Assembly (NCBI RefSeq): GCF_000317065.1
Contig: NC_019701.1
Location: 3,544,001 to 3,608,000 of the forward strand
Direction of reading: 5' to 3'
From: Pseudanabaena sp. PCC 7367
Lineage (GTDB): Bacteria > Cyanobacteriota > Cyanobacteriia > Pseudanabaenales > Pseudanabaenaceae
Length of the DNA stretch: 64,000 bases
In this document: positions 1 to 64,000 of the stretch, piece after piece
Layout: every line of letters starts with the position of its first letter
Numbering within the stretch: position 1 is the stretch's first letter
Notes under the pieces: model-generated
The model's database searches: none
What the model was told of the DNA's origin: nothing
What the model saw: the letters and a program-made list of their open reading frames with translations, nothing else
Translations under genes and position numbers: made by a program

Positions 1-201
1 TGCCCCTACCGCCATACAGAAAACCAGGCCATCATATTTTGACCATGCCTGGGCAATCTGTTCGCGGAGATTAAAAGGCTCCTGGCGATCGCTTTGTCTT
101 ATTTCTAATCCTGGCCAGGGCTGTAATAAGCTTAATTGCTCTTTCCCGGCTGGAGTGAGCCAAATTCCTAACAATTTCAACTGGTTATCTGATTTGATCA
201 A
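1..201 (-). CDS. Partial cobalamin biosynthesis protein, CbiG N-terminal-like (cut by window edge)
   Basis: The minus strand has an open frame of 67 codons that runs off the left edge. Its start would be TTG at 199-201; an in-frame TAG lies about 45 bases further upstream and no ATG is available. The peptide contains an IWLTPAGKEQ stretch and ends in YDGLVFCMAVGA. This resembles the beginning of CbiG (cobalt-precorrin-5A hydrolase), where a first strand is followed by a glycine-rich FICAxGI-like turn. In cyanobacteria this domain is often fused to the CobJ/CbiH methyltransferase, so the full gene may be such a fusion. cobI lies elsewhere in this window. The call rests on a short N-terminus only. 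Confidence 0.55.
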   Translation of the reverse strand, partial: MIKSDNQLKLLGIWLTPAGKEQLSLLQPWPGLEIRQSDRQEPFNLREQIAQAWSKYDGLVFCMAVGA

Positions 202-232
202 GCTAAGAGCCCTACCCTGCGATTCACTAAGA

Positions 233-270
233 CTAAATACCTAAATACCTAACAACTAAATACCTAACAA
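233..270. repeat. Short tandem repeat CTAAATAC / CTAACAA
   Basis: The unit CTAAATACCTAACAA occurs twice in tandem (241-255 and 256-270), preceded by one more CTAAATAC. It lies just upstream of the partial cobalamin gene and downstream of the AEC permease gene. No function is evident. Confidence 0.8.
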
Positions 271-498
271 ATATACAAGTAACCCGATCGGCAACCCTCT
301 TTAGCCCCTTGCTTTAGTTGTATATCTGGCTAAGCACGAAAGGTTGAGTATGGAAAGGTTAAGCACGAAAAGTAAGTATAAATGAAGTATGCCAACCAGA
401 TGGATTAATCCACTGTAATTTTTTTGATTTTTAATTCCCGTAATACCATAATGTTCTAGCTAGACTTGTTCACCGGGTATTTACTGGGTGTTACTAAA

Positions 499-1443
499 CT
501 AAGTAGGGGCAAATAACCACAACCAGATCGGCAAAGTAATCAACAATCCCGCTGAGCCAATTCCCAGCGCAGTTACGGTTAGCTCCTTATCCAGATCATA
601 GGCTTCTGCGATCACCAGGGTAGCAAAGGCTGGCGGCATTGCTCCTTGCAACACCAGCACCAATCGCGGCAGGCCATTGATCCCAAGCATGGATAGAGTA
701 ACCCCGATCGCCAGGGGCACGATTAGCATCTTGATCGCCACACCGATCGCCGCTTGTTTAACATAGCTAAAAGAAGAAAGCTGACTCAGCCGCATCCCAA
801 TTAAAGTTAGCGCCAGGAACAAAATCCCCCAGGCCAGATCATGCAACAAATTATCGATCGGTAGGGGCAGGGACACCCGTTTGAAACCTAAGCCAAATAT
901 AAAGCTCCAGATCACTGGTTTTTTGAGTGGCTCTAACCAGAGCTGCCAGGGCATTTGGGTCTGATATATCTTACTACTGCTGAACCGCGAGGCGATCATC
1001 ACGCCGATTCCATAGGAACCAAACATTGTACCCAACAGGTCATAGAGCAATGCCCAGGCAAAGTATTTTGCCCCAACCAGAGCCAGGGTGACTGGATAGC
1101 CCAAATAACCAGTATTGCCCAGCATGGAGGCCAGGATAAAACTACCCTGCATGGGGTTACTCCATTGCTTTGGCGGCACCAGCACTTTGAGCCAGAACCA
1201 GGCGATCGCTAGGCCAGTACATAGAGCGATCCAGGCGATCAATGGTGCTAGCAAAACCGGCTCGGATAGATCGGCTCCGCGCAAAAAAACAACGATCGAG
1301 ATCGGCGCACCGACCCAGAACAAAAATTTACCTAATCGATCGGGAAACCGGGGCGGAAGATGCCAGCCCAGCAATAAACCCGTCAGTACCCCAACTATCA
1401 AAGGAGCATAGAGGCGAAACAACTCCTGTACTAAGTTGGTCAT
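499..1443 (-). CDS. AEC-family transporter (auxin efflux carrier / malate permease type)
   Basis: This 314-residue protein is hydrophobic throughout, with about ten membrane segments, and begins with a short N-terminus followed by LYAPLIVGVLTGLLLGW. The length, the paired five-helix arrangement and segments such as GNTGYLGYPVTLALVG (about residues 109-124) and QGAMPPAFATLVIAEAYDLD near the C-terminus match the AEC / membrane transport protein family. This is a family of inner-membrane secondary carriers for organic anions or auxin-like compounds. The GNxGYLGxP and MPxAxxxxVxAxxY motifs are typical. The substrate cannot be inferred. It is a single gene, separated by 363 bases from the lipoprotein gene upstream. 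Confidence 0.85.
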   Translation of the reverse strand: MTNLVQELFRLYAPLIVGVLTGLLLGWHLPPRFPDRLGKFLFWVGAPISIVVFLRGADLSEPVLLAPLIAWIALCTGLAIAWFWLKVLVPPKQWSNPMQGSFILASMLGNTGYLGYPVTLALVGAKYFAWALLYDLLGTMFGSYGIGVMIASRFSSSKIYQTQMPWQLWLEPLKKPVIWSFIFGLGFKRVSLPLPIDNLLHDLAWGILFLALTLIGMRLSQLSSFSYVKQAAIGVAIKMLIVPLAIGVTLSMLGINGLPRLVLVLQGAMPPAFATLVIAEAYDLDKELTVTALGIGSAGLLITLPIWLWLFAPT

Positions 1444-1655
1444 GGTGAATAGACTTAAATTTGTTAAATTTTAAATATGCTAATTGACTCTCAACTGGTC
1501 ATGGTGCAAATTATGGTGGTCAAGCACAGTTTATTGCAGTGGTAGGCGATACAGAAGTGAAGCTCGCCGATCGATCGCCAAATGCAAGCCATTTTGCTGA
1601 TGCGAGATTGAACTGTGGTGTATAGGGTATAAATATGTCTCGGATAATTCCTCTA

Positions 1656-1715
1656 TAGCGAGGTACTGCTAACGTAGTTTCTACGTGTTAATGACGGCAG
1701 AGCCACGCTATTTTT
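1656..1715 (+). ncRNA. Long hairpin with T-tract: candidate small RNA or terminator
   Basis: A nested hairpin spans 1656-1710. Outer arms TAGCG/CGCTA, then GGT/GCC (one wobble pair), then CTGC/GCAG, and an apical ACGTAG/CTACGT stem with a TTT loop. It is followed at once by TTTTT and a long T-rich run, as in an intrinsic terminator on the plus strand. No plus-strand gene precedes it, so it may end an independent short transcript. A TATAAA box at 1628-1633 and TTGAAC at 1608-1613 lie upstream, but their 14-base spacing is short for a standard promoter. The rest of 1444-1806 shows nothing I can name. Confidence 0.4.
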
Positions 1716-1806
1716 GTTTTTATTTCTTATTTTATTTTTTAAGCTCAGGCTAGCAATTAGAGCACATTTCAGGTCTTTTTGCACTGCAAGAATTTTTATT
1801 ATTCAA

Positions 1807-2517
1807 TCATTCACCAACATAACAGCTGGGTTGATCGCCACCAGGACGAGAGTAGGCCGATCGCTTCAAACATTGATTATTATTTTTATCCAGGTCATAG
1901 GGGCATTCGCAACTACCCTGGAGCGGCTGCCTGATTGGCTCTAGCTCTACATTGTTTGAGACTAGCGCCGTATTAGGGCTGTTGGGGGAAGCGGATGGTG
2001 CTTCGGGGGTTGAATTGGGCACCTTCTCGATCGGTGGTTCTAGTCCCTCTGGGGCACTAAAAGGATCAGGATAGGCTGGCGTAGCGGCATCATTTTGCAA
2101 GCAGAATTCAGCGATCGTTTTTACCTTACTGGGAATCGGCTTGCTAGGGTGGGCATTATTGGATAGTTCCACCAGTTCCGAGAGGGTGTAATGCTCTTGC
2201 GCCTTGATCACAAAACAATTGCAGAAAAAATCAGAATCACCCGCCGCCGTACATACATCCACATACTGGGCGATCGCTTCCGGTGGATATAGCTCCTTAT
2301 AGCGACTGTTGCTATTTTGAGGATCTTGGGGTGATGTTTCGGCTGGAGCAGTTTGAGCAGAATTTACCTGGGTACTTGAGGCGGGATCGGCTTGCTCTGC
2401 CAGGTTGCCAGAAGTGGTGCAGGCAGCGATCGTGGCGATCGGGATGGTGAGCAATAGCCCCGTGATCGGCTTAGCCAGATTTAAAGCCAACAAATAAATG
2501 CTTTTTTTGGTAATCAT
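1807..2517 (-). CDS. Putative lipoprotein with cysteine-rich domain
   Basis: This 236-residue protein has a basic start, a hydrophobic segment and a lipobox IAAC with the lipidated cysteine at residue 33, so it is probably anchored in a membrane facing the periplasm. After a Ser/Gln/Pro-rich linker comes a small domain with a CTAAGDSDFFCNCF cysteine cluster and a conserved-looking helix (YTLSELVEL). After a second Pro/Ser-rich linker the C-terminus carries CECPYD, CLKRSAYSRPGG and a final CYVGE. This RSAYSRPGG plus cysteine tail recurs in extracytoplasmic bacterial proteins. I do not recognise a function. It is not part of an obvious operon. Confidence 0.7.
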   Translation of the reverse strand: MITKKSIYLLALNLAKPITGLLLTIPIATIAACTTSGNLAEQADPASSTQVNSAQTAPAETSPQDPQNSNSRYKELYPPEAIAQYVDVCTAAGDSDFFCNCFVIKAQEHYTLSELVELSNNAHPSKPIPSKVKTIAEFCLQNDAATPAYPDPFSAPEGLEPPIEKVPNSTPEAPSASPNSPNTALVSNNVELEPIRQPLQGSCECPYDLDKNNNQCLKRSAYSRPGGDQPSCYVGE

Positions 2518-3028
2518 AGCTAAAAAAATAATGTATCGGCTATTTGTATTGTGATTCTAACTCACCTTAAATGTCAAACCCCAGCAATATAAGCTGTCAA
2601 ATAATGGGGAGTGTAACATAGATAGCAAGTGCTGGTGGCTAGGTTTATCTGGATTATCTCTGGTGCTGCTTCTATATCTTCCAATCGGGGGATTCAATCT
2701 AGATCCCGCTGTTAGTTATGATTAAAGTGAAGCTGTAATGACTTCAACTTAGTGATTTATACTGGATATCTAGATATCTGGAATATAAGTGTCCAAAAGT
2801 TTTTAAGACGACCAAAATTCACACGATCGCTAGAATTGGCGATTATGGTTAGGGTTGTCGCTGATTTTGCCTAATCGGTTAATCATCTTGAATTAGGCTG
2901 TAACAATTTGGCTAACTTGCATTAGTTGGGTATGAGTGATTAATGATCGATGCAGCGATTGTGCCAATCATGTTAATAATGCCCAATGCTAAGTTTAGAA
3001 AGATAGAGATTTTTAGAGAGGAAAATAA
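2518..3028. other. Intergenic region, divergent lipoprotein / sodB
   Basis: This 511-base AT-rich spacer lies between the divergent lipoprotein gene and sodB. It must hold both promoters and presumably the regulatory sites of sodB, but I can point to no specific operator. No credible ORF, RNA gene or repeat is visible. Confidence 0.5.
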
Positions 3029-3628
3029 ATGGCTTACCAATTACCCGCACTTCCCTACGATTACACTGCCTTGGAACCAGCAATTTCTAAGACTACGTTG
3101 GAATTTCACCATGACAAGCACCATGCTAGCTATGTTAGCAAGTACAACGCTGCGGTAGAAGGAACTGATTTTGACAAGATGGCGATCGAAGATGTGATCA
3201 AGTCGATCGCTGGTGATCCTTCTAAGAGCGGTTTGTTTAACAATGCTGCCCAAGCCTGGAATCATTCCTTCTATTGGAATTCGATGAAGCCCGGTGGTGG
3301 CGGTATGCCCACTGGCGCTTTGGCTAGTAAGCTCAATGCTGACTTTGGTAGCTATGACAAGTTTGTTGAAGCTTTCAAGGCTGCTGGTGGTGGTCAGTTT
3401 GGTAGCGGTTGGGCTTGGCTTGTAGTTGATGGTGGCACCTTGAAGGTAACCAAAACTGGCAACGCTGAAAATCCCTTGCATCTAGGACAAACCCCATTGC
3501 TAACTATGGATGTGTGGGAACATGCCTACTATCTTGACTATCAAAACAAGCGTCCTGACTATATTGCCGAATTTCTGGGCAAGTTAGTTAACTGGGACTT
3601 TGCTGCTGCTAACTTTGCCGCTGCTTAG
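3029..3628 (+). CDS. sodB: Superoxide dismutase, iron type
   Basis: This 199-residue enzyme dismutates superoxide to oxygen and hydrogen peroxide in the cytosol. The metal ligands are visible as H27 (in EFHHDKHH), H79 (in WNHSFYW), D161 and H165 (in DVWEHAYY). Glutamine at position 75 in NNAAQAWNH and the GGGQFGSGWAW block mark the Fe rather than the Mn subtype. Length matches cytosolic cyanobacterial FeSOD and there is no signal peptide. The start is supported by AGAGAGG about 10 bases upstream. A strong intrinsic terminator follows the gene, so it is probably monocistronic. Regulation by oxidative stress or iron is expected from family knowledge but not shown here. Confidence 0.97.
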   Translation: MAYQLPALPYDYTALEPAISKTTLEFHHDKHHASYVSKYNAAVEGTDFDKMAIEDVIKSIAGDPSKSGLFNNAAQAWNHSFYWNSMKPGGGGMPTGALASKLNADFGSYDKFVEAFKAAGGGQFGSGWAWLVVDGGTLKVTKTGNAENPLHLGQTPLLTMDVWEHAYYLDYQNKRPDYIAEFLGKLVNWDFAAANFAAA

Positions 3629-3747
3629 TTGTAGCTCGTTAAAATTAATTTTTAGCTAAGCAAGTGAAGGAATAAATTTTTAGGATTGCATTTCTTGCTA
3701 ATTCTTTAAACTCACTAAATCTGCTAATTTTACTGATTCTATTAAGG

Positions 3748-3796
3748 CCAAAGCCATCTGGTAATGCGATCGATCGCTGCCGGGGCTTTGGTTTTT
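3748..3796 (+). terminator. Intrinsic terminator downstream of sodB
   Basis: CCAAAGCC at 3748-3755 pairs with GGCTTTGG at 3784-3791 and is followed by TTTTT at 3792-3796. The loop itself contains the palindrome GCGATCGATCGC, which could extend the structure. It lies 120 bases after the sodB stop. The remaining spacer up to 3944 shows nothing else. Confidence 0.8.
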
Positions 3797-3944
3797 GATT
3801 TGGGAGTTTGAAAATTGTGAAACCCAAACATAACAATCAAGACCAATTTGTTCAAAAACGATCGCTATGGTCGCAATAGAGGATTCAGGTGATCCCCAGT
3901 GTCGGTAAATCTTGACTTTTAAAGAGCGGTTGAGTTCTGGCTGG

Positions 3945-6155
3945 TCAGGCGATCGCTACCGAATCAGTTACTGATTCAATTACCAAAGGTTGACCCCAGA
4001 TCACCTGCTCATGCTTGTAGATCACCATGCCTGGTTTCACCCCTTTGGGTTTATAAACATGCTTTGGCTCGGTATAAACTACCGGTGCTTGTTCGCTTTG
4101 GCGGGCTTTGCTGTAGTAGGCAGCCAGGTTTGCGGCTGCTTGTAAATCTGCTTGGCTAGCCACTGCACCCGGTTCTAAGCGCAATAACACATGACTACCG
4201 GGAATTTCCTGGGTATGGAACCAGAGATCGTATTGATTGGCAACCCGGAATGTGAGGCGATCGTTTTGAAAATTATTCCGCCCCACCCAGATTTCAAAAC
4301 CGCCCGGACTTTGATAAATATGGCAGTTAAGCGGTTCTTCTTTTTGCTTACTGCGTTTTTGGGCTTGCTTTTGAGCCTGTTTTTTGCCCTGGTCAAGTCT
4401 GACTTGAAAACTTTTTTTGAGATAGCCCTGCTGGCCTAATTCTTGTAAGACCTCTCTGAGGGTTGTGATCGCGGTGGTGGTGGGATCGAGGTCGATCGCT
4501 GCTAATCGATCTTTGGTACAATTTTTGGCTTGACTAATTGAGTGATTACTTTTTTGATTGCTGGCCTTACTAACTATTAATTGCTGTGGAGCATCAATAT
4601 CAGCCGCCTGGTTTGCCGCAGTTAACACTTGTTCCAGATAGTTGATCTCCTGCTGCACTTCTTCGATTAAAGGCAAGATCGCATGTTTAGCGCGTTTTTG
4701 TTTCTGGTGTTTTTTGTAGAGCAGTTGGGCATTCTGGGCGGCATTCTTTTCCGGATTGAGGCCAATTTCCACTGGTTCATTGCTAACAAAATCAGGCAGT
4801 GTAATTGAACTCATGCCCGGTTGCCATTGCTGCAAATTAGCCATGAGCAAATCAGCTTGCTGTTTAAACAGGTCGGCTTGGCTGGATTGCTGGAGGCGAT
4901 TGCTAAAGGAGGCTAGTTTTTGATTGAGCTTGGCCAGATGGGTTTGGATCGCCTGATTGATCTGGTGGTGAAGCTGTTTGAATTCCTGTTGGTTTAAATG
5001 CCAGGTGTAATATTGCCGGAGCAGATCGCTGACATCGCTATAGGTTTGAATTGGTGCAATTGGCGCAGGTGGGGCAAATCCTGTTGTAGGGGATAGTTGC
5101 TCAGAATGATTAGCACCTTTTTGCCCAGACATTTGCTCTGGCTTAAGTAAGAGTTGATCTGAGGTGGAGTTTTGGTTGCTAATGTCTTGTCTTGTTGGCG
5201 ACTCGTTGCCATTTTCAAGTGCATAGCGATCGCCACCAATATTTTGATTCACCCCGACACCAACTAAAGTATGTATGGTTTGAGCTTCTGCCTCTGGATT
5301 GCTCAAGTTACTAGCTTCGGTATGGTTTAGAGTAAGTGCTAATTTTTGCGCAATCGCACTAATACCACCAAGCATCGTATAGGTTTTACGATCGCACCAA
5401 ACTGGCGTAAAGTTCTTGGTGGTTAAGCAATCTAACCAATATTGCCAGACTTGAAATAAATTTTGCCATTGCCGATCGCTCAATTCCACCGTATTTAACT
5501 GGCGATCGATTTTTACTACCTCTAGCAAAGTATGCACCAGAGCAGAACTAAGGCCAACGTAATTGCTAAGCAGGCTTTTTTTGATTGGTTGCGGGATCAG
5601 GGCAAGGCGATCGCGCCATTGGTCAAAGGGTTCATCTTGTTTAGGGATTGTGGCTAAAACTGGCGGTGGTAGTTCATAGGGTTGGCCGGTTTGGATTGGC
5701 CGCACCCGCGATTGACTCTCGCTCACCTGATGGGCGGCAGTGACGATCGCCCCGTTGGCATTCACCAGCACCAAATTGCTATATTTACCCATGATTTCCG
5801 CATACAAATGCCACTGCACCATTTCACCGGGGCGCTGGGCAAATTGCAGATCCACCACCCGTTCCCAGGGATTAACCAGGGTAATTGCCACTAATGCCAA
5901 ACCCGTCACTTGATGCCAAATCTGTTGGCTGAAGGTAAAGGTGTCGGGTTGATTGGGCAGGCGATCGCTCAGGTGCAGTCTTGCCGCCTGGGGATGCCAG
6001 GAGATGGTGAGCCAGTTTTTGCCCTGCATGGTGCGCAAGCCCAAATGGAGCGTATGGCGATCGCTCTGATGCACTTGCTCTAGTTTGGCTGGCGTGCAAC
6101 AGTGATTGAGCCGATCGCATATTGCTGTCAGGGTGGTCAAATCAACGGGTTGCAT
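3945..6155 (-). CDS. NFACT-family protein, RqcH/Tae2-like (fibronectin-binding protein homologue)
   Basis: This 736-residue protein has the NFACT-N domain at its start (about residues 1-270, with LTAICDRLN and the NPWERVVDL region). A central coiled-coil section follows, and the C-terminal NFACT-R/DUF814 domain contains YDLWFHTQEIPGSHVLLR and KHVYKPKGVKPGMVIY. Family members (RqcH, FbpA, Tae2/NEMF) bind stalled 60S/50S subunits and recruit Ala-tRNA to tag stalled chains. It is longer than typical RqcH of about 570 residues, because of a Gln/Ser/Asn-rich insertion (about residues 290-370) before the coiled coil and further Gln-rich stretches. It is a single gene with no partner visible nearby. 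Confidence 0.88.
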   Translation of the reverse strand: MQPVDLTTLTAICDRLNHCCTPAKLEQVHQSDRHTLHLGLRTMQGKNWLTISWHPQAARLHLSDRLPNQPDTFTFSQQIWHQVTGLALVAITLVNPWERVVDLQFAQRPGEMVQWHLYAEIMGKYSNLVLVNANGAIVTAAHQVSESQSRVRPIQTGQPYELPPPVLATIPKQDEPFDQWRDRLALIPQPIKKSLLSNYVGLSSALVHTLLEVVKIDRQLNTVELSDRQWQNLFQVWQYWLDCLTTKNFTPVWCDRKTYTMLGGISAIAQKLALTLNHTEASNLSNPEAEAQTIHTLVGVGVNQNIGGDRYALENGNESPTRQDISNQNSTSDQLLLKPEQMSGQKGANHSEQLSPTTGFAPPAPIAPIQTYSDVSDLLRQYYTWHLNQQEFKQLHHQINQAIQTHLAKLNQKLASFSNRLQQSSQADLFKQQADLLMANLQQWQPGMSSITLPDFVSNEPVEIGLNPEKNAAQNAQLLYKKHQKQKRAKHAILPLIEEVQQEINYLEQVLTAANQAADIDAPQQLIVSKASNQKSNHSISQAKNCTKDRLAAIDLDPTTTAITTLREVLQELGQQGYLKKSFQVRLDQGKKQAQKQAQKRSKQKEEPLNCHIYQSPGGFEIWVGRNNFQNDRLTFRVANQYDLWFHTQEIPGSHVLLRLEPGAVASQADLQAAANLAAYYSKARQSEQAPVVYTEPKHVYKPKGVKPGMVIYKHEQVIWGQPLVIESVTDSVAIA

Positions 6156-6601
6156 AGGGAATTTCTTGGATTAGTGAGGAGATCAGATGTTCGTGCAAAA
6201 ATTCCACTGCTTTGAAGTAACTAGCACAACTAGCAGCAAAATCGATCATAGAGATTATTTATGTCATTAATCGATCGCTTAAGACTAAGTTATATTACTT
6301 ATGGCTAATTACCTCCACCTCGGTTATATTTGAATCCCAGATCTAGAATTCCTGACAGCTTCACCTCCAGATTTGCCTGGTGATTTGCCTGAGGATAATT
6401 GTGCTCCACTGCTAAGCCAGCCTCAAGCTGCAAACTCAATTACAGATATAGGCTTGGTGTTTAATCAGCAGCCCAATCAATCTGCAACTTAAATAATTAA
6501 ATGCAGACTAAATCACTAAAATCTGAACCAAAGCAAGACCCATCTCAATTTGTTGCCGTTAATTAACTAATAACTAACAATAAATCGAGTAACTAATTTA
6601 A
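6156..6601. other. Intergenic region with an open but startless stretch
   Basis: This 446-base spacer precedes the NFACT gene and follows the DUF6679 gene on the minus strand. From 6334 to 6492 the plus strand stays open for 52 codons with a protein-like composition (SPPDLPGDLPEDN). It has no ATG or GTG near its beginning and no Shine-Dalgarno sequence. It could be a decayed coding remnant. Nothing else is recognisable. Confidence 0.3.
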
Positions 6602-6919
6602 TTAGTCAGCGCTATGGTCAGGTCTTTGTTTAATTTGTTCTGACTCAGGGCAATCGTCAGATACCAGAAACTCACTAGCAGGAATATTACCCTTAGGTAC
6701 TGAAGCAAGCTTCGAGGTTACCGCCCCAATACTCTCAAGGCGCACCATTTCTTCCCACGAAGAAACCTCATCATCATCCTCTGTTTCATAACGCAGCGTA
6801 ACTACATCACCTTCGATGTCGAGAATCCGCGCTCGCTCAAGCCACCGACCTTGGTCTCTAAGGTAAACCCAAACATCACTTTTTGCCTCACAAAGTTGAT
6901 AAATCTTGCGATGCAGCAT
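6602..6919 (-). CDS. Conserved cyanobacterial protein, DUF6679-like
   Basis: This 105-residue soluble protein starts MLHRKIYQLCE and continues with a compact Tudor/SH3-like beta-rich segment (VWVYLRDQGRWLERARILDIEGD) and RYETEDDDEVSSWEEMVRLES. I recognise this as a small family spread through cyanobacteria (DUF6679 in current nomenclature, by memory). Its function is unknown. The acidic middle and the single globular unit suggest a binding rather than an enzymatic role. It is divergent from plsX, with about 230 bases between them. Confidence 0.75.
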   Translation of the reverse strand: MLHRKIYQLCEAKSDVWVYLRDQGRWLERARILDIEGDVVTLRYETEDDDEVSSWEEMVRLESIGAVTSKLASVPKGNIPASEFLVSDDCPESEQIKQRPDHSAD

Positions 6920-7154
6920 TCGCCTTATTCCTTTGAGTTACTTCAGGTTATATAGACGCTTAAAACATTCCAGCTATGGGAAGTCCAATTTCGAGATAGC
7001 ATCTAAAAGCATGGATCTATTGTAGCGGACTAACCCAAAATTTTTGACTAACATTATTTCTTCACGCAGGGAGTGACGGCTAAGCTGCTAAAATTTGGGC
7101 AGATTTAACAACTACTTTACAATTCAGCTTGCAGTCAAACAGGAATGGTATAAC

Positions 7155-8189
7155 GTGCGAATCGCAGTTGATGCAATGGGTGGTGACTATGCCCCCAAAG
7201 AAATTATCGAAGGTGCTTTGTTGGCTCGATCCCAATATGGGATTGAGGTGTTGCTAGTAGGCGATCGCCATGTTATATCCGCCTACCTGCTGCAACATCA
7301 CCCGCAGATCGCCAGCCAGATCGAAATTGTTCCCGCCGAAGGACAAATTGATATGCATGAAGAGCCACTCGATGGGCTGCGCCGCAAACCCAAATCATCG
7401 ATCGCGGTGTCGATGAATTTAGTTAAGAAAAAACAAGCAGATGCGGTGATTTCCGCTGGACATACTGGGGCAGCGATGGCAGCAGCTCTGTTGCGCCTGG
7501 GACGTTTGCCAGGAATCGATCGGCCGGCGATCGGTGCTTTGTTGCCCACCCAAATTCCTCACAAACCAGTATTGGTACTAGATGTTGGTGCAAATATCGA
7601 TTGTCGCCCCAAATTCCTAGAACAGTTTGCGATGATGGGATTGCTCTATAGCCACTATGCTCTGGGAGTTGCAGAGCCTAAGCTGGGGCTACTCAACATT
7701 GGCGAAGAACCCAGTAAGGGTAACGATTTGGCGGTGCGGGTGCATCAATCTCTCTACGATCACCCCAATATTTCCTTTGCCGGTAATGCGGAAGGTAGAG
7801 ACGTAATGAAGGGCGAATTTGATGTGATTGTTTGTGATGGCTTTGTGGGTAATGTGTTGCTTAAATTTGCAGAAGGTTTGGGGCAGGTGCTGATTAAAGT
7901 GCTAAGGGATGAACTAACCACTGATTGGCGCGCTATGTTGGGCGCTTGGCTACTTAAACCCAACTTAAAAAGAATTAAGGCACGCCTGGATGCGGATGAA
8001 TATGGCGGTGCCCTACTACTGGGGGTAGCAGGTATCTGCGTGATCAGTCATGGTAGCTCCAATGCCCAGAGCATTGCCAATGGAATCCGCGTCGCCAAGG
8101 ATGCTGTTGATAATAATGTTTTGGAACGGATTCGGACTCAGATTGAGGCAAAGACTTCCGTTCCTGCCGTTGATGTGCCACAGGAGTAA
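7155..8189 (+). CDS. plsX: Phosphate acyltransferase PlsX
   Basis: PlsX converts acyl-ACP to acyl-phosphate, feeding PlsY for phosphatidic acid synthesis; it acts at the inner face of the membrane. The family N-terminus RIAVDAMGGDYAPKEIIEGA is complete. Further motifs are SAGHTGAAMAAALLRLG, LLNIGEEPSKG and CDGFVGNVLLKFAEG. I place the start at GTG 7155, which gives 344 residues and puts the conserved RIAVDAMGGD at the N-terminus, with AGGA about ten bases upstream. A TTG at 7095 would add 20 residues with no family match. fabH begins one base after the plsX stop, so the two are an operon, the usual plsX-fabH arrangement. Confidence 0.95.
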   Translation: MRIAVDAMGGDYAPKEIIEGALLARSQYGIEVLLVGDRHVISAYLLQHHPQIASQIEIVPAEGQIDMHEEPLDGLRRKPKSSIAVSMNLVKKKQADAVISAGHTGAAMAAALLRLGRLPGIDRPAIGALLPTQIPHKPVLVLDVGANIDCRPKFLEQFAMMGLLYSHYALGVAEPKLGLLNIGEEPSKGNDLAVRVHQSLYDHPNISFAGNAEGRDVMKGEFDVIVCDGFVGNVLLKFAEGLGQVLIKVLRDELTTDWRAMLGAWLLKPNLKRIKARLDADEYGGALLLGVAGICVISHGSSNAQSIANGIRVAKDAVDNNVLERIRTQIEAKTSVPAVDVPQE

Positions 8190-8190
8190 T

Positions 8191-9198
8191 ATGCAAAAAT
8201 TTTTGGCGGGGGTAAGCCTGGTCGGATGCGGATCGGCTGTGCCATCGCAAACCCTAACAAATGAGCAATTGAGCCAGGTTGTTGATACCTCAGATGATTG
8301 GATCGCCTCGCGGACAGGGATCCGACAACGACACATAGTAGTACCACCGCCAGGACTAGAATCAGTCCTGATGGCTGAAAATAATGAAAATAGAGAAAGT
8401 GTAACAAGTTTGGCAGCTCAGGCTTGTAAAGCGGCGATCGCTATGGCCAAGGTGCAACCGGAAGAAATTGACTTGATTTTACTAGCTACCTCAACCGCTG
8501 ACGATTTGTTTGGTACTGCGCCTCGGATTCAACCACAAATTGGCGCTAACCGGGCGATCGCGTTTGACCTAACGGCGGCCTGTTCTGGCTTTATATTTGG
8601 TTTGATCACGGCTGCCCAATATATTCGCACTGGCACCTATAAAAATATTTTGTTGATTGGTGGGGATATTCAATCACGCTGGGTTGATTGGGGCGATCGG
8701 CGTACCTGTATTTTGTTTGGCGATGGTGCTGGGGCAGTTTTGTTGCAGGCTAGTGAACAAGATAATTTGCTGGGTTTTGAGATGCGCAGCGATGGTACTG
8801 GCAATGGTTTGCTTAACCTTGACTATGATGCCAGTAAAGCTGGTTATGACTGCATTACGATGAATGGTCGGGAAGTATATCGGTTTGCGGTGAAGGCAGT
8901 GCCAGAGGTACTTGAGAAGGCGCTCTATCGAGCTAATCTAACTGTAGATGACATTGATTGGTTGATTATGCATCAGGCCAATCAGCGCATTCTAGATGCG
9001 GTTGGCGATCGAATCGGGATTCCGGCGGCCAAGATTGTCAGCAATATGGCTAAATATGGCAATACTTCCGCTGCTTCAATCCCGTTGGCGATCGATGAAT
9101 GGGTCAGGGCTGGCAAGGTCAAACCCGGTGATGTGATTGCTTCGGCTGGGTTTGGCGCGGGGCTCAGTTGGGGCGGCGCGATCTTTAAGTGGGGCTAG
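8191..9198 (+). CDS. fabH: Beta-ketoacyl-ACP synthase III (FabH)
   Basis: FabH condenses acetyl-CoA with malonyl-ACP to start type II fatty acid synthesis in the cytosol. The 335-residue product shows the Cys-His-Asn triad as C131 (TAACSGF), H261 (MHQAN) and N291 (GNTSAAS), and the SRTGIRQR motif near residue 40. An ATG at 8191 preceded by CAGGAG is preferred over the upstream start at 8050, which would overlap plsX by 140 bases. Residues about 52-70 form a small polar insertion not usual in the family. The gene is translationally coupled to plsX. The expected fabD is not next. Confidence 0.96.
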   Translation: MQKFLAGVSLVGCGSAVPSQTLTNEQLSQVVDTSDDWIASRTGIRQRHIVVPPPGLESVLMAENNENRESVTSLAAQACKAAIAMAKVQPEEIDLILLATSTADDLFGTAPRIQPQIGANRAIAFDLTAACSGFIFGLITAAQYIRTGTYKNILLIGGDIQSRWVDWGDRRTCILFGDGAGAVLLQASEQDNLLGFEMRSDGTGNGLLNLDYDASKAGYDCITMNGREVYRFAVKAVPEVLEKALYRANLTVDDIDWLIMHQANQRILDAVGDRIGIPAAKIVSNMAKYGNTSAASIPLAIDEWVRAGKVKPGDVIASAGFGAGLSWGGAIFKWG

Positions 9199-9348
9199 GA
9201 TCTAGGGCAAACTAATCAAAATTCAGGTGTTATACAATCAACTTACTAGAACAAGCAGATAAGTATTAAGGCTTGTTTCATCCCTGAATTGGTTATTCTA
9301 TTTCTGTTTTATTCTTTTTATTTCTTCGCTTTCGGACTACATGAAACT

Positions 9349-9606
9349 ATGAATACTCCTAAGAAAAAAAAGGTGCTTCGGGTGCGTAAACCTTCTGAAG
9401 AAGAAAGAACATTTGTTCTCCCGGTTGAGGCATATCAAAAGTTGAAAAGACTAGCGGCTCTTCAAGGTGTCACACCAGGGCAAGCACTTGATCAAGCTGT
9501 CTTGGATGAAGATCTAATACTAGGAGAAGTTATTCGCGGTGGGAAAATTTTGGTTCTAAAGCCAGACAATGTCTTGCGAGAAATAGAGTTTAAAATATAT
9601 GACTGA
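9349..9606 (+). CDS. Small ribbon-helix-helix-like protein
   Basis: This 85-residue protein begins with a lysine-rich tail (MNTPKKKK). A stretch follows that fits a ribbon-helix-helix fold: a strand ERTFVLPVEAY, then helices in KLKRLAALQGVTPGQALDQAV. A C-terminal half with GGKILVLKPDNVLREIEF resembles the tail of many small RHH proteins whose second half packs as a beta hairpin. ATG 9349 is chosen over the upstream start at 9289, which adds a hydrophobic segment rich in Phe with no Shine-Dalgarno sequence. It overlaps the next gene by 8 bases, so the two are co-translated. The function is unknown; DNA or partner binding is inference. Confidence 0.65.
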   Translation: MNTPKKKKVLRVRKPSEEERTFVLPVEAYQKLKRLAALQGVTPGQALDQAVLDEDLILGEVIRGGKILVLKPDNVLREIEFKIYD

Positions 9607-10009
9607 CGCAACAGATCCAAATAATCCAGATGAAGAAAACGTAGACTCGGATGAATATCTAGATGACGAAACTTCACAGGCGAGGATCAGAGGTGAAAAA
9701 TCTCCGAGCCAGGAGACAAAGACCAGTGTCCAAGATGCGATCTTGAAAGACAGGGAGCAGACCAGAGCAAAACTGGCTTCAGGGCTACTTTGGATATTTG
9801 GGGGAACTGTGGCGTTTGCTTATCTAGTTCTGCTTATTTTCACCATTATGGTTTTGATCACTTTGTCCAGAGGAGATCAAAAGGAGCCAGAAAAGTATTT
9901 TTCCTTTGCTAAAGACGTTATAACAGTTTTACTGACTACCCAGGCTGGCTTAACCGGAACAGCGTTGGGTTTTTATTTTGGTAGCCAAGCGGCAGCGGAC
10001 AAAAAATAA
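9599..10009 (+). CDS. Two-TM membrane protein partner of the RHH-like gene
   Basis: This 136-residue protein starts with an acidic, disordered stretch of about 55 residues (NPDEENVDSDEYLDDE). A first membrane helix (about 62-88, LLWIFGGTVAFAYLVLLIF) and a short linker (RGDQKEPEKYFSFAKD) follow. A second hydrophobic segment (VITVLLTTQAGLTGTALGFYFG) comes next, and the end is lysine-tipped. The FAKDVITVLLTTQxGLxGxxLGFYFG pattern recurs in small bacterial membrane proteins of unknown role. It overlaps the preceding 85-residue gene. I do not assign a function; a membrane tether or sensor coupled to the small RHH-like protein is speculation. Confidence 0.65.
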   Translation: MTDATDPNNPDEENVDSDEYLDDETSQARIRGEKSPSQETKTSVQDAILKDREQTRAKLASGLLWIFGGTVAFAYLVLLIFTIMVLITLSRGDQKEPEKYFSFAKDVITVLLTTQAGLTGTALGFYFGSQAAADKK

Positions 10010-10137
10010 AAGATAAATAATTTGTAGAGAATCAGCGATCGGGCTTGCAATTTGGGAAATTAATGCTAGAGTTGGCTCTATCATTTTTGCCACGTTGGGC
10101 GACTGTGATGTGGAGTTTTTAGTTAAATTGAATATTT

Positions 10138-10842
10138 ATGCAATCTAACCCCGTGATTCATCCCCCTGCTGCCGCACCAGCATCATCTGCTACTGCCGGG
10201 ATGCCCGATGGCACCTACAAGCCTTCCGTACCAATGTGGGTGTATCGGCAATTGTCGCAAGAGCTAAATTTGACCCAGGCTCAACTGGCAAATGTCGAAC
10301 GAGAGAAAGAGCGCCTCTATAAGCAAAATCAAATTTTGGTAAAAGAGCTGAGCGCGATCGCCAAGTCTAATCAGCAGATCCAGGAAACCTTGAATAAATC
10401 GGCCAAGAGCCTGCGTAGCACGATGGCGCAAACGCTGGCAGCCAAAAATGACCAAAGCATTGCTGAAGCCCAGGAATTGGCGGAAAGTTTGCGATTGGGA
10501 GTCGAGGCTAAATCTGACAGCAGCTCTAATGGGCATTATAGCCAGCCAAGTGATCCGGTCGATCAGCAGGTGCAAGAGGCGATGGCCAAAGCTCAGGCAA
10601 TGATTTCCGAGCCAGCTCAACCGGAGGCTGCCGCGGCTAATTATCTAGATCTAGAACCAGAGGTGGAAGACTTGCCGGATCTCAAAGCAGAAATCCCGCA
10701 GCCAGAGGTAATTGCCCGCCGATCGCAACGTCGTTCCGAGTTCAAGCTCAATGGCTTGGCGATGGCAGCGATCGTAGTGGCGGTTGTGGCTACTTCCTTT
10801 GGTGCTGGCTATTTGATTGTGAAGCCATTAACTAGTCGCTAA
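10138..10842 (+). CDS. Conserved cyanobacterial coiled-coil protein with C-terminal TM anchor
   Basis: This 234-residue protein opens with an Ala/Pro-rich segment, then KPSVPMWVYRQLSQELN. A long coiled coil follows (about residues 40-125, rich in Gln, Lys and Glu), then an acidic linker. The single C-terminal membrane helix (about 208-230, GLAMAAIVVAVVATSFGAGYLIV) makes it tail-anchored. The KPSVPxWVYRELxxEL motif recurs in cyanobacterial proteins of unknown function. No Shine-Dalgarno sequence is obvious at the start. It probably acts at a cytoplasmic membrane face as a scaffold, but that is inferred from architecture only. Confidence 0.7.
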   Translation: MQSNPVIHPPAAAPASSATAGMPDGTYKPSVPMWVYRQLSQELNLTQAQLANVEREKERLYKQNQILVKELSAIAKSNQQIQETLNKSAKSLRSTMAQTLAAKNDQSIAEAQELAESLRLGVEAKSDSSSNGHYSQPSDPVDQQVQEAMAKAQAMISEPAQPEAAAANYLDLEPEVEDLPDLKAEIPQPEVIARRSQRRSEFKLNGLAMAAIVVAVVATSFGAGYLIVKPLTSR

Positions 10843-10892
10843 GTTGATTGGTGCTGGCGATCGCGATCACTCTCTTCTCAGCTTTAATCTTG

Positions 10893-11720
10893 TTATTCTT
10901 GTGGTGATGAATTTGGTAGAACGGGTATGACTCTTTTCTGCCAAAACTGATTAAATTGAGCTGGTTTGAGTACCGACCAGGCAAATATGATTGCAGCCAT
11001 CATTACTAGCCAACCTAATCCCCAACTAATAATGGTCTTATTAGATTTAGGCGGGTTCACAACGGTTAATTTAGCGGTATTGCCTGTGCTCCTGGGCGAT
11101 CGACTAATTGGTCTAACCACCTGAGCCTTACCCAAGGAATGATCAGCCAGGCTTTTGGTCGCAGTGGTAGGAATATTGCTGGCAGTTTGTTCAATCTGTT
11201 GATGACGGGCTTGCATCCCAACGATCGCCTTACTAATTGCTGCCGGTGCTTGGGCGGTTCTGACCCATTGCCGAGTACCAGTAGTCGTGGCTGCGCATAG
11301 GTTGATTTGTCTTAGATCATTAACTCGCTTGAGCAGGGTTTGATCGTTAGTCACCAAGACTACCAGTGCATGGGGATTGAGGTAGGCAGTGCCGAAAGCC
11401 GACTTAGCAATCTCTAAATTCACCCTTAACTTCCGGCTGACTAAATGCCCAGATTGCAGTTCAAATTCTTGGTGGGTACGACTCAAATCGGTTTCCTGCC
11501 AACCGCTACTGGGAAAAAACTTCAAAAACTGGATCGCATTATCCCTGGTGCTGTTGGGCGATCGCCCCAATGGCGAACTTTTGATCGTATGCTTGATTTC
11601 CTTGTAGGCAATTTTGGGCAGTATGCATTGCCCCAGGCGAGATACTTCACGCCAAAAGTGGATATTAGTTTCAATTAGAGCGCTCGGCTCAAACACCAGC
11701 ATTACAACAGCGGTGGGCAT
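10893..11720 (-). CDS. PIN-like domain protein with C-terminal membrane anchor
   Basis: Residues 1-145 of this 275-residue protein resemble a PIN nuclease domain. There is a first strand VVMLVFEPSALIETN (a Glu replaces the usual Asp), a KIAYKEIKHT helix and a late strand with VTNDQTLLKRVNDL carrying the conserved Asp. After a polar linker, residues about 238-258 (WGLGWLVMMAAIIFAWSVL) form a membrane helix. PIN domains are usually soluble RNases, so a membrane-tethered form is uncommon. Because the first acidic residue is changed and not all four acids can be confirmed, activity is uncertain. It is convergent with the preceding gene. Confidence 0.6.
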   Translation of the reverse strand: MPTAVVMLVFEPSALIETNIHFWREVSRLGQCILPKIAYKEIKHTIKSSPLGRSPNSTRDNAIQFLKFFPSSGWQETDLSRTHQEFELQSGHLVSRKLRVNLEIAKSAFGTAYLNPHALVVLVTNDQTLLKRVNDLRQINLCAATTTGTRQWVRTAQAPAAISKAIVGMQARHQQIEQTASNIPTTATKSLADHSLGKAQVVRPISRSPRSTGNTAKLTVVNPPKSNKTIISWGLGWLVMMAAIIFAWSVLKPAQFNQFWQKRVIPVLPNSSPQE

Positions 11721-12030
11721 ATGTTTTGGATCTTGCGATGTATTGCGATCGAGCTTAATTTCGAGGCAAAAATAACTAGCTCAAGCTTACTCAAACAACT
11801 TAACCAAGTATAGATATTTGCAGAGTAGCAAAAATATCATCTGGTTGGGATTGGGCATTTGAGACAACAACTTAACCGCAGACCTAGGTGAATAGGTGAA
11901 CTGGAACTGCTAGTTAGGGCAAAAGTTGAGGAATCGACAGCCAGAGAAGTACAGCCTATTTTGAATTATTCCCGATCAGAACTTATCTTTTCACTAATTT
12001 CACGACTTTGCCCAGTTTTCCTAGGTTTTC
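11721..12030. other. Intergenic region without recognisable features
   Basis: This 310-base AT-rich spacer lies between two minus-strand genes. It presumably carries the promoter of the PIN-like gene near its left end. I see no ORF, RNA or repeat. Confidence 0.5.
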
Positions 12031-12789
12031 CTAAGACAGCGGTACAACTTCTAGAAGCTGTCCTGACCAATTGCCCCAGCCCGATTGGGATTGTTCCAGA
12101 CCATAACTACCAGTAAAATCCTGGCAATGGTTAGTAAATAAAAATGAGCCGCGCCCTTGCAAAGACCGGGTGCCCCGTTGAGCTGTTTCCTGCCAATCAA
12201 AATTGAGGGTATTACCGATCAACTTGCCCTCTAGCTTGCCCTCCACTTTACCCCGATTCAGATTTTGGAAGGCATAATCAGCAATGACTAGATTCGAGTC
12301 AGGTTGCTCACGGAAGGAGATCTGTCCCCAATTGGTTTGCCATTGGCCGTTGATTTTAGCCTTGCAACTCAGTTCTTCTTGGGGCATAAAAACCGAAAGT
12401 GGTTTAGGGTTAACTAAAAGCGTGATCGCAAAATGAACTGCCGCGCCAACTGCCCCAACTGCCATAGCTGATAAAAGCATTGTGATCAGTCCCCGCAACA
12501 GGGGCGATCGCTCCGTAATCTGCTCATTACTATCTATGCTTTCTTCGATCGCTTCGCTCTGATCTATTTCTGCTGGCGCTGCTGGCGTAATTGTCCCCGT
12601 TGAATCCAAATTTTCTACATCTTCTATTTCTGTTTGAGCAAGCGAAGATTCTGGCGATCTTTCCCCAGCACCCTCCAACTGATCTGATAAATCCGATAAA
12701 TCCGATCGATCTGATTTAGTTTCTGATTTGCTTGATCGGGAACGGGTCTCCACCGAACCGGCTTCAAGCGGGTTTGACATATCTGACAT
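12031..12789 (-). CDS. Uncharacterised membrane protein with beta-rich C-terminal domain
   Basis: The 252-residue protein has a Ser/Glu/Asp-rich N-terminal half of about 95 residues, one membrane helix (about 101-123, GLITMLLSAMAVGAVGAAVHFAITLLV) and an extracytoplasmic domain of about 120 residues. That domain is rich in strands (LSCKAKINGQWQTNWG, KVEGKLEGKLIGNTLNFDW, FTGSYGLEQSQSGWGNWSG) and has two cysteines, which suggests a lipocalin-like or small beta-barrel fold. I do not recognise a family. A start three codons in (MSNPLEAG) is equally possible. Confidence 0.65.
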   Translation of the reverse strand: MSDMSNPLEAGSVETRSRSSKSETKSDRSDLSDLSDQLEGAGERSPESSLAQTEIEDVENLDSTGTITPAAPAEIDQSEAIEESIDSNEQITERSPLLRGLITMLLSAMAVGAVGAAVHFAITLLVNPKPLSVFMPQEELSCKAKINGQWQTNWGQISFREQPDSNLVIADYAFQNLNRGKVEGKLEGKLIGNTLNFDWQETAQRGTRSLQGRGSFLFTNHCQDFTGSYGLEQSQSGWGNWSGQLLEVVPLS

Positions 12790-13514
12790 GATTAAAATAT
12801 GAGCCCTATTTAACCTAATCTAAATATGGGTTAACTAGCTGTGCTATGGCTCACCGATTGCTAATTTTCGCTAATCTTAACCAATTGCCGAATCGGGCTA
12901 AAACCAACGCGATCGATTAGTTATCGATTAGTTAAAGTCGGCACTTAGATTAGCTGGAATTAGATCGAACTAGGTCGAATTAGAGTCGAATTAGAACAGA
13001 TCTAAAACCGCGATCGACATGATCACAGTAGGAATAATTTGCTAGAACGATTACATGAACCAGACAGATCTAACTTAATTTCTAGACGTGGGATCGATCG
13101 ATGTTGAGCCAAACACAAGTCGCTAAAGATAGTGAGGAGAAGTAGAGTTTTGTCTTTCTACGATCTATATTCGCATGTTAACCAACTAAATTCATATCCT
13201 TATTTTGGCGGTTGCGTTGGGCAACTTTTTGGCTGCTGTCGGAGTCTAAAGTCCAGAATCAACAACTCAGTGAAAAAACAATGCTGATCACATAGTTATT
13301 TAAGTATTTAAGATCTAAGTATTTAAAGCTGAACGACTAACTAAAAATAGTTGGCATTTCTGCACAGGTAATGAAGTTAGGCGATCGGATCGAAACTGGA
13401 TCAGGTTCTTTTTGCTAAATATTCTTACTTCTGTGCCACTACCAAATCAATATTTGAGCTATTATCAATCCGCAGATTTAACCTCAGATCCGTCTAACCA
13501 AGCATAATTAAGAT
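12790..13514. other. Divergent intergenic region with terminator-like hairpin
   Basis: This 725-base spacer separates the minus-strand membrane protein from the RTX gene. At 13211-13230 there is a small plus-strand stem (GTTGC, loop, GCAAC) followed by TTTTT, a weak intrinsic terminator or the end of a short transcript. No ORF with start and Shine-Dalgarno sequence is visible. It should also contain the RTX gene promoter. Confidence 0.35.
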
Positions 13515-14759
13515 ATGGCAGAAATTAATGGCACTTCCGGCAATGATTTCATTGAAGGGACAGCGCAACAGGATGTTTTACTAGGGCTAGACCTGAATGA
13601 CACCCTGCGCGGTCTGTCTGGTGATGATTTTGTGCATGGCAATCGCGGCTTTGATACTGTCAATGGCAATCGCGGCCGGGATACGCTGCGCGGCGGTAAA
13701 GGCAACGACCTGGTGCGTGGTGGTGGTGACGATGATCTGCTATTCGGCGATCTCGACAGTGATACCCTCTATGGCGATCGTGGTGCTGATACGCTGATTG
13801 GTGGCTCTGGCAATGATTTGTTTGTGATTGGTGCCGATGCCTCGACTGATATTGTGGTGGACTTTAGTTCCGGCGATACGATCGCGCTGGCGGGTGGGCA
13901 AACCTTTTTTGATCTGAATATTTTTGATGGTAATGGCTTTGCGGTAATTCAAGATCGCCTTACGGGTCAAGTGCTGGCGACCCTGAATAATGTGCAGGCG
14001 GCAGCGATCGACTTCAATGATTTTGTGCCATTGATCGATAGCACTAATCCGGTGCCCCGTAGTTTTAATATTGAATTTGACTATCGCTTTGATTCGACGG
14101 GCTTTTTTGATGATCCCGCTCGTCGTGCCAATTTGGAAGCCGCCGCTGCCTATTGGGAAAGCATTATTAAGGATGAATTTGCGGATATTCCGGTTGGCAC
14201 CAGTACACCATTTGTGGTCAATCCGCGCACTGGTAACAGCGATTTATTTATTACCGATCGGCCGATCGATGATTTGTTAGTTTTTGTAGGCGCAGCCGCT
14301 CTGGGTGGATCTACGCTGGCAGAATCAGGGCCATCGGGCTTTTTTGTGAATGAGTCACGCTATGTGGGGTCTAACTTTGAGCCTTGGATTGGTACAATGG
14401 CCTTTGATCAAAGCGTGAACTGGTTCTTTGACCCCACCCCAGAATCAGACAGCGATATTCCCTTTAGTAGTTTTGATTTTCTGTCCACCGCGATCCACGA
14501 GCTAGCCCATGTGATGGGGTTTGGTACTTCGGGTATTTTTGAAGAACTGACGGCGGGCTCTAATTTCACTGGCACTAATGCCAGGGCGGCAAATGATGGC
14601 AGAGCGATCCCACTTTCTGGCGATCTTGCCCATATTCAAGATGGCTTTCTGGTGGATGGTTTTGAGACCCTGATGGACCCAACCACCGTAACTGGGGTGC
14701 GTACTTTGGCCACGCCGATCGACATTGCGATCATGAGTGATATTGGCTTTATCATTTAG
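13515..14759 (+). CDS. RTX calcium-binding protein with HExxH metalloprotease-like domain
   Basis: The 414-residue protein begins with RTX nonapeptide-like repeats (about residues 5-105, repeated GxxGxDxLxGxxGxD such as GGKGNDLVRGGGDDDLLFGD) that bind calcium and usually go with type I secretion. A second domain follows (about 175-414) with the motif HELAHVMGFG at residues 328-337. HExxH is the signature of zinc metallopeptidases, and the following glycine fits metzincins. The third metzincin histidine (residue 338) is threonine here. There is no N-terminal signal peptide, as expected for RTX export. The N-terminal position of the repeats is unusual, since RTX repeats are normally C-terminal. 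Substrate unknown. Confidence 0.82.
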   Translation: MAEINGTSGNDFIEGTAQQDVLLGLDLNDTLRGLSGDDFVHGNRGFDTVNGNRGRDTLRGGKGNDLVRGGGDDDLLFGDLDSDTLYGDRGADTLIGGSGNDLFVIGADASTDIVVDFSSGDTIALAGGQTFFDLNIFDGNGFAVIQDRLTGQVLATLNNVQAAAIDFNDFVPLIDSTNPVPRSFNIEFDYRFDSTGFFDDPARRANLEAAAAYWESIIKDEFADIPVGTSTPFVVNPRTGNSDLFITDRPIDDLLVFVGAAALGGSTLAESGPSGFFVNESRYVGSNFEPWIGTMAFDQSVNWFFDPTPESDSDIPFSSFDFLSTAIHELAHVMGFGTSGIFEELTAGSNFTGTNARAANDGRAIPLSGDLAHIQDGFLVDGFETLMDPTTVTGVRTLATPIDIAIMSDIGFII

Positions 14760-14818
14760 ACATTTTATTAGACGTTTTATTGCTAAGGTCAGAGCAAAAG
14801 CTATTTAGTAGTAATTGC

Positions 14819-14897
14819 CCAATTTAAATATGAGAGATCGCAAACCAGACAGGGTAACTAATTACCTGGGACAGAAATCATGATAATTTTTGTGGTT
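14819..14897. repeat. Dispersed intergenic repeat, copy 1
   Basis: This approximately 79-base segment has a related copy at 29877-29954. They share an identical 16-base block at the left (CCAATTTAAATATGAG), an AGACAGxGTAACT block in the middle and a 15-base ATAATTTTTGTGGTT block at the right, in the same order and spacing. Both lie between convergent genes. Confidence 0.6.
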
Positions 14898-14909
14898 AGC
14901 CACTAGCGT

Positions 14910-16931
14910 TTATATTGTTTGTTCATCATCATCACTTTGGCTGGCATCATCAACCGTATCTCGATCGCTCCTTGTATCAGCATCAGCCCGATTAATTGTT
15001 TCTGAACTAGTTTGATCCTGGCGATCGCCCTCTGGATTATCTTGGCCGTCTAAATTATCTAAATTATCTGGATTATCTAAATTGGTTGGATTGTTTAAAC
15101 TATCCGGTTTGGTTGGTACTGGATCGATCGCCTCAAACACCTGGCAATAACCATCACTACTGACCTTGAGCCCATAGAGAGGGGATTTTGAGTTTTGGCA
15201 ATAGCGCTGCTGATAGAAACGACAGTTACCACAAGAGTAGAGCTTAAGATTGGGGGAATTGGCTGCCGACATCGCCATCAGTTCCCGTTGGGAGATGCCC
15301 CGGATCAGGAGTTCCTCTCCCTGCCAACGCGCTTCAATCAAACCAGTATCGGCAAAATCCAGCCAGCGCGGATCGGAGGTTATTTCCGCTGGCAGCGTTA
15401 GCATGATTGTTGAGTCCTGTTGAGCCAGCTCTCCTTCATAGGGCGATAGGTTAGGAAAGGTTGGCGCAGCCAGTTTGGCCATGCTAGTTTGCAATGCGTC
15501 ATTAACTGGTAGTTGCAGCCGTTTACCGATCGCGGGGCAGTGGATATGATAGCGATTTCTAAGTTCAGTCAAATTGGCCAAATCCGCGAGATCGCTGGGC
15601 TTACCATGCATCAACACCACATGCTGCGGCTTCAGATTATGAATTAGCTGGGTTGTGGCCGATACATCGCTATGCTCATTGAGAATGTAAGTCTGGTAGG
15701 GAAATGGCGATCGCCAGGGTAGATAATTAGTCTCATTTGCTTCCGGCAGCATTACCACCCATTCACAGGCCAACCTTTCTAGCCATTGCTGCCAGTTTGA
15801 TTCAATATCCACCAACAAAATAAATGGCTTCAATTGGGATGAGTTTATTGCTGACTCAGCTTTTGGTTGCGTTTCCTGGTCTCGCTCTAATTCTGCCTCT
15901 AGGTCTGAGTTTGCTAAATCGTCCTGAAGATTGCTAGTTGGTTTTGTTTTACGGAGCGATCGCTTTGGCTTGATTGGTTGCTCTGGCTGGTCGATTGCAT
16001 CGGAGCTGGGGTAATCGTCAATTATTAACGACCAGGAATCCTCGCCATCCTGCCCTAAAAATTCACTAACTCGCCCCACCCTTGGTTTTACCTTGCGATC
16101 CCAGAACAGGGGCTGATTCTGGGCGAAATTCTGGACTGAACTGGGCAAATAATTAACAAACTGAAGGTAGCGATCGCAAACTAGAGCAATCGGATCATCC
16201 ACCCAAATATCAATATCTTTACCGGTAAAGTTATGATGGCTGCGCAATAGCATTAAAATCTCTTGAGCCACGCCTAATTTGGGCACTGGTACGATCGCCG
16301 ATTTACCTGCCGCCAGTTCACGACTTAGTTTTGCTGCCAACTCATTTTCCTGACTACGGCGATGGGGATAGCGTTTTGCCCCCAGCGTCCCCTCAATAAT
16401 CAACACATCGGGCGATTGCTCCCGAAAAGCCTCCAAGGGCAAACCATCCACCAAACGGGAATTAGACAGAAAAAAGTCGCCCGTATATAAAACCCTATAT
16501 TCACGCTCAGCGGTAAGGTAGCGAATCGCAAAGCAAGCAGCCCCAGGTAGATGGCCAGCGGGCAGAATTTGAATATATAGATCCGGTGCGATTTGGCGCG
16601 TTTTTTCCCACGGTAGAGGCAAACACAGAGAGGCTAGTTCTTGGGGTTGATCTGGCCAGAGTAGTGGTAGCAACCGGGCAGTAATTTCGCTGGTATAAAT
16701 CGGCAGCTCCGGTAGCAGCTCATGCAGTTGGCGGATGCCTCGGGCATGATCGGCATGGGCATGACTACATAGCAGCGCTGTCCAAGGAGCTTGCTCAGCA
16801 TAACTCAACAGGCTCGAAATATCTTTCAAGCCACAATCCAATAGCAGCCAGTATGGACCTAGCCTTAGTTGTATGCATACTCCTTCACCCCGATGCTCAA
16901 GAGCAAGAGGGAGAAATTCAAGCTCTGTCAC
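14910..16931 (-). CDS. Metallo-beta-lactamase fold, beta-CASP-like hydrolase with Cys-rich C-terminal domain
   Basis: The 673-residue protein has an N-terminal MBL domain with the zinc motif HAHADH (about residues 56-61) after DCGLKD, and GHLPGAACF plus YTGDFF further along. The later segment SDVSATTQLIHNLKPQHVVLMHG fits the beta-CASP and final histidine region of RNA-processing MBL enzymes. A polar acidic insertion separates the two. Near the C-terminus a cysteine cluster (CGNCRFYQQRYCQN...GYC) could bind metal, and the tail is low-complexity and Asp-rich. By family it is likely a nucleic-acid hydrolase, but it is not RNase J, which has a different C-terminus. Its biological role is unknown. 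Confidence 0.75.
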   Translation of the reverse strand: MTELEFLPLALEHRGEGVCIQLRLGPYWLLLDCGLKDISSLLSYAEQAPWTALLCSHAHADHARGIRQLHELLPELPIYTSEITARLLPLLWPDQPQELASLCLPLPWEKTRQIAPDLYIQILPAGHLPGAACFAIRYLTAEREYRVLYTGDFFLSNSRLVDGLPLEAFREQSPDVLIIEGTLGAKRYPHRRSQENELAAKLSRELAAGKSAIVPVPKLGVAQEILMLLRSHHNFTGKDIDIWVDDPIALVCDRYLQFVNYLPSSVQNFAQNQPLFWDRKVKPRVGRVSEFLGQDGEDSWSLIIDDYPSSDAIDQPEQPIKPKRSLRKTKPTSNLQDDLANSDLEAELERDQETQPKAESAINSSQLKPFILLVDIESNWQQWLERLACEWVVMLPEANETNYLPWRSPFPYQTYILNEHSDVSATTQLIHNLKPQHVVLMHGKPSDLADLANLTELRNRYHIHCPAIGKRLQLPVNDALQTSMAKLAAPTFPNLSPYEGELAQQDSTIMLTLPAEITSDPRWLDFADTGLIEARWQGEELLIRGISQRELMAMSAANSPNLKLYSCGNCRFYQQRYCQNSKSPLYGLKVSSDGYCQVFEAIDPVPTKPDSLNNPTNLDNPDNLDNLDGQDNPEGDRQDQTSSETINRADADTRSDRDTVDDASQSDDDEQTI

Positions 16932-17742
16932 TATTTAGACCAATTGCAATCTCAACGAGTTGATATATAAGTTCAGAATAAATAATTTAGCCTTCAAGTA
17001 TTACTGCAATAAAGTCAGTTAGCTTGAAAACAGGTGGTATTTTTAATTAATTAAATTCAGGATTTATGCTTTTAATTATTTTATTTGCTCACGATCGCCC
17101 CCTGCTGACCAAGCAGCGATCGAAATAGCCATTTTTTTACGATTGAGTTTTTTACGATTGAATATTATCAAGCTCCAAATTAAAGCCTATGTAAAGTCTA
17201 AGGATAACTGAGAAAGAAATGCTCGAGTTAGGCAACTCTTTACATAGATTTACATTGCGATGCCAAGCAATCTGGGTTTTGGCGACTGTGGCAAGCTATC
17301 TGCCTGGCGATCGAGAAATACCAAAATAAGCCCAAACAAGCAGGTAGAGCAGGAAAAGCAATTAATTGATGATGGTCTTGATAATAAATAAATAATTTCG
17401 ATTGTTCCTGGTTAACAAAAACTTATCGATCTTTGCGGTTGACTATGGCCTCAAACTCTGTAACCGCTACTGACATTAATACAGACAGTTTGGATTTATG
17501 AATTTGCCTGCTCCAAAACTTTGGCTAATTTCAAAACCCAATAATTTTAGCTAATCAGTACGATCGCTACTAGTAAAGGCATATCAGCCAAAATTGTTTG
17601 ATCCCCGCAATAGTTTTAGTGATCCCCACCAAAATTATTAACTCTACCCATAGGTTGATTTGCCTAAGCCACTTCACCACTTAACCTGATCTTTAACTAC
17701 AAAATGTTCATGCGTAACGAAACGTACAAAAAATTAAGTTAA
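16932..17742. other. Divergent intergenic region
   Basis: This 811-base spacer separates the MBL gene and the RlpA gene. It contains a direct repeat of TTTTTTACGATTGA at about 17133-17162. From 17704 the sequence also carries an ORF that is in frame with RlpA but ends at TAA 17740-17742. No RNA gene is recognisable. Confidence 0.45.
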
Positions 17743-18579
17743 ATGGGTACTTTTGCAATCGTTTGGGCAGCGTCTATTAGCTCAATCTTTGCCCAAGAGG
17801 TCAGTATTCCTGCCTGGGACAATATTTCACCAATTGCTTTGGCTAATGCGGTGGGCTTGCCAACTGCCGTATCAGCAGACCCCCTTGAAGATCGCTACAA
17901 CTCAAGGGCCCGCAATACAAGGGCTATGATGCTGCCAGAGATAGATTTACGGGTAGCAGCGATCGAAAGTTGGTCAATTTGGGTCAACCAGCGGGCGGTT
18001 ATGACAATTGATAATCCCCTTACTGCATTTCTCAGTTATTCCCGGCTCAAAACTCTACTCTTGGTGCCGGAGCTGTCACCGCACCGGATTAAACCAGCAT
18101 ATGTGGATGGTCAACACCTGGTTCAAGTCGGATCAGAAGTGTTGGTGATGGTGCCTCCAGATGTGGAGAATGCCGATTTAGTAGCGATCGATTGGGCCAA
18201 TAATTTACGCGGTGCCTTGGGGGCTGAGCTATTGAGTGTGCCTGAAGCTCAAAAAGCGATGCACAAGCTCGATCACACCAACAATGTGATGTATGGTACT
18301 GCTTCCTGGTATGGGCCATATTTCCACGGTCGGATGACTGCCAATGGCGAAATCTTTGAACAAACTGAGTTCACCGCTGCCCATAAGAGCTTACCTTTCA
18401 ATACCTATTTGAAGGTGACCAATATGGAAACTGGCAACTCGGTGGTGGTGCGGATCAACGATCGCGGCCCCTATGTGGGCGATCGGGTCTTGGATCTGTC
18501 CTATGCGGCGGCGGCTCAAATTGATTTAGATCAGCGCGGCATCGGCACTGTGGAAATGATGATCCTATCCCAGAACTAG
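17743..18579 (+). CDS. Septal ring lytic transglycosylase RlpA-family protein
   Basis: The C-terminal 90 residues of this 278-residue protein form the RlpA double-psi beta-barrel: GTASWYGPYFHGRMTANGE, TAAHKSLPFNTYLKVTN and RINDRGPYVGDRVLDLSYAAA. Characterised RlpA enzymes cleave naked glycan strands of peptidoglycan, and the Asp in NDRGP is part of the conserved active site. The central region (about 60-175) is not recognised. The start is the first ATG after an in-frame TAA. The resulting N-terminus MGTFAIVWAASISSIFA lacks positive charge, and the preceding codons would supply it (see findings). Export is expected. Confidence 0.85.
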   Translation: MGTFAIVWAASISSIFAQEVSIPAWDNISPIALANAVGLPTAVSADPLEDRYNSRARNTRAMMLPEIDLRVAAIESWSIWVNQRAVMTIDNPLTAFLSYSRLKTLLLVPELSPHRIKPAYVDGQHLVQVGSEVLVMVPPDVENADLVAIDWANNLRGALGAELLSVPEAQKAMHKLDHTNNVMYGTASWYGPYFHGRMTANGEIFEQTEFTAAHKSLPFNTYLKVTNMETGNSVVVRINDRGPYVGDRVLDLSYAAAAQIDLDQRGIGTVEMMILSQN

Positions 18580-18603
18580 CTCTCTTTTGGATTTAGCTTA
18601 GAT

Positions 18604-18633
18604 ATAGTTTGGATCAAACTTAGATCCAACTAT
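18604..18633. terminator. Bidirectional hairpin between convergent rlpA-like and PMT genes
   Basis: ATAGTTTGGATC (18604-18615) pairs with GATCCAACTAT (18623-18633) around a 7-base loop with one bulged T. It overlaps the last codons of the PMT gene. There is no T-tract, so terminator function is only a possibility. Confidence 0.4.
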
Positions 18634-20224
18634 CAAACCACATCAGCGATCGAAATTTAGCTGCTGAAATTGGCCAACCTAAATAAATTGGCAACCAATG
18701 GATAAATGCCCAGACAATTGCAATCACAATCGCGGAGCTAATTAAACGCCCCGATCGCCCGCCCTGTCGCCAACACCAATCGGTGATCAGGGCGATCGCC
18801 ATAAAAGCATAAATTGAGGCGGGCATATATAAATATAAAAACGTACATCGATCGCTGAGACCCCAGGGCAGAAGATGTGCCGCAAAACTGCCCACCATAT
18901 AAATTACTAGCCAGGGAATCTGTCGCCAGGGTCTGGGCGCAGGCAAACCATATACCAACTTGTATTCCAGGTTTGTCCAGAGGCGATGAATTAATAGGGC
19001 AATCATTAAGAAAATGGCGATCGCCCCTAGCCAATATAAAAATGGATTTCCCAGCGCCGTCACATCACGCACCAGACCATTGGGCAACTCCTCATAAAAA
19101 TAAGCGATCGGTCGCAACGTAAATATCCAACTCCACCAGCGCGAGCAATAGGGATGAATTTTAGCCGTTGCTCCATTACCAAGCCCCTGATGGAATGCCC
19201 AGATTTTGGTATGTTGACTAAGTAAGCTAAGTAAGCTTGAATCGGCGCTGGGTTGCAAAAGTTGCAAATGGGGCAACCAGGCCAGGCCATAGATCGCCAG
19301 TGGCATGATCATTAATCCCAGGATTATGCATATAAGTAGCGATCGCTGTGAATAAATTAAGTTAGCGCCAATTAATTGTCTGGGTTGATTATTTTGCTGA
19401 TCAACCTGATCTTGTCTGAGTGTTTTTCTGTCGATTTTGGAATGGGATTGTGACAATTTATAGCCGGATCGCCGGAGTTGTTGCCGATCGCTAAGTTTGG
19501 GATTAATCGATCGGTCAGTAATTCTCGTGGGGCGAGATCGATAAGCAGAGTCCCAGAACATTGCAAGAATGATCAAAATACCCACTCCATAGGCCATCCC
19601 ATTCCATTTGACTGCCACTGCCGCCCCCAGAAAAATACCCGCTGCCATTAACCACAGCCACCAGCACGATCGCCTCAACTCGATCGGCATAGCTTTAATA
19701 TTGCGATCGCCCAGAGCCTGATTAGCCAATGCCCAGCCCTGCATTGCTTTAAAAATGCAAATTTGACTCAGCAGGCCAAACGCCACCATGAAAATATTAA
19801 TCAAACCATAGCGGGATTCCACCAACAGCAAGCCATCGCAAGCCGTAAACAACCCCGCCAGCAAAGCCCAACTGTGGCGATCGCGCCGCTGATGTGCCAA
19901 TTCATAGACCAGGCAGCAAGTTAATCCTGGCACTAGGCTACCAACCAGCGCAGTGACCCAACGATAGCCGATCGGGTTGTAGCCAAATAGCTGAATTCCC
20001 AACGCGATTAAATATTTACCCAAAGGGGGATGGGCATCAAATTGGGGCAAACCATTTAAATAGGCCTGGGCATATTCAGGGTAATAAACCTCATCAAAGA
20101 CAATTTCGGCTACGCCCTCTAGTTGCCAGAACCGAGTCAGGAGCGAAATTAGCACGATCGCCACGATCCCCAGGCGAAAGTGGAGCTGAGACTTATGTTT
20201 AAAAGAGATCCAGATTGCTCTCAA
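18620..20224 (-). CDS. Dolichyl-phosphate-mannose-type protein mannosyltransferase (PMT family, GT39)
   Basis: The 534-residue polytopic membrane protein starts with a basic tail and one helix, followed by the catalytic loop FDEVYYPEYAQAYLNG (about 43-58, with the Asp-Glu pair of the family) and DAHPPLGKYLIALG. ACDGLLLVESRYGLIN is the next conserved loop. Such enzymes transfer mannose from a polyprenyl-phosphate carrier to Ser/Thr of exported proteins. A long basic polar insertion (about 230-300) and later membrane helices follow, and conserved segments near the C-terminus match the PMT four-helix part. It is a single gene with rlpA convergent. Confidence 0.85.
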   Translation of the reverse strand: MRAIWISFKHKSQLHFRLGIVAIVLISLLTRFWQLEGVAEIVFDEVYYPEYAQAYLNGLPQFDAHPPLGKYLIALGIQLFGYNPIGYRWVTALVGSLVPGLTCCLVYELAHQRRDRHSWALLAGLFTACDGLLLVESRYGLINIFMVAFGLLSQICIFKAMQGWALANQALGDRNIKAMPIELRRSCWWLWLMAAGIFLGAAVAVKWNGMAYGVGILIILAMFWDSAYRSRPTRITDRSINPKLSDRQQLRRSGYKLSQSHSKIDRKTLRQDQVDQQNNQPRQLIGANLIYSQRSLLICIILGLMIMPLAIYGLAWLPHLQLLQPSADSSLLSLLSQHTKIWAFHQGLGNGATAKIHPYCSRWWSWIFTLRPIAYFYEELPNGLVRDVTALGNPFLYWLGAIAIFLMIALLIHRLWTNLEYKLVYGLPAPRPWRQIPWLVIYMVGSFAAHLLPWGLSDRCTFLYLYMPASIYAFMAIALITDWCWRQGGRSGRLISSAIVIAIVWAFIHWLPIYLGWPISAAKFRSLMWFDSWI

Positions 20225-20441
20225 AAACTTATTCCCAAAAACAACTTATAAGCAACTTGTCGATAATTTACTAACAACCGACAATCTACAGCGGATTTAA
20301 GTCAACTATTTGGGCACTTATACTAAGAAGTTGGTATTGTATCATCCAAGAATTAAGTACCTTGAAGAGAACCTCAAGCATTTGCCTAGCAATAGTTTTA
20401 GCAATTGCTTAATCGTTTAACCATCCTGAGAATGTGCAGCA

Positions 20442-21221
20442 CTAGGTAGTTTCTTGTCTAACCAACTTAATCAACTGCGCGACTCGCGTTAGATCCTTAT
20501 CACCGGGCGATCGCTCCACACCGCTGGAAACATCCACCCCATCGGGATTAGTTAATTCGATCGCGGTCAAAATATTTTCCGGTGCCAAGCCACCCGCCAA
20601 CCACCAATCGCAGCCAGGATGGAAGTTGGCCAAAAGCTGCCAGTCGATCGTTTTACCTGTACCGCCAGCCAGCTTTGGATCATAGGCATCCAATAGCAAA
20701 ATATCAACTACTTCAGCATAGCGATCGCTAACGGCTAGATCTGCGGCTGACTTGATGTTTAAGGCTTTAATTAGTTTGATTTTGACATCGATCGCCGCCA
20801 ACTTCTGCCTTAGCTCCTGACAAAACTGCGGTGACTCATGGCCATGTAGTTGCACTATGTTCAAGCTACCAGTAACAACAGTTGTATAGATTTCGGCGAG
20901 GGAGGCATCTAAGAAAACACCAATCCGATCGGGGTAAGGTGCTTGAGCTTGGCGATCGTGAGATTCATAGCTAGACTCAGATCGCTGAAGACTCGCATCG
21001 GTTGAATTGTTAGACTGTTGATTATTGTTCAGAGCTACATCACGATCGAGATGGTTAACAATTTCTCTAATTCTTTCCGGCTCAACATAGCGGGGTGATT
21101 TCTTCACACAAATAAACCCCAGGCCATTAGCCCCAGCCCTGGCGATCGCGGTTGCTTGTGCGGGTTTTGTAATGCCGCAAATTTTGATGTACTTGATGTA
21201 CTTGATGTACTGAGAACCCAT
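20442..21221 (-). CDS. trpF: Phosphoribosylanthranilate isomerase (TrpF)
   Basis: TrpF catalyses the Amadori rearrangement of N-(5'-phosphoribosyl)anthranilate in tryptophan synthesis. Motifs are KICGITK with the catalytic Cys (about residue 15), GVFLDAS with the general-acid Asp, VQLHGHE, LLLDAY and the phosphate-binding WWLAGGLAPEN plus GVDVSSGVE. Length is 259, longer than the usual 200-215, because of a 9-base repeat coding YIK three times before KICG and a Gln/Asn/Ser-rich insertion around residues 60-95. It is a lone gene, as is common in cyanobacteria where trp genes are scattered. Confidence 0.94.
   Translation of the reverse strand: MGSQYIKYIKYIKICGITKPAQATAIARAGANGLGFICVKKSPRYVEPERIREIVNHLDRDVALNNNQQSNNSTDASLQRSESSYESHDRQAQAPYPDRIGVFLDASLAEIYTTVVTGSLNIVQLHGHESPQFCQELRQKLAAIDVKIKLIKALNIKSAADLAVSDRYAEVVDILLLDAYDPKLAGGTGKTIDWQLLANFHPGCDWWLAGGLAPENILTAIELTNPDGVDVSSGVERSPGDKDLTRVAQLIKLVRQETT
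21184..21210 (-). repeat. Three perfect copies of a 9-bp repeat in trpF
   Basis: TTGATGTAC occurs three times in tandem. On the coding strand this gives the peptide YIKYIKYIK just ahead of the catalytic KICG. As each unit is three codons, changes in copy number would not shift the frame. Confidence 0.9.
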
Positions 21222-21368
21222 TGTTTTAGGGCAGGCTCAACTGCTTTGAGATCAAAATAGAAATAATAAAAGAGAATGCGACAAAAGTTACTTACCAGAG
21301 CAGCGCTATCATAATGGTTTATACTTGCTCACTTTTAAACTACTCACCACGATCTATTTTAGATAACA

Positions 21369-22856
21369 ATGGCGATCGCTAATCAGTCCCCCAACCCAGC
21401 CGTAGAAAATCCCTTTTTGACCCTGAGCTATGAACCAGCGATGGAGGAGCTAGGCGAAGATTATTACGATCTAGTAGCTGCCGCCGATTTTCCCATGCAT
21501 AAACTGCGTTGGCGGAATGATCAACTCCTGCCCGCGATCGGCATTGATCCACAGGTCACCAGCGATGATCACTTTATTGAAGCCTTTGGTCTATTTAAGT
21601 CGGTGCGACCGTTTTTGGCGCTACGCTATCATGGCTATCAATTTGGTGAATATAACCCCCAGTTAGGCGATGGGCGCGGCTTTTTATATGGTCAGGTGCG
21701 TGGTCTGGATGGCGAGCTATATGACTTTGGCACCAAGGGATCGGGGAATACGCCCTATTCCCGCACCGCCGATGGCAGATTGACCCTCAAGGGTGGTGTA
21801 CGTGAAATCCTGGCTGCTGAAGCATTGCATCGATTGGGGGTAAATACTTCCCGTTGTTTGAGCATGATCGAAACCGGCGAACAATTATGGCGTGGTGATG
21901 AACCCTCACCCACCCGATCCTGCGTGATGGTGCGCTTTAGTAAGTCCCATATCCGGTTTGGCACCTTCGAGCGGTTGTATCACATTGGTCGTGCGGATCA
22001 GGCGCAGAAGCTGCTCGATCATGTGATCGAAGTTTACTACTCCCATTTACTCAGTGAAGCTGATCAGGCGACCCGCTATAGCCGTTTTTATGAAGAACTG
22101 GTGGAACGGGTAGCTAAATTAACCGCCCAATGGATGGCAGCGGGCTTCTGTCATGCGGTGTTGAATACTGACAACATGTCGATCGCCGGGGAGAGCTTTG
22201 ATTATGGCCCCTATGCTTTTATTCCCACCTATGACCCCAACTTCACTGCCGCCTATTTTGATTACTATGGCCGCTATCGCTATGCCAATCAACCGGCCTG
22301 CTGTTATTGGAATTTGCAAATGCTGCAATATCCCCTGGGCATGTTTATGGATAAGGGCGAGATGGAAGCCAGCCTGACTAAGTTTCAGAATTTCTATCGG
22401 GCTGAATATATCAAAATCATGACCAATCGGCTGGGGTTTGCTGAGCTAGAACCCACCAGTGCAGAAGAATTGATTAGCATGACGATGCAGTTTTTGTTTG
22501 ATACCCAGATCGGTTATCATGACTTTTTTATCCAACTGCGCCAAGCCTTCCACCCCCATTGGCAGCAGGACAGCAGCAAGATTCTTAGCGATCTGACGAT
22601 CGACAATGGTGCTGATGTAACCAAGGCATTAACAGATGAACAGGCCGAGCAGTTAACGGCCTGGCGATCGCTCTATCACCACCATTTAATCCGGTTGCCA
22701 GAGGATGAATTAATCAAAATGGGCGATCGGCTGCGGCAACATAACCCCACGACAGTTTTGCTCCGCCCTGAGATCGAAGCGGTGTGGGAGCGGATCACAG
22801 AAGAAGATAATTGGCAGCCTTTTTATGAGCTATGCGATCGCTTGCGGGCAATTTGA
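21369..22856 (+). CDS. selO: SelO/YdiU-family pseudokinase-fold protein AMPylator
   Basis: SelO-family proteins have a kinase-like fold but transfer AMP from ATP onto protein Ser/Thr/Tyr. The 495-residue sequence has the family features: [64 protein letters not shown] (family GSGxTPYSR and GGVRExL) and [13 protein letters not shown] with the conserved Asn-Thr-Asp. FDYGPYAF follows. ATG 21369 is the family-length start. It is a single gene, divergent from trpF. The substrate in cyanobacteria is not known. Confidence 0.92.
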
Positions 22857-23295
22857 TGGATCGATTGCCCAGTGTTTTTGATAGCTTCTAGCTTCAGCCA
22901 ATTGGGTATTGGTGTGGAAGCAAGAATTTTCAGTAAATGACTTTTGGGTCAGTCTGGATTCTATGGCCAAGTATGATTATAAGTACAGGACTACATAGGT
23001 ATAGGGCTAATGTAAACTGCTTAGCCTGTTGCCAAATCCACATTGCCGAATTTGGTAATGATAGCGGCAAAGTTTATAAAAAGTGAACAGGTTAATTTTT
23101 GATTAAGCGGGCTAGTAAGTAGCGATCGCCCACTGGTAAATTTATTGAATCTTAAGTAAGCCCATAATCATAGCAAACTTTAACTGGGTAATCAGGGTTT
23201 TGATAATCAAATCTTAAAGTTTGGATCGGAATATATACCTATAAGCTAATAGAATAGTTTGGAAGCATAAGCGTGAAAGCATACGTGGTGTAGAA
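22857..23295. other. Intergenic region, no clear feature
   Basis: This 439-base AT-rich spacer lies between selO and the metallophosphoesterase gene. No RNA, repeat or ORF of note is seen. It presumably holds the phosphoesterase promoter. Confidence 0.5.
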
Positions 23296-24126
23296 GTGAT
23301 TCAAAAACATTTAGCCGGCTCCCTAAGTACGGAGCGGATTGGAATTAAAGTTAGAGACCTTGCCCCCTCGCTGCGGGGAGTGAGAGTAGTGCAGCTATCT
23401 GATTTTCACTTTGACGGTGTGCGTCTTTCGGAAGGACTGTTGCAGCAGGCGATCGAGGTAACTAATCAAGCCAAGCCAGATCTGGTGTTGCTCACGGGGG
23501 ATTATGTGACCGATGAGCCTGAGCCTATTTTCAACCTGGCTAAGTGGCTGGGCAAAATCAATAGCACTGCTGGTATTTATGCGGTGTTGGGTAATCATGA
23601 TCTGTTTTATCGTGGAGCCAAAGAGACAATTACTGGTGCATTGCAGCAGGCAGGTATAAAGGTCTTATGGAACGATGTGGTTTACCCGCTCGGATCGCAG
23701 TTGGCGATCGTGGGTTTGCCTGACTATTGGTCGCGTGAATTTAATCCGGCGATGGTGATGGGGCAGGTTAGCGATCGTACACCACGCATTGTGATGTCCC
23801 ATAATCCTGATAGTGCCGAAGATCTAAAACCCTGGCGGGTGGATTTGCAACTTTCTGGACATACCCATGGTGGTCAGGTGGTGATCCCTGGAATTGGTCC
23901 GGTGGCTGGCCTGATGAAAAATGCCCAGGCTAAAATCCCGGCTAAATGCCGCCATTGGTTGCCATTTGTGAAAAAAGGCTGCCATGAGGTGCTTAAAAAT
24001 TGGGAGTGGTCGCAGGGTTTGCACGAAGTGGGGCAGAATTTGCTTTATGTCAATCGCGGTTTGGGCACCTATATGCCGGGGCGATTGTTTTGTCCGCCTG
24101 AAGTCACGGTGATTACTTTGGCTTAG
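23296..24126 (+). CDS. Calcineurin-like metallophosphoesterase
   Basis: The 276-residue protein has the complete two-metal phosphoesterase set: QLSDFHFD (D-x-H), LLTGDYV (GD), LGNHDLF (GNHD), IVMSHNPD and GHTHGGQ. It belongs to the YaeI-like group, which includes phosphodiesterases and possible UDP-diacylglucosamine pyrophosphatases. No signal peptide or membrane segment is seen, though the first residues are amphipathic. The start is GTG at 23296; no ATG is available upstream in frame. Substrate is not determinable from sequence. Confidence 0.9.
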   Translation: MIQKHLAGSLSTERIGIKVRDLAPSLRGVRVVQLSDFHFDGVRLSEGLLQQAIEVTNQAKPDLVLLTGDYVTDEPEPIFNLAKWLGKINSTAGIYAVLGNHDLFYRGAKETITGALQQAGIKVLWNDVVYPLGSQLAIVGLPDYWSREFNPAMVMGQVSDRTPRIVMSHNPDSAEDLKPWRVDLQLSGHTHGGQVVIPGIGPVAGLMKNAQAKIPAKCRHWLPFVKKGCHEVLKNWEWSQGLHEVGQNLLYVNRGLGTYMPGRLFCPPEVTVITLA

Positions 24127-24472
24127 GCTTTTGGGGCTCTTGGCTGGGGGGTTTGCTGTTTAGTCTGGGCTCGAGGCTGTTCTTAGTGTCAGTTAAATCG
24201 AGATGTGGTGCAAGTATTAATCCGACTGCTTTGATCTATTGAGCTATTAAGTATTCATGCAAAAGAAGTTTCTTGAAGATGCACTAGAGAATTGCTAATC
24301 GTGCCCTTGCAGATTTGTATTGACGAGCCTGATCGGAAAGCGATCGCCACAGAATCACGATCTAAAAAGACACGATCTAAAAAGATCGATAAACCAAGCA
24401 AAAAGGAGACATTTCATGGTATCCTTCCTTACACCAAAAAATCACAATGCCTAGCATTTGCGATCGGAATCC
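24127..24472. other. Leader region of the DUF2949 gene with direct repeat and mini-ORF
   Basis: The region has a direct repeat CACGATCTAAAAAGA at about 24356-24370 and 24371-24385. It also contains an optimal Shine-Dalgarno sequence (GGAG at 24405-24408) seven bases before a 12-codon ORF at 24416-24454 (MVSFLTPKNHNA). The DUF2949 gene starts 18 bases after that ORF's stop. Confidence 0.5.
24416..24454 (+). CDS. Candidate leader peptide upstream of DUF2949 gene
   Basis: A 12-residue ORF with AAAAAGGAGAC and a 7-base spacer to ATG has the best ribosome binding site of this leader. The downstream gene lacks one of comparable strength. The ORF could couple translation or be a mere accident. No homology can be judged at this size. 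Confidence 0.35.
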   Translation: MVSFLTPKNHNA

Positions 24473-24712
24473 ATGAACCATAATCCCGCTACCTTCGCAG
24501 ATGACAAACATCAGCCAGAACTAGAACGTTATCTGCTCGAATCTGCCACCATCGATCAAGATCAATTGTCCTTGGCCAAAAAGCTCCAAGCCAAACAGGA
24601 AGGGCCTTTGCTGATGATCCTATTGCAGCTAAGTTTTATTGATTTGCAGCAATTTAGTAATTTGCTCGATTGGCTAGTACATTTAAAAGTAAATGGTGGC
24701 TATTCAGGTTAG
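24473..24712 (+). CDS. DUF2949 family protein
   Basis: The 79-residue small helical protein contains ERYLLESATIDQDQLSLAKKL and MILLQLSFIDLQQFSNLLDWL. These match the cyanobacterial DUF2949 pattern of an N-terminal helix, Gln/Leu-rich middle and a closing LWQYGLxxLxQLxxxxDWL-like helix. The function is unknown. ATG 24473 is chosen over an upstream ATG that adds five residues. The gene follows the mini-ORF leader closely. Confidence 0.7.
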   Translation: MNHNPATFADDKHQPELERYLLESATIDQDQLSLAKKLQAKQEGPLLMILLQLSFIDLQQFSNLLDWLVHLKVNGGYSG

Positions 24713-24958
24713 TAATCAAAATCTAAATGTTTCAAACAGGTAGACCAGATAACTGGATAAATAGATTCAGTATGCTCAACGGCTAATATCTGGACAGTAA
24801 ATATCTGGCCAAAATATTTCAATAACCGCTGCGATCGTAATTCCCGCGTTTCAATCATGGACTTTTGCAAGGGCTCTAATAAGCAAGCTATATAATGTCA
24901 TGGGAGTGAAGCGTATCCTTGCTACAAACTAATTAATCTAAAGCCTAGATACTAAAGC

Positions 24959-25723
24959 CTAGATACTAATATTATTCTGAGATAAGTTATTGAGCGAGAT
25001 CGCATCAACTTTCTCCCTGATATCTTGATAAAGCTCGATCGCAATATCAACTGACTCCTCTCCGGCTAGGGTTTCTCGCATGGCCGCAATAATTTTCTCT
25101 TCGAGGCGATCGCGCAGCCACACAAACTTACCCTTGCTCTTTTCCTTAAACTCGGCAAACTCCCGATCGCTATTCAAGATATCGCTAACTAAAGCCAGGA
25201 TGCCAGCATCTTGATACCATTGGCATTTAGTGCCATCTTTTTCCTGCACTGCCGCTATGAGCTGGCTATGAATCCGGGTAAGGATCGCCCAATAGCTCAG
25301 ACAGAGAATATATAAATACTCACTCACAAATGGCCTTGAACACAAAACAGTAGACTCTATGTTTGCGATCGCATGTCGGTAGGCGATCATTTTGTCGATT
25401 TGAAACTCTGGCTTATCTTTGTTGCCTTCGATCACCAGGAAATATTCATCGGCGCTGGAAAAGCAATCAATTATTAACACTGAACTGGGCTTGAGATCTA
25501 AACGAAGCTGCGCAACATCATGCCACAGCAACTCGATCGCTTCAACTTGCTTATGCTTGCCGTAGGACGATCGATAGATTTCCATAGGTGAAGGAGGAAT
25601 CTGCGGTGGAGGAGCTTGAGGCTGTGCTTGCTTTGCGAGTAAAAGTTCTAGCTCACTGTCATTTCGTGCACTGAGATCGTTATAGTATTTAATCTCTTCG
25701 TTTACGTCTTCTGGGTGGTTCAA
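24959..25723 (-). CDS. Uncharacterised protein
   Basis: The 254-residue soluble protein has an acidic N-terminal tail, a Gln/Pro-rich stretch (about 31-45) and an alpha/beta-looking core (VLIIDCFSSADEYFLVIEGN). A long helical C-terminal part follows (LYILCLSYWAILTRIHSQLIAAVQ, then REFAEFKEKSKGKF). I see no catalytic motif and no signal sequence. I do not recognise the family. The alternating charged C-terminal helices suggest an oligomerisation region. Confidence 0.55.
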   Translation of the reverse strand: MNHPEDVNEEIKYYNDLSARNDSELELLLAKQAQPQAPPPQIPPSPMEIYRSSYGKHKQVEAIELLWHDVAQLRLDLKPSSVLIIDCFSSADEYFLVIEGNKDKPEFQIDKMIAYRHAIANIESTVLCSRPFVSEYLYILCLSYWAILTRIHSQLIAAVQEKDGTKCQWYQDAGILALVSDILNSDREFAEFKEKSKGKFVWLRDRLEEKIIAAMRETLAGEESVDIAIELYQDIREKVDAISLNNLSQNNISI

Positions 25724-25864
25724 AACACTTTGCCGATCGTCTTAGCAATTAGATTTTCTTACTTTTGTTATTTTGTCTTTACAAGAGCAGAATACTGAGG
25801 ACATGTGGTAATTATGCCAAGGATTGGCAAAAAATAGGATCGGCTAGCTAACCCATATTAATTA

Positions 25865-26542
25865 TTAATGGGTATTTAAACCAGGTGGAAGCGCCTCCCC
25901 ACAAATTTGATGCACCGCTGCAATCTTTTCAAATAACCAGGCATATTCTTTTTGATATTTGGGAATCAAAGCCAAAGGACTCAGCAAAGCCGCCGCCGCA
26001 AGATCAGCCCGACTGAGCCGATCGCCAATCAAGAAATCATGTTCTGGCCAGCGCTGCGCTAACTTTGCCAAAGCAATCTGCAAGCGTGCTTCCGCCAGGG
26101 CTACAGTTGCGCCATTAATGCCCAGTTGCCGCCGCACCACTTGAATTAAAATCTGGCTGGTGAGCGAATTATCTATATATTTGCCCTCATTGGCTCGAAA
26201 TTGATAATAAATAAACCGCGTCGCCGTACCAATGCTCTCATCAAACCAATCCTCTAAGGACAGGGCTTTAGTTTGTAACTTAGAATCATCGGGCATCAGG
26301 CTAGGCTCTGGTTGAAAGCGATCGAGAAAAGCCATAATCCGACTGGAATCAGCGATCGCCTCTGGCTGATCTGGCAACTCTGGTAATAATACAGGCACCG
26401 TGGTTAAACCAGTCAGCGGTTTTAGCTTCAGGATATGCACACCAGGGGTGAGGTTCTGAACCCGATAAGGAATACGCTTATATCCCAGGGCTAATCTCGC
26501 CTTGCGGCAATAATGAGAAGTGCTAAATTGCAGCAGTAGCAT
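25865..26542 (-). CDS. Glutathione S-transferase family protein
   Basis: The 225-residue product begins with the thioredoxin-like GST domain: LLLQFSTSHYCRKARLALGYKRIPY (residues 1-27), with the SxxCxK region, then LTGLTTVPVLL and the cis-Pro followed by IADSSRIMAFLD (the DSxxI glutathione-binding site). The C-terminal helical domain contains DFLIGDRLSRADLAAAALLSPL. I place the start at MLLLQFS (26542); the longer ORF would extend into the preceding gene. The gene overlaps the DUF58 gene's stop by about 20 bases, so the two are translationally coupled, an unusual pairing. Substrate unknown. Confidence 0.88.
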   Translation of the reverse strand: MLLLQFSTSHYCRKARLALGYKRIPYRVQNLTPGVHILKLKPLTGLTTVPVLLPELPDQPEAIADSSRIMAFLDRFQPEPSLMPDDSKLQTKALSLEDWFDESIGTATRFIYYQFRANEGKYIDNSLTSQILIQVVRRQLGINGATVALAEARLQIALAKLAQRWPEHDFLIGDRLSRADLAAAALLSPLALIPKYQKEYAWLFEKIAAVHQICGEALPPGLNTH

Positions 26543-27992
26543 GTTTGAGGGGCGCTTGTAGTTGGGTTTGCAGGGCACGGAAGCTTTGATCCGGTGAGCC
26601 AGAGATGGTGGCGATCGCCAGACCAGGATGATTGCCAGGGTTACTAATTTTACTAACGGCCGATTCGTCGTTTTGCCATAATAACCAGCGACTCCCCGCA
26701 GGCAAATCAGCTAGACTTGCGGCGCGATGGCTGAGCCAAACCAACGGTAGATCTGGCCTGGTTGCTAGCTCTGGGGTTGTGTTCTTGGTGTCAGAGGGAT
26801 CAGGAGTAAGCACCTGCACTTGTGCCAAAGTCTCTAGCACTGCTCTCACCTGCGTAATCAAGCCGTCGGTTGCTGTCCAGAGTTGTGGTTTCAGCCCCAT
26901 GCCCTGGGCATAGAAAAAGAGAGAAGCCGCTGCCACCACTGCCCGTTCAAATTCCCACTCCTGCCAACCGGGTTCCAAATCCAGGGCGATCGCCAGATCT
27001 TGGCCACCCAGCGTAACTTCCAGCTCTCGAATGCGTAGATCGCCAAACCTGGCACTAGTGCGCCAATGCACCAACCTGATTGGATCACCCCAGCGATAGG
27101 GACGCAAAGCCCTGGTGATCCCTTCGGTGGCGTTTTTGTAGTTAAACTCTTGATTGTATTGCCGGGGGCTGTCATCAGTGCCGAGCTGGTCAACGATCGG
27201 ACATTGTTTGAGTGGCAAAACAGTGGGATAAACCACCAGCCTTTGTTTGGCAAAATGCGATCGCCGACTTCTAAATAGACCCAGCGGACTGGCGGTGACA
27301 ATTTGCACCTCCGAGAGGGTATAAATGCCTCTGCGTCTGGCGATGAAGCTATAGCTCCAGGTAAAAGCATGATGTTGGAAGCGATCGGTTAATTTACCTG
27401 GCGGCAGCAGTTCAATGATCGTTTCTTGGCACTCCCGATCGGCCAGACCAGGCGGCATCAGATCCCGTAGGCGCAATAATTCTTTCTTAGCCTTACTGAG
27501 ATTGGCAAACTTTAGCTCGATCGTGGCCATATCGCCAGCGCTGGCAGGTTCCAGGGGCGATCGCACCACTTCTATTTCCTTAATGATCTTAGCTGGCATC
27601 ACCGCACCGATCAGCAACAGGGCAAAACTCACGCCGCTAATTACATATAACCATCCGGCCAGGGTGTTAGTAGCAGCGGCAAAGAAAAAGGCGGCCAGAC
27701 AAAGTAGCATTCCCCCGGCAAACTCCGGCACGCAAAAGCGGCGTTCCAGCCAATCGGCCAGGCGATTGTTTTTCTTGATCCGCGTAGATCGTCTAGATCG
27801 TCCAGACTTTGGTTTGGGGCGATCGCCCTGTGCTGATAACTGCTCCTGTTCGTCTGCAGCGATAGGATCGCTTACCACATCAGTAGATCCTGGCTCTTTC
27901 TGCTCATTTGTTTGCTCAAGTATTTGCCCAGCGCGATCTTCTGATTCACCATCAGATGGCTCTCTAGATGGCGGCGGCGTAGCATTACTCAT
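26523..27992 (-). CDS. DUF58 domain protein (MoxR-associated/von Willebrand-like) with two TM helices
   Basis: The 489-residue protein has a polar Ser/Glu-rich N-terminus, a pair of membrane helices (about 93-132, FAGGMLLCLAAFFFAAATNTLAGWLYVISGVSFALLLIGA split into two segments) and an Ig-like/DUF58 cytosolic or periplasmic region. The DUF58 signature is RPYRWGDPIRLVHWRTSARFGDLRIREL. Such proteins usually sit with MoxR AAA ATPases and have a role in membrane-associated assembly; no MoxR gene is seen here. It overlaps the GST gene by about 20 bases. The start at 27992 is the only good ATG. Confidence 0.88.
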   Translation of the reverse strand: MSNATPPPSREPSDGESEDRAGQILEQTNEQKEPGSTDVVSDPIAADEQEQLSAQGDRPKPKSGRSRRSTRIKKNNRLADWLERRFCVPEFAGGMLLCLAAFFFAAATNTLAGWLYVISGVSFALLLIGAVMPAKIIKEIEVVRSPLEPASAGDMATIELKFANLSKAKKELLRLRDLMPPGLADRECQETIIELLPPGKLTDRFQHHAFTWSYSFIARRRGIYTLSEVQIVTASPLGLFRSRRSHFAKQRLVVYPTVLPLKQCPIVDQLGTDDSPRQYNQEFNYKNATEGITRALRPYRWGDPIRLVHWRTSARFGDLRIRELEVTLGGQDLAIALDLEPGWQEWEFERAVVAAASLFFYAQGMGLKPQLWTATDGLITQVRAVLETLAQVQVLTPDPSDTKNTTPELATRPDLPLVWLSHRAASLADLPAGSRWLLWQNDESAVSKISNPGNHPGLAIATISGSPDQSFRALQTQLQAPLKHATAAI

Positions 27993-28190
27993 GGGCTACT
28001 TGTTTTTAGTTTATTTAACAATTTATCTAAAACTATTCCGACTATAACAAAGATTCTGCCCCATAGAATCTTCGCCGAATATTTGAATATGCTGAATATT
28101 TGAATATTAAGGTCCTGGTCTAGCTCGCAGGTCGAAAGTCCCCGCCCCCAAGATGCGATGCCACCAGCAAATTGTGTAATGACACTTAAA

Positions 28191-28862
28191 TTACTTATTG
28201 CCACCAGGCAATCGATTTTGAATCGCCTTAATCTCACGTAGCAAAACCATGATGCCCTTATTTTGATGATCGATTTGCTGCGAGATCTTGTCGAGCCGTT
28301 TTTCCATGTTGGCGATCACCACATCTTGCTTTTCCGATCGCTTGGTTAGTTGTGCCATTCTGGCTACTACTTCGCGCTGGATCAGGTTTTCCATCCCTTG
28401 AATCAAGAAAGTTTCACCGGCCGATAACTTAGCCGTCGGTTCCATTGCCGCTGGTTCTGGTGCATGGTCTAACTCTGGCGCATGGCCTAGGGCTTTTTCC
28501 GATTGCAACAGCTTTTGGATGCGCGATAGTAATACATCTGCCTCAAAGGGCTTTTCAAGAAAATCAAACTCCTCAAACGGCTCTGGTACATGCTCGGCTA
28601 CCTGCTCTTTTAAACCGGAGATCATAATAATTGGAATCTCGCGCAGGTCGTCAAAGCGGCGGATCGCCTTCAGGGTTTGATAGCCGTTATATTTAGGCAT
28701 CACAAAGTCCAGTAATACCAGGTCAGGAATTGTGCGTCTAGCTACCTCTAGCCCAGACTTACCATCATTAGCTTCTAGTACCTCATACTTACCCGCCAAA
28801 ATGTTTTTTACCATTTTGCGGATCATAATGCTGTCATCAATTACTAAGATTTTTTCAGTCAT
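28191..28862 (-). CDS. Response regulator (CheY-like) with C-terminal coiled coil
   Basis: The 223-residue protein has a complete receiver domain (1-120): acidic pair D9 D10, phospho-acceptor D52 (LLDFVMP), S82 (MISG) and K104 (EKPF). The C-terminal half has a short Pro/Ala linker (APEPAA) and then a heptad-rich helical region (about 158-205) with KRSEKQDVVIANMEKRLDKISQQI, so it probably dimerises. There is no DNA-binding domain. It fits a PatA/CheY-type signalling protein. It lies upstream of nothing that identifies its partner kinase. Confidence 0.9.
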   Translation of the reverse strand: MTEKILVIDDSIMIRKMVKNILAGKYEVLEANDGKSGLEVARRTIPDLVLLDFVMPKYNGYQTLKAIRRFDDLREIPIIMISGLKEQVAEHVPEPFEEFDFLEKPFEADVLLSRIQKLLQSEKALGHAPELDHAPEPAAMEPTAKLSAGETFLIQGMENLIQREVVARMAQLTKRSEKQDVVIANMEKRLDKISQQIDHQNKGIMVLLREIKAIQNRLPGGNK

Positions 28863-29192
28863 TTAATCGACCTTAACAATACTGTCGCAACACATTCCGG
28901 GGCTAAATATCTCTAACCTTTAAGCACCTTGCCAATTTGATCTATGCCTTTTTATATCGTTCCACGCCATCTACTTTTTGACATCATAATATTAATGTAA
29001 ACTTTTGTGGCTATGAATACGATGTATTTTGAGTTGATCTTGATTTGACTCTGGGCAACTCATTTTGAAATTACTAAGATAGCATTACTTGCATGTTTCT
29101 ATTAATGCCTTGGCGATCGCCTTCATGCTAATTTTACAAACGCGACTTACAATGTAATTAAGACGTAAAGATTAGCTTCGGGGAGGTAGAAC
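28863..29192. other. Divergent intergenic region
   Basis: This 330-base spacer lies between the response regulator and the secreted protein gene. The GGGGAGG ribosome binding site of the latter is at about 29178-29186. No RNA or repeat is seen. Confidence 0.5.
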
Positions 29193-29675
29193 ATGCTAAC
29201 CACTAAACTGACTAAGATTTTAACCACGGTGGGAGTGATTGCAGGAATAGTTATGGGGCTGAGTGCGCCGGTGCTTGCTTCCTGTCGTGCCTTGCAGGTA
29301 ATTGGTGGTTCTGGCACCAAGGTCAGCAAGGAGGTAAGTCCACCAGGAACCCTGATTTTTGTGAATAATAACTGGAATACTGACTTTGCCGTATCCAGCG
29401 ATGCTAATTTTAATTATTTCATTGCTAATATGACGGCCAGGAATCGGGGCGAGTATGATGTCAAAATGTATTTGAAATACAGCGACAATACTGATGATAA
29501 GTTTGTCGATCGCACGGTTTTTCTCGATCGTGACAATGAAAAGGTGCGATTGCCATCTCAGCCGGATGTAGCCACACCTCGCCGCAATGAAGACCCCTAT
29601 CAAATCAATATATTTGTGGGTGGGATCGAGGCCACTGGTAATGTCTATGATTTAGAGGTGTTGGGCTGTTATTAA
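29193..29675 (+). CDS. Secreted protein of unknown function
   Basis: The 160-residue protein has a classical signal peptide (MLTTKLTKILTTVGVIAGIV, then cleavage after LASC or APVLA about residue 29) and a beta-strand-rich domain (PPGTLIFVNNNWNTDFAV, DVKMYLKYSDN, VFLDRDNEKVR, YQINIFVGG). Two cysteines near the ends (C31 and C159) may form a disulfide. I do not recognise the family. The start is supported by a strong GGGGAGG ribosome binding site. Location is expected in the periplasm or outside. Confidence 0.75.
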   Translation: MLTTKLTKILTTVGVIAGIVMGLSAPVLASCRALQVIGGSGTKVSKEVSPPGTLIFVNNNWNTDFAVSSDANFNYFIANMTARNRGEYDVKMYLKYSDNTDDKFVDRTVFLDRDNEKVRLPSQPDVATPRRNEDPYQINIFVGGIEATGNVYDLEVLGCY

Positions 29676-29876
29676 GCTTTAGTTATTAAAATTTAGTTTG
29701 ATTGAACTAGATTGCGATCGCTTCTGGATCGTGGCGTTGCACATTGGTGGGATGATTTAACGATCATGCAATTGGTCAAGCTGATTCTATCCATATGCTT
29801 GAGATTTTTGTTGACGGCGTTTTCATCCCTGAATTATGCAATGCTTGGATTGTTGGCCGATGCAAGTAGTACCCGA

Positions 29877-29954
29877 CCAATTTAAATATGAGGCTCGCAA
29901 TCTAGACAGAGTAACTGCTCGATTAAATCAGCAATCATCATAATTTTTGTGGTT
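29877..29954. repeat. Dispersed intergenic repeat, copy 2
   Basis: See copy 1 at 14819-14897. This copy also sits between convergent genes (after a plus-strand gene and before a minus-strand stop). It lacks the GGTAA/TTACC hairpin potential seen in copy 1. Confidence 0.6.
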
Positions 29955-30075
29955 GACGAGTAGATCTCTAACTAAGCAAAAATCCGTCATCGGATCGCAA
30001 GCAACGATAAGTTATGGGATTTAAGGTTTAAGGATCGATCGAATTGAATTTAAGTTAATTCAGATTTTGATATAG

Positions 30076-30113
30076 AAAAGGGGGGAGTTGATTTTTTGAT
30101 CACCGCCCCTTTT
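30076..30113. terminator. Bidirectional terminator downstream of glsF
   Basis: AAAAGGGG (30076-30083) pairs with CCCCTTTT (30106-30113), with a further TGAT/ATCA pair inside. On the minus strand the structure lies 60 bases after the glsF stop and ends in TTTT. On the plus strand it also gives T-rich sequence, so it can serve both convergent genes. Confidence 0.7.
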
Positions 30114-30173
30114 AGTTATTTATTATTTTCTGAAGGTGATCTAAGTGATCTAGGTGATTGTCCTAGCTAGCTA

Positions 30174-33100
30174 CTAACTATATACAGCAGTTGCCACCTC
30201 AACTTGATCGCTGGCTTCCGGTGAATCCTGTTCAGAAGGCGGTACAATCTGCCAGAATTTGGGCAAATATGCTGACCAACTGTCAAGGATTAGTTTGGCT
30301 TTGGCGCTGTCGGTGCGATCGTAATGGGCTTGAATCAGATCTTTGAGCTGTCGTTCACCCGCCACCGTCGTGACCCGCTGCTTAGCTAATGTCTCACCAC
30401 TCATGCGCTCTAGCAATCTGCCATCTTGATCTAAGAAGTAGGCAATTCCACCGGTCATGCCTGCGCCAATGTTGCGGCCAGTTGTGCCCAGTACCACAAT
30501 CACCCCACCGGTCATATATTCACAGCAGTGATCGCCAGTGCCTTCAACTACTGCCTTCGCGCCAGAGTTACGCACGCCAAACCGTTCACCCGCCAGGCCA
30601 CTGGCCGCCAGGAAACCACCGGTTGCACCATAGAGACAGGTATTACCAATGATTACGTTTTTAGCTGGATCATAGGCACGATCGGCCTGGGGTTTAATGG
30701 CGATCTCACCACCACGCATTCCCTTACCAACATAGTCATTTGCCTCGCCAGTTAGATTTAAATTCATGCCCGGTAAATTAAATGCACCAAAGCTTTGCCC
30801 CGCACTGCCAGTGAATTCCAAATTAAGCTGACTGGCCAGGCCGCTGTTGCCATAGGTTTCGGCGATCGCCCCGGCTACCCTGGCTCCAACCGTGCGATCG
30901 GTGTTTACGATTGGATAGGCTTTGCTCAGATCAGTTTGATTTGCGATCGCTGCTTTGATCTCAGCATCGGCCAGAATTTGATCATCTAACACTGGGCCAT
31001 TGCTGTGGGGCTTGGCTCCGTGTTCTAGCCAGGAGCGATTAGTTTTGGCATCGGGTAAATCAATCAGGCAAGTTAGATCCACCGATTCTGGCTTGGTGAG
31101 TTCAATATCCTGGCGCTGGATCAGTAAATCAGAACGGCCAATCACCTCCTTCAGCGATCGATAGCCCAACTTGGCCAACAGCGATCGTACCTCTTCGGCC
31201 ACAAACAGCATGAACTTAACCACATTGTCGGGGGCACCAGGGAAGCGCTTGCGGAATTGTTCCAGTTGGGAAGTTACACCCACCGGACATCTATTCGTAT
31301 GGCAGACCCGCGCCATAATGCAACCTTCGGCGATCATTGCTACCGTGCCAAAGCCATATTCTTCGCCACCTAGCAACGCTGCGATCATCACATCCCAGCC
31401 AGTTTTGAAGCCGCCATCTACGCGCAGTAAGACCCGATCGCGGAGTCTGTTTTCCATCAACACCGTATGCACTTCGGCCAGACCCAATTCCCAGGGACTA
31501 CCCGCATGTTTAATCGAGCTGAGTGGTGATGCGCCGGTGCCACCATCATGACCAGAAATTTGAATAATATCAGCATTGGCCTTGGCCACCCCAGCGGCGA
31601 TCGTACCGATGCCAATTTCTGCCACTAGCTTGACTGAAACTTTGGCTCTGGTATTGATCTGATGCAGGTCAAAAATCAATTGCGCCAGGTCTTCGATCGA
31701 ATAGATGTCATGGTGGGGCGGCGGTGAAATTAATGGTACACCAGCCTTAGAATTACGCAGCATGGCAATGTAATTGCTCACCTTGGGGCCTGGTAGCTGC
31801 CCACCTTCACCGGGTTTTGCGCCCTGGGCAATTTTAATTTCCAATTGATTGGAACTGACCAGATAGGCAGGTGTTACACCAAACCGCCCTGAAGCCACCT
31901 GCTTGATCGCTGAATTAGCCGTATCACCGGGTTGCAAATTTTTGAGGTGGGGGAATGTGGCCGAAGCACCAGCATTAATGTCAGCGATCGGACTATACCT
32001 TGCTGGATCTTCACCACCCTCGCCACTGTTGGACTTGCCGCCCAGCCGATTCATCGCCACCGCCAGCACCTCATGGGCTTCTCGGCTCAGCGCCCCCAGC
32101 GACATTGCGCCAGTGCAAAAACGCTTAACGATCTCTGCGGCGGGTTCCACTTCCTCGATCGCAATACTAGGGCGATCGCTCTCAAAATCTAGTAGATCGC
32201 GTAATGCCGTTGCCGGACGACCCTGCAACTGTTGCTTATAGATTTCATAGTGATCGTAGTTGCCATCAGCTTTGACGGCTTTATGTAAGGCTTTCGCCAT
32301 CGCTGGGCTATTCATGTGATATTCACCCTTGGGGCGATATTGAATGAAGCCAAGATTCTCCAGCTTACTGCCGTGGAATTCGGGGAAAGCGCGCTGATGG
32401 AAGCTAATTACTTCACAGGCAATATTATTGAGGGTCATGCCACCAATGCGAGAGGTGGTGCCCTTAAAACAGAGATCGATCACTTCACCGCCAATGCCGA
32501 TCGCCTCAAAAATCTGGGCACCGCTGTAGCTAGATAGCAAAGAAATTCCCATCTTAGACAGGATTTTGAGTAAACCTGCTTCCACTGCCTTGCGGTAGCT
32601 TTCCTGTACCTGAATAATCGACAGGTTCTTGATTTTACCCTGTTCCATCTGGATCTGGGTCTTGGGCTTCTGCCACCATTGCCGTGTGGTTTCAAATGCC
32701 AGATAGGGGCAAATTGCACTGGCACCATAGCCCAGCAGGCAGGCAAAGTGATGGGTACTCCAGCATTGGGCTGTTTCTACTACGATCGAAGCCTTCATCC
32801 GTAGCCCCGCATCGATCAGGCGATGATGCACTGCACCCACGGCCAGCAATGGCGGCAAGAAGGCATATTCTTTACCCAGCTTGCGATCGGAGAGAATCAA
32901 GATTTCAGTACCAGCTTTAACCAGTTCTACCGCGCGATCGCATAGTTCGAGCAATGTGGCTTTGAGACCATCGGGGCCAGCAATAACTGGGAACACAATA
33001 TCTAGTTTTTCACTCTTAAAGCCCAGCATCTGGATTTGGTCTAACTCGGCTTCATTCAAAACTGGGCTTTTGATCTTAAGCTGACGGGCAAACTCTGGCT

Positions 33101-34778
33101 TCACTTCCAGAATGTTGCCACGGGAACCCAAGTTCATCGCCAACGACATCACCATGCCCTCTCGCAAAGGATCGATCGGTGGGTTGGTGACCTGGGCAAA
33201 GCGCTGTTTGAAATAGTTATAGAGTAAATGCGGTTTCTGGGAAAGCACCGCCAGCGGAATATCATCACCCATACAGAAGGTGGGTTCTTTGCCCATTTGC
33301 GCCATCGCTTCGATGATCATTTCCACATCTTCGAGCGTGTAGCCAAAGGCAGTTTGATAGGTAAGCAGTTTTTGCTCATCCAGGTTGGCCTGGGCTGGGA
33401 ATGATTGCGCCGCTAGCTCGGTGCGATGTTGCTGCAACCACTCGCCATAGGGACGTGCCTGGGCGATCTTTTGCTTTACATCCCAGTTCTTGAGCACTTC
33501 ATTCTTACTCAAATCAACGGCGATCAATTGGCCGGGGCCAAGGCGACCTTTTTCAATGATTTGTGACTCAGGCACATCAACAGTGCCAGCCTCCGAGCTA
33601 ACAATCACCATGCCATCGGTGGTGATGCAATAGCGGGCAGGACGCAAACCATTGCGATCGAGGGCAGCGCCTACGGTAATGCCATCACTAAAGGCGAGCA
33701 ACGCAGGGCCATCCCAGGCTTCCTGCAGGCCGCTGTAATACTCATAGAAATCCACGATGCCGGGATAGTCTTTCAAATCCGGCTGACTTTCGTAGGCTTC
33801 CGGCACCATGATCATCAATGCTTCCAGCGGACTGCGGCCAGTTTCTACCAGCAGTTCAAATACATGATCCAGGTTGGCCGAATCACTCTCGTTGGGCTTG
33901 AGCACCGGCATAATATCGCCAATCCGATCGCCCCAGTGGGGGTGGGTCAGATCGCCCTGACGGGCATGGAACCAGTTCACATTACCCAGCAGGGTATTGA
34001 TTTCGCCGTTGTGCCCCAGATAGCGCATCGGTTGTGCCAATGGCCATTTGGGCATGGTGTTGGTGCTGAAGCGACGATGGTAAATCGAAAAAGGAGTAAT
34101 AAAATCAGGGTTAGTCAAATCGCTGTAAAACTCACCCAATACCGCCGATCGCACCATGCCCTTATATACGATCGTGCGATTGGACAGGGACACAATGTAA
34201 AAATCCTTGTGCCAATCGGCATAGAGGCGCTCGATTTCCAGCTTGATTCGGCGGCGCACAATATAAATAACTCGATCCAGGTCTGCCTCTGGATTTTCTC
34301 TTTTTAGCTGAGCAGCACTGAAGATCACCTGCTCGATCTGGGGTTGGTTTTCACGGGCTTGGCTACCCAGCAATTCTGGTTTGACTGGTACGCTGCGCCA
34401 TCGTTGCACTTGCAAGCCTTCGGCTGTGGCCACTTGCTGAACCACCTGCCTTACCTGTGCCTGGCGATCGCTTTCCTGGGGCAAAAACATCATACCCACC
34501 GCAGTGGTATCCGGGTCGATCTCTGGCGTTTCTTTTTGCAATAATTGCCAGGGGATCGCGGTTAATAAGCCAGCCCCATCGCCAGAATCACGATCGGCAC
34601 TGCAAGCACCACGGTGCTCAACACAGGCCAAAGCCTTGAGTGATTTTGCCAAGATGTCGTGACTAGCATGACCATGCTGGCTGGCCAAGAAACCGACACC
34701 ACAAGCATCTCGCTCTTCCACAAGCCAGGACTGACCTGGGATTCTGGTTGATTTTTGGGCAGACTGATTTTTTTCCAC
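30174..34778 (-). CDS. glsF: Ferredoxin-dependent glutamate synthase
   Basis: Fd-GOGAT converts glutamine and 2-oxoglutarate into two glutamates with electrons from ferredoxin. The 1534-residue chain has a short propeptide and catalytic Cys26 (DACGVGF) as the N-terminal nucleophile of the amidotransferase domain. HRGACSADRDSGDGAGLLTAIPW matches plant-type Fd-GOGAT (DSGDG) rather than the NADH type (TGDG). The FMN/3Fe-4S domain has KPGEGGQLPGPKVS and CIMARVCHTNRCPVGV with three cysteines for the cluster. The C-terminal beta-helix is present. No gltD neighbour exists, also in keeping with the ferredoxin type. It forms a single transcription unit. Confidence 0.94.
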   Translation of the reverse strand: MEKNQSAQKSTRIPGQSWLVEERDACGVGFLASQHGHASHDILAKSLKALACVEHRGACSADRDSGDGAGLLTAIPWQLLQKETPEIDPDTTAVGMMFLPQESDRQAQVRQVVQQVATAEGLQVQRWRSVPVKPELLGSQARENQPQIEQVIFSAAQLKRENPEADLDRVIYIVRRRIKLEIERLYADWHKDFYIVSLSNRTIVYKGMVRSAVLGEFYSDLTNPDFITPFSIYHRRFSTNTMPKWPLAQPMRYLGHNGEINTLLGNVNWFHARQGDLTHPHWGDRIGDIMPVLKPNESDSANLDHVFELLVETGRSPLEALMIMVPEAYESQPDLKDYPGIVDFYEYYSGLQEAWDGPALLAFSDGITVGAALDRNGLRPARYCITTDGMVIVSSEAGTVDVPESQIIEKGRLGPGQLIAVDLSKNEVLKNWDVKQKIAQARPYGEWLQQHRTELAAQSFPAQANLDEQKLLTYQTAFGYTLEDVEMIIEAMAQMGKEPTFCMGDDIPLAVLSQKPHLLYNYFKQRFAQVTNPPIDPLREGMVMSLAMNLGSRGNILEVKPEFARQLKIKSPVLNEAELDQIQMLGFKSEKLDIVFPVIAGPDGLKATLLELCDRAVELVKAGTEILILSDRKLGKEYAFLPPLLAVGAVHHRLIDAGLRMKASIVVETAQCWSTHHFACLLGYGASAICPYLAFETTRQWWQKPKTQIQMEQGKIKNLSIIQVQESYRKAVEAGLLKILSKMGISLLSSYSGAQIFEAIGIGGEVIDLCFKGTTSRIGGMTLNNIACEVISFHQRAFPEFHGSKLENLGFIQYRPKGEYHMNSPAMAKALHKAVKADGNYDHYEIYKQQLQGRPATALRDLLDFESDRPSIAIEEVEPAAEIVKRFCTGAMSLGALSREAHEVLAVAMNRLGGKSNSGEGGEDPARYSPIADINAGASATFPHLKNLQPGDTANSAIKQVASGRFGVTPAYLVSSNQLEIKIAQGAKPGEGGQLPGPKVSNYIAMLRNSKAGVPLISPPPHHDIYSIEDLAQLIFDLHQINTRAKVSVKLVAEIGIGTIAAGVAKANADIIQISGHDGGTGASPLSSIKHAGSPWELGLAEVHTVLMENRLRDRVLLRVDGGFKTGWDVMIAALLGGEEYGFGTVAMIAEGCIMARVCHTNRCPVGVTSQLEQFRKRFPGAPDNVVKFMLFVAEEVRSLLAKLGYRSLKEVIGRSDLLIQRQDIELTKPESVDLTCLIDLPDAKTNRSWLEHGAKPHSNGPVLDDQILADAEIKAAIANQTDLSKAYPIVNTDRTVGARVAGAIAETYGNSGLASQLNLEFTGSAGQSFGAFNLPGMNLNLTGEANDYVGKGMRGGEIAIKPQADRAYDPAKNVIIGNTCLYGATGGFLAASGLAGERFGVRNSGAKAVVEGTGDHCCEYMTGGVIVVLGTTGRNIGAGMTGGIAYFLDQDGRLLERMSGETLAKQRVTTVAGERQLKDLIQAHYDRTDSAKAKLILDSWSAYLPKFWQIVPPSEQDSPEASDQVEVATAVYS

Positions 34779-35565
34779 GCGACCTCTTGTTCTTATTTAT
34801 TCTTAAATTAATTAATTCCGACCTGTATAACCTACATAGCTTAAGTAAAACCTAAAGTCTCAAAGTAGTTAAGACTATTGCTGCTCATAAAGACCCAAAC
34901 TACCCCTATCCAACTGAACCAAAACTTTTGAGACGTGTAACTGAATCCATTTATATCTAGTTAGATCTAGAATCTAGAGACGAGCAAATCACCATGACTA
35001 AATTAAATTATCTGCATAGCGCTTCAGAATTTAGATAATGTTGGGAGTTAAATTCTAACTAACTTCAGGAGTGACCAGTTAGCGATCGGTTCACTTGATT
35101 GTACTAATTGAAAAGGCTCTGGGCATTTTATTAACCCTAGAGATCCTAAACTAACACCTAGTTATTGATTAAGCCAAGAGTTTGAGTCTAAATCTTGAGC
35201 GATCGCTACCAATATCCAATGCTTAGAACTAAAAATATGGCTAAGCAAGTTTAGTATCTGAAATAAATTGCCGTAATGAAAACAGTAATAAAAACAATTG
35301 TGCTAACGCATTTTGAATTTGAGCTTAAGTATTATCAAGGATAGTATTCTCAAGAATTGGTTAAGCTCTAAGGGCAAATAAGCTCTGCAAGATATTTTTA
35401 GGCTAGGCAACAAGCCAACAGAATCACTGTAAGGTGTTACTCGCATCAATTATTATAAGCAATGATTATAGTTTGCCTGTAACCACAGCAACATTCCGTA
35501 CCGAATCTAGCGTTTTTGGCGAATTTTACTGAGCAAATGTGGCATGTTTGCATTATTTTAGAGCA
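34779..35565. other. Long intergenic region upstream of glsF
   Basis: This 787-base region upstream of glsF should contain its promoter. It has a bulged hairpin CTCTGGG/CCCTAGAG near 35115-35140. I found no GTA-N8-TAC NtcA site. No ORF or RNA gene is apparent. Confidence 0.4.
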
Positions 35566-35718
35566 TCAATAACCGCCAAACATTGCCCTGGCTGTAACGG
35601 TCGCCACCAGACCAAGCTGAGCTAAAACCCGATCGCGGAACTCCAGCTTAGCCGCCTGTCTTTGATCTGGTTTATTTGCTGGCTTAGACTTTTTAGCTCC
35701 ACTAGACTGATTAGCCAT
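35566..35718 (-). CDS. Small ORF coupled to the ycf46-like gene
   Basis: A 50-codon ORF begins one base after the TAA of the ycf46-like gene (an overlapping ATG at 35727 would add three residues). It has a basic Lys-rich N-terminus followed by KLEFRDRVLAQLGLVATVTARAMFGGY and stops. GGGGA nine bases upstream gives a ribosome binding site. The end VTARAMFGGY resembles the TfoX N-terminal signature, but the frame stops there. It could be a real small protein or a remnant. No homologue can be checked from here. Confidence 0.4.
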   Translation of the reverse strand: MANQSSGAKKSKPANKPDQRQAAKLEFRDRVLAQLGLVATVTARAMFGGY

Positions 35719-35719
35719 T

Positions 35720-37213
35720 TTAGCCATTCCCCAACCCCAAAGAACCTTGACGCGAGGCTAACCTGGCCTTGCCGGAAGCCGCCCAGTCTTGAAGTAATTC
35801 AATTTCCCGTTGTGCGGTTTTAGCCAACGGCACGATCTGACTAGCTGCTTGCAACACATCATCGGTGGTGAAATCGCGGTTTTGACTAAAGCCAATGTGC
35901 ATCGCCTCAATGATCGCCTGTTCGATCTCTGCGCCAGAAAAATCTGGGGTTTCATAGGCAAGGCGATCGGTATCATAGACCCGCAGGTTATGGGCACGAT
36001 ATTTACTTAAATGCACATCAAAAATTTGTTGCCGCTCGGTTTGGTTGGGGAGCCCCACAAAAAACACCTCATCAAACCTACCTTTGCGCAATAGTTCTGG
36101 CGGCAATTGGCGAATATTATTGGCCGTGGCCACAATAAAAACAGGCGTAGTTTTTTCTGCCATCCAGGTTAAAAAAGTCCCAAACACCCGACCAGTGGTG
36201 CCCGAATCGCCGCGACCATCTGCGCCCGAAAAAGCCTTGTCGATCTCGTCGATCCATAGGACACAAGGCGCTAATGCTTCTGCAAGCTGAATCATTTGTC
36301 GGGTGCGTGATTCACTCTCGCCCACCAAGCCACCAAACAATCGCCCCACATCCAGACGCAATAGGGGTAAATGCCAATGGTGGGAAATCGCCTTAGCCGT
36401 TAGTGATTTACCAGTGCCTTGAATGCCGGCCAGGAGCAAGCCCTTAGGATGGGGTAAGCCATATTGCCGTGCCCGTTCTGAAAAAGCACCACCCCGTCGC
36501 AATAACCATTCCTTGAGATTGTCTAAGCCACCAATGTCACTGATTTCGGCGGTGGCAGGATAGAAATCTAAAATTTGGGTTTGGCGAATACTCTGGCGTT
36601 TTTCTTCTAAGATCAAATCCACATCTTCGGGGCTAATCCAATTTTTGGCGGCGATCGCCTTGGCCAAAACCCGTCGAATCCGTTCTAGTGATAGACCCTG
36701 GCAAGCCCTGACCAGATCATCGATCGCCCTGGGTTCCAGCTCACTTTTGGTATCGGCCAGCAACTGCTTAAGCTCAGTTTTAATTTCAGTCGATTCTGGC
36801 AAAGGAAACTCCAGAATTGTAATTAGTTCGCCCAGCGTGTCCGGGATATTCACCTGATTGCTGAGCATGACTAGATTTTGAGGTTGGCTCTTGAGCTGTC
36901 GTGCCAGATTTTTGAGCTTGCGCGCGATCGCCACATCATCCAAAAAGCGATCGAAATCCCGCAACACAAATACCGCTGCTGCCTGGGTCTTTTCCACAAA
37001 TTCCAACGCCTGCAAAGGGTTGCGCTTTGCCACTGCCGCCGCGTTGGGATTTCCTTGATACCCATCCACAAAATCCCACACATAGGTAGGCCGACTCAGC
37101 ATACTCGCTACCCTGGCGATCGCCAATTCGGCGCGCTCCTCTTCTGGCGAAGGGATATAAATTAATGGATAACGCGCCCTGAGGGTGAGACTGAAATCTG
37201 CTTCAAAGCTCAT
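35720..37213 (-). CDS. AAA-family ATPase, Ycf46-like
   Basis: The 497-residue protein has an N-terminal domain of about 240 residues followed by a complete AAA module: Walker A GIQGTGKS (about 259-266), Walker B VLWIDEIDKA, sensor 1 ATAN and an arginine-finger stretch LLRKGRFDEVFF. This architecture and the N-terminus are those of Ycf46, which is encoded in red-algal plastids and linked in cyanobacteria to inorganic carbon uptake. The role in this organism is inferred. A small ORF follows directly. Gene is divergent from the 37776 gene. Confidence 0.88.
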   Translation of the reverse strand: MSFEADFSLTLRARYPLIYIPSPEEERAELAIARVASMLSRPTYVWDFVDGYQGNPNAAAVAKRNPLQALEFVEKTQAAAVFVLRDFDRFLDDVAIARKLKNLARQLKSQPQNLVMLSNQVNIPDTLGELITILEFPLPESTEIKTELKQLLADTKSELEPRAIDDLVRACQGLSLERIRRVLAKAIAAKNWISPEDVDLILEEKRQSIRQTQILDFYPATAEISDIGGLDNLKEWLLRRGGAFSERARQYGLPHPKGLLLAGIQGTGKSLTAKAISHHWHLPLLRLDVGRLFGGLVGESESRTRQMIQLAEALAPCVLWIDEIDKAFSGADGRGDSGTTGRVFGTFLTWMAEKTTPVFIVATANNIRQLPPELLRKGRFDEVFFVGLPNQTERQQIFDVHLSKYRAHNLRVYDTDRLAYETPDFSGAEIEQAIIEAMHIGFSQNRDFTTDDVLQAASQIVPLAKTAQREIELLQDWAASGKARLASRQGSLGLGNG

Positions 37214-37775
37214 GAAATTATTTATTGATTCTGGGTATTATTACTTTGCAATTGAGTAAGGCTGAATCGGTCATTCCTAAAAGGTTTCAACTAATATAGC
37301 GATTGAATTAATTTCTATTGCCATATTGGGAACTATAGGCAAGTGCTAGCTAACTCTACTTTTAAACATCCTGTAAACACCAAGTGAATCAGGATTCCGT
37401 AGATGGGGAGCACAGATTCAACCGGTTCAAGGCTGGCTAAGTCACTTAATAATTACTAGATAACTAGATAAATAACTAGATAACTTAGTGAGTGCCACCG
37501 CTACCATGCAATTACTCAATTAATCGGTATTTTAGTTCGGTACTTTAGTATGGTTGGTCTGTTTGCTAGTTTAGCAAGTTGAGCCAAATCAAGGCGAAGA
37601 ATCTAAATTTGATATTCGATCGCCATCTAGTAATTGAATTAGCCTAGCGATTGAAAAAGTATAGAAATACCGGATTCTATCACTTAAGCGAAGCAAAAAG
37701 CTAAGCAAAACTTCGGCAAATATATCGTATGTTGACTGTTGCGGTGAGAGCACCTAGAAAAAGATGAGGAAGGCA
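37214..37775. other. Divergent intergenic region with short tandem repeat
   Basis: The 562-base spacer has a tandem array of ACTAGATAA-like units at about 37450-37482 (ACTAGATAACTAGATAA and so on). No further feature is recognised. Confidence 0.5.
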
Positions 37776-38828
37776 ATGTTAAACCTACAAGATCGGCAGG
37801 CTTGGCAAAAGTTTGGCCATATTCTAACCAGCTTTGTTTCTGACCACATAGATCTGGTTGCGCCAGAACAAATTGAAACAAGGTTGGAACAAAAGACCCT
37901 GTCTCTTTCCTTTACCTTAATTACGGTCAGTCCCGAACGCGATCGCGCCAATCAATTTACCCACGATCTTGAAACGTTCATGCAACGCCTCAAGTTGGCT
38001 GGTGTAAAGCGGGTTAGTTTGGAATTTTTTGCCCCCGACGAACAAACACCTGCGCTGCAAGGTAGCTTTGAGTTGCCCTACATCAAGCCACCAGTTACGA
38101 ACGATGCAGCGATCGTCAAAAGTGCCGATTCTCAAGAATCACTTGCCCGCTCTGGTGCTCGCGCCAATAGCAAAGTAAATCGCCGTACTGGTAGAGGTGG
38201 CTCCTTGACGCGCCGGATGCGTGGTTGGTTGACTAGCTCTGAATTACGGCAAAGCGTTGACACCAACAGCAAACTAGCGATCCGTGATCCCAAGCGTTTA
38301 TTGGTTAATACCAAAGATGCCGCGATCATCAAATTCACCCAGGCGATCGATTGGGTTGATACCTATCCCTGGGAAGATTGGTTTGCCGCCAAAGTGCAAT
38401 GGCAAAAGCGTAGACACCGTCGTAACCTGGCCAAAGCCCTGTTTGAAGATTTTATGGTGCTGGCGGTTCTGGCCACGGCGCTGTTCTGGCTAAGTGGGCA
38501 GCTTTCTGGGCCAACCATGAACCTAGCACTACTTGCCGATCAACATTACGATCACAGCCTTGATTCGCCTGACTATCGCTGTGGCCGCCCTGGGGTTAAT
38601 CGCAAAAACTATGTCTGTCTCGATCGGGGCATGTCCTATCGTCAGGTTTCCAGCATTCTGGGTGATGAAGGTAAACCCCTGGGGATTGACCATAAGTTCG
38701 GTGATTGCGCTAGCCCTAACAAAGATCTATGCGGTGTGATTATTACCTGGCGTGATGGTAGCCGCAACATGAATGCTACTTTCAGTGACGATCGCCTGGT
38801 GGCTAAGGCCTGGCGTGATATGTCCTAG
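37776..38828 (+). CDS. Membrane protein with C-terminal OmlA/SmpA-like domain
   Basis: The 350-residue protein has an N-terminal domain of about 115 residues (LTSFVSDHID, then a TLSLSFTLITV strand and FMQRLKLAGVKRVSLEFF), a basic linker, another helical part, one membrane helix (about 228-248, FMVLAVLATALFWLSG) and a C-terminal domain with CGRPGVNRKNYVCLDRGMSYRQVSSILGD. The latter fits the SmpA/OmlA/BLIP fold (GMSxxxVxxxLG, with a closing WRDGSRNMNATF). ATG 37776 is chosen because GAGGA lies five bases before it. The ATG at 37764 has no ribosome binding site. Function unknown. Confidence 0.65.
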   Translation: MLNLQDRQAWQKFGHILTSFVSDHIDLVAPEQIETRLEQKTLSLSFTLITVSPERDRANQFTHDLETFMQRLKLAGVKRVSLEFFAPDEQTPALQGSFELPYIKPPVTNDAAIVKSADSQESLARSGARANSKVNRRTGRGGSLTRRMRGWLTSSELRQSVDTNSKLAIRDPKRLLVNTKDAAIIKFTQAIDWVDTYPWEDWFAAKVQWQKRRHRRNLAKALFEDFMVLAVLATALFWLSGQLSGPTMNLALLADQHYDHSLDSPDYRCGRPGVNRKNYVCLDRGMSYRQVSSILGDEGKPLGIDHKFGDCASPNKDLCGVIITWRDGSRNMNATFSDDRLVAKAWRDMS

Positions 38829-38987
38829 CCTCATGGTTTTAAAGCATTGCCCGATTGCAGCTTTGGCACTCAAGTTTTCAGCCATTGTTAGCCAATCCAG
38901 ATTTTAGTAATAATCGTGCTGATAAGATACTAATTAATTAAAGCTCAAGAAAGCTCAATTAAAATTAGCTGCCAACTTGCTATCAGT

Positions 38988-39854
38988 TTGCGATCAGTGC
39001 GCCAAAACTTACCGCATCAGTTATTTAATGCTTCTGCAAATTTAGTTCTTAGTTCGATTGTTGCCTCTGGTCTAGTAGTTTTTGCTAGACCTGTTTTTTT
39101 GCCTGCTTTTGGGGCAGAAATTAGCAACCTGAATACTGAGAATATTAATAGCGAACCGATCGAGGCGATCGCCCCCTGGTTGTTGCCGCCGCCAAATCAA
39201 TCGATCAGCGCAAATTTAAACATAACCCCAGCGGATCAATATCAAGCCAGTCTACTGCGCCAGCAAGGACTAGCCGATCGGCAGGTGGGGCTATTTGACC
39301 AAGCGATCGCCAACCTTGAGCAATCAACTCAGCTTGACCCGACTAACATTAATGGTCATGTCTTACTTGGTTGGACTCAGCACCTGGCTGGTGATCATGA
39401 CAATGCGGCGCGATCGCTGTGGCAGGCAATTCAACGCGATCCGCGATCGGTTGAGGCATTTAATGCGCTGGGGATTGTCTATCTGGTACGCGGCGATCTC
39501 AACCATGCGGTACTCAGCCACAGTTGGGCAGCCATGCTCAAACCAGATAATGAAATTGCTTACTATAATCTCAGCCTCGCCTATCAACGTCAGCAGGTCT
39601 ATGATTGGGCGATCGCCTATGGTAAAGCTGCCGCTAGCCTGGAGCCCTATAACCCTCATCCATTTGTAGCTTTAGCCGTTTGTTATTGGAGTCAAGGCGA
39701 TCAGGGCGATCGAGATCGGGCGATCGAAGCCTATCGCCAAGCACTGATTATTGATGCCCGCTATGGCGATCCTGGCTTTTTAAATTATCTAGACGAGGCA
39801 GGTTTTAGCGCCGAGCAAATTCAACTGGCTAAGGCAATTCTCTCTGCCACCTGA
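38988..39854 (+). CDS. Exported TPR-repeat protein
   Basis: The 288-residue protein starts with a signal-like segment (LVLSSIVASGLVVFARPVFLPAFGA, probable cleavage before EIS at about 44). At least four tetratricopeptide repeats follow from about residue 85, such as GLFDQAIANLEQSTQLDPTN, NAARSLWQAIQRDPRSVEAF and DRAIEAYRQALIIDARYG. TPR proteins act as binding scaffolds. The start is TTG 38988; GTG 38997 is an alternative. No ATG is in frame upstream. It is a single gene, upstream of pheT. Confidence 0.75.
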   Translation: MRSVRQNLPHQLFNASANLVLSSIVASGLVVFARPVFLPAFGAEISNLNTENINSEPIEAIAPWLLPPPNQSISANLNITPADQYQASLLRQQGLADRQVGLFDQAIANLEQSTQLDPTNINGHVLLGWTQHLAGDHDNAARSLWQAIQRDPRSVEAFNALGIVYLVRGDLNHAVLSHSWAAMLKPDNEIAYYNLSLAYQRQQVYDWAIAYGKAAASLEPYNPHPFVALAVCYWSQGDQGDRDRAIEAYRQALIIDARYGDPGFLNYLDEAGFSAEQIQLAKAILSAT

Positions 39855-40030
39855 GCTTAAATTTAATCTGTTAGGATCAGGGCAACTTGGTGCAGTAAAG
39901 TTATAGATTGTATAACCTTTGAGCAATTGTTGCGCCTAGGCTATTTCAACCCCAATTTTTGTTAGTATTTCTGCGGAAGAGACATAATCGAGTCACTCCA
40001 TCAATTCCCACCAGATTCCTAAATTTGTAG

Positions 40031-42484
40031 ATGTATATTTCAATTAACTGGCTAAAAGAACTAATCGAGTTCGATCTGACCGCTGAAGATTTAGCCCACA
40101 AACTGACTATGTCGGGCTTTGAGGTAGAAGGAATCGAAGATCGCCGCACCTGGGCCGATGGCGTGGTGCTGGGCCAAATTATTACTGCCGATCGCCATCC
40201 CAACGCTGATAAGCTTCAGGTTTGTAGCGTTGATGTGGGAGCGGCTGAAAAGCTCGAAATTGTCTGCGGTGCTGCCAATGCCAGAGCTGGTATTTATGTC
40301 GCCGTCGCCACGATCGGCACCTATTTGCCCCGGATCGATCTCAAGATTAAATCAGCCAAACTACGCGGGGTGAAGTCATCGGGGATGATCTGTTCCCTGG
40401 CAGAGCTAGGCTTAACCAAGGATTCTGAAGGCATTTATGAATTTAGCTTTGCTGACGAAAATATCCCGGCGCTGGGTAGTGATGTGCGCCCCTGGCTGGG
40501 ACTGGATGATGTGATCTTAGATGTGACCTCAACCGCCAATCGCGCCGATGCCCTGAGTATGGTGGGGATCGCCCGCGAAGTGGCAGCTTTTTCTGGCGGT
40601 AAATTGTCGTTACCAGAACCAAATCTGACTGGTGAACCTAAGCAAGGCGATTGGGTTTCCGTCGAAGAACCCAAAGGTTGTCCAGCCTATTCGGGCAGCT
40701 TGATTAAGGGGATTAAAATTGCTGAATCGCCCACCTGGCTAAAACAGCGCTTGGTGGCGGCAGGAATGCGACCGATCAGTAACATTGTGGACATTACTAA
40801 CTTTGTGATGCTGGAATGGGGGCAGCCGCTCCATGCTTTTGATGCCAACAAATTGGCTGAAAACCTGCAAATTGGGGTCAGGTTTGCCAGGGCTAGCGAG
40901 AAAGAACAACTCAAAACCCTAGATGATCAGAAACGCGATCTACAGAATCAAAGTTTTATAATTACTTCCGGCGATCGCCCGGTGGCTCTGGCTGGTCTGA
41001 TCGGTGGGGCTGACACCGAGGTTGGCGATCAAACCGTTGATATTATGCTGGAAGCGGCTTTGTTTGACTCTGCCACGATCAGGCGATCGGCGCGTGCCCA
41101 CGGCTTGCGTACTGAAGCATCGGCTCGGTTTGAACGGGGGGTGAATTTCTCTGGCCTGGAAACTGCCCGCGATCGCGCAATTCAATTAATTCTAGAAATT
41201 GCTGGCGGTGAATTGACTGAACAAAGCGTAGTTGACAATCGCGCTCCCCTGACCCGCACGATCGAGCTGCGCCTGAGTCGGGTGCAAGAAATTCTGGGTA
41301 GTATTGAAGCTGATGATGGGGAACTAGCTGATTTGCCTGCAATGGCAGTGGAGCAAACTCTAGCTACCCTTGGGTTTGAATTGCAATCCCATAGCACCAA
41401 TAACAATGGCGATCGGCATCTGGATCAAGGTTCAGCCGCGATTAAGTGGTTAGTGAAAGTGCCTTCCTATCGCTATGCGGACATTGAGCGGGAAATCGAT
41501 CTAATCGAAGAGGTAGCTCGCATCTATGGCTACGATAAATTTGTGGAAACCCTACCCGATCGCACTGAGTTAGGTTTTCTATCCCTTGATTATTTGCTCA
41601 CTAGGCAACTGCGCGAAATCCTCAAAGGAGTTGGCCTCACTGAGTTGGTGCATGTGTCGTTGACTAGCCCAACCGAAGATAATCAAGTATTGGTGGCTAA
41701 TCCCGCTGCTGCTGAGTTTAGTGCCCTGCGCAAGGATTTGTTAGCAGGCTTGATCGATGCGTTTGCCAGCAATATTAGCAACGGTAATGGCTCTCTCTGG
41801 GGCTATGAGATCGGCAGTGTGTTTTGGCTTGACGAAGAGGGCAGCAATGAAGCTACTCATTTAGGTGGTATTTTAGGTGGCGATCCTACTGTGGGCGTAT
41901 GGCAAAAGAGCAGCCAACCAATTAATTGGTATGAGGCCAAGGGAATGCTCGAAACCGTATTTCATCGTCTTGGCGTTGAGGTGGAATATCAACCCGATCG
42001 CGCTGATGCTCGGTTGCATCCTGGTCGCACTGCCTCATTGTGGATTGATGGCAATCGCCTGGGGGTATTTGGCCAACTCCATCCTGAGCTAATTCAACAG
42101 CGCGAGCTACCGGATCAGGTCTATGTATTTGAGTTGGATTTATTTACGCTACTAGAAGCAGTAGCACAGTTAGCAATCCCCATCTTTAAGACCTATTCTA
42201 CCTACCCCAGCAGCGATCGAGATATTGCCTTCTTTGCGGCTAATAGTATTTCAGTGGCGGAGTTGCAGCGATCGATTAAACGCAGTGGCGGCGCATTACT
42301 AGAATCAGTTGATTTATTCGATCAATATATTGGCAAGGGTGTGCCAGAAGGGCAACGTAGCTTAGCTTTCCGGCTAGTTTATCGCGCCAGCGATCGCACC
42401 CTTACCGATGAGGACGTAAATAAGGTACATCAACAGGTACGCGACAATCTGGAGGAAAAATTCAGCGTCAGTTTGCGTAGTTAG
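40031..42484 (+). CDS. pheT: Phenylalanine-tRNA ligase beta subunit
   Basis: The 817-residue chain has the PheT order: N-terminal helix/wing, tRNA-binding OB domain (about 40-150), B3/B4 (residues about 200-400), B5 and the catalytic-like core with the second ferredoxin-like anticodon domain at the end ([12 protein letters not shown] and [25 protein letters not shown]). It forms an alpha2-beta2 enzyme with PheS to charge tRNA-Phe; pheS is not in the window. The N-terminus [15 protein letters not shown] is the family start. Length is normal. Confidence 0.96.
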
Positions 42485-42526
42485 ATGTGTAGTTAGAATT
42501 TAAAACTTTAGCTAGGCGGCTAACAT

Positions 42527-44248
42527 ATGGCGATCGAATATGACCTGGTGGTGATCGGCGGGATTGATGGGTTGGGCGCAAATCACACCTATGCCTTAGC
42601 TAGTCGTGCCGCAAAGTATGGTGCTAGGGTTGCCCTGGTGACCAATTGGCAATTAATTGCTTCGGCTCGTGCTGCTCAGGTTGGGGCGCAAGTTCTGCAA
42701 TTTCCCCAACCATTGCCCCATTGGTCAGATCTGCGCGATTACTTTAACCGCCATGCCAACCCCAAAGAGCAACTTGAAGCCCTGCAAATTCAAGGCGTAG
42801 ATGTGGTTTTAGGTGATGGCAAATTTTACGATCGCCAGACTTTACTTGTAACTACTGCTCAATCAAAGTCCAACCATTCGCCGTCGATCCCCACCTCTGA
42901 GACCGAGGAGTTACCTAACTACGGTAACCAACGCCTGATCAAATCCCGCAACTTTGCGATCGCCTGGACTCCCACACCACCAATGCACAAAATTGTGGGG
43001 CTGGAACGGGTGAACTATCTAAACTGCGATCGGCTGTGGCAGCTACCAGAATTGCCAGAATCGATTGCCTTAATTGGTGGTGATGCCCAAAGTTGCACCC
43101 TGGCGCAAGCCCTATCTAGGCTGGGTTGTCAGACAACAATGCTAGTGCCAGAAACTCACATCCTGGGCGATCGGGCTAATTTATTTACTAGCCATAACTC
43201 ACAGGATCAAAAACCTGGTAAAAAACAAATCACCACCCAAACTGATGTGGAAGTGGCGCGATTGCTCCAGGCTCAGCTAGAAACAGCCCATTTAAAATTA
43301 AGCTCAAGCTATCCTCCGCAAAATCCTGCCCCCGATCGCCCCAATAAACAAGCACAACCGATCGCCATTTACACCAGCCATCGCGTTACTGCGGTTGCTC
43401 CAATTACTCCGATTACCTCAATCCCGTTGGATCGTGAAGTAAATGAAGTATCTAGCAAAGATGCAAGCGATCGCCCCACATTAGATCGCAATGTCCTTCA
43501 ATCGGAGCAAACCTCAGTGCTACAGGAAAAAACAGGTATAAAGATCTGGGCAGGCGATCGCACCTTTACCGATCTGCATCTGCTAATTCCTAATTTAAAT
43601 AATGCAATTAATCGATTGCCAGCTAACCTTGGCCTAGAAAAGGCAGTAGTGAAAACAAATCTTGATGTGAATAATGGCAGCTTTGGCCTTGCCTTAAATT
43701 CCAAATGCCAGACCAGCAATCGCCGTATTTATGGCTGCCGCTCCCATGCTGATATCGATCTGATTTTGCAAAACACCTTATTTTTACCTACTGCCAGATT
43801 AAATCCCCAGCCAAGCTTACAAACAAGCGCAACCCAACCAGCGATCGCTAGCCTGGGGTTAAGTGAGATCGCTGCTCGCCTCACCTATGGTCAGGATTTA
43901 GATGTTTTGCGATCGCCACTACCACCGCAGGGTTACTTAAAAATTCTCTGCCGTGGTAATGGACAAATTGTGGGGGTGCATGGCTTGGGTAGCAATGCGA
44001 TGGCGGCAATTTCAGCAATTGCGATCGCCATGACTAAAAAAATTGGCCTCAAGCAACTAGCCACCCTGCGGCAAACTGTGCCACAGCAGCATAGCAATCT
44101 AGGCGATCGTAGCAATCCTGGCCTAAATGGTCTAAACCTGCTTGCGATCGCGGTTGAACAACTAGAAAAGCAACAGCTACAACGGCAGGTTAGAAAACGC
44201 CGGTGGCTAGAGCGTTGGTTTATGTGGCGGCGGGACTATAATTTGTGA
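42527..44248 (+). CDS. Degenerate pyridine nucleotide-disulfide oxidoreductase-like flavoprotein
   Basis: The 573-residue protein aligns with the two-nucleotide-domain flavoprotein family in outline: N-terminal YDLVVIGG, the NAD region SIALIGGDAQSCTLAQALSRLG, a DVEVARLLQAQLE helix and a C-terminal dimerisation domain with GYLKILCRGNGQIVGVHGLG. It lacks the redox CxxxxC near residue 45, and its FAD motif GDV is replaced by GCRSHAD. The N-terminal glycine motif is also altered (GGIDGLGANH). Polar insertions lengthen it. It probably has no disulfide reductase activity. What it does is unknown. Confidence 0.65.
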   Translation: MAIEYDLVVIGGIDGLGANHTYALASRAAKYGARVALVTNWQLIASARAAQVGAQVLQFPQPLPHWSDLRDYFNRHANPKEQLEALQIQGVDVVLGDGKFYDRQTLLVTTAQSKSNHSPSIPTSETEELPNYGNQRLIKSRNFAIAWTPTPPMHKIVGLERVNYLNCDRLWQLPELPESIALIGGDAQSCTLAQALSRLGCQTTMLVPETHILGDRANLFTSHNSQDQKPGKKQITTQTDVEVARLLQAQLETAHLKLSSSYPPQNPAPDRPNKQAQPIAIYTSHRVTAVAPITPITSIPLDREVNEVSSKDASDRPTLDRNVLQSEQTSVLQEKTGIKIWAGDRTFTDLHLLIPNLNNAINRLPANLGLEKAVVKTNLDVNNGSFGLALNSKCQTSNRRIYGCRSHADIDLILQNTLFLPTARLNPQPSLQTSATQPAIASLGLSEIAARLTYGQDLDVLRSPLPPQGYLKILCRGNGQIVGVHGLGSNAMAAISAIAIAMTKKIGLKQLATLRQTVPQQHSNLGDRSNPGLNGLNLLAIAVEQLEKQQLQRQVRKRRWLERWFMWRRDYNL

Positions 44249-44311
44249 TCAGCAAACTATGCCAAGGTCACCTGGATAATTTGGCGATCGGTATTGCCCT
44301 CGCCACTAAAC

Positions 44312-45136
44312 CTAACCAGGAATACGCAGCAAAAATACTGGGCAAGTGGCCTTTACCCGTACATAATCGGATACGGATTTACCCAATAACAGATCGAGAT
44401 CTGGCAAGCCCCTAGCAACGTTGGGACGACGATCGTGCGATCCCAATAGTAGTAAAGTTGCATTGCTTTCTTCCGCAGCTTTGCAAATTTCCTTGCCCTG
44501 ATCGCCAGAACGCATGTAGACCCGATAGGGGATATTACTCCGCTTGACCTTAGCGATCGCGCTTTCCATCACTTCATCATTGGCCATCTCACCGCTATCG
44601 CGTTTTTTGCCAATCCGCAGTAAGGAAATTTCACCATCTTTGTAACCACTCATCAATGCGATCGCAAGATCCAAACACTTCTCTGAACCATCGAGTGCCA
44701 CCATCACATTGCGAATGCTGCGGATATAGACATCATCCTTCACCAGCAACATTGGCACTTCGGTAAGCTGAAATACATACTGGCTCACAGAGTTGGCCAA
44801 GATCGCCTGAATTCGCCCCAAGCCCCGCGAACCCATGACCAAAAAATCTGGTTTTAGCTCTTCGGCCACTTTGCAAACCACTGATTTGGGATCACCTTCT
44901 TTTAGCAAAGAAGTAACTTGTTGATTGTCACTCAATTTCAAACTGGCTGTTTCTTTTTCCAGAATGCGTTCCCCCGCCAGTCGATATTCGGTTAAACCTT
45001 CGGAGCTAGCACCCACTGGAATAATATGCAAAATGGTGATTTGCGATCGGCTCAAGCTGGGCATTGCCAACATCATGTTGATCATTTCGCGCGATCGGCC
45101 AGAGCCATCGACTGCCACCAATATATTCTCAAACAT
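44312..45136 (-). CDS. Tandem universal stress protein (two Usp domains)
   Basis: The 274-residue protein contains two Usp domains. The first (1-140) starts MFENILVAVDGSGRSREMINMML and holds LVMGSRGLGRIQ with the G-x2-G-x9-G(S/T) ATP-binding pattern. The second (141-274) has NVMVALDGSEKCL and ATLLLLGSHDRRPN. Tandem Usp proteins bind ATP and help in stress survival. The spacing and length fit the family. The gene is downstream of the CARF-like gene on the same strand, but 209 bases apart, so an operon is possible but not shown. Confidence 0.93.
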   Translation of the reverse strand: MFENILVAVDGSGRSREMINMMLAMPSLSRSQITILHIIPVGASSEGLTEYRLAGERILEKETASLKLSDNQQVTSLLKEGDPKSVVCKVAEELKPDFLVMGSRGLGRIQAILANSVSQYVFQLTEVPMLLVKDDVYIRSIRNVMVALDGSEKCLDLAIALMSGYKDGEISLLRIGKKRDSGEMANDEVMESAIAKVKRSNIPYRVYMRSGDQGKEICKAAEESNATLLLLGSHDRRPNVARGLPDLDLLLGKSVSDYVRVKATCPVFLLRIPG

Positions 45137-45345
45137 AGAATCTATCCCTATTCAAACCTAAATCTTGGAGCTGAATTTTTTTTCTATTATTTGAGTAAAT
45201 AACAATTGGGAGTGTTTGCTCACAAAAAGTAGCGAAACTTAAAGATCCAATTGGTTGTCTTGGGTTTGGCGCTGTCTTTTACCTTTGCTCGTTAAATTGA
45301 GCTGGTGCGGTGTTGCCTCGATCGATCTACATGACTCTATACAGG

Positions 45346-46194
45346 TTACTTTTTATTTTTAATTTGCTTTAATCGATATGAAAGTCGAATCTCCATAATG
45401 GGGTTCTTATCGGATTGGCTAATATATTGCAATCTTCTATCGGGTGATGCACAGGCCAAAATCATTCCAGCAGTCATTGATTTGGTCCCGCCAGTGTAGT
45501 CCGCGATCAAATCAGTTTCTTCCAAACCCTTTTCGTTTGCATCAAGGTAAATGGCATTTACTACTTTATTAATGTGGTTGGGATTATCCTTCTCGTTGCT
45601 GGGAATCAACAAACTTAAGCCCTGCTCTTTTAAAGGCTTATAGTTATCACCATAGTAAAAATGAATATTTCTCGACTGCAGTAGTTGTTCACCTTCCAGC
45701 TTTTTTAACATTTCACCAGCATATTCAAAGGAATCATTAGTGCAAATTATCCAACAATGTTCTAATTTATTACCTTGCAGATGGTGCTTGATTGCTACTT
45801 CCGCTGCTGGTTCTGGAATCTTGGAATTCTTGCGGCTCATTACCACAATTAAACCTCGTGAGGTTTCTAATAATTTCTCTACTTCTAATTTGGTAGGAAC
45901 TTCAGGTGATAGATTAAATACCTGATTTGCAGTTTGTGTTAACCATCGGGCAAAGCTTGTCGCATATACCAATAGGGAAAAAAGCACCAGCATGGCCACA
46001 GCTAAGGCCAGCTTAATTAGCCATAACTCCTTAACACCTTGATTAGTCTTCAGCCATAGGAAAAAATCATCCCAAACCAACTTAGAAAAGCCGTCTGAGA
46101 TCAGCGGGAGCAGAAAAGCACTGAGAAAAAGGAAGAAAACAAAGTTTTTCGTTGGGTCAGAGAATAATTGCTCAACTGGATTTTGGCGTTTCAT
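45346..46194 (-). CDS. Two-TM protein with CARF-like domain (Cas_Cas02710/Csx-like)
   Basis: The 282-residue protein has two N-terminal membrane helices (about 17-35 and 57-78). A cytosolic domain follows whose features match the CARF (CRISPR-associated Rossmann fold) family: a strand GLIVVMS (114-120), HCWIICTND (146-154) with the AGEMLKKL helix, and the family signature DYTGGTKSMTAGM (232-244, TGGTK at 234-238). CARF domains sense cyclic oligoadenylates in type III CRISPR systems. No cas genes or array are nearby. In membrane-anchored CARF or SAVED proteins of CBASS and CRISPR such helices act as effectors; that role is inference here. It is divergent from the Crp/Fnr gene. Confidence 0.7.
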   Translation of the reverse strand: MKRQNPVEQLFSDPTKNFVFFLFLSAFLLPLISDGFSKLVWDDFFLWLKTNQGVKELWLIKLALAVAMLVLFSLLVYATSFARWLTQTANQVFNLSPEVPTKLEVEKLLETSRGLIVVMSRKNSKIPEPAAEVAIKHHLQGNKLEHCWIICTNDSFEYAGEMLKKLEGEQLLQSRNIHFYYGDNYKPLKEQGLSLLIPSNEKDNPNHINKVVNAIYLDANEKGLEETDLIADYTGGTKSMTAGMILACASPDRRLQYISQSDKNPIMEIRLSYRLKQIKNKK

Positions 46195-46381
46195 TACAGT
46201 TTTTGGTAGGGCAATGACTTCTTAATAATTGCATTGATAGAACTTAAATATGCAGTAAAGCTAATAAATTTTGCTGGGGTCGATCGCCTAATTTAACAAA
46301 AGCTGCTCTAGAGCAGGATTATCTTAACCTCAATTTAAAACTGACCGATTAGTATAGGGGAATACTGACTACCCAGGAAAT

Positions 46382-47032
46382 ATGAGTAACCTTCTCAAGT
46401 TTGATCGATCGACAACGGATTCAGCAGCTAACTCCGACTGGCGGCAACTATTAGAAGAAGTTTATCAAGGTCGTAGCCTTTCCCCCTACAGCAATGGTCA
46501 AACCATCCCGCTCTATCCAGATGAAATCCTGGTGGTATGTCGCGGCATTGTGCGCCTGGGTACGTTGCATGAATCCGGCGATGAGGTTTTATTGGGTTTA
46601 GCAGGGCCATCTACCCCCTTTGGGTTGCCGTTGACCCTGATTAGCCCCTACCAGGCGATCGCATTTTCCCACGTCGATATTATGCGTCTGTCGATGGCAG
46701 AGATTGAAAATGTACCCAGTCTTTCCCACGGGCTGTTTCGTCATTTGTGTCGGCGGCTCCAGCAAACCGAGGCCATGCTTGCCCTGGTGAGTAATCGCCG
46801 GGTGGTCGATCGGCTGCGACAGTTTTTGCTGCTCCTCAAAGATGAAATTGGCCAACCCAGAGCCAATGATACGCGCCTGAGCATTCGGCTTACGCACCAG
46901 AATTTGGCCACCGCGATCGGCACTACCCGTGTGACCGTGACCAGAGCCCTGCGCCAACTCCAGGAGGAAGGCATGATCAAGCTCGATCGTCGTCGCCACA
47001 TTGTGATCATGGAGTCGGCGATCGCTGAATAG
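46382..47032 (+). CDS. Crp/Fnr-family transcriptional regulator
   Basis: The 216-residue protein has a cNMP-binding-type N-terminal domain (about 30-120, LYPDEILVVCRGIVRLGTLHESGDEVLLGL) and a winged helix-turn-helix at the C-terminus (LTHQNLATAIGTTRVTVTRALRQLQEEGMI, about 174-203), the Crp/Fnr HTH. It is not NtcA, as the NtcA-specific sequences are absent. The effector is unknown, and residues for cAMP binding are not clear. It is divergent from the CARF-like gene with 187 bases between them, so it may control that gene. A terminator follows at 47261. Confidence 0.9.
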   Translation: MSNLLKFDRSTTDSAANSDWRQLLEEVYQGRSLSPYSNGQTIPLYPDEILVVCRGIVRLGTLHESGDEVLLGLAGPSTPFGLPLTLISPYQAIAFSHVDIMRLSMAEIENVPSLSHGLFRHLCRRLQQTEAMLALVSNRRVVDRLRQFLLLLKDEIGQPRANDTRLSIRLTHQNLATAIGTTRVTVTRALRQLQEEGMIKLDRRRHIVIMESAIAE

Positions 47033-47351
47033 ATAATAGACCTTAAAAATATTTGTGTATGCGCACACAATATTACGAAATCATAAAAGTGCTGCCAAAA
47101 GAATTCTTAAGGAAATGCCACTAATTCAGGCAAAACTAGCCAAAGTAAGCGATCTTTTCTGGTTTTAGCGATCGGCTCTTGGTGGAACAATTAATTATGT
47201 TTCCAAGGTAAAAGTTGCTCCTTGGTTGGTGAAACCCATGTAAACCCATGTAATACAGCTAAGCCCAGAATTCATTCCCCTGGGCTTTTTAGTATCTATA
47301 CTTTTGGGCTGGAATCTAAGATTTCTTGTTGTTAGCCATGATTAGCGATCC
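47033..47351. other. Convergent intergenic region with terminator
   Basis: The 319-base spacer between the Crp/Fnr gene and the ArsM-like gene has a direct repeat AACCCATGTA (47232-47252) and the intrinsic terminator at 47261-47290. No ORF is evident. Confidence 0.6.
47261..47290 (+). terminator. Intrinsic terminator after the Crp/Fnr gene
   Basis: AAGCCCAG (47261-47268) pairs with CTGGGCTT (47280-47287) and the T-tract TTTTT runs to 47290. It is oriented for plus-strand transcripts, 229 bases downstream of the regulator. Confidence 0.8.
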
Positions 47352-48557
47352 TTAGCAACAACCGGGCGCGCAGGTAGCATCATCCGTGCTGGTTTTAGTG
47401 ATCGTATAATCACCACCCTTGGTTTCTTTGGGATGCCGCAGGTTCGTGCGTGAGCAATCGTAGGCTTCGGCTTCTTCCAAGGGGATATCTTCATAGGGCA
47501 AGATCGCAATGAAGTCATCTTTGTAGGGGCTGGTGGGGCTAGTCAAAATCTGCAAAGTTTTATCGCAAACAGCGGTGCGCTGACCCCGCTCAAAGGTATG
47601 TTCATCATCATCCAGCACCGCTTTCCAGGGGCCTTTGTAAACCACAGCCTGCTTCCTCTCCCAGCATGGGCCTTGTTTGCCCTTGAAGGCTTGAATCGTC
47701 ATCGATCGAAACTCAATCCCATCGATCGTTTGCCAGGGCTCGATTTGCCGGCTGAGAATTTCGATCCCATAAAATCCCGCCTGCTCAAACATTGCCAGGA
47801 ATTCATCTTCCAAAAAAGCACCAGCAATGCAGCCACTCCAGAGATCGGGATCATCCAGGATCTTCTGGGTTGGTGGTTCATCACAGACAATATCGGAAAT
47901 AACCGCCCGACCGCCTTTTTTGAGCACCCGGAAGATTTCGCCAAATAGTTGTTTTTTGTCCTGTGGCTTTACCAGGTTCAATACACAGTTAGAAACCACC
48001 ACATCTACGCTATGGTCAGCGATCAGTGGTTCCTGTTGGCGCAGGCGATCGCAGTGGCTTTCAAAATCGCTCAAGTCAGAAATATTCGTAACTGGATGCT
48101 GAGCTAACCATTGATTTGCCTGGTCTAGATCTAATTTCAAATCCTGGATTTTAGCTTTAACAAACTTGGTATTGTGATAGCCAATTTTGCTAGCGATCTC
48201 GTCCTGGTATTGGCGGGCGATCGTCAACATTTCATCATTAAAATCCACGCCGATCACCTGACCGCTTGCGCCCACCTTCTGGGCAATGATGTAGCAATTT
48301 TTGCCCACGCCAGAACCAAGGTCTACCACTGTTTCGCCAGGACGGACATAGCGAGTAGGATCGCCGCAGCCATAGTCTTTTTCAATGATTTCCTGGGGCA
48401 GACAACCTAAATAATCCCCCTCATAGTCAGTGGGGCAGCATAACTGGGGTTCCATTTGTTGAGCCCCGGCCTCATAGCGCCGCCGCACTGATTCTTCGAT
48501 GTCATACTCTACAATCTCCACTGCGATCGCCTGAGAACCGCTTTGATCCTTCATCAT
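47352..48557 (-). CDS. arsM: ArsM-like arsenite S-adenosylmethionine methyltransferase
   Basis: The 401-residue protein has a class I SAM fold: motif I VVDLGSGVGKNC (78-88), IGVDFNDEM, and VVVSNCVLNLV with GGRAVISDIV. Cysteines at 40-41 (QLCCPTDY), 191 (SNCV) and 243 (SGCIAGAF) match the three arsenic-binding positions of ArsM enzymes, which methylate trivalent arsenic. A C-terminal part adds CWERKQAVVYKGPWKAVLDDD and a terminal CAPGCC, as in cyanobacterial ArsM linked to arsenosugar synthesis. The radical SAM partner arsS is not adjacent. The start is MMKDQ. Confidence 0.85.
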   Translation of the reverse strand: MMKDQSGSQAIAVEIVEYDIEESVRRRYEAGAQQMEPQLCCPTDYEGDYLGCLPQEIIEKDYGCGDPTRYVRPGETVVDLGSGVGKNCYIIAQKVGASGQVIGVDFNDEMLTIARQYQDEIASKIGYHNTKFVKAKIQDLKLDLDQANQWLAQHPVTNISDLSDFESHCDRLRQQEPLIADHSVDVVVSNCVLNLVKPQDKKQLFGEIFRVLKKGGRAVISDIVCDEPPTQKILDDPDLWSGCIAGAFLEDEFLAMFEQAGFYGIEILSRQIEPWQTIDGIEFRSMTIQAFKGKQGPCWERKQAVVYKGPWKAVLDDDEHTFERGQRTAVCDKTLQILTSPTSPYKDDFIAILPYEDIPLEEAEAYDCSRTNLRHPKETKGGDYTITKTSTDDATCAPGCC

Positions 48558-48944
48558 ATCTATCCATCACTTAAATTGAGCTGGAGCAAAGTTTACCAGC
48601 ATAATCAATGCCCTAGGCTTGGCCTTTTTACTAGACATTTTTCTAGGGCGATCCCAGATTCTTACCAAAGCAACAAAAATTGCCAAAGGTAACTTTATAC
48701 TTTGCCCCACTGTATATTGTTACGTCTAAATCTCGTACATGGATTAGAAACTACTTAAAAAGCCGTTGGATTTGTAAACTTATTGGATTTATCGTCTGCC
48801 CGGAATATTCACAAGCGATCGCAGCAAAAACAATCGCCCTAAGGCTGGCTAGTGGAAATTTACAAAACCTCTTTTGAAATAGCACATAGCACTAGGACAT
48901 ATAGCAGTAAAAACAACAAACAATTTGGGCTACTTGCTGGAAAT
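48558..48944. other. Intergenic region
   Basis: This 387-base spacer lies between two minus-strand genes. A plus-strand ORF at 48680-48877 lacks a Shine-Dalgarno sequence and protein-like pattern; I do not call it. Otherwise nothing is seen. Confidence 0.4.
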
Positions 48945-50357
48945 CTAAGTTATTTCCAGATCAGCAGCATCCCCAGATTGATCTAACTTGTGCAATCGCA
49001 AACAATCGATCCGGGGGCCATCCGCAGCGGTGATCGTTACTTCGATCGAGCCATAGGTCATTTTTTCGCCCTGGTCAGGGATTTTTTGGAGGTGATAGAT
49101 CACAAACCCACCGATCGTTTGGTATTCATCGATCATCGGCAAATCCAGATCCAAAGACTCGTTTACCTCTTCTACGCTGACCTGTGCCTGGATCAAAAAG
49201 GTTTGCTCATCGATCGATCTGATCCCTGGCTCCGCATCGGTGGTAGTCTCGCCCGCATCACCGGCAATTTCTTCGAGAATATCTTCCAGGGTCACCAATC
49301 CTGCCGTGCCGCCAAACTCATCCACCACCATCACCATTGACTTGTGCGATCGTTGCAACTGTGGCAGCAACTCATCCAGGTAGGTATCCTCTGAAACAAA
49401 CCGCACCGGACGGATATAGGGCTGAATACTTTGATCGAGGTCTAAGCTACCATTTCCCAGTTTGCCCACTACTTCCTTAATTTGCACCACGCCACGAATA
49501 TCATCCAGGGATTCGCCTGCGACTGGGTAAGCAGAATGATTAGAGCTGTTCACCGCATTGAGCAAATCTCTAACTGTGTCTTCGTAGTTGATGCATTCAA
49601 TGCTAGTGCGTGGCACCATGATTTCGCCGGCGGTGGCTTCCCCAAATTCAAATACGTTTTTTAATAACTCGCGCTCTTCGTCTTCCAGGCCGCTAGATTC
49701 ATTGGAGGTAATGATCATTTGCAATTCTTCGGCACTGACGGCGCTATACCAGAATTTGGATGAATATTCGATCCCCACCAGCTTCAGCAGCAATCGCGTC
49801 GATTGATTCAATAGCCACAAACAAGGGCTAAATACCTGGGCAATAATTTCACTTGGTTTGCCCAACCACAGGGCGATCTTCTCTGCGTTCATCAGTGCGA
49901 TCGACTTGGGCACCAACTCACCCAGCACAATTTGCAAATAGACAATTAATAAAAAAGCGATCGCCAGTGCCCAGGATTCAGTTATTTCGGCGGGCATTCC
50001 TGGAAAGCGATCTAGTCCTGGCAACATTCTCAGGCCATCATTGATTACGGCGGCCACCACATCTCGACCCAGCCAACCCAAACCCACACTAGAAAGGGTG
50101 ATACCCAGTTGGGTAGTTGATAAAAATCGATCGATCTGGCGCTGTAGTCTTTGTACCACCAACGCAGGCAGGGAGCCGGATTCGACTAACTGATGCATCC
50201 GCGATCGCCGTACCGCCACGATCGCATATTCAGCCGCTACAAAAAAAGCATTGATGGCCACCAGCACCAAAATCATCAGTAAATAGGGCACGATTCCCGA
50301 ACCAGCGACAACTTCTGCATGAGCCAATGTTGCTGATGGCGGTGGTATGTCATCCAT
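48945..50357 (-). CDS. CNNM/CorC-type transporter (DUF21, CBS pair, CorC-HlyC domain)
   Basis: The 470-residue protein has a DUF21 membrane domain (about 20-210: LMILVLVAINAFFVAAEYAIVAVRRSRMHQL and three more helices), a CBS pair (GEIMVPRTSIECI and the following part, about 240-360) and a C-terminal transporter-associated domain (from TFLIQAQVSVEEV, about 380-450). It is an inner-membrane protein of the CNNM/YhdP (hemolysin-like) family linked with Mg2+ or Co2+ efflux. The name 'hemolysin' is historical. A small TM gene precedes it with a gap of 12 bases. Confidence 0.92.
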   Translation of the reverse strand: MDDIPPPSATLAHAEVVAGSGIVPYLLMILVLVAINAFFVAAEYAIVAVRRSRMHQLVESGSLPALVVQRLQRQIDRFLSTTQLGITLSSVGLGWLGRDVVAAVINDGLRMLPGLDRFPGMPAEITESWALAIAFLLIVYLQIVLGELVPKSIALMNAEKIALWLGKPSEIIAQVFSPCLWLLNQSTRLLLKLVGIEYSSKFWYSAVSAEELQMIITSNESSGLEDEERELLKNVFEFGEATAGEIMVPRTSIECINYEDTVRDLLNAVNSSNHSAYPVAGESLDDIRGVVQIKEVVGKLGNGSLDLDQSIQPYIRPVRFVSEDTYLDELLPQLQRSHKSMVMVVDEFGGTAGLVTLEDILEEIAGDAGETTTDAEPGIRSIDEQTFLIQAQVSVEEVNESLDLDLPMIDEYQTIGGFVIYHLQKIPDQGEKMTYGSIEVTITAADGPRIDCLRLHKLDQSGDAADLEIT

Positions 50358-50369
50358 TAATTACTTTGC

Positions 50370-50645
50370 CTAATCGCTTTGCCAAGGTTCAGTGCCAATT
50401 ATTTTCAGTCCCTGCAATCTGCCTTCGGTGGGGATCGGTTGGGGCACCTGTTTACCTGCTGGGACAGGTTTCACGCCCTCTAGCGCCTGCTGCCCAAATA
50501 TATAGGCCACCATGCCACTGGCCACAGCCACAATTATCATTAAGGTAAGTAAAACCAGCGTGAAGCTAACGCGACTTTGCGTTTTTGGCTTTGTCTTCTT
50601 TTTCCTTCGTTTGGCAGGTCGCTTTTTTGGTTTAGTTCCAGCCAT
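50370..50645 (-). CDS. Small basic single-TM protein
   Basis: The 91-residue protein starts with a highly basic run (KPKKRPAKRRKKKTKPKTQ), a membrane helix (about 27-50, FTLVLLTLMIIVAVASGMVAYIFG) and a short extracytoplasmic tail. The basic N-side fits the positive-inside rule, so the N-terminus is cytosolic. It is probably co-transcribed with the CNNM-like gene. I do not recognise a function. Confidence 0.65.
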   Translation of the reverse strand: MAGTKPKKRPAKRRKKKTKPKTQSRVSFTLVLLTLMIIVAVASGMVAYIFGQQALEGVKPVPAGKQVPQPIPTEGRLQGLKIIGTEPWQSD

Positions 50646-50815
50646 TGCACCAGCTAATCAATATAGGCTTGAGGCTAAGATATTTTTAACAATGCTAGCC
50701 AGGTATTAACTTGAGCATATAGCATATAATGCTAATGCGCTATTCACAACAATAGATCTAACTATTTTTGTTTTTTGATTGTGATCGCGGTTGGGGTTGA
50801 GCCCCAGTTAATCTA

Positions 50816-50887
50816 CCTGGGTTGGCTGACTGGTAAAGCAATCGACTCATAATCGATGATATACTGGTTCGATTCCAGTACCCAGGA
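50816..50887 (+). tRNA. tRNA-Ile2 (CAT anticodon, lysidine type)
   Basis: A complete cloverleaf is visible: acceptor CCTGGGT/ACCCAGG with discriminator A, short D arm with GCT/AGC around GACTGGTAA, anticodon stem ATCGA/TCGAT with loop CTCATAA (anticodon CAT), and T arm ACTGG-TTCGATT-CCAGT. The TGGCTGAxTGGTAAAGC D-arm with an ACTCATAAT loop closely matches plastid trnI-CAU. I therefore call tRNA-Ile2, whose C34 is modified to lysidine to read AUA, rather than tRNA-Met. No CCA is encoded. Confidence 0.85.
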
Positions 50888-51120
50888 TTCTTGCTTTTAA
50901 TCCTTATATATTTTGTGTTTAAGCCATTTAAATTTAATAAGCGGAGCGATCGCCGTGGCTAAATATACTAAATATATTAGATGTATTAGATATATTAGTG
51001 GCGATCGTCTGGTCTAGCTTGTAAGCAAACTGAATTTTGATCTTGAGCGGTTGCTCTTAGCCCTCTGTTAATTAAGTTAACTCAGGCTTATCTGTAGTAC
51101 CGATTACCGATCGGCATCCC
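50888..51120. other. Short spacer between tRNA and gatA stop
   Basis: The 233-base spacer has a tandem-like array of ATATTAGATGTATTAGATATATTAG near 50965-50998. No further feature is called. Confidence 0.4.
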
Positions 51121-52590
51121 CTAACTGGAAAGCATTGGCTTTTTTTTATGCCAATCCGTTGATTGCTCATAACCATAGGCAACTTGTAGCAACACATCCT
51201 CACGCAGGGCGTTAGAAATCATCTGCAAACCGATCGGCATCCCCGCCGCATCAAACCCACAGGGCAAACTCAGGCCAGGTAAACCGGCCAGGTTGACGGG
51301 AATTGTCATTAAATCAGTTAAATACATACCCAGGGGATCTTCGGTCTTGGCACCAGCTTTGAAGGCGGTGGTGGGTGAAACCGGACTAACCAATACATCT
51401 ACTTGTTCAAAGGCGCGATCGAAATCTTGCCTGATCAGGGTGCGCACCTTTTGAGCTTTTAGATAATAGGCATCGTAATAACCTGCCGAAAGCGCGTAGG
51501 TACCGATCATGATCCGACGTTTTACTTCGGTGCCAAACCCGGTTTCTCTGGTCTGGGCATACATTTCCAGCAAATTATCAATATCCGGCTGCCGGAAACC
51601 ATATTTTACGCCGTCGTAGCGAGCCAAATTCGCCGAAGCCTCCGATGGAGCAATGATGTAGTAGGTGGGCAGGCCATAGGCAAACCGAGGGCAAGAAATT
51701 TCCTTGATCTCCGCGCCCATGGATTCCATGTGGGCGATCGTCTTCTTTACTGCCGCAGCCACTTCCTCGCTTAGTCCTTCACCAAAGGTTTCGGTGATCA
51801 CACCCACTTTCTTGCCCTTGAGCGATTGGGTTAAATCTGCCGTCAGCAGGTTAGGGTAATTAGGGATCGGCACATCCAGGCTGGTAGAATCCTGCGGATC
51901 ATGGCCAGCTAGAACAGACAACAGGGTGGCAGCATCCTTGACGGTGTTGGCAAAGGGGCCAATTTGATCCAAAGAGGAGGCAAAGGCCACCAGACCATAG
52001 CGCGAAACTAAGCCATAGGTAGGCTTGAGCCCGACCACACCGCAGAACGAGGCTGGCAATCGAATTGAGCCGCCCGTGTCTGAGCCCGTGGAAATCACGC
52101 ATTCTCCCGCTGCCACCGCCGCCGCCGATCCACCGGAAGACCCACCGGGCACACATTCAAGATTCCAGGGATTGGCCGTCGCGCCAAAGGCCGAGTTCTC
52201 AGTAGAGCTGCCCATCGCAAACTCATCCAGGTTGGCTTTACCGATCATCACTGCGCCAGCTTTGGCAATTTTAGCCGTCACCGTAGATTCATAGGGAGCC
52301 ACAAAATTAGCCAGCATATCTGAACCACAGGTGGTGAGGGTGCCCTTGACGCACATATTATCTTTGATGCCGATCGGGATACCTGCCAGTTTGGGCATTG
52401 GTTCTCCAGAGGCGATAATGTCATCGATCGCTTCGGCTTGGGCGATCGCTATTTCTGGGGTGAGATTAATAAAGCTATGGAGTTTTGGTTCAAGCGCTTG
52501 GGCGCGATCGATAAATTCTTGGGCAATTTCCACCGCCGAGCGATCGTGATTAACCAAGGCAGACTGGATTTCTTCAATTGTTGATAACAT
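51121..52590 (-). CDS. gatA: Glutamyl-tRNA(Gln) amidotransferase subunit A
   Basis: GatA is the amidase subunit that makes ammonia from glutamine for GatB to convert Glu-tRNA(Gln) to Gln-tRNA(Gln). The Ser-cis-Ser-Lys triad is visible: Lys in [10 protein letters not shown], the Gly/Ser-rich [16 protein letters not shown] and the nucleophile Ser in [14 protein letters not shown] start it at the ATG at 52590 ([16 protein letters not shown]), the usual N-terminus, giving 489 residues. An upstream ATG at 52647 would add 19 hydrophobic residues without homology. gatB and gatC are not in the window. Confidence 0.95.
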
Positions 52591-52680
52591 CGAGGATGAA
52601 TATATAGCTGGACAAGTGCATAGAAAGCAAATACAATATACCCGCAAATTAAGGTGTGATCTTGCCCTCTGGAGGTTATT

Positions 52681-53055
52681 ATTCCCGAACAGTTAACCCT
52701 TACAGTAAGTTTAAGAGGTAGCCGCGAAGTACGCGATAACTATCAAATATTTCGCCTTACTGGTTTGCTGGACGCATTTTCTGAGCCCGCCTTTCGTAAG
52801 GTGATTGGCAGATGCATTGATGATGGACCTGCCAACATTATTCTAGACCTATCGGCGATCGATTTTGTCGATAGTTCTGGTTTGGGGGTTCTGGTGCAGA
52901 TGGCTAAGAAAACCCAGTCATTAGATGGCTCCCTCCAAATTATTAGTAACCCCAGAGTGACGCAAACAGTCAAGCTGGTGCGCTTGGAGCAATTCCTCTC
53001 GCTTAGACCTTCCGTTGAAATAGCCCTGGCGAGCATACCGAATAAAAGTGAATAG
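52681..53055 (+). CDS. STAS-domain anti-sigma factor antagonist (SpoIIAA-like), probable ATT start
   Basis: The STAS domain starts with [32 protein letters not shown] and continues to [19 protein letters not shown], where the phosphorylatable Ser of DSSGLG sits, and the closing [11 protein letters not shown] helix. Such proteins bind an anti-sigma kinase and free the sigma factor; the Ser is phosphorylated by a kinase. The frame opens after a TGA at 52657 and has no ATG, GTG or TTG before 52765, which lies inside the domain. A GGAGG at 52671-52675 precedes ATT 52681, giving 124 residues. See findings. Confidence 0.82.
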
Positions 53056-53756
53056 GTGCAGAATGTGAGTTTGAGTAATCGGTTAGCCAGTTTAGGCAGT
53101 TGGCATTTACCTTTTTTGTGATTAAGAACTTATCTACCAAATTAGTAATAGTTTGGCTAAGTGTTATTGCTTAGATATGATTAGATATTAATTGAGCACC
53201 AATTAATAAGCCTGTGCGTTGGTTGTGTGATTCTTTAGATTGATTGGCGATCGCATCATAATCGCATCCGTTAACTAGTAGCTATAGCTATATTCACAAT
53301 AGAGACTGGTTAAGCAGGAAGTCGACAAATTAATGCAAATTAGTTAAGACATCAAAAAATTAATAATTAAATGATTAATCCACAACATGCATAACTCTGG
53401 TTATTCCCTTCTGTTATGAAAGGGAAACTAATCAGAAGAAGGAAGAGATTTAGATTAATCAATGAATTAATCAACAGGCATTTTACAATTCCACCTAATT
53501 TAATTTGAATTTAATTAAGCGATCTGACCTTTAATTATTTGGTGATTTCGCCTTGATAGTCATGCTTGGTGATGCGATCGCCCTCAGCTTAAGATCTATA
53601 ATCCTTGATTTGCAGATCACCGATTATTGATTGCTAGAGGCGATTTTGCTAGAGGCGATCGCCGATTGGTTCTGGTTGCTGACCTAATTACTAAACTACT
53701 AAATTACTAATAATCCCTAAGCCATCTGCCAACCCTAGTTGCTGAGCTGATCTTTC
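53056..53756. other. Intergenic region with hairpin and short repeats
   Basis: This 701-base spacer has an inverted repeat TTCCCTT/AAGGGAA near 53406-53428 and a direct repeat TTGCTAGAGGCGAT at about 53631-53658. It should include the mrnC promoter. No ORF or RNA is recognised. Confidence 0.4.
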
Positions 53757-54155
53757 ATGTCATTGCTACGTCCCAATATTGATGTTGATAAAATTGATGA
53801 AATATCGATCGCAGCCTTGGCTTATATTGGGGATGCGATCTATGAATTGCATGTCCGGCTCAACTTTTTAACCCCACCGCGATCGCCTAAGGAATATCAC
53901 CAATTGGTTGTATCGAGGGTAAAAGCCCAAAGCCAGGCCAATCAGTTGAACAAATTAATTGATAACCAATTTTTGAGTGAGTTAGAATTAGATCTGGTGC
54001 GGCGCGGACGCAATGCCACCACCTCTACACCCAGGCATATCAACCCGCAAACATACCGACTGGCCAGCGGTTTTGAAGCTTTGATTGGTTATTTATATTT
54101 AAAAGATCCCGATCGCCTCGTCCAAATATTGGCGCAAGCTGACAACATCCTATGA
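53757..54155 (+). CDS. mrnC: Mini-ribonuclease III
   Basis: The 132-residue protein is an RNase III domain without a double-strand RNA-binding domain. The catalytic box is at [16 protein letters not shown] (about 20-35), with the acidic Asp and Glu, and the second part [16 protein letters not shown] supplies the other acids. Mini-III matures 23S rRNA ends in Gram-positives and cyanobacteria. It overlaps rlmB by four bases (ATGA), so the two genes are translationally coupled. This neighbourhood supports a 23S role. Confidence 0.92.
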
Positions 54156-55660
54156 CTAAATTTAAACGCGACTCTGGCAATTTTCGTAAAGGTCGCAAAG
54201 ACAGCAGCGACAAAAATCCTCGTTGGTCAAAATCTACCGAAAATCGATCTACGCGATCGGCTAAGCCCAAATCCTTCAAACGCAAGCGCTATGGCGAAGA
54301 TTCAGCGGCGCAATCAGGGTCTAATGCTGCTAATGACAAACCAAAACCAAGACCAAAGCTAGGCACATTAAAGCTCAGAGGCAGTTCTAGGACGACGGAT
54401 TCAGGTCGGGTTGGGCGTAAATTTGGGCGTAGCAATGACAGAAAAGGCCGTGATGCCAAACAAACTAATAAAACTGGTGGTTACGATCGTAAATCTGCCG
54501 ATCGCAGGTATGAGCATAAGCCTGGTCGAGTTGAGCGAGTTGAACGCTCTGATCAATATGATAAATATGATCGCGGTGATTCTATTCCCAAGCCCAAGCT
54601 TGATCTAGACCGCGATCGCAATCCTGCCAGGTCTAATGGCCATAAAGATAACCATAAATCTGACTCTGACTATGGCTCTGATTATCAACCTGCATCCAGA
54701 TCAGACAAACCATCCAAATCACCCAAATCACACGAATCTGACTACTCACCGCGATCAGCCAACTTTAAATCTGAGCCTAGAGCCGATCGCAAATTCAATC
54801 GCTTCGATTCCCGCACTGAGAAGGATCGAGCCGTTCACCAGCCAGAACCAGATCCCAATACATTGATTAACCGCGATCGCGGGGATGATCAAGACAGCCC
54901 GGATTTGGTCTATGGTCGCCATGCCGTTGCTGCTGCCATGGAAAGTGGCCGATCGCTCCATCGTCTCTGGGTCACAAATCGCTTGCGCTATGCCCCGGAC
55001 TTTCTGCCCCTGATCAATGCGGCCAAAGAAAGCGGCTGTGTGATCGATGAAGTTGATATTGTGCGCCTGAACCAGATTACCCACAATGCCAGGCATCAGG
55101 GGATCGCTGCCCAGGTTGCTGCCTATGCATATTTAGAACTTGGTGAGTTGATCAATCAGGCCAAGCAGGCAAGTCAAAATCCAGTTATTATTGTGGCCGA
55201 TGGCATTACTGATCCCCATAATCTTGGGGCGATTGCCCGCAGCGCTGAGGCGATCGGTGCTCATGGACTAGTGATCCCACAACGACGCGCGGTGGGGATT
55301 ACCTCAACGGTTACTAAAGTAGCGGCCGGGGCACTCGAAAATCTGGCCGTAGCAAGGGTCACAAATCTCACGCGGGCACTTGAACAGCTCAAGAGTGAAG
55401 AATTCTGGATCTATGGTACTGCCGCCGAATCAGGTCAGCCAATTCACAAAGTTGACCTATTAGGTGCGGTGGCACTGGTGATCGGCTCGGAAGCAGAAGG
55501 ATTGAGTATGCTCGTGCAGCGCAGTTGTGATGTGCTGGTTTCTATTCCCTTAGGAGGAAAAACACCTAGCCTCAATGCTTCAGTGGCGGCAGGGATGGCG
55601 CTATATGAGGTATTCAGGCAGCGCTGGCAAAATACGTTGAGTTTGAACAATTTGTCATGA
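54152..55660 (+). CDS. rlmB: 23S rRNA (guanosine 2'-O)-methyltransferase RlmB-like, with long disordered N-terminus
   Basis: The C-terminal 250 residues are the SPOUT (TrmH/RlmB) enzyme: [20 protein letters not shown], then [34 protein letters not shown] and [22 protein letters not shown] with the knot residues. It methylates G2251 of 23S rRNA by family knowledge. Residues 1-about 245 are very rich in Lys, Arg, Asp, Ser and Asn with no folded pattern and are not in E. coli RlmB. Cyanobacterial homologues often have such a tail. It starts within mrnC. Confidence 0.9.
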
Positions 55661-55724
55661 GCAGATGGATTAAGTTATATAAAAGTAGGAAAACTTCCAA
55701 ATATTAAAAAATTGGTAGAGTTAT

Positions 55725-56024
55725 ATGAACTTGACTAGTAACGTTAAGGAGACATTCACTTCTCTTCTAGAGAATATGGGAGTAGCGGTTTGGATTGAGA
55801 TAACTACTCAGTCACCCCAATGCACCTACTTTTTTGGACCCTTTGTCAGCGTCTCTGAAGCTGAGCAAGAAAAGTCGGGCTATATCGAAGATCTTGAGGC
55901 CGAAGGGGCATTTGGGATTTCGATCGATATTAAGCGCTGCAACCCAGACAAGTTAACCGTATTTGATGAAACCAAGGAAATGCTGCCAGGTATTAATACT
56001 TTCCTAAGTCGTCAACCTGGCTAG
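55725..56024 (+). CDS. DUF1816 family protein
   Basis: The 99-residue protein shows VAVWIEITTQSPQCTYFFGPF (about 21-40), and EKSGYIEDLEAEGA, the DUF1816 pattern of a short cyanobacterial protein (WWxKITTxxPxCTYYFGPFxxxxEA and GYIEDLExEGA). Its role is unknown; some members are linked to phycobilisome or stress, but I have no evidence here. It follows rlmB by 65 bases. Confidence 0.85.
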   Translation: MNLTSNVKETFTSLLENMGVAVWIEITTQSPQCTYFFGPFVSVSEAEQEKSGYIEDLEAEGAFGISIDIKRCNPDKLTVFDETKEMLPGINTFLSRQPG

Positions 56025-56262
56025 TCTTTAATTATTTATTGCGACTATTGCGAAGTTTTTGCCTAGCGCTGTGTTTGTTAGATTTCGTTAGATAATCAGC
56101 AGCAAGAATCCTTAATATTCAATCTATGCAAGCTTCTCCGTGATTGCGATCGTTATCCCCAACTGGTTTGTCTGTTAGTCTGATGTAGAATCAGCCAGCG
56201 GGGAAAAAGATCTAGAACTAGTATCAATCTTCCTTATTTACATTGATTTAATTTACATCGAT

Positions 56263-56973
56263 TTACAAGTTAGCTGCTGCGGCCTGGTCGATCACCCAAT
56301 TTACATTCCCCTGTACCAACCGCGCAGGATATAAATTGCTATCCCCTTGCTTTGCATTGACCGCAGCCACTGCCTCGGCCTTCCCAGAGCCTTCCACCAA
56401 AAATAAAATTTGCTTAGCCGCATTGATTAAGGGTGCTGTAAAAGTCAATCGCAATTGGCCATCTTTCTCGCCCACCGTTACCAGGCGATCGCCTACCTTA
56501 AGCGCTTCCGTATGCGGAAATAGCGAAGCCGTATGGCCATCATCGCCAAGTCCTAACAAAATGAGATCGAAGGCAGGAAAATCACCAGCCGCGACCTTAA
56601 AAAAGTCTTGCAAATGCTTGCTGTAAGTAATTGCTGCCAGGGCAGGATCTGCCTTGGTGGTTGGCATGGCATGAATATTAGAGGCTGGGATCGCCACTTG
56701 ATCTAACCAAAGCTGGCGAGTCATGCCTTCATTGCTCTGGGGATCGCTGGGCGGTACATAGCGCTCATCACCCCAAAACACATGAAATTTGTGCCAATCT
56801 AAGTCCTGCTCTGCTAGGGCTGCATAGAGTGGTTTAGGCGTGCTGCCACCGGAGGCCGCAAAGGTAAATCGATCGTTAGTTTCGATCGCTTTCTTATAAT
56901 TCTGCAACACGATCTCTAGGGCTCTGGCAATTAAAGCCTGGCGATCGTCAAAAACTTCAATATTTACGCCCAT
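56263..56973 (-). CDS. pgl: 6-phosphogluconolactonase
   Basis: The 236-residue protein hydrolyses 6-phosphogluconolactone in the oxidative pentose phosphate pathway. The family motifs are AASGGSTPKPLYAAL (41-55), HVFWGDERYVPPSDPQSN (80-97), DLILLGLGDDGHTASLFP (about 135-152) and FLVEGSGKAEAV. Length is typical and there is no signal peptide. The gene is single; zwf/opcA are not in the window. A tandem repeat upstream at 57001 lies in its promoter region. Confidence 0.95.
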   Translation of the reverse strand: MGVNIEVFDDRQALIARALEIVLQNYKKAIETNDRFTFAASGGSTPKPLYAALAEQDLDWHKFHVFWGDERYVPPSDPQSNEGMTRQLWLDQVAIPASNIHAMPTTKADPALAAITYSKHLQDFFKVAAGDFPAFDLILLGLGDDGHTASLFPHTEALKVGDRLVTVGEKDGQLRLTFTAPLINAAKQILFLVEGSGKAEAVAAVNAKQGDSNLYPARLVQGNVNWVIDQAAAANL

Positions 56974-57848
56974 ATGAGTAAAGTCATCCTCTAGTAATTG
57001 AAAAGTCTAAGAAAGTCGAAAAGTCTAAGAAAGTCTAAGCATGAGGGATTGCAATCTAAGTCAGGCTTATCCGCTCAGATGAATCAGCATCCAGCATGAT
57101 TTTTGGGGCTGGCGAATAATAGCCTAGACCTGCTCAAATCTTGCGGATCAATGCTTTCTACAACTTTGAGCAGTTAGCTACTGCCTATAGAAAGCATAGG
57201 ACATCAAGACAAGCTAAATCCATTGTAGATTTAGCCTATCAGCCTTCTACCCCCTTTGAGCATGGCGATCGTACTGTTTCAATAGCTTAAACTGCCCGCG
57301 ATAACATTTATTAAGAATTTAAGATTACGAAGCCAGGCATATTAAACTAAGCAGCGATAAATATTTTTTTAGGGTCTTGATTAGTTATCAATTTTATTGA
57401 GTAGTTAAAGCCTCAATCAATGCTTGGGGTGCACCAGGCCGATTAGTCTTAACCATCAAATGGATTGCTCTAACCCAACTCCTCACACCCAGGTTTATTT
57501 AGTTCAAACAACAGCAGCAAAAGAAAGTTAGCGTTTTTATTGGTAGATAGTTGTAGATAGTTAAGGAATTTTGCAAGATCGATATAACCATCGGTGATTG
57601 CAACTAAACGATCGCTATTTTAGTCAAAGATATTGCTTAAAGCTTTACTAGGCAATCATGCCGACTTATTTCGCAACCTAAACTGCTTGACTGCTTCTGT
57701 GTTCGTATAGATTTCTATAGATTCATTTCAATCCGTCTCTAGAGAGGTGAACTTTATTTCGGTTTGTGTGAATCTAGGTTTAGTATCACAAAAATGCACT
57801 AATGTAGTATTTGAAACCTTAGGAAAACATTAAGAAAGGGGATTCAAA
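56974..57848. other. Long intergenic region with tandem repeat and Yfr1-like motif
   Basis: The 875-base divergent spacer has a tandem repeat of an 18-base unit (57001-57018 and 57019-57036, AAAAGTCTAAGAAAGTCG/T). It also contains the sequence ACTCCTCACAC at about 57479-57489, the core motif of the small RNA Yfr1. The flanks do not form the usual stems. No ORF is called. Confidence 0.4.
57001..57036. repeat. Two tandem copies of an 18-bp unit
   Basis: AAAAGTCTAAGAAAGTCG is followed directly by the same unit ending in T, and a further partial AAGTCTAAG. It is 28 bases upstream of the pgl start. Confidence 0.9.
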
Positions 57849-58058
57849 ATGACACCGTCAATCATGCGATTGTTTTGGGACTTAGTTAATCGCTCACAGC
57901 CAAGCCACCTTTTGGGCATGGATGATGATGGCTTGGTTTCCTGGCTGGTTGACCAGGTGCAGCAAAATTCGTCTCTGGACAGGCAACAGCAGGATGCTTT
58001 GTGCAACTACATTAATAGCCGCATGCCATTGATTCGTGATATTGCTGCCAATCATTAG
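57849..58058 (+). CDS. Small conserved cyanobacterial protein
   Basis: The 69-residue protein reads MTPSIMRLFWDLV, DDDGLVSWLVDQVQQ and NYINSRMPLIRDIAANH. The ending SRxPLIRDxA and the VxWLxxQ pattern are familiar from small cyanobacterial proteins with no assigned function. An AAAGGGG sequence about eight bases before the ATG supports expression. It is a standalone gene with long flanking spacers. Confidence 0.7.
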   Translation: MTPSIMRLFWDLVNRSQPSHLLGMDDDGLVSWLVDQVQQNSSLDRQQQDALCNYINSRMPLIRDIAANH

Positions 58059-58572
58059 GGCGATCGCTAAACTTTGCCTCAACTTAGCGATACATATAGC
58101 GATATATATTAGGGTGGGGTTTATTCTCTGCGATTGAATGTGCCATGTATATATATTGGATATATTGGCAGGTATTTAATTGATCGCGTCTTACTAGCTT
58201 ATCTCAGGCGATTTTTGGTGTGAACTAAAATTTTTAAACATAGCTTGCCAAGATCACAAGATCAAGATAAATAATGAGCATGAATTATGAACAGCCCACC
58301 TCTTCATCTGTGGCTGTTATTATTTGGGTAACGGTATCTGGACAACGATATTTGAGCAACAATATTTGATTCCATTTTTTAGGATCTGCCTAATCTACTA
58401 ATAATTGGCTAATTGGCAGCGATCGATTACAGAAATTGCCGATAACCGGAATAAAAAATATAGTTGCAGAATAGGCTCAGCAAGTCTGTTAAACTTACTT
58501 GGTTCAGTATTTTGCTAGATTAGCTGAATTAATAGCGATTAATAGCGATCGGCCAAGGTAGTTACTTAGAAC
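58059..58572. other. Intergenic region upstream of asnS
   Basis: The 514-base AT-rich spacer has short imperfect repeats of GCGATA(C/T)ATA around 58087-58110. The asnS promoter is expected here. No RNA gene or ORF is seen. Confidence 0.45.
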
Positions 58573-60006
58573 ATGAATCCATCCCGAATTATCGAACTTC
58601 TGCGTAGTGGCGAAGCCAACCAATCAGCCCTGGTTCAAGGCTGGGTCAGAACTAAACGCGAATCGAAAGAGCTAACCTTTTTAGAAATTAATGATGGCTC
58701 CTCGCTCAAGGGTTTGCAAATAATTGTTGGCAAAGACTTGCCCGACTACGCAGATATTATTAAACAAATTACCACTGGAGCCTCGATCGCGGTTGCTGGG
58801 CAGCTTGTCGATTCTCCGGCCAAGGGGCAACGGATCGAAATGCAAGCAGACCAAGTAACGGTTTTTGGCACGGCTGACGCAGAGCAATATCCACTCCAAA
58901 AGAAACGCCACTCCTTTGAATTTCTGCGCACGATCGCCCATTTGCGGCCACGCACCAATACCCTGGGCGCAGTATTTCGAGTAAGGAATGCCTGTGCCTA
59001 TGCGATCCATCGTTTTTTCCAAGAGCGCGGTTTTATTTGGGTACATACACCAATTATTACTGCCAGTGATTGTGAAGGGGCAGGCGAGATGTTTGCGGTC
59101 ACGGCGATGGACTTGGCGAATGTAGCCAAGGTAGATCCCAAAGCTACGCCTAATGTAGCCAATCAATCCAGTCAATCGGTAGATTTCAGTCAGGACTTTT
59201 TTGGCAAGCCCACCTTCTTAACCGTGAGTGGTCAGCTAGAAGCAGAAATCATGGCGATGGCATTTAGCAATGTCTATACCTTCGGCCCCACATTTCGGGC
59301 GGAAAACTCCAATACTTCGCGCCACCTGGCGGAATTCTGGATGATCGAACCGGAAATGGCCTTTTGCGATCTTGAAGGTGATGCCGATCTGGCCGAAGCA
59401 TTTCTTAAATATATTTTTAGCTATGTGCTGGAAAACTGCCCCGAAGATATGGCGTTTTTCCAACAGCGGATCAACGATCAAGTGATGAGCAATGCTGAAA
59501 AGATCATCAATGAAGAATTCGAGCGGATCAGCTACACCAAGGCGATCGAAATTTTGCTAGCCAGCAGTAAGCAATTTGAGTTTCCGGTTGAGTGGGGCAT
59601 TGACCTGCAATCGGAGCATGAACGCTATCTGGCTGAGGATCATTTCCAAAAGCCGGTAATTATCATGGACTATCCGGCTGGAATCAAGGCTTTTTATATG
59701 CGCCTGAGCGATGAAAGCACCGACAAGCAAACCGTACGCGCAATGGATGTGATCGCGCCGGGGATCGGTGAGATCATTGGCGGATCGCAACGGGAAGAAC
59801 GCTTGGACATTTTAGAAGCCAGACTCAAGGCCAAGGGGCTAGATCCAGAGGAATACTGGTGGTATTTGGATCTACGCCGCTATGGCACTGTTCCCCATGC
59901 TGGATTTGGCCTGGGCTTCGAGCGCTTGGTGCAATTCATGACCGGCATGAGCAATATTCGGGATGTGATCCCATTCCCACGATCGCCCCAGAATGCTGAA
60001 TTTTAG
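58573..60006 (+). CDS. asnS: Asparagine-tRNA ligase
   Basis: The 477-residue class IIb synthetase has an OB-fold anticodon domain (about 15-110, [22 protein letters not shown]) and the catalytic domain with motif 2 (about 238-260, [25 protein letters not shown]) and motif 3 at the end ([15 protein letters not shown]). The asparagine-type [11 protein letters not shown] is present. Its presence with gatA is notable, since GatCAB could also make Asn-tRNA; here GatA likely serves Gln-tRNA. The start ATG 58573 gives the usual N-terminus. Confidence 0.96.
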
Positions 60007-60026
60007 CGCCACTTGAGTAAACAAAT

Positions 60027-60752
60027 ATGACAGGTAAGCTCTATGGCGTTAGTGTTGGCCCCGGTGATCCGGAATTAATTACCCTCAAAGGCCTCAAAGC
60101 AATCCAATCCGCTGATGTGGTGGCGTTTCCGGCGGGAAAAAATGGTAAGCCAGGGATGGCCGAATCGATCGCCCAGACTTATTTGCAGCCCCACCAGGAA
60201 AAATTACCGCTAGAGTTGCCCTATGTTCAAGATCCAGATGCCCTAACCACAGCCTGGGCTGTAGCAACAGATCAGCTATATGAGCATTTAAGCCGCGATC
60301 GCCGTGTGGTTTTTATCAGTGAAGGTGATGTGAGCTTCTATAGCACTTTCACCTATTTAATGCTGACCTTGCGCGCCAGAGACACAGCGATCGAAATTCA
60401 AACTATCCCTGGTGTATGTTCACCATTGGCTGCCGCTGCTGAGTTGGGCTTACCGCTGACAATCTGGGCGGAAAAGCTGGCGGTTTTGCCCTTGTTGCAC
60501 AATTTAGCCGAATTGGAAACAGCGCTAGATTGGGCAGAGACAGTGGTATTAATGAAGGTGAATCGCTATTACCCGCAGGTATGGCAGATTTTGCGATCGC
60601 GGCAACTCTTGCAAAATAGCTCCGTAGTAGTTCGGGCAACCTCAAACCAGCAAAAAATATATGCCGATCTGACAAATTTGGCCGATCTCTCGCTTTCTTA
60701 CTTCTCTGTACTGATTGTTAGGCGATCGCAGCAATGGTTTAATAGTAGCTAG
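60027..60752 (+). CDS. cobI: Precorrin-2 C20-methyltransferase (CobI/CbiL)
   Basis: The 241-residue SAM-dependent methylase of the cobalamin pathway starts with LYGVSVGPGDPELITLKGL (5-23), then SEGDVSFYSTFTYL and IPGVCSPLAAAAELGLPL (about 130-148). The GVGPGDPE-like N-terminus and GDVxxYST are family markers. It acts in the cytosol on precorrin-2 (or cobalt-precorrin-2 in the anaerobic route). It lies close after asnS, 20 bases apart, and can be co-transcribed. Confidence 0.93.
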   Translation: MTGKLYGVSVGPGDPELITLKGLKAIQSADVVAFPAGKNGKPGMAESIAQTYLQPHQEKLPLELPYVQDPDALTTAWAVATDQLYEHLSRDRRVVFISEGDVSFYSTFTYLMLTLRARDTAIEIQTIPGVCSPLAAAAELGLPLTIWAEKLAVLPLLHNLAELETALDWAETVVLMKVNRYYPQVWQILRSRQLLQNSSVVVRATSNQQKIYADLTNLADLSLSYFSVLIVRRSQQWFNSS

Positions 60753-61231
60753 TGAAAATAAATATTTATTTAATGTTTAGTTAGCATAGAGTTATCTCTA
60801 GGCAGTTGGCGATCGGTTAATTAGTATTTTTACGCTAGGTCGAGCCAGACTCATTAACTAGGGCGATCGATCCTAAGTAAAGAGTAAAGTGAGTAATGCT
60901 GGCTAGTTGATATTCATACTCTTGACCAAGCGATCGGCCGAGGTTTTAAACAATTCGGCAATTAGGGTCACTCAAGCTAGATTTAATTTGAATCAATCTG
61001 CCGATCTCTGATCAGTCGTATTTGTCAACTGTGCTACCAGAACTACTCTTTAACTTAACTAAAACTTAACTAATTTAGAAAATGAATGGCAGTAAGGGTA
61101 TTTAGTTGCTAGGGCTTTCCGGTTAGTTAGCTCGATCGCCTATTTATCTATTTATCTATTCCCTGGCCAACATTTAAAATCAAAATATTAGACACTATCC
61201 CACCTACATAGAGTTGAATTTAAATTAACCA
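60753..61231. other. Intergenic region
   Basis: The 479-base spacer between cobI and the ferredoxin gene shows no RNA, ORF or strong terminator that I can name. Short TATTTATCTATTTATCTATT repeats are at about 61140-61159. Confidence 0.45.
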
Positions 61232-61528
61232 ATGGCATCAATTAAATTCGTCAACGAAGATAAAATCGTATTTGCAACCGACGGAGCAAACCTGCGCCAG
61301 AAAGCGATCGAAAATGGGATCGATATATATAAATTTGTTGGTAAATTGACCAATTGCGGTGGTTATGGCCAATGCGGCACTTGCATTGTGGAAATTAATG
61401 AAGGAATGGAACACCTTTCACCCCGCACCAACGCTGAAGATCGCAAACTTAAACGCAAGCCAGACAACTATCGCCTTGCTTGTCAAACCATGGTTAATGG
61501 TGATGTTTCGGTTACTACCAAACCATGA
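61232..61528 (+). CDS. [2Fe-2S] ferredoxin family protein
   Basis: The 98-residue protein has the plant/adrenodoxin-type cluster motif [10 protein letters not shown] with a final cysteine in RLACQTMV (about residue 85). The N-terminal [27 protein letters not shown] matches the ubiquitin-like beta-grasp fold. It is not PetF, whose motif is CRAGACSTC. Cyanobacteria have several such small ferredoxins of low potential, used as donors to specific enzymes. The partner is not evident; dnaJ follows 130 bases later. Confidence 0.9.
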
Positions 61529-61658
61529 TTTATCGATAATTTATCCATTGGTGGATAACCGAACCAATAGTATTAGTGATCAGGCTACAGATCTTTGTAA
61601 TACTAGGTTAAATTAAGATAATCGATCTCAAACAGCAAGCTACTACGGCAAATTTCCT

Positions 61659-62789
61659 ATGGCGCGTGATTACTACGAAACCCTTGGAGTGTCTCGTAAC
61701 GCAACTCAAGAAGAAATTAAACGGGCTTACCGACGGTTGGCGCGTAAATATCACCCTGATGTAAATCAAGAGGTTAGTGCTGCCGATCGCTTCAAGGAAA
61801 TCAACGAAGCCCACGAAGTGCTATCCGAACCAGACAAGCGCTCTCGCTACGATCGCTTTGGTGAAGCGGGTGTATCCGGTGCTGGGGCAGGCGGCTTCCA
61901 GGACTTTGGTGATATGGGTGGTTTTGCCGATATCTTTGAAAGCTTCTTTAGTGGATTTGCGGGTGGCGGTGGTGGAACAACTACCAGGCGGCGCAGCGGA
62001 CCTACCCGTGGTGAAGACCTTCGCTATGACCTGAAACTAGAATTCCGTGAAGCGATCTTTGGTGGTGAAAAACAAATTCGCATCTCTCACCTCGAAACCT
62101 GCGATACCTGCAAAGGTTCTGGCGCAAAACCTGGCACTAAACCCCGCACTTGTACCACTTGCGGTGGCAGTGGTCAGGTACGCCGCGCTACTCGCACCCC
62201 ATTTGGCAGCTTTACCCAGGTTTCAACTTGCCCCACTTGCACTGGCACTGGGCAGATGATCGAGGATAAGTGTGAAACTTGCGGCGGCGTAGGCTTGAAA
62301 CAGGTCACCAAGAAATTGAAAATCACAATCCCCAAGGGGGTTGATAGTGGTACGAGGTTGCGGGTTTCCGGCGAAGGTGATGCTGGCCAAAAAGGCGGCC
62401 CCCACGGCGATCTCTACGTTTACCTGTTTGTTCAGGCTGACCAGGAATTTGAGCGCGAAGGCATCAATATCCTCTCCACGGTGCGAGTTAGCTATTTGCA
62501 GGCAATTCTGGGTGACAAAATTATTATTAATACAGTGGATGGCGAAAAGCCACTTACGATCCCAGCGGGAACCCAGCCAGGCACGGTTCTGACCCTGGAA
62601 GGATTAGGGGTGCCAAAATTGGGTAATCCAGTGGCCAGGGGCGATCATTTAGTGACCGTCAAAATAGAAATCCCCACCAAGGTGAGTGGTGAAGAACGGG
62701 AGGTGCTCGAAAAGCTGCTGGAAAAGCATCGTAAGGGAGCAGCCAAGGGCGGCATTGAAGGCTTTTTAGGAGGAATCTTCCACCGATGA
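61659..62789 (+). CDS. dnaJ: Chaperone protein DnaJ
   Basis: The 376-residue co-chaperone activates DnaK ATPase. It has a J domain (1-70, with HPD in KYHPDVN), a Gly/Phe-rich linker (about 70-115), the zinc domain with four CxxCxGxG repeats ([32 protein letters not shown]) and the C-terminal peptide-binding domain. It is a full type I DnaJ. Its stop overlaps the TusA start by four bases (ATGA). No dnaK or grpE is adjacent. Confidence 0.96.
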
Positions 62790-63064
62790 GTGAATCAATC
62801 GCCGGATCAGCCCCTGATCCATCGCCTAAGCCATCGCCTGAATCATCCCCATCGATCGACCTGCGGGGTGTTCCCTGTCCGCTGAGTTTTGTGCGAGCAA
62901 AGCTGCGTCTGGAAAAAGTGCCCCCTGGTCAAATGGTGGAATTGTGGCTGGATGCTGGTGAAGCGATTGAACAAGTCCCGAACAGTCTGGCCATAGAGGG
63001 ACATAAGATTCATTCCCTGGTTGAGCGCGATCGCTATTATGCGCTTACCGTTGAGCGGGTGTGA
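62786..63064 (+). CDS. TusA-family sulfurtransferase
   Basis: The 92-residue protein has a Pro/Ser-rich N-terminal extension (about 1-23, with repeated [11 protein letters not shown]) and then the TusA fold: [43 protein letters not shown] with the redox/persulfide Cys in GVPCPLS. TusA relays sulfur for tRNA thiolation or other carriers. It overlaps both dnaJ and rsgA by four bases, a tight operon. The role in cyanobacteria is not defined. Confidence 0.88.
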
Positions 63065-64000
63065 GTAAGCCTAAGACCTCTAAGACCTTAGTTGGTACTG
63101 TGCTGGCGGTGCAGGCGAATTTCTATCGGGTTAGTCTGCTTGGCGAACAAGATAAGGCTACTGGTTTAGATCTTGAATTACTTTGTATTCGTCGCAGTAG
63201 ACTCAAAAAAATTGGCCAGCGGGTTTGTGTGGGCGATCGGGTTGTGGTTGAATCCCCCGATTGGCAGGGACAACGGGGCGCAATTGGCCAGGTTTTAAGC
63301 AGGCGGAATTTGTTGGCGCGTCCACCGATCGCCAATGTCGATCGTGCCCTATTAATGTTTGCGCTCAGCGACCCCGAACCAGATGCCTATCAGCTCAGTC
63401 GTTTTTTGGTCAATATTGAGGCTCAGGGTCTAGAAATTTGCCTAGCCCTCAATAAAAGTGATCTGGTCAGCCCAGAATTTACCCAAACCTGGTGCGATCG
63501 GCTTAAAAGCTGGGGCTATGCTCCAATCGTGATCAGCACATCTCAGCAAACCAATATTGAACAACTGCGTCGATCGCTCACCCAAGGCATCACCGTGGTT
63601 TCGGGTCCCTCTGGGGTGGGTAAATCCAGCTTAATTAATCTACTCATCCCTGATCTAGAGCTGCGTACTGCCCAGGTATCAGCTCGATCGGGGCATGGCC
63701 GCCACACTACCCGCCATGTGGAATTATTCGACTTAAATGATTGCAATCATAATTTGAATTTAAATTTAAATTTAACTCCGGCCAACCCGAACCATTCCCA
63801 TCGTGATCAACCGCTACCCCAACAACCCAGCTTGATCGCCGATACACCGGGTTTTACCCAACCAGCGATTGCCTGTAGCTCCATTCAACTGGCTAATTGT
63901 TTTCCTGAAATTAGGGCAAAACTAGACCATGCGCCCTGCCAATTTAATGATTGTCTGCATCAAGCAGAACCTGGCTGTGTAGTGCGGGGGGATTGGGAAC
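63061..64000 (+). CDS. rsgA: Ribosome small subunit-dependent GTPase A (RsgA), truncated by the window edge
   Basis: The frame starts at GTG 63061, overlapping the TusA stop (GTGA), and stays open to the edge (313 codons). It has an OB-fold N-terminus (VGTVLAVQANFYRV), NKSD-like NKSDLV, the circularly permuted GTPase with P-loop GPSGVGKSSLIN (about 182-193), RHTTRHVELF and DTPGF, and the zinc motif with Cys and His near the end (CQFNDCLHQAEPGC). RsgA helps mature 30S subunits. An unusual Asn-rich insertion (about 228-255) sits between RHVELF and DTPGF. The C-terminus is outside. Confidence 0.94.
   Translation, partial: MSKPKTSKTLVGTVLAVQANFYRVSLLGEQDKATGLDLELLCIRRSRLKKIGQRVCVGDRVVVESPDWQGQRGAIGQVLSRRNLLARPPIANVDRALLMFALSDPEPDAYQLSRFLVNIEAQGLEICLALNKSDLVSPEFTQTWCDRLKSWGYAPIVISTSQQTNIEQLRRSLTQGITVVSGPSGVGKSSLINLLIPDLELRTAQVSARSGHGRHTTRHVELFDLNDCNHNLNLNLNLTPANPNHSHRDQPLPQQPSLIADTPGFTQPAIACSSIQLANCFPEIRAKLDHAPCQFNDCLHQAEPGCVVRGDWE

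Follow-up and report, generated by a model that had tools for sequence, protein, structure and literature searches.

The window, that is, the whole 64,000-nucleotide stretch of Pseudanabaena sp. PCC 7367 DNA analyzed here, contains a gene for a STAS-type anti-sigma factor antagonist that raises the question of how translation begins where no conventional start codon is at hand (Table 1). The STAS frame is open from ATT 52681 to a TAG stop codon at positions 53053 to 53055. A frame scan detected no in-frame ATG, GTG, or TTG between the TGA at 52657 and the TTG at 52765, so that this TTG is the first canonical codon, as the preliminary description of the locus had stated. The same description placed a GGAGG at 52671 and an ATT five bases on, and this is exactly what the sequence contains. 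Its further claim, that a start at TTG 52765 would cost the protein its first strand, stands with the refinement that the predicted protein begins some residues before VSLRGSREV. Comparison with orthologous loci indicates that ATT 52681 is almost certainly the translation start of the gene.

Table 1. Features of the STAS locus and its neighbors (window positions).
Feature	Position	Strand	Basis or remark
STAS anti-sigma factor antagonist gene	52681..53055	+	124 codons plus stop; Pfam STAS, TIGR00377, PDB relatives, residue numbering
In-frame TGA	52657..52659	+	Shuts the upstream reading frame; seen in the sequence
Shine-Dalgarno (SD) sequence GGAGGT	52671..52676	+	GGAGG core (52671-52675) ends 5 bases ahead of the start
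Predicted start codon ATT	52681..52683	+	Column noncanonical in 280/282 distinct loci
TTG, earliest canonical in-frame start	52765..52767	+	N-terminal 28 codons lost; rejected as start
Ser65-Ser66 of DSSGLG	52873..52878	+	Equivalent to phosphorylated S59/S60 of Ssr1600
Mini-RNase III-type gene (presumably mrnC)	53757..54155	+	Downstream neighbor
Amidase gene (presumably gatA type)	51121..52590	-	Divergent neighbor; ATG start inferred from N terminus MLSTIEE

Homologs were gathered from close relatives, a sample of the phylum, two families in depth, and named contigs. Removal of duplicates left 282 distinct loci, and the start codon was read by eye in four of them with small N-terminal length differences. 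The column aligned with the window ATT holds ATT in 208 loci, ATC in 45, ATA in 26, CTG in 1, ATG in 2, and GTG or TTG in none, counts that are not independent because the loci are kin to each other and were sampled unevenly. Its first base is A in 277 of 278 cases and its second base T in 278 of 278. Codons 2 to 6 vary mostly at the third base, as coding sequence does (codon 3, for instance, alternates between GAA and GAG), whereas codon 0, just 5′ of the start, is variable and preceded by the region that harbors the SD sequence. The preliminary description had called for a comparison of start codons among orthologs, and this comparison reveals a noncanonical column kept phylum-wide. Together with the coding-type variation and an SD sequence at fixed spacing, it bears out the proposed start at ATT. 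Such conservation of the column lies far beyond chance.

Among the genomes listed in the phylum sample, those of the same class all carry a match with one exception, and those outside it lack matches altogether. The exception (G155) is a 99% complete genome of that class, in which the gene was possibly lost or is missing from the assembly. Marine picocyanobacteria have ATC, ATT, or ATA at the start column, and ATT occurs in three loci that we take to be those of Gloeobacter violaceus PCC 7421 (L265), Thermosynechococcus BP-1 (L141), and Synechococcus JA-2-3B'a (L185). In the AT-rich loci L335 to L337, an in-frame stop immediately precedes ATC ATA, and the start may therefore be either of these codons, both noncanonical. 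The sole CTG locus (L191) has AAGGAGG upstream. Over the gene tree we counted at least 26 start-codon changes, of which a single one, in two related Chamaesiphon loci, leads to ATG. Selection has very probably kept the start noncanonical, and we propose from these alignments that this state may go back to the ancestor shared by all sampled cyanobacteria. No prior report of this start was found in the open-access literature, and an earlier report elsewhere is possible. An arXiv study reportedly treats genes that prefer non-AUG starts.

The lack of canonical alternatives extends well beyond the window. In 177 of 273 loci, the stretch from the preceding in-frame stop to codon 1 contains no ATG, GTG, or TTG, whereas the same stop-to-core scan left 0 of 28 infC and 1 of 137 mrnC control loci without a canonical start. 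A canonical codon is in frame upstream of the start column in 96 of the 273 loci, and dual starts are thus possible in some species. SD matches of at least 5 bases occur in 227 of 282 loci, compared with 1 of 28 infC loci and 0 of 35 long ORFs of the window, and the spacing between the SD sequence and codon 1 is 5 in 198 loci. In the window's own genome, the STAS paralogs and the four best-scoring HATPase candidates have an ATG available. We also considered whether cyanobacterial infC shares the rare start and rejected this, as canonical starts are available at the infC loci (L235 to L264; n = 28; ATG in 22, GTG in 4, and TTG in 2, by the scan rule). With a canonical start and almost never an SD sequence at infC, autoregulation of IF3 via a rare start seems to be absent from the sampled cyanobacteria.

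The full STAS domain noted in the preliminary description was recovered with PF01740 (64 bits against a cutoff of 22.6; E value, 1.2e-17), the match beginning at codon 16. TIGR00377, the anti-sigma antagonist superfamily, scored 63.7 bits against a cutoff of 53.45 (E value, 1.3e-17), and the SpoIIAA equivalog model scored 45.6 bits, under its curated cutoff of 114.75. Among PDB structures, the relatives are anti-sigma factor antagonists such as SpoIIAA and TM1442, and a DSSGLG motif occupies codons 64 to 69. In Ssr1600 of Synechocystis, residues L24, G43, S59, and S60 have been reported, and S59 and S60 are phosphorylated (Kurkela et al. 2025, PMC12329169). These residues correspond to codons 30, 49, 65, and 66 of the window gene, with a constant offset of six, which suggests that the gene is the ortholog of ssr1600, as judged from published residue numbering rather than from the PCC 6803 sequence directly. 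Ssr1600 binds the anti-sigma factor/kinase Slr1861 and is phosphorylated by it, PmgA is cited as a further kinase, and SigC is, according to the authors, the most probable target (PMC12329169). In high CO2, low Ssr1600 rescued an rpoZ mutant, while excess Ssr1600 slowed growth there (PMC12329169). Candidate HATPase genes of the kinase/anti-sigma type are present in the window's genome, where two STAS matches and one HATPase gene are clustered (L008 and L355; G000:C2, ca. 4325337 to 4328974). This cluster resembles the icfG cluster described for Synechocystis, and L355 is a candidate Slr1861-type kinase. PmgA and Ssr1600 are also said to be the subject of Nakamura et al. 2024.

With a probability of roughly 0.7, we consider that a conserved noncanonical start, probably sensitive to initiation factor IF3, limits the production of the anti-sigma antagonist. 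The strong SD sequence would bring ribosomes to the ATT (AUU) start, and mispairing of AUU with the initiator tRNA would expose the 30S complexes to IF3. Since mispaired 30S complexes are targeted by IF3, output of the antagonist would be expected to be both low and IF3 dependent, and the protein would stay scarce relative to its own kinase. As the antagonist is proposed to free SigC from its inhibitor, growth control would thereby be tied to the state of translation initiation. IF3 represses infC in Escherichia coli and sigR in Streptomyces (PMC5472188), and the start codons found here avoid exactly ATG, GTG, and TTG, which makes control by IF3 the most likely meaning of the pattern. By analogy with these two genes, IF3 is the probable effector at this start. 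The link to initiation-factor fidelity suggested in the preliminary description is likewise plausible, and likelier in view of the strict avoidance of the three canonical codons. We regard only tentatively the idea that the start serves dynamic regulation over a fixed low setting. Somewhat more doubtful still is a wider scheme, in which placement of the rare start on the anti-SigC antagonist, and not on infC, would let the antagonist report the availability of IF3 or initiation complexes to the sigma network. A drop in fidelity would then raise the antagonist, free SigC, and restrain growth, an arrangement that would have been kept since the last common cyanobacterial ancestor.

The main competing explanation is that selection acts on scarcity of the antagonist as such, with a weak start and a strong SD sequence as one ancestral solution and the level of IF3 being uninformative. 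It has an appreciable, although lesser, chance of being correct. The growth effects of low and excess Ssr1600 in high CO2 accord with it, and so does Chamaesiphon, where the two sole ATG loci (L092 and L093) have both lost the SD sequence, while other loci of the genus retain AAGGAGG and ATC. The Chamaesiphon pattern looks like compensation, in which a weak start is paired with a strong SD sequence and a strong start with none, and ATG without an SD sequence fits a plain need for low expression and IF3 sensing equally. However, GTG, TTG, or a weaker SD sequence could serve scarcity too, yet neither GTG nor TTG appears as the start at any locus, whereas ATT, ATC, and ATA interchange often. This selective avoidance favors the IF3-sensitive start over scarcity alone.

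A second alternative concerns the position of the start itself. ssr1600 was published with a TTG initiation codon (PMC12329169), and the true start could be this TTG at codon 7, or TTG 52765, with the ATT region serving as a 5′ leader. A TTG start was used in the published construct, and in one genus three loci (L180, L187, and L284) have TTG at codon 7 with ATT six codons earlier, which is what an annotation in the manner of Ssr1600 would look like. Nevertheless, the window gene has CTT at codon 7, and a scan from the upstream stop through codon 7 finds no canonical start in 131 of 269 loci. The coding-like variation of codons 2 to 6 and the 5-base spacing of the SD sequence to codon 1 also speak against a leader, and initiation at TTG 52765 would cut off the beginning of the STAS match. 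A TTG start is hence very improbable, and we infer that the annotated start of Ssr1600 lies six codons too far downstream.

Initiation upstream of the TGA, whether through translational coupling with a preceding ORF or by a frameshift out of it, is more improbable still. Frames in Pseudanabaena do stay open further upstream, and the in-frame upstream canonical codons mentioned above would suit such a scheme, but an ORF of at least 80 codons that stops no more than 30 bases from the start was found in only 7 of 279 loci; therefore, translational coupling is not general. The upstream neighbor is not conserved either, as a gatA-type gene occurs at this place in 42 of 188 loci and is not kept beyond close relatives. 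In 73 loci an in-frame stop stands four codons upstream of the start, and L335 to L337 have one immediately ahead of the start region. Downstream, mrnC lies on the same strand in 177 of the 191 loci with enough flank, and about 700 bases separate it from the STAS gene in the window. The possibility that this genome carries a sequencing error or a pseudogene here, which no observation favors, is practically negligible given that the ATT column recurs in 208 of 282 loci from many families and assemblies and that the window frame is intact, with 68% identity to the L265 homolog.

To our knowledge, very few bacterial genes have a noncanonical start with a proven regulatory role, namely, infC and sigR. 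By comparison, the window gene likewise has a predicted start other than AUG, GUG, or UUG, and this state is conserved in its orthologs (280 of 282 loci). infC starts with AUU in E. coli or AUC in Streptomyces and is repressed by IF3 (PMC5472188). There, IF3 controls its own gene, whereas in the sampled cyanobacteria infC has a canonical start available and the rare start is on a regulator of a sigma pathway. The closer likeness is to Streptomyces sigR, which also encodes a sigma-pathway protein, combines a conserved noncanonical start (GTC) with a very strong RBS, yields a product scarce relative to its partner, and had its start misannotated; replacement with a canonical codon upsets the balance between sigma and anti-sigma factors (PMC5472188). 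sigR, however, encodes the sigma factor itself and is reported only within Streptomyces, whereas the cyanobacterial gene encodes an anti-sigma antagonist, uses AUU, AUC, or AUA without being tied to any one of them, and keeps this start phylum-wide. SpoIIAA and RsbV share the STAS fold and the DSSG serine motif, but the window gene is not beside a kinase gene and falls under the SpoIIAA equivalog cutoff. Ssr1600 of Synechocystis PCC 6803 appears to be the same protein by residue numbering and differs in its published start; the text consulted mentions neither an AUU start nor its conservation (PMC12329169).

The comparison made here shows the predicted start position, its conservation, the avoidance of ATG, GTG, and TTG, and the compensating SD sequence, whereas earlier work by others had established that Ssr1600 antagonizes Slr1861 and had named SigC as the likeliest target. 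That AUU, AUC, and AUA replace one another while AUG, GUG, and UUG are avoided, one clade excepted, argues with unusual strength for a role of the codon itself. This conservation suggests that start-codon proofreading deliberately holds production of the antagonist down. The annotated N terminus of Ssr1600 and its orthologs would be corrected, and in the published Ssr1600 overexpression construct the presumed native start would then have been replaced by ATG. The regulator bearing this rare start links light and carbon signals to growth, and the gene offers a direct way to test whether the choice of sigma factor responds to the fidelity of translation initiation.
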